A stretch of DNA of 23,011 nucleotides from Stephanodiscus triporus (Eukaryota > Bacillariophyta > Thalassiosirophyceae > Thalassiosirales > Thalassiosiraceae): contig JALLAZ010000435.1 in the NCBI GenBank assembly GCA_036939755.1, positions 1 to 23,011 on the forward strand, written 5' to 3'. A program made the translations under genes and the position numbers. Positions 1-23,011 of this stretch are shown here, in pieces; position 1 is the stretch's first letter; every line of letters starts with the position of its first letter. The notes under the pieces are model-generated. The model was not told the origin of the DNA. It searched no databases and worked only from the letters and a program-made list of their open reading frames with translations.

Positions 1-114
1 ATTTGCTCCGCGGGGCGCTCATTTAGGGGGGAAAATGAGCAAGCGCCCCTCGGGCTCATCATAGAGATCATCCCCAATAAAAGAGGAGACATCAATATCC
101 AAACCGTAAAAGCC

Positions 115-2923
115 ATGTCCCACCTAGTGGGCCGGACCATCTCGGCCTCGGAGAGGAACAATGATGCCGCGAATTACGCTCCTCGCCGGACAACGGGCGG
201 GGGCGACTTCAATCCGGATGGCGACGAGGACGACGACTACGACGCCTACGACGACGACCGGCCGACCATCGCCACCGACGACGCCGCGAGGCAATACGAC
301 ATCACGCAACTTTACAACCTCGTGGATAAGAACGCCATGAAGGGCGTGTCCCTCCAGCAGGGGGGGGAGGGGCCATACGACAATTCTCGTTCCCCCGCCG
401 AGCTCGCTAAGACCCGCGACGTCCTCTGGTCCGACGTGCGATCGTGGATCGCCAACCATCCCGACCCCCGAGATCGACGCGAGGCCGCGACGCACACGGA
501 CGGCAAATTCCTGACCACGGCCCTTCACGTGGCGTGCAAGCTTTCGGACCCGCCCTCGGACGCGGTCAACGCGCTGATCGAGTGCGCGCCGGAGGTCGCG
601 AGCTGGCCGGACTCGCAGGGCTGGCTGCCGTTGCACTACGCGTGCGCGTGCGGCGCGAGCATCACGATCCTCGGATTGCTCGTGAGGGCGTATCCGGAGG
701 GGAAGGTGCGGCAGGACAAGCGATACCGCACGCCGTTGCACTTCGTGTTCTACAGGAGGGACGGCGGCGGCGGCGGGGGAGGGGGGAGGAATCGGGACGG
801 GAGTGGGCCGGCGACGCACTCGGGGGGGGGAGGGGGCGGAGACGCGGACGACGACGACGACGACGATAGCGTCGGGAATACCATGCCCGAGATCGTTCGT
901 CTGCTCGCCGACTCCGGCGCGGCCGAGCTACAGGACGAGGGGGGGATGCTCCCGTTGCACTACGCGTCGGCGTACGGCACGACTCGCGAGGTCCTCGAGG
1001 TGCTGCTCGAGAGTTACCCCGAATCGATAACGAGGACGGAAAACAAGGGACGGAATCCCCTACACCTTGCCATGGTCAACGCCCACCGTCAGTCGTCGCC
1101 GAAGGTGGTGGGATTCCTGCTGGAGAGGAACGCGGACGACATCGTCAACGTATACGACAACGACAATCACCTGCCCATACACCTCCTTGCAATGGCGTCG
1201 AAGTTCCCGCCGGAGAAGAGTTCGGAGCGCAAGAATGCCGCCGACTGCCTCACGCTGTACCTTGGCGCGAAACCAAAGGCTTCGGCGGACTTCCTTACGG
1301 CGATACAGACCCTACCCGAGTGGCTGCGGGACATCGCGGTGATCAGCGATCATATGCAGGACGTGAGTGTAAAATTTTTCGTCGTGTTTATCGATGGTAT
1401 TGCTTCATACCTCACCCTCTCTCTCGCGCGCGCACTCCTGCCCCATCGCTCGTTTAAAGATCCTGAATCAAAGGATCGTGATGAGATTCCCGACTATGAT
1501 TCTCATCCTCGACCTGATGTTCCTCCTCCTGGCTATCGTGCTGTTCCAGATATCGTCCAGCCGTGAAATCGATTACCTCTTCACGGAGGAGCAGGATCCG
1601 ACGGTGCTCCCGCAGAGCCACTTGCCCGTGATCTTCACCCTCGTCTGCGGCGCGTACTTTTTGCTGCGTGAGATCGTCCAGGTCCTGTCGCTGGTAGCGC
1701 TCGGCAACTTCAGTTCCTGGGTGTGGGACATGTCCAACTGGCTGGACGTGCTGAACATCTTCTTCATCTTCTTCTTCGGCGCCATCATGCTCACGAACGA
1801 ACCTTTGATGTCCACGGAGGCATTCCGAAGCGGTGTGGCGGTCACCAAGGGCATACTCTGGATGTCCGTTATCAGCTTCCTCAAGAGCACGCAGGTTGAA
1901 TTCTCGGTCTTCGTAAGCGGAGTCTTCTACGTCGTGCAGCGCCTCGCGGCCTTCATCTTGGCGTTGCTTGTCATATTGCTCATGTTTGCCCAGATGTTCT
2001 ACATCGTGTACGCTGAGTCGGAAATGTGCCAGTGTACGTCAGAAAACGAAGACGCCAATCCCTTTCCCCACTGTACCTTCCCAAATTCTCTTTTGAAGGT
2101 ATTTACCATGATGATGGGAGAGATCGGGAACGAGATGAGGTATAGCACCCTGCCGGTGGCGCAATTTTTATACGTGGCGTACTCCTTCCTGGTCATCATC
2201 CTGCTTAGCAATGTCCTCATTGCCATTGTCACTGACTCGTACGGTTTTGTCAAGAACGAGCGCGCCGCTATGGTGTTCTGGTCGAACCGACTCGACTTCG
2301 TCGCAGAGATTGACGCCATCAAGAACATCGGCAGCTCGATCAAGAAGTACTTCAGTCCGGGTGGCGCGGGAGCGGCAGGCGCGCCCAGGAGGGTAAGGGA
2401 GACAGACGGCGAGCCGATACCTATAATCGATGAGAGGCTCAGGAACGTGGACGTCTTTCGCAACGCCTGGAAAAGCCTGATGGATCTTTTCGATCCGCAC
2501 ATGGACGATTCGTACGACGTCAGCCCGTCGTCGTTCGAATTCTGGTGCTACATCCTGGTGCGTCTCGCGGCCGTGTTCATCGTGATACCCGTGTGGCTGC
2601 TCGTCGGCCTCGCCAGCGCCGGGTGGCTGTGGCCGCCCCAGGTGCGAGAGTACCTCCTGAAGCAGAAGAAGGTGGCGATATCCCGCGCGGACATGGCCGA
2701 GCAGGTCACGACCCAGATGACGGAGCTCCAGAACGAGATATGGAATCTCCGCGCGGAAATCAGGGGGGAGATGAAGAACGACAGGAAGGAGGTCCTACAG
2801 GTCAAGGCGGAGGTGGAGGCGGTCCAGGCCGAGGTCATGGCGGACCTGTTGCAGGTGAAGGAAATCATGGTTACGTTGTTGGAGATGAGTAAAGATCACC
2901 TCAGATCGGGAAATCGCAGATAA
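115..2923 (+). CDS. Ankyrin-repeat TRP-like cation channel, two exons (5' end possibly partial)
   Basis: Exons 115-1362 and 1460-2923; the 97 bp intron (GTGAGT donor, AAAG acceptor, phase 0) joins ...HMQD to ILNQR and gives 903 residues. Residues about 130-370 carry ankyrin repeats (LPLHYACACG near 170, TPLHFVF near 206, LPLHYASAYG near 277, NPLHLAM near 314, LPIHLLAM near 352), interrupted at about 217-252 by a poly-Gly/poly-Asp insert. Exon 2 gives hydrophobic segments at about 429-446, 472-494, 508-527, 541-556 and 574-600, a pore-like MMMGEIG near 630 and an S6-like helix at 650-677, the layout of the ion-transport/TRP family. A further hydrophobic segment (776-805) and a coiled coil (820-895) end the protein; the latter could mediate assembly. 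Expected role: plasma- or endomembrane cation channel; ion and stimulus cannot be read. The frame is open from base 1 to the ATG at 115 with no stop, so the true start may lie upstream of the window. Confidence 0.85.
763..872 (+). repeat. GGC/GGGG and GAC triplet-rich tract inside the channel gene
   Basis: Runs of GGC/GGG triplets are followed by GAC triplets. They encode consecutive Gly and then Asp stretches between two ankyrin repeats. The purity of the triplets suggests replication-slippage expansion, so length is likely to vary between strains. Confidence 0.75.
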
Positions 2924-3002
2924 TGTTCATGTATATACTCATACACGTCAATGTTCTGAGTGTAAAGTAGAAGTGTTTTTAATGACAAAAACTGATGTCT
3001 AT

Positions 3003-4455
3003 CTACGGCCAAGTTGCCTTATTGTATGGCCAGCCCTTCTCTCTCATCATTTCTAACCACCGCTGAGATAGATCGCCAAATCTATCGACTTGATGCACCT
3101 GTGCCGACGGCGTCCCATCGAGGTTTAATATCATACCAGTTTCGGGATCGAGGAGGCTAGTGGTGTCTTTTGGTGCCCCGAATCCAGGCCGCTCCGGTAT
3201 CCACCTCTGCCATACATCGTCCTTGACGTAATAATTGACACGTTCCGGACAGGGTACTGGCCATGGCTTGCACCCAATCGTTTCCGATACATTTTTATAT
3301 ATTCTACTCGCCTGTACTCCCACGACATGAATCGGCCCCGTCCGATGCGGAATCGCCTTCGCATTTACAACGGTACCCTTCTCGGTCGTGTAGTTCAGCT
3401 GATTGGTGTAATACAGGTAGTTGTGTATCGATTGATCGTCCCCGACCATGTTAAAATTACATTTCTTTGTATTCTTCCAATGCTTTATCTCGGTTGTCAT
3501 CGCACGCAGGTACTCGAGTATCCCTTCTCGGGACCCCATGGTACTACCGCTGCAAAGCACTGTAGGTGAGGGGTGGGGGGGAAGAAAAGCCACGTTCAAT
3601 TACTGTCCAGGGCTAAAAAAAGAGATGCGAGGAAGAAAAATGAAACAAACTCACTGGGTTGGTGCGGTTCAAAGGTATATCCACGGCATATTGGCACAGG
3701 ATCATTATTCAGCCAATGCGAGGCATCATGTACTCCATCCACCAGCTCCTCGAACACCATAATGGGATACTGCTGCCTCAATTTCACGGCTGTAGCGAAA
3801 GGATCTGTGTTTGTTTGTAGAGCGTTACGTAAGTGTGCAATTTCATGATGACGATTGTCAGCTTATGAAATGGTGTCGTCTGCCACGCAAAATGATAATA
3901 TGGCATGACCTCACCAGCCTGAAAGTAAGCATCTCTGAAATCCGTCAACATTATCCCATCCGTACAGCTCGTGCAATTTTCGATCCAATCCCTATAAAGG
4001 AAGAATCGCGCGTGCGAAGTTTTGTATTCGTGATAGCTCCCCGGATCCCCCCGTACGATGGGCTTGATCGTGACATTTTGCGACGACAGATAATCGACGA
4101 CATCCTCCCCGGCATCATCATTGATCCCTAGGACGATGTGCCCCGAATATCCAGTGGCGCGGAGGCTGCCCACGAAGATTTGATATTCGCCCTGGTACAT
4201 GTTGGTCGCCATGGCCAGCACGGCCGAACGAGACGATCGCCACGGAGCGGAGCCGCGGCGATCGGTGGCGTCGTCGTTCGTCGACGGCGGAGGCGCGTCC
4301 CCTCCTCCGGCCGACGACCCTATGCCGTACTCGGTTAGGCGGGCCGTCCGCGATAATGCAATCAGTGCAAAGCACAGCGGCAGGTATAAGGCGAGTAACT
4401 CCCTCGGCTGTCTGCGGCCGGTCGTCATGCTGCGGCTGCTGCGGCCGGTCGTCAT
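3003..4455 (-). CDS. Putative type II Golgi glycosyltransferase-like protein, three exons
   Basis: Exons 4455-3915, 3804-3655 and 3559-3003, with introns of 110 and 95 bp (donors GTGAGG and GTGAGT, acceptors ACACAG and CTACAG), give 415 residues. The splices restore D-P-F-A-T after DFRDAYFQA (172-180) and P-M-L-C-S-G-S-T-M-G after HQP. A short basic N-terminus is followed by one hydrophobic segment (20-34), then a Ser/Asp linker and a globular domain: a type II signal-anchor layout. DFRDAYFQ resembles the acidic nucleotide-sugar/metal site of GT-A enzymes. CSGSTMGSREG (233-243) and GDDQSIHNYLYY (270-281) look like conserved C-terminal catalytic blocks of an algal glycosyltransferase-like family. 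Two N-glycosylation-type sites (NVT, NCT) are visible in exon 1. The sugar donor and acceptor cannot be told. Fold assignment is inference; the exon structure is strongly supported. Confidence 0.75.
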
Positions 4456-4460
4456 GCTGC
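4412..4460. repeat. 28-bp-spaced direct repeat over the start codon of the glycosyltransferase-like gene
   Basis: The sequence TGCGGCCGGTCGTCATGCTG occurs twice, 28 bp apart. Read on the minus strand it encodes MTTGR twice (residues 1-5 and 10-14), so either ATG (4455 or 4428) could start the protein. Confidence 0.8.
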
Positions 4461-4555
4461 TTGAGTTCTGGAGTTCGTCTGCTGGGGAGTCATTGGGATG
4501 CGGCCTCGGTCAGTCTGGCCCTCACCCAATGTTTCATGTTTCTCCTTCCCTGATA

Positions 4556-4685
4556 CTACAGATTTCCATTCAATTGCCACTTTTTACATAAATCGGAGAT
4601 TTTTTACACGCCCTACTTAAAAAATCTCCTGCGTATGTAAAAAATCTCCCTGTAGCTTTTAGCATAGGAATCAGACTGCGCCTTA
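4556..4685 (+). repeat. Left TIR of the 3.26 kb element, with three subterminal motifs
   Basis: This arm is the reverse complement of 7689-7817 with scattered differences. It contains the 13-base motif GGAGATTTTTTAC at 4595-4607 (direct), a near copy TTAAAAAATCTCC at 4617-4629 (inverted) and GTAAAAAATCTCC at 4637-4649 (inverted). The repeated motif resembles the multiple transposase-binding sites found in the ends of some DNA transposons. Confidence 0.85.
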
Positions 4686-4845
4686 GAGACCGAAAAACGA
4701 AGGGAGCAGAACCAACTTGTTGACGCATGGAAGAGAGAATAGGGAATAACGCAATGGATGCTGAGGGTGCTCGTACAGCTGGAAGCAGAGGCAGAGGTGT
4801 AGGGGGGCGTGGGGGAGAAAGAGGCCGTCATTTTCAAACTGGGCG

Positions 4846-6056
4846 TTGGCACGAGCCCTCCTCGTCATCGTCGTCGTCACCGGCGGAGCAGGAGAGCGGC
4901 AGGGGGGCCGACTCGTTGTCGCGCTGGACGGCGATTCGGGATGCGACAACAAGGAACGTGCAAGCGACCTCATTGCCGTGGAACTCGATCTGGACACCGA
5001 TGGCAATACGATGACGACCGTGGCGCCGGCCAATCCTGCGGAAGGAGACGACTGACTAAGATGACTACGGGGGGAACAGGACAACGAAAACAGCGAAAAT
5101 GACATCCTCCCCCGATTGCGCTGCTCCTCGATGACTACCATCCCTCCACCCCCGGAACCAACGGCGTCGATACCATCCCGGCCAGTCCCAATGCTGTGCC
5201 ATCGCCCGCCCATCCCATCCTCATCGGTCTCCCCCCCCTGCCACCCCCCCCCGACGCAGGGTGCTACGACATCCACTCCTGACCCCACTGACGAGGCTGC
5301 CATGGGACAAGATCATCTCCGCGACCGGCTCGTGCAATGTGTTCTTCAATTGTTGATACATCATGCAAAAGGTGGAGGACGAGGTTTGGGAGGAACGCCG
5401 TTTGACAACAGAGGGTGGGGAGATCAACTTGTCGTTGTTGTACCCCACATCCGTGGGACGGGACAACAGGTATGTCAATCTGAGCCTCGGTCATGAGGAG
5501 TGCAAGGGGTTCGAGTTGTACGAGTGCTGCGCTAAGGGGGAAGACGACGCATGCCACGTCGTCGTCAACAACAACAACGACGACAACAACAACGAGGAGG
5601 AGGAGGATGAAAAGGAGGTGCAGGGCAGATGATGCAACGCAGACGAATTCTTGAAATTGGGATTCGACTGCTGCTGCTTGATGTTGGAGGAGGACGACGA
5701 CAATGCCAAGGAGGTGGTGAATACGATTTCTTGAGGTCCCCTGCTGATCATGCTGGAAGATGAACGGTCGGGCATGGACATCGCCGCCTACTACAACAAG
5801 GAGGAAGGAGGAGGAAGAGGAGGTGGAAGGGGTGGAGAGTCATTGGGAACTGGTGAAACAACCAGCTGACAATGATGCGGTCAGGGGTATCGTATCATCT
5901 CGTCAATCGATTGAAAGGTGAAGTCAGCTGGAAGAAATTCGAACCCTTCATTGGATATGATGCTGTTCCGCACAATGTTCAACGAATGATTGTTTCGAGG
6001 GATAGGATGCGAATACTGTTGTTTGAAATGTACAAATTGATTCTGTTGTTATGTTA
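4846..6056 (+). pseudogene. Decayed plus-strand coding remnant inside the 3.26 kb element
   Basis: No single frame is open, but successive frames read like protein. One is an acidic stretch (VALDGDSGCDNKERASDLIA, near 4915-4975). It is followed by a Pro-rich stretch (LLLDDYHPSTPGTNGVDTIP, near 5120-5180), a stretch ending in NLSLGHEECKGFELYECC (near 5480-5530) with an Asn/Asp/Glu run, and a last segment from 5872 (SWKKFEPFIGYDAVPHNVQ). Frame switches between them imply frameshifts or unrecognised introns. I do not recognise the family. The acidic and Asn-rich low-complexity parts could also arise from triplet repeats alone, so the coding interpretation is tentative. Confidence 0.35.
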
Positions 6057-6926
6057 AAGGTAAGAAATAGTGTACCTTGCAAGCCCGGATTAAGTGATTG
6101 GTTTAAAAGGTACATGTACATCTAGTTAGACAGTATTTAAGCAGTTGTGTGAGTTTCGTTATTACCAATCGAATTGCATCAAGTCCAAACTATTCTCTTC
6201 CGGTTTCCCAACCTCATCATCTTGCGAAGGAATCGGAATCTGCTTCCTGCCGATTGGCGACCCAGACAGGATGTCCGCCATGATCACGCATTTGCTGTAT
6301 TCGTCCATCTGCTTCGCACGCACCGGCACAACGTCACGACAATCCACGCCGGGTCAAGGAGAGTGAACAGATTCTCAAGAATCAATGGTTGATTGTTTTC
6401 CCCATCCCCTTGAGCAGCGTGCCCTTGTGGTCATTCTCCGGATGCAGGTCTTTGATCCGCTGCTGGTATTTGGCATCGGGATTGTCCCCGGCAAAACCCA
6501 ACAGATGCTTGGTGGTGGCATTCAAGCAGCTCGTCTCGGCCTCCCTCTTGAGTCTCATCATGTCCTCCATTTCCCTCATTTCCTCCTGCATGCGGTTGTA
6601 CTACGCGATTTCCTTCCGCGCCTCCTCCTCCTCCATGTCAATGTTGAACGCATTCAGCTTCTCCGCTAGTTGCAAATCTCTCAACGGCTTCAGCACAAAC
6701 AACGACACGTTGGATATCACATTGACGGCCGTGCCCAGTCTCTGCTTGATTCGTTGTCTATCCACCTGCACTATCTGATTCTTGATACGCTTTCTCTCAA
6801 TGATGCCATCGTCCTCTGCATGCTTGGCATTGACGTATCCGCCGGTCCCACATCCCGATTCCCCTCCCCCCTCCGCCAGATACTCGACCAACCTTGCCTG
6901 AAAATTGCTCTGCATGCCAAAGTAGG

Positions 6927-6968
6927 TGGCCTCCAATCACTTCTTGGTGGCCTCCAATTGCTTCTCGA
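6927..6968. repeat. 21-bp in-frame tandem duplication carrying a stop codon
   Basis: GGTGGCCTCCAATCACTTCTT is followed directly by GGTGGCCTCCAATTGCTTCTC. On the minus strand both encode LEATKK-like heptads. One copy has TGA where the other has a CAA codon, so the stop arose by point change after duplication. Confidence 0.7.
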
Positions 6969-7337
6969 CAAATTGGGACCAATTCCCATGTGCCTTTTTG
7001 CTTGAGCTCCATGTCCTTGCCGCCGAAACGAACGTCCTGCCCTCCAGAGTTGACACCGATCCAGGAAGGCCAAGGGTAAGATTGTCGTTCCAGAGCTTCC
7101 TGCATGCCGAATCCTCATTGTAGAAGTCCTCATTTGTCATATCGGCGAGGTCTACTCGTCCCCCGATTCTCCCGCCCCCTCGCTCATGCCCCGCCCATGA
7201 GGAGGAACTCAACAAACTCTCCATACTCTCCCTGCGGATGGTTGCTCTCGAACTTGAAGAGAGCGTCGTACCGCACCGCCGTCCCACCCATCGGCATGCC
7301 GCGTCTGCCTCCGATTTTAGTCGCCTGCATTCCTTTT

Positions 7338-7490
7338 GATCCTCCTTGGTCCTCCTCCCGCCGCGCATCCGCCGCCGTCAACGGTCCCCCCTTGTCCTCA
7401 CCCTCCTCCGATATTGATCCTCCTTGGTCCTCCTCCCACCGCGCATCCGCCGCCGTCAACGGTCCCCCCTTGTCCTCACCCTCCTCCGAT
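7338..7490. repeat. 78-bp tandem duplication
   Basis: Two near-identical 78 bp units begin at 7338 and 7416, each starting GATCCTCCTTGGTCCTCCTC. On the minus strand each encodes 26 residues including SEEGEDKGGPLTAADAR. The unit is a multiple of three and keeps the frame, consistent with expansion while the remnant was still coding. Confidence 0.85.
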
Positions 7491-7688
7491 TGATCCACGA
7501 TGTCATTGTCATCGACCTCCTCCTCGTCCTCATCCTCCCCTCGCCACGATCCCGCCTCCTTCGGAACTCCCCCGCCGCCGCGCAACCTCTCGTCCCCTGG
7601 CTGCGACCCGCGCGGCGGCAGCCTCCTCGGCACCATGGATCCGACCGCCGTCGGAGCGGACACGGCGGGCGATCGAAGCAGCAATAAT

Positions 7689-7817
7689 TAAGCGGCAAAC
7701 TGATTCCTATGCGAAAAGCTACAGGGAGATTTTTTACATACAGAGGAGATTTTTTTTCGTAGGGTGTGTAAAAAATCTCCGATGATGTAAAAGTGGCAAT
7801 TGAATGGAAATCTGTAG
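7689..7817 (-). repeat. Right TIR of the 3.26 kb element, with three subterminal motifs
   Basis: Inverted partner of 4556-4685. The 13-base motif is at 7725-7737 (direct), 7745-7757 (direct, degenerate 3' end) and 7768-7780 (inverted). Number, spacing and orientation mirror the left arm. The arm lies about 230 bp upstream of the importin start codon, so it is likely part of, or next to, that promoter. Confidence 0.85.
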
Positions 7818-8050
7818 TAATGCGTCCAGAAGCGTCGTACGCACGTAGAATACCATCGTCGGAATTTCATATCTTGACCGGACGATGGACAGACACTACT
7901 ACTCTATTCCCCACCCCGCGCCAGCACCGTTCATCTTTTTGTTCACTTCTCTCCGAAAAAAAATGCGTTTGTTCCACCTTCTTCGCGCTAAACTCGTGCT
8001 CATTATTTATGGTAAATAATATTGTCGGAGATAAATTTACTTGTCGAACC

Positions 8051-11000
8051 ATGGCAGTATCTCTATCATCCGACGCCGCCCAGATGGCTACATACCTCTC
8101 CGGCCTCACCCAGCCAGACACGCTCATCATTAGGCAGGCGGAGGTAGAGCTCAAGCCGATACTCAAGAGGCCGGGATGCGTCCCGGCAATGATCGAGGTG
8201 ATCAAGGCCCAGGGCTCGCAGGAGGAGGCGACGCGACACGTGGCCGCGATCGTTCTCCGGAAGAGGATCGCCGGACACCTAGGCAGGTTCGACGGCCCGA
8301 CCAAGGCCGCGCTGAAGGGCGAGCTCCTGGCGATACTGCGGACGGAGAACTCGAGGCCGGTGCGCAACGGCGTCGTGGCCCTCGTCGCCGCGGTCTGCAA
8401 GTCGGAGGCCGAGAACGAGGGGGACGAGGCCCAGGCCGCGGCGGGATGGCCGGAGCTGTTCCAATTCGTGGCCGGCGCCGCGGGAGACGCCCACCCGGAG
8501 GCGCGCGAATTGGCCTTCCTCCTTCTGGGGGAGATGACCGACACTGTGGGGGTGCATCTCAAGCCGCAATTCGGGACGCTGGCGGGACTTTTCGGGGCCG
8601 GGTTGTCGGACGGGGATGCCAAGGTCCAGAGCGCGAGCGTCAAGGCGCTGGGCCTGCTGATGAGCTACCTGGCAGACGAGGAGGAGATCGACACCTTCGC
8701 GCCCCTGATCTCTCCGCTGCTGGTCGTGGCGGAGGCGTGTCGCGCGCGCAACGACGAGGAGGTGGTGTCCACCTTCCTCGACGTGCTCTACGACCTGAGC
8801 TTCAGCCCAAGCCAGGTCGTGGCGAAGCACATGGCGCCCATTGTGAGATTCGCGCTGATTTGCATGGCAGATTCCAATCTGGAAATTGCCGTCCGCGATT
8901 CGGCCGCGCTTGTGGTTGCGACCATGGCCGAGTCGAAGCCCAAACTCCTGGGGAGGGACGCGGCTCTCCTCGCGGGCGTGGTCGAGACGATTTTCAACCT
9001 TATCGAGAACTCCGACGGGTCGGCGGCGGGGGCGCTGTTCGAATCCAATCCCGCGTGGAAGGAGGACTTCCAGGATCAGGAGGGGTACGATCCGGACGCG
9101 GACGATAACGGCGGGATCACCGAAACGGGCATAGCGCAGGGTACGCTCGACATGCTCGCGTGCGAGATACCCAAGAAGTACATTTTCGAGCCGGTCGTTG
9201 GCCGGTGCATGGCCCGGCTGGGGAGCGCGGATCCCAATCAGCGCAAGGCGGGAATAGCGTGCCTGGGGGTGATCGCCGAGGGATGCGCAGAACCCCTTAG
9301 GGAAAACCTGGCGCAGGTCATGCCCCACGTGTTCCAGACCGCGGCTGATTCCGACGCCAGGGTCAGGGAGTGCGCGTGCTTCGCCTTGGGGCAGATCAGC
9401 GAGCACTGCCAGCCGGAGGTATTGAGCTACTCGAGTCAGATATTGCCCATCGTATTCGCGTTGTTGGACGACGACAACATCGCGGTGCAGGCCACTAGTT
9501 GCTACGTCCTCGAGATGTTTTGTGAACGCCTCGAGCCCGACGGCGTCCGACCGCTGCTCGACCCCCTGGTTCGCAAATTGGCCTCAATGCTTGAGGGTAC
9601 GAGCAAGAGGTCGGTGCAGGAGATGACGGTCGCTGCGTTGGCGGCCACGGCAGTTGCAGCCGAGGAGGAGTTCGCGCCGTACGTCGTGGGGGTGGCGACG
9701 TTGATGGCCAAGCTCATGGAGCTGAAGGAGGAGAAGACGTACTCTCTAAGGGGGAGGGCGCTGGAGTGCATGGGACACATCGCCATCGCTGTCGGGAAGG
9801 AGCACTTCCGTCCGTACTTCGCATTGACCATGCAGTGCGCGTGCGAGGGGTTGACGTTCGATTCGACGGACCTGCACGAGTTCGCGTACGCTCTGTTCGC
9901 CAACCTCGCCAAGGTGATGGGGGAGGAGTTCGCGCCCGTTTTGGTGGAGCTGGTGCCGCATCTGGTCACGGTCATTTCGCAGGACGAGGGTCAGTTTGAG
10001 CAGGCCGAAGAGGAGCAGGTGAGAAGACAATTTTTTATCCTTGAATATGCTCCTCAACACCATTGACTTGTTTTGTCTCATTCGATTGTTTTGTCCACAC
10101 TGCGTTCTCTCTCTCTCTTTGTTCATCTATCTATCTATCTATCTTTCTTTCTCTCTCTCTGTCACTCTCTCAGGGCGGTCAATTCAAAGCCCTAGACGAT
10201 TCCGATGAGGAGGACGACGAGGGGGGAAACCTGATAATGCATATTCGCACCGCCCTCCTCGAGACGAAGAAGGGTGCCATAACGGCCCTCGGAGAGATGG
10301 CCGCGCACACCGGATCCGCCTTCGTCCCTTTCATGGGCGAGGTCATGACGGTTCTGATGAAGGCTGCAGATAATTGGCACCCGCTCATTAAGACGGAGGT
10401 TGCCGATGCCATGTCGAGTCTGATCGTGCCTTGCGTAGCCCAGGATCATGGTGGTGAGATATCATGGGAGAAGGGAGATATTTCTGGACCCAGTCCCCTG
10501 AGTGCCAATACCGCGCAGGCGGTGGCGATCATACTCAAGGCATTGGTGAACATGATGAAGGACGAGACAAAGGATGTGGTCGGGAAGGCATGCGAAAGCG
10601 TCCAATCCGTCATTGAGCTCTGTGGTCCTCACGCTCTCGCGACAGTGGCGAACGACTGTCTGGAAACCACCTATGCCATCCTCGCGAAGGAGGCGCCGTG
10701 TCAGCAGACAGATGACTATGGAGAGGACTTTGGCGACGAGGACGACGATGATCACGACTCCTTCATGACTTCGGTATGCGACCTCGTGGGAGCCTTCGGC
10801 CGTGTTATGGGTCCGCACTTTGTGCAGTACCTACCCAAATTCCTCCCCGTAATCTGCGCATACGCCAAGCCGTCACGCCCGCCCAGCGACCGGTCCATGG
10901 CTATTGGCTGCCTTGGTGAGCTCGCGCAGGAGTTGGAGGGCGGCATCGCCGAACACTGGTCGGCGGTCTTCTACCCTGCCGCTATTGCTGGCCTCGCAGA

Positions 11001-11448
11001 CTCGGACGACAGTGTGAAGCGCAACGCCGCCTTCTGCATCGGCGTGAGCTGCGAGGGACTGGGGGAAGCGATCTCGCCGCAATATGGTTCGATGTTGCAG
11101 GCGCTGAGCCCGCTGTTCAGCATAGACATCACCGAGGGGGACACCGCAGCGGCGGTCGTCGACAATGCCAGCGCCGCCGTCGCGCGTATGATTATCGCAT
11201 CGCCCTCGCACGTACCCATGTCCATGGTCCTTCCCGTGCTCCTGAAGGCATTGCCGTTGAAGTATGACATGACTGAGAATGAAACCGTTTACAACTGTCT
11301 CTTCGGTCTGCTGGAACAGAACCATGCCGATTTGCTGGCGAACAGACAGCAGTTAAGTCTCGTCTTCGCCGAGGCTGCGTCAGATGACAGCAAAGTAGAT
11401 GACGAGCTGAAGGGAAAGCTGCGACTGGCTCTTCAATCTCTCAGTTGA
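8051..11448 (+). CDS. IPO4: Importin-4-like karyopherin beta, two exons
   Basis: Exons 8051-10018 and 10174-11448; the phase-0 intron of 155 bp (GTGAGA donor, pyrimidine tract, CTCTCAG acceptor) joins EEEQ to GGQFKALDDSDEED and gives 1080 residues, the usual size of importin-4. The protein is an all-helical HEAT-repeat solenoid. The N-terminus (LTQPDTLIIRQAEVELKPIL) matches the Ran-binding importin-beta N-terminal repeat, and the blocks CFALGQISEHCQPE (mid-protein) and LLKALPLKYDMTENETVYNC (C-terminus) point to importin-4 rather than importin-5. Acidic loops lie at about 663-672 and 838-850. Role: RanGTP-dependent nuclear import of cargoes such as histones and ribosomal proteins. The frame is open upstream to 7793, but that stretch overlaps the transposon TIR and has no family similarity; ATG 8051 (ACCATGG context) begins the conserved part. 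Confidence 0.93.
10109..10173 (+). repeat. CT/TCTA microsatellite at the 3' end of the importin intron
   Basis: CTCTCTCTCT, then (TCTA)n and TTTC/TCTC runs, lead directly into the acceptor. The tract doubles as the polypyrimidine tract of the intron at 10019-10173. Confidence 0.85.
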
Positions 11449-11645
11449 TTAAAAAAACATGATTTTTGAAATAAATCAATTAAGTAATTTGAATATCTTC
11501 TCTAGAGCTTATCTCGCAGGCAAAAGATAAGGAGAAATAGAACAGCGCTAGTATTATATAACTGCTGAGTACCTTTGGCCTATGAAATCAACTCCGACTA
11601 CCTAACTATCACCAAAGTTGCCCATAGCTGGTTTTCTTAGCCAAA

Positions 11646-12413
11646 CTAAGCGGCCATCGCTGCACGAGTTCTTGCAAGTTTTACCGACCTTAAGGATCTC
11701 AATGCACTGAAAGTTGCCAACTTGTCCACGGCATCATCCTGAATCTTCATTTGTTTCAGCCTTGCCATTCGATGCTGCTCTGATAGGACAGCCCTGACAT
11801 GACCCTGACGTTCTTGCTGCAATTTGGGCAACGACTTGCATAGGATTAGGTGCTCAATACCTCGAATCTCCTCTGGCAGTATAACATTATTCTTGAGTAA
11901 GTACCTGAAAGACTCCTTGGTAGACAACCCGGGTGAGGTCGAACACACGACTTTCTTGATATGTACAGCCTCCAAAATTGATTCTGTAGAAAAGCGCTTG
12001 CGATCTTCTTTCGAGTAGGACTTGGTATAAGCGTAGTGCGGGTCGAGGGGGTAAACGTGAATGCTTGAGGTGTTTGATATGGTCACTCGCTGTCGCAATG
12101 CATCGTACATTATATGCCAGTCCTTTGCAGTCACGGAGCCACCTGGCAAGCGCGACCCTTCATCAGCAAGTCCATCCTCTCGATCACGAGGATAGTGATG
12201 GAGTGTTTCCGATTGGGATCTTGATGGCATGTCGTGGGTTCGTTTTGGAATGATTGACCTGTTTGAAGATGAATGAATGCCAGTGCCGATTGAGTCCACG
12301 TCCAACGGATCATCTCTCTCCATGCATCGCTTGAAGTCGCACACAGAAATGCTATTGCTTGTGTGTGCCATTATTGGAGGTGTTGCGGAGGCTAGGAGGT
12401 TAGAAGGTATCAT
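11646..12413 (-). CDS. Hypothetical basic protein, 255 aa, single exon
   Basis: Uninterrupted frame from ATG 12413 to the stop at 11646; a second in-frame ATG (MAHTSNS, residue 15) is also possible. The first 90 residues are Ser-rich and look disordered. The C-terminal 150 are helical and charged: YTKSYSKEDRKRFSTESILE, then EEIRGIEHLILCKSLPKLQQ, then EQHRMARLKQMKIQDDAVDK and an Ala/Arg-rich tail. The pattern (a KEDRKRF block, an E-I-R-G-I-E-H-L block, then a coiled Gln/Arg segment) resembles multicopy proteins of unknown function that I believe occur in diatoms; I cannot name a domain. No signal peptide, membrane span or catalytic motif is visible. It lies 197 bp tail to tail with the importin gene, and its 5' side faces the transposon cluster. 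Coding status is supported by length and coherent composition. Confidence 0.7.
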   Translation of the reverse strand: MIPSNLLASATPPIMAHTSNSISVCDFKRCMERDDPLDVDSIGTGIHSSSNRSIIPKRTHDMPSRSQSETLHHYPRDREDGLADEGSRLPGGSVTAKDWHIMYDALRQRVTISNTSSIHVYPLDPHYAYTKSYSKEDRKRFSTESILEAVHIKKVVCSTSPGLSTKESFRYLLKNNVILPEEIRGIEHLILCKSLPKLQQERQGHVRAVLSEQHRMARLKQMKIQDDAVDKLATFSALRSLRSVKLARTRAAMAA

Positions 12414-12593
12414 CCGGTAGATTTGTTGTCACAGTTGAGAGTGAAAGATAATTGTGGCTTTACTTTTTACGAACTCTCTCTCTTTTGACCCATTCTTTTG
12501 ACCCATCTTGGGTTGAAGTTTGATCTTGCTCAGATGTTGTGTCTCATCGTTTCTTGCCTGCAATCGGGCCGTAGTATTGTCGGTGCGTTCAGT

Positions 12594-12660
12594 TACTGAT
12601 TCCTATGTGAAAATCTTCCAAGAGAGATTTTCATGCACAGAGATTGTAAAAGTCTCACAG
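12594..12660 (-). repeat. Degenerate fragment resembling the TIR of the 3.26 kb element
   Basis: ACTGATTCCTATGTGAAAA, followed by AGAGATTTT and GTAAAAGTCTC, resembles the inner end of the right TIR (ACTGATTCCTATGCGAAAA at 7698-7716, then GGGAGATTTTTTAC...GTAAAAAATCTCC). The middle is shortened. It is a probable relic of another copy, just upstream of the hypothetical gene that starts at 12413. Confidence 0.6.
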
Positions 12661-12722
12661 AGGTCATCATTGAAGAGGGATGATGTATGATGTAGTTAGG
12701 CTATGATTTTTTTAGACCGATA

Positions 12723-13044
12723 TTATCTGGGCATTGTTAACTGGCGCACTGGGGCCTCGCGCACGCTTTTTTTGGGGGGAGCTCAAAATCTAAATTTCCG
12801 CCAGCCAATTTTGGCAGCGCAGTAGAGGTACGATGGCAATTTCTCCTCCCCCCGCTGTCTGATCAGCCCGCCGGTGGTGTCGAATGAGCGCGCTTGATGC
12901 CGCACGTACGGGGACGCCTTTTTGCCGCTAACCGAATTTTTTGCCTCTCAATTACCATCCCCCCCCCCGCAGGACGCCAAAGCGACTCACCGCCACTCGA
13001 GGCTATTTTGCCCCCATTCTCCTCCCCCACGTTGAAATGCCCCC
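12723..13044 (+). repeat. Left 322-bp TIR of the Tc1-type element
   Basis: Inverted match to 14222-14543 from TTATCTGGGC through CACGTTGAAATGCCCC. It contains a C10 run near 12960, mirrored by a G run near 14300. The inner boundary is sharp: the two arms diverge immediately after the CCCC. Confidence 0.9.
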
Positions 13045-13087
13045 CGTTGACAACATTATCGCAGATCGCAGAGCATGGGGCACGGGA

Positions 13088-13889
13088 GAATGTGAATGGT
13101 GGTATTTTTATTCCCGGCGCCTCTTACGGCTACGAGAAGAAGCTCGAGGTCGCAGCTGCCTACCATCGTGGGCTGGAGATGAATCCTACGGCGACGATTA
13201 CTTCCATATCCCGGGAGTGCAAGGTCGGCCGAAAGTTCGTCAACAAAGTCCTGGAGGAGCTGAATGTGTACAGCAGGATTCTACTTCCAACGGAAATTGA
13301 GCGCGAGAAAAGGTGCACAAAGATATCTGGCTTCGCTGCCACTGTCATCCTTCGTCTTTACATGGAGGAGCCATGTCATTCGAAGCGCTCGTACCGGGAC
13401 CTGCTCTTTGTTTACACAGGGATTGTTGTTTCTTAAACGACAATCAATAATTTCTTTCTGCGTGTTCTTCCCTTCCAAGGTAGCATGGTGAAGCCAAACC
13501 TTGTTCTGCTGGACAAGTTCCGACCTGAAAATGTGGCCAACATGATTGAATTTGTAAACTTCATCATCATGGAACGGCCATGCAACATCAAGTGGGGAGA
13601 CAAAAAATTTTAAGGGGCAGGAGCTGTATTGTCGGAAGGTAAGGAGGAACCCGCTGACTGGAGAGATACCATCGGTCATCACCGATCCAGATTTCTGTAA
13701 CACGCACAACATCACCGGATTCTGCGGCATCGACATCCGCACAAATCGGAATGTGGAGGGGATCATGAACGACTCAAAAGTTTTTTTCATTCAATTGTCA
13801 ATGCAATAAACGATGGCTTTTTGCGTATTCCTGGATGTCCTTGTCCTCGGCAACTGGCACAAAGAGAACATCAGAATCCGCTGGCAAGG
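13088..13889 (+). pseudogene. Tc1/IS630-like DDE transposase, inactivated
   Basis: The N-terminal part holds a helix-turn-helix region (AAAYHRGLEMNPTATITSIS, then RECKVGRKFVNKVLEEL), followed by YMEEPCHSKRSYRDLLFVYT and, past an in-frame TAA at 13434-13436, NFFLRVLPFQGSMVKPNLVL and DKFRPENVANMIEF. This order is that of IS630/Tc1 transposases in algae. A one-base shift near 13611 (stop TAA 13611-13613) leads to ELYCRKVRRNPLTGEIPSVI and NITGFCGIDIRTNRNVEG. Another shift near 13830 leads to DVLVLGNWHKEN. The first Asp is plausibly the D in KWGDKK; the second, expected in VLVLDNA, is Gly with neighbouring residues deleted. The C-terminal Glu region is not recognisable. No native start codon was identified. 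The gene product cannot be active. Confidence 0.85.
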
Positions 13890-14221
13890 AGAGGAGAGTC
13901 GCTGCATGAGCACCGCAACCATCTGAAGCCTGTGGACAAGGACCCACCGCTCCTTCCAATGACGTAGATCCTGACGGAGCGGCAATGGGACTCCCACGGT
14001 GATTGATACCGGCATGCGAGAGGATTGTCTCATCAAGCTCATGCGCCTCATAAACCCAAGGGGGTCAGTTGTCATAGAGCCGGAGTTTGTAATGTTGTCC
14101 ATCTCCCTGGATCCCTGGTGCTTCCATTTGGCGGCATTAGCTAAGAGATGGCGCTCACCAGGCTCGATGTGCACAGTCCTAGCAAGATTGCAAAGGAGTT
14201 TTTGTTCCCACTCATCAGATT
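13890..14221. other. Unassigned interior of the Tc1-type element
   Basis: These 330 bases should encode the transposase C-terminus (third catalytic residue), but I find no matching block in any frame. Open frames exist on both strands; the minus-strand one (13791-14435) runs into the TIR and has no recognisable content. The stretch may be replaced or heavily decayed sequence. Confidence 0.5.
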
Positions 14222-14543
14222 GGGGCATTTCAACGTGGGGGAGGAGAATGGGGGCAAAATAGCCTCGAGCGGCGGTGAGTCGCTTTGGCGTCCTGCGGGG
14301 GGGGGGGATGGTAATTGAGAGGCAAAAAAAATTGGTTAGCGGCAAAAAAGGCATCCCCGTACGCGCGGCATCAAGCGCGCTCATTCGACACCACCGGCGG
14401 GCTGATCCGACAGAGGGGAGAGGAGAAATGGCCATCCTACCTCTACTGTGCTGCCAAAATTGGCCGGTGGAAATTCAGATTTGGAGCTCCGAAAAAAAAA
14501 GCACACGCGAGGCCCCAGTGCCCCAGTTAAAACGCCCAGATAA
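14222..14543 (-). repeat. Right 322-bp TIR of the Tc1-type element
   Basis: Partner of 12723-13044, reading GGGGCATTTCAACGTGGG outward to GCCCAGATAA. A long open frame runs through it into the Harbinger zinc-finger gene, but only because the insertion lacks stops in that frame. Confidence 0.9.
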
Positions 14544-14545
14544 TA

Positions 14546-14630
14546 ACAGATACATGGATACACAAAAGAACAGTCGGGAACAATTTTTTTCGGATGACGG
14601 CTTTTGTGTATCATGTGTGTATTTGTCTGT
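14546..14630 (+). repeat. Distal part of the Harbinger left TIR
   Basis: Continues the left TIR interrupted at 12722. It contains ATACACAAAAGAACAGTCG (14559-14577) and the internal inverted partner CTTTTGTGTATC (14601-14612), so each Harbinger end is itself partly palindromic. The same ATACACAAAAGAACAGTCG string is in the right arm at 18370-18388. Confidence 0.8.
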
Positions 14631-14808
14631 TTTTGCCCCATGTTTTCATTGCCACATCGCCCGCAGATGCGCAGATGGCAGCTTCTGGGTCATGCCCACC
14701 TCCCATTTATTTGAGGTCACCTGTGCTCCCGACGGCACCGAGTTGACATCAACAAAGGTGGTAAAGCTCTCACGACGATATAGTCGTCTCAAGAAAAAAA
14801 TATCCACC

Positions 14809-16438
14809 ATGGCTGACCCGTCGCCCGACGGGTGGACCTGCCCTGACTGCAGTTACACCAAGATCATCGATTGCTCTCGCTGCGCCATGTGCGACACGCC
14901 GCAACCCAAGGGTAGTTGCTCCGTTTTGCCCGTCGATAAAAATTCGACTCACCTTGCCGCCATTGCAGCGTGGCATCAAGGACAACCTCCAAAGGCGACC
15001 AGGGCGAGGTCAGCTCGTTTGGCTGCTCCTGTTGCACCACGTGAATCTCCTTCGTGTGGTGCAAAGGTTAAGGCAAATGAGAGGATCGCCGCCCAGCTTG
15101 CCCAGCGCACCCCCATGCCTGTGGCAGAGGTGTTGCATTCCCCTGTCTCTTCCCCTGATGGTCCTTTGGTCCCCCCTCCTGCTGTTACACGAGCTGACAC
15201 CGGCGCGGGGCTAGGGGATGATGAGGATTCATTGTCCAACAATGACGGTTCCCCACCTCGCCCTTCACACAATGTTGGGCGCAAGACAACGGGTTTGGAT
15301 GCTAGTCCAAATGATTTGCCTGCATTTGTTATGGTCTGATGTTGACGATGATATTATCCGGACCGATGGAGAGGTCAGTAAGTATTCTTTTTTTCAGCGT
15401 TTGATTCATTACATACACGGGTAGGTGATCGATCAACAAAACCGAAAGGCAGTTGAGCTTGCGCTTTTGGTCAAAATGGGCACAAAGGTGTGCAATATCG
15501 ATATGGACCCAATGAAGAAGGCAACATGCAAGCAGGTCTTGCATCGTAAGTATGTTGAAATTATAAAAAAGCTTGAGGACAGGATTTGACAATTCGTGTC
15601 GATATGGTGACAATGTTTAAGGGCGATAAGGCTAGGCAGGGACTTAGCGGTGCAAACTTGCTCCGAAAGCTTGAACAAGAGATGACCGAGGTCCGTAAGT
15701 TTGCCGTTAAGTTCCCTGGTTTCAACAACCCCTTGGGGCTGCCCAGCGGTCTCACTCAGCTGCGAGACATGAAGGCGCCCGTGGTGGCTAAGTTGTGGAA
15801 GATGAAATTTCTGGTAATGTCTTTTTGATTGATACTTTGTCGTTGCATTATCTTCTGAGCGTTTGTTGACTATGTCTTCTTTTTCACAGAATGACCAGAT
15901 GTTGATTACAACGATGTCCAATCCATCATGCAACATGTTCCGAAGCAGTGGTGGCTTGAGCATGAATTATGTAAGTATATTCTTACAATCCTCGTCCACA
16001 AGCTCGTCAAGTCCCACGAGACTTCCACCAGGTGATACTCACAAGGATGCGAGGGAGAAGAAGGTGAAGGAGTTGGCTGATGTTCGTATGGCTGCAAAAG
16101 CAGAGCGCCCAGTAGAGAAGAACGGTGATGTTGACCATCAGATGAAGAAGGTGCGCGTCGACGGGATGCGCTCACAGGTAGAGAAAAATATCGTCAAATT
16201 GATTTTGTCGCAAATCAATGGCATGCATGACAACGTGGAGATATACAAATCTATTTTGGGGGAGAAAAAATATTGTGACAAAATTGCACAGCTCATGAAT
16301 AAACTGCTGGGCTTGGGCAACAACAATGTTGGCGATGGTGTGACTGCTTGTGTGCCGGAGGTGGTTTTGACTTTGACTTCGTCGGCAGGCAATGATGACG
16401 ATGAAGGGAACTATGGAACTGATGGAACTTATTCTTAG
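14809..16438 (+). pseudogene. Harbinger-borne accessory gene with RanBP2-type zinc finger, apparently frameshifted
   Basis: ATG 14809 (ACCATGG context) begins MADPSPDGWTCPDCSYTK. W9 with C11, C14, C25 and C28 fits the W-x-C-x2-C-x10-C-x2-C RanBP2/RBZ zinc finger. A Pro/Ser-rich linker follows to about 15330. A one-base shift then leads to SDVDDDIIRTDGE; a probable 51 bp intron (15374-15424) leads to VIDQQNRKAVELALLVKMG and MDPMKKATCKQVLHRKYVEI. A second shift near 15590 leads to FKGDKARQGLSGANLLRKLE and KFPGFNNPLGLPSGLTQLRD. A clear 76 bp intron (15814-15889, GTAATG...TTTTCACAG) leads to the last exon, which ends at TAG 16436-16438 and is Lys-rich with a helical tail (EKNIVKLILSQINGMHDN). It is convergent with the transposase inside the same TIRs, the position of the Myb/SANT partner in classic Harbinger elements, but I see no Myb/SANT or trihelix signature. 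The frameshifts could alternatively be sequencing errors. Confidence 0.6.
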
Positions 16439-16457
16439 ATTGTTATGTTTGACTTAT

Positions 16458-16649
16458 TGTTTCCCTGGGCATGGGAGAGGACCCAATGGAAGGGTGGTAG
16501 GGGGGTCCTCATTTTTTAATTAGTTACTTAATGTAATCCTTTAAAGCAATGCATTAAGTACGACTAATTATTGAATTAACTAATTAAAAATGAGGACCCC
16601 CCTACCACCCTGCCATTACTTGGGTCCTCTCCCATGCCCGGGGAAACAA
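16458..16649. repeat. Long near-perfect inverted repeat between the two convergent Harbinger genes
   Basis: The left arm (16458-16528) holds CCTGGGCATGGGAGAGGACC and GGGTGGTAGGGGGGTCCTCA. The right arm (16575-16649) is its reverse complement with few mismatches and a 3-4 base gap. Arms of about 70 bp surround an AT-rich loop of about 46 bp. It begins 20 bp after the accessory-gene stop and ends 25 bp before the transposase stop. It could be a bidirectional 3'-end structure or a small MITE inside the element. Confidence 0.85.
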
Positions 16650-16673
16650 AGTGATTTGAGAAACAAAAACAAG

Positions 16674-18238
16674 CTAGGCTGCAATTGGCCTGTTCTGACA
16701 AAATACGCGCAGATGCCTCGCCAACAGTGCCCTCCGTTTCCCAAATTGGATCGCTAGAAACTTCTCCGTCCTCTTGTTAACATCAATTGATGTATGCCTG
16801 CTCAGCCACAAACCATCATCACTGATGAGATACTCCCTCCCAACCCGAACATCCATTTACTCCATTTGGTCATGAAGGAAGTTGTGTAGGCATGCGCACG
16901 CCACAAGTATTTTTTCGCACTTTCCAATGTCCTGATAAAACAGACCGTTGTTGAGTATTCACCACCTGTTCTTCAATATCCCAAAAGTACACTCAACAAC
17001 CTTGTGGAGAAGTAACCCTACAGCATGGTCTTGTCCGCACTCTTGTATGGACAAATTGATTGAGGCCAACGCAAATAACCATTGTCACAAATGAGATACA
17101 TACCCCTCTCTTCCCTGACCCCCCCTCCAGCCATGTAATAACGCCACATAATGTCCTTCATCCATCCCTTATAAATTGTCCGTACATTTGTGTCGATCTT
17201 GACGATATGCTTGTCATTGAAGGTGCCAAACAGTGGCCCATAAATGCCGAGAATGCGCCGATTGAAATCGGTGATGCATTGAAATGCAAGCGTCGGGTAT
17301 CCCTCCTTCCCCTTTGCTCGATTAAGGTTGCCTGTCGGACAACAAGCAGACCATCTCACATGGACAACATCCATGGATCCACAAGCACCTGGAAGACCAA
17401 CATCTTCGTAGAAATGCGTCACACTCTTCAACTCGGTGATATTTTCAGGAAGCGCGATGTACTCACCTCTCATATCCATGAATGCATCGAGAAACACAAA
17501 GAAAAACTTGTGAACCTCCATGTGCTGATATGAGTCAATGCCCTCAACGAGCGGAAATGCGCCCCATGGCCCAAAATGTACAGACATCATCAAAGAATTC
17601 ATCTCTGTGCATCAACGACCTTGGATGCTGTATGTACCCACGGGCGATAAGTCTGCAGGTCAGTTCCTCAACCTTTGCAAGGGACATCCGAAACCAATGG
17701 CAAAATTTGCCAAATCTATTGGACAAAGAAAGGTCGTGGGTCTTATCGCGCGTCTGCCCCGGCTTCAAGAAGTTGATGTACCAGCACGATGTCAAAACAG
17801 ATTGAATACGATGGTGTCGGTTTGGCCAACGAGGACACCGGCGTTGATGCCTACGACGTCGGCCGGCCACATAGCCCTCAACAGAAAAACCACAAGAAAC
17901 ACCATCATATTCATACAAACCTGACAAATTATCACCACTCTCGTCGAAGCGGGAGAAATCAGCACCAAAATCGAAGCCAAAGTCGATGTCCATCATAAAT
18001 TCCGATGAAAAATCATGAAGACCAAAGAAATCGGGGGGAGGGGGGAAGTCAACTGCACCGGCGGTAGAAAAATTGACCAAAGGGGATGGCAGGAGGGAGA
18101 TGGAGGAAGCAAGGGAGGTGGAAGAGTTGTGTTGTGTCGGGGGAAGTGTATCCTCTCAGAGGAAGATGGCCTTCCCGCCAGAGGAAAAATCCCAGACAAA
18201 TCCGGATGTGTGTATTTGTACACATCACAAATAGCCAT
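16674..18238 (-). pseudogene. PIF/Harbinger (DDE_Tnp_4-type) transposase, inactivated
   Basis: Probable start at ATG 18238 (MAICDVYKYTHPDLSG). A frameshift near 18155 leads to an acidic N-terminus, then RFGKFCHWFRMSLAKVEEL, typical of the family's helical region. A shift near 17560 leads to PLVEGIDSYQHMEVHKFFF and GLPGACGSMDVVHVRW, the first catalytic Asp block. LICDNGYLRWPQSICPYK carries the second Asp. A shift near 17035 leads to HKVVECTFGILKNRW with the catalytic Glu. In-frame TGA (16961-16959) and TAA (16859-16857) follow before the last part, DDGLWLSRHTSIDVNKRTEK, ends at TAG 16676. All three catalytic residues survive, but at least three frameshifts and two stops make the copy dead. It acted by cutting and pasting the flanking TIRs at TTA/TAA sites. 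Confidence 0.9.
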
Positions 18239-18359
18239 TCCACGTGGAGGGATTATTTGTGCGGAAAGCCAAACAAAACAAATAAACAAATAGGTCTGGT
18301 CATTTTGTAGCATTTATTCGTGTATCTGTTCAATCAAAACACCTTTTTGGCCCTTCCTG

Positions 18360-18459
18360 ACAGAACAAATACACAAAAGAACAGTCGTGAACAAAAAAAA
18401 GCTTCGCACCGCGTTTTGTATATTTGCGTATCTGCGTACTGGTCTAAAAAATCACAGCC
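18360..18459 (-). repeat. Harbinger right TIR
   Basis: Inverted partner of 12699-12722 plus 14546-14630. It ends CACAGCC next to TTA. It is diverged from the left arm more than the two Tc1 arms are from each other, which fits an older insertion. Confidence 0.85.
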
Positions 18460-18462
18460 TTA

Positions 18463-19338
18463 GAGCAGAATAGAGAGAGTAAAAAATACACCAGGTATGA
18501 TATGGTCCCAACAAGAGGTAAATCTGTACATCTAGTCCTTGGTCTACTAGCTAACAAATACTGTAGGCTCACTTTGCCACCCAACAGGTTGCTGAGACCT
18601 CCTGTGCATTGCTGTATACTTACTATGCCAGGGTGTTGGGTGGGCTGGGGGCTCATCCTCTGATGCTGATGTGTGTGTGATGCTGGCGTGACTGTGACCG
18701 CTGCGTGGTGGTGTTTGAAGTTGTTCTATTAATGTTCCAACCTTACAGGAGTCTTGAGTTCAACAAACATAGGTCAGTTGGTAGACTTCCTTATAATTTT
18801 TTCTGGATAGGCTGAGGGGGAGAAATAAGTACTAGTAGCTACTGGTAAGGAACCTACACAATATACTTTGTCGCAAAGTAAACCCAGCAACATAATAATG
18901 ACCCCTCCAGCCAATGCCTCCAGGGCCTCCACATCTACGACAAGGTGTTGCCACTCTGTTTGCTGCCACAACAATCCGGTGACACCCCTTATAGAGGCAA
19001 ACCAAAGAGGAATGACCAGTCAACCAGGGTTTAAGTTGTTACCTCTCAATGTAAGACTGAAACCGATTAAATAATGAAGAACAACAACATCTCTCACCAA
19101 GTTCATCAGACTCATGTTCATCAGACTCAGCAGATGAAAAAAGAATACAGAAGAAAGAGGTACAATATCAGAATAACAACATTCATAATCTTATGGCAGC
19201 ATCAATGATGCCTTCGGTTTATTTTTCATTTATTGGTGCATTGCAAGAAATGCTATTTCTGTCTGCTCGTGCAAACATGAGAAGAGCACAAACAGTTGAA
19301 CTATTTCATTAAACAGTGTCCTTCCTCTCAATGTGAAA
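18463..19338. other. Intergenic stretch between the Harbinger element and the coatomer gene
   Basis: About 870 bp with only short open frames. A minus-strand frame (19023-18832) has a C-x2-C motif (PCRRCGGPGG) but no support as a gene. A 16-base direct repeat (CATGTTCATCAGACTC-type, near 19103-19134) is present. The last 150 bp should be the coatomer 3' UTR. No TIR, LTR or RNA gene was seen. Confidence 0.6.
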
Positions 19339-22300
19339 TCACCAATCATCTCCAAAATCATCCACATTTTCTGCGGCTTTTGCCGCTGCCGCCTCTTCTT
19401 CTGCTGCAATTCTAGCGGCCTCCTCAGCTGCAGCTTCTTCTGCCAGGCGTTGTTGTTCAGCTTCTTGCGCGAGACGGTCAGCCTCTACTGCTTGAGCAAG
19501 CGCTGCTGCCTCTGCTTGAGCCAATGCTGCTGCCTCAGCTGCCGCTGTGGCCGCGCTGGCGCCTGCATCATCGTCATCGTCATCATCGATTGGAGCCGCC
19601 GGCCGGGGTGGAGGAGGAGGCGCTGCCGCACCACCCCCGCCTCCTTGGGATTTAACTAATGCAATTAAATCTAGATCCAGATCATCTTTGGCCGTGGGAT
19701 AATCGCTCGCTGAAATTCCAGTCGCCTTTGTCGCATTGCGTTGCGCCAAGAACATTTTTTCCACCTGAAGAGCCACGTTGCGGTCGGGGAAAAGCTCTGG
19801 ATGGGAGGCGGGGTCCGCCAGCGCATTGGCAGCCGTTTCGCTCACCTTGGACAGGTCGTTCTTCCAAAGGGATACAATCTCTTCCACGCGAGATGGTAGG
19901 TACGTCCTCACGAAGAAGGCAGCCTCGGGCAGACGATTGGTCTCGATGAGGAGGTTTGCACACTCTTCAACATTCCCCGTGAGGAGGTAAGCCACGAAGG
20001 CGATGTTAGTTTTCCCCTTCTTTCTTGCCATCTCGGCAAGCTGTTCCATGCCCTCAAAGTTGCCAACGGCCGAGTACAAGAGCAAAAGCCCCGGAAAATC
20101 ATCGCTGGCGAGACTGCATGCCTCGGTCAGCTCGAAATCGCTGATTTTAAGTGCGGCGTCACTCAGCTTTTTCCACTTCGCCATGGTATCAATGGAATTT
20201 TTCTCGTCGGGAGGCGTCTGCTTCATGAGCTCGTGGGCAACATCAATCTTCCCAAGCTCCAACGAAAGGTCGAACTTGTGATCATCGTCCATCGTCACCT
20301 CCAATGCCTCCTCCTTGAATCCCTGGGCCTCCAAAAATCTGGCGATTATGGTATATTCACTTTGGGGTATGTTGGGCAGGAGCATATTAGCGGAATCGAA
20401 GTCACCCCGCATGACGGCAGTCTGATATTGAAGAACCGCCAACATAACCTTGTACGAAATAATATTCAAACTCTTGTCCACAAGGTAAACGCGATCCTCC
20501 TTCGCCAAATAACCGAGCACACTGTGCATGGTCGCGCCGCTCGATTTGGTATCGAGGTGGACAAGCGTCTGGATCTTCCCCCCCACGCTGTAGTTGAGCC
20601 GTCCAGCATTGTTGCAGTAGATGAAACAATCCCCCACCCACTCGCCGGAGGTGATGGAATCGTTGATCTCGTACAGCAAGTCGAACGATCCGTCGACACC
20701 ATCCTCTGGGGACACCTGGCCCATGGCGATGGCCGACGTCACCACAGCGGCATTGTAGCTAAGCACGTAGGCCGAATCCTCGCACGCGATGAGGACGAGG
20801 TTTCCGGATTCGGACCAATACACATTTTTGGGCGCGACATCGATCTTCCTCACGAATTCGCCCGTGTCCCAATCGTAGAAGAGCACGGCAGAGTCCCCCC
20901 CCTTCACTCCTAGGAGGTGGCCGCCGTACAGCCCGTCGGCGCTCGACGTCGCCGGCTTTATTGCACGGCTCTCCTTAAAATTCTTGAAGAATTTGACCCG
21001 ACTCGTCGATTCACGTATAGCGTAGTCGCCGGTCCCCGTGGCCGACCAGACGAAGTCAATGGCCTGCCCAAATGCCTTGTTCCGCAGGGCCTGGGCAGTG
21101 TAGATAATGAATTCGCCGTCACCACAGACAGCGATGAACCGTCCGTTGCAATTGTGCTTGATCGACTGGGGATACAGCTCGCATGCCCCAAGGTCGCGGG
21201 GTACGACGGGGAGCTTCTCGCCGTCTGGGAGGGCGTCGTCGTCATCCGCCGCCCCCGCCAGGCCGCGGACGGTCGTGGTCTGTATCTCGTTGTTCTTCGC
21301 CCACACAACCTTTCCGGTCCCGTCCATGGATACGACGGCGTCGTCGGACCCGAGCTCTACAACGACGCAACCCTCGTCGAAGCCGATGGCGAGCTTGGTC
21401 GTCTCCCTCGTCGCGGCCAGCGCCCACGCGCGCTCCATGCCATAATTGAGGGTCGTTTCAGCTCGGTACGTGGTGCTCTGCCAAAGCCTGACGGTGCCGT
21501 CCTCGGACGCCGAACAGATCAGGGGAAGCTTCGGATGGAACAAAACGGCGCAGATGTTGTGGGTGTGTCCGTCGAGCGAGTGCACGATCGACTTTGTCTG
21601 GTAGTCCCATATCTTGACGGTGCGGTCGTCGGCCCCGGAGAGGATGTAAGGCTTGTCCCCCGAGGGGTAATAGTCAATGCAGTTCACGCCGCGCTCGTGC
21701 CCCTCGAGGGTGTAATGGGGCATGGGACTCCCCAGGCCCCAGACCTTGATGCTCCGGTCCAACGATGCGGACGCGAAGGTGTTAGTATCCTTGGGATTGA
21801 ACTTGACCATCATGACGTAGTGGGCGTGCCCCTCGAAGAGCTGGGTGCAGTCGAATCCCCGATCCCAGTCCCAGCACTTGATGGTCATGTCGTCACTACT
21901 CGTTAGGAAGTACGGCAGGGTGGGATGGACCTCGACATACCGGATATAATCGGAGTGAGCCTCGAACTCCTTGATCTTCTCCATGGTATTGTAGTTGTAG
22001 ACCCGCAGGCGCATGTCGTCGGACGCGCTAACGAACCACTGCTTGCGGGTGATGAACTTGGCGCATCGGACGGGGAGCTCGGACACCTCGAAGGTCTTGA
22101 CGCTCGATCCGGACTCGTAATCCCATATGGTGACGTTTCCGGAGTAGAGGGCCGCGAGGGCCCATGTCTCGGTGGGGTGGATGTCCACGGATTTGACGCG
22201 CTCGGAGCTCACCGAGAGCTTCTTTTTTATGTCAAGTCGGATCGGCTGTTTGGGAGAAATAGACGTGAACGTGGGGAGAAAGGCGATGGACAAAGAAAGA

Positions 22301-22497
22301 GAGGAGAAAATATTTAATGAGACGGCCGACGTGCAGGGGAGGAAGTGAAATTTCCATGTCAATGTCAATGCCAACTGAAGACCCCCCGACCTAGGGGCAG
22401 TCCTCGCAGCTTGCAGACAGCCGCCGACGCGACAGCCGCGTTATTGAATGTATTGAATGATACAGCGCAAATTTGCGCGAGTGATTATCCTTACCAT
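19339..22497 (-). CDS. COPB2: Coatomer beta-prime subunit (beta'-COP), two coding exons, first exon = ATG only
   Basis: The start is placed at ATG 22497-22495, directly followed by GTAAGG; an intron of 249 bp (22494-22246, acceptor CCAAACAG) joins it to CCG ATC CGA, giving MPIRLDIKKKL, the expected beta'-COP N-terminus. Exon 2 (22245-19339) is open throughout: 969 residues in all against about 900 in animals. Residues 1 to about 300 form WD40 repeats (SGNVTIWDYE, SDDMTIKCWDWD, SASLDRSIKVWGL, SGADDRTVKIWDYQ, SASEDGTVRLW). The coatomer WD-associated helical region follows to about 850 (VMLAVLQYQTAVMRGDFDSA, LPEAAFFVRTYLPSRVEEIV). The tail is poly-Pro, poly-Asp and Ala/Glu-rich, ending DDFGDDW. 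Role: part of the COPI coat with alpha- and epsilon-COP; its WD40 propellers bind KKxx cargo signals in Golgi-to-ER transport. The in-frame ATG at 22374 would add a hydrophobic, unconserved stretch that is really intron. Confidence 0.93.
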
Positions 22498-23011
22498 CGT
22501 GAAGAAATTGCGTATCAAATCGATGAATGAGTTATTCTCTAGAGTCTATCTATCCTCTCTCTGGAGTGTGGTTGGAGATGGGGACGACGGTGCCGTCGTG
22601 TTGTGCTTCTCTTGGCTAGCTGAGGCAACGGTGACGGCGGCAAAAAATTACCAACACTTTTGTGAACAGAGAGTGAGTCGGGCGGGCGGGAGGTTGGATG
22701 CTACATCTACCTCTACACTACTCTAGGTAGATACCACGATAGATACTTAGGTTTCCTAGAGTACTTAGTACGAACCATAGAGAGTAGAGAGATAGATGTA
22801 GGTAGAGTATCTAAGTACGTAGAGTAAGTACCTACAATACCTGCCTACACAATACCTATCTATGTTGGTCACCGAATTAGAAAAAGGGAAAATAGGTAAA
22901 ATATACAGATAAAGGTTAGGCCGTCCAAACTACTAGGTGGCGGTTTTTTGCCATTCAAATCCTAGGTCGTTATTGGACCAGGCAAAATCTCAGGTATCTT
23001 TGGCCAGGTAA
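22498..23011. other. Upstream region of the coatomer gene; no gene recognised
   Basis: It holds the 5' UTR and promoter side of the minus-strand coatomer gene. An 89-codon plus-strand frame (22457-22726) overlaps its ATG exon antisense and has no protein-like features. The rest is AT-rich with a GTA/TAG-rich tract. Confidence 0.6.
22697..22866. repeat. GTA/CTA-rich low-complexity tract with imperfect inverted repeats
   Basis: Variants of GTAGATAC, AGTACTTAG, GTAGGTAGAG and CTACATCTACC recur on both strands. CTACATCTACC (22700-22710) is roughly mirrored by GATAGATGTAGGTAGAG (near 22791-22807). Probably simple-sequence drift able to form hairpins; no function is evident. Confidence 0.55.

Follow-up and report, generated by a model that had tools for sequence, protein, structure and literature searches.

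Harbinger-like elements have been reported from Thalassiosira pseudonana (PMC2806351, PMC3155517, in the portions that deal with them) and, together with Ping/Pong of rice and MtPH of Medicago truncatula, belong to the PIF/Harbinger superfamily, whose members are described as having a Plant_tran/DDE_Tnp_4 transposase, a second gene, short terminal inverted repeats (TIRs) and a TTA or TAA duplication of the target (PMC2213677, PMC2836001). The protein encoded by the second gene, ORF1, is described with a Myb-like domain, and mutation of that domain abolished excision in yeast, in the part of the work that concerns ORF1 (PMC2836001). Moreover, nested transposon insertions are in print for the PIF/Harbinger-like elements of Medicago truncatula (PMC2213677). 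The window, that is, the whole stretch of 23,011 nucleotides analysed here, lies on contig C433 of the genome searched (21.65 Mb, 1324 contigs). It includes an importin gene (7772-10066), for which the best organism-named match among the best 120 of 242 rows is Thalassiosira profunda (87%), on which basis the host is taken as a thalassiosiroid diatom, and, at 1373-2923, a gene for an Ion_trans domain protein (2.2e-12), by appearance an ordinary host gene. It also holds a PIF/Harbinger-like element (12699-18459) into whose left end, 24 bp from the terminus, a Tc1-type element of 1821 bp (12723-14543) is inserted. The older, Harbinger element has the transposase type, the 3-bp TTA/TAA duplication, the short TIRs (about 20 bp, with a single mismatch and a single gap) and the second gene of its superfamily. 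We favour, with a probability of about 0.96, an order of events in which a two-gene PIF/Harbinger element, its transposase and accessory genes convergent, would have inserted at TTA; a Tc1/mariner-type element with inverted repeats of about 322 bp would later have entered, by the cut-and-paste mechanism that the two superfamilies suggest, at a TA ending 24 bp inside the Harbinger left end, so that the terminus was split and the TA became duplicated; and both elements would afterwards have decayed. The locus holds two elements of known kinds, both dead, one nested in the other in the ordinary way, and this description is correct at the level of the single base.

Table 1. Features of the two nested elements, with their positions in the window
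Feature	Position	Strand	Evidence
TTA target duplication, left	12696..12698	.	Sequence; TTA or TAA after 15/21 family right ends
Harbinger left terminus, first 24 bp	12699..12722	+	Matches right end and left ends of other copies
TA target duplication of Tc1-type insert, left copy	12721..12722	.	Sequence, joined-end alignment, sister copies
Tc1-type left long TIR	12723..13043	+	Repeat search, alignment
Tc1-type transposase remnant, putative N-terminal part, open frame	12888..13436	+	HTH-like by eye only; without Pfam match
Tc1-type transposase, DDE-region fragment	13612..13776	+	Similarity to C488 paralogue; without Pfam match itself
Tc1-type right long TIR	14222..14543	-	Repeat search, alignment
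TA target duplication, right copy	14544..14545	.	Sequence, joined-end alignment, sister copies
Harbinger left end, continuation	14546..14630	+	Aligned to copies at C841 (2), C1309, C107, C880, C1189, C1322
Accessory gene 5' part, from conserved ATG	14809..15339	+	RanBP2-type Zn-finger motif; PF00641 unmatched by window frame
Accessory gene 3' part	15833..16438	+	Similar to C1309 copy by tblastn
Palindrome separating the convergent Harbinger genes	16457..16649	.	Repeat search, copy comparison
Harbinger transposase, disrupted by frame changes and stops	16695..18215	-	Plant_tran 1.1e-8; tblastn
Harbinger right end	18360..18459	-	Genome search, end alignment, family right ends
TTA target duplication, right	18460..18462	.	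Sequence, family right ends

The boundaries of both elements can be read from the sequence. The Harbinger element is bordered by TTA, its left edge reading GTAG-TTA-GGCTATGATTTTTTTAGACCGATA and its right edge GGTCTAAAAAATCACAGCC-TTA-GAG, and the Tc1-type insert is bordered by TA (TA-TTATCTGGGC...GCCCAGATAA-TA). A repeat search independently gives an outer pair at 12698-12712 and 18446-18460, a pair at the insert edges (12721-12735 and 14531-14545) and the long inverted repeats of the insert. The coordinates, the target duplications (TTA outside, TA inside) and the junction proposed in an initial annotation of this DNA are all as described, both by sequence and by alignment. That annotation also had the left TIR restored when the insert and one TA are removed and 12722 is joined to 14546; indeed, the joined left end (12699-12722 plus 14546-14660) aligns with the reverse complement of the right end with a local score of 42, against only 28 for the unjoined left end and a mean of 17.3 and a maximum of 32 for 1000 first-order Markov sequences modelled on the joined piece. 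The similarity between the two ends is strong only across the first 20 bp or so and a few bases thereafter, and is patchy beyond. Sister copies that lack the interruption support the junction more strongly than this end-to-end similarity.

Searching the genome with 14546-18459 produced 55 matches, and with the right end 21, the window itself included in both counts. Harbinger copies with an uninterrupted left end, predicted by the initial annotation to show 12722 fused to 14546, are present: seven of the eight family left ends that were aligned cross the junction, and six of the eight (C841b, C1309, C107, C880, C1189 and C1322) score best with exactly one TA kept. The left end of C841a crosses the junction with a gap close by, one TA tying with two, and that of C1193 is uninformative, its local alignment beginning past the junction. 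C1309, C1189 and C1322 read GATA|ACA, the same target letters as in the window. A ninth left end (L058), outside the set of eight and more divergent, is also uninterrupted; two further matches (L057 and L059), with no recognisable terminus, were excluded from the left-end count. On contig C841, two Harbinger copies share one orientation and are separated by about 1.4 kb (L055, C841:2500-12300). The Tc1-type insert is absent from all eight aligned sister left ends, which speaks against regarding the two elements as one composite, with the long inverted repeats forming part of the Harbinger end. A single open frame does connect the insert's repeat with the accessory gene, but that gene starts at a conserved ATG of its own within the Harbinger element, and relatives of the insert are present elsewhere in the genome; such a composite is hardly credible.

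TTA or TAA directly follows 15 of 21 family right ends (28 rows minus 7 left ends read backwards, with the triplets transcribed by hand); the other six are followed by TGA (three), TTG, TCG and TCA. Where both ends are readable, which is the case in six copies, the 3-bp flanks are identical in three (the window, C1309 and C648) and differ in three (C841a, C841b and C1193). We count both the mismatched triplets and the right ends without TTA or TAA against the favoured order of events. The copies at C107 and C93 were considered as halves of a single one, an idea dropped because their flanking triplets differ (TAA and TTA). These two copies and that at C880 stop at contig ends, so that repeats did break the assembly, and two loci might have been joined in the contig of the window as an assembly chimera. 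However, chance would then have to account for the exact TA at either edge of the insert as well as for the exact TTA outside, and the flanks are single-copy or nearly so: the right flank matches no second place in the genome and the left flank has one 75% partial match elsewhere. The flank search therefore gives no sign of a chimeric join, which we consider very unlikely.

The nesting implies that the Harbinger element is older than the Tc1-type insertion; it does not imply that the element already sat at this locus. Thus, the order first put forward, Harbinger first and Tc1-type later, stands for the elements but not strictly for this locus, where the Harbinger element was presumably already in place when struck. 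Alternatively, the Tc1-type element could have entered the Harbinger element elsewhere, and the two could then have moved to this site together, a scenario that the outer TTA duplication fits equally well. However, among the 19 genome matches listed for the insert (12723-14543, self included; at least 19 in all), only that of the window itself coincides with any of the listed Harbinger left ends, and transposition should be inefficient from a terminus interrupted after 24 bp. Transposition of the composite is thus improbable, and insertion into a Harbinger element resident at the locus is the reading that we retain.

That the insert is of the Tc1 type is supported by the TA duplication, by a match to a paralogue at C488 and by the TA|TTA of its relatives. 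The putative DDE-region fragment matches the C488 frame at 43% over 42 residues (E 1.4e-7), and the latter frame carries DDE_3 at 5.3e-11; the remnants in the window match zero Pfam families at E<=0.5, a further point that we count against the favoured reading, and the reading frame there is fragmented. Three relatives (C125, C960 and C653), which match the insert at 72-77% in parts, show TA|TTA at the corresponding place as judged by eye, which supports the insert edge. The inverted repeats of the insert align across 321 and 322 bases (91% by genome search). They differ more towards the outer edge, where each of five blocks has 41-47 of 50 identities, than at the inner one, where they are nearly identical (49 of 50 and 25 of 25 in the last two blocks); because the blocks are uneven and the repeats not clock-like, dating by terminal-repeat divergence was dropped. 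The relative at C125 (L064, C125:33500-36800) has long inverted repeats, 94% over 235 bases, that enclose a frame of 361 residues, coiled-coil-like by eye, with sub-threshold Pfam matches only, none of them to a transposase.

The Harbinger transposase of the window, when compared with the copy at C1309, is divided among several frames and contains in-frame stops. The C1309 copy (Plant_tran, 3.5e-10) serves as a yardstick and is itself not intact, its transposase being spread over two frames; the C841b copy (DDE_Tnp_4, 4.4e-11) reads in one frame through that frame-change point of C1309, and an intron is therefore not a good excuse for that point.

The accessory gene (ORF1) is conserved in the two C841 copies and in those at C1309 and C234. 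Its start codon, ATG 14809, lies in the context CCACCATGG, and an ATGG start is found at the corresponding place in both C841 copies and in C1309. In the window, the frame 14263-15339 has no stop codon over the 546 bases that precede this ATG and reaches into the insert's repeat; in C841b, the accessory frame closes 63 bases upstream of the ATG, and in C1309, where there is no insert, it continues open into the Harbinger end. The frame 14263-15339 is thus a chance extension, and the earlier view that a long open frame falsely links Tc1 TIR sequence to the accessory gene was right. The accessory protein has 38 database relatives, one of them with a precomputed PF00641 match; 31 of these were aligned with the C841b frame (n=32). 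The RanBP2-type motif W-x-C-x2-C-x(8-11)-C-x2-C occurs in 24 of the 32, the other eight being gapped at that place or starting downstream. PF00641 is matched by 12 of the 32 sequences; the accessory frame of the window has the motif and is not matched by PF00641. Neither Myb nor any family besides PF00641 is found in the 32 aligned sequences (Pfam, E<=0.1), and a limited keyword search of the literature found no report linking Harbinger to the RanBP2 zinc finger.

The palindrome that separates the convergent genes has two pairs of arms, one of 30 and one of 32 bases, both 97% complementary. It is also complete in both C841 copies, and C1309, C234 and C1294 have the transposase-side arm only. 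We read the palindrome as a possible inverted duplication of the 3' flank of the transposase gene; loss of one arm in the single-arm copies is equally possible. A conserved GC-rich arm pattern occurs at eight places in the genome (none for the backwards control), and an arm is also found at C145 and C1227, in loci of 3.0 and 2.2 kb where the transposase and accessory frames have no tblastn match. Within a copy the arms agree at 59 of 62, 59 of 62 and 50 of 51 positions, and they may change together; the evidence is modest, because the arms of the window and those of C841b agree with one another at up to 60 of 62 positions. It is possible, if doubtful, that in a diatom Harbinger lineage the second protein would recognise DNA or partners by a RanBP2-type zinc finger instead of a Myb-like domain and, at the same time, that the two arms of the long palindrome between the convergent genes would be kept similar to each other in any one copy.

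Through the nesting, two transposons of one diatom can be firmly ordered relative to each other, and the open frame shows how a chance frame across an element boundary could be misannotated as a gene; beyond these two points the nesting is ordinary, and the accessory zinc finger and the palindrome are more distinctive. In common with Tc1/mariner (IS630-Tc1) elements, the insert has the TA duplication and, in its C488 paralogue, DDE_3; it differs in that the window copy has long terminal repeats (about 322 bp, 91%) and a fragmented frame. The nests of Medicago truncatula are likewise made of a transposon inside a PIF/Harbinger-like element, but those that PMC2213677 describes in its account of nesting involve gypsy-like retrotransposons and an unidentified element with a 5-bp duplication, whereas here the inserted element is of the Tc1 type and lies in the terminus. 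With respect to PIF/Harbinger itself, ORF1 as presented in PMC2836001 is Myb-like, whereas the accessory proteins aligned here have the RanBP2-type motif in 24 of 32 cases and no Pfam Myb match. If the zinc-finger accessory protein does carry out DNA binding, it would represent a variant of the two-protein Harbinger system.
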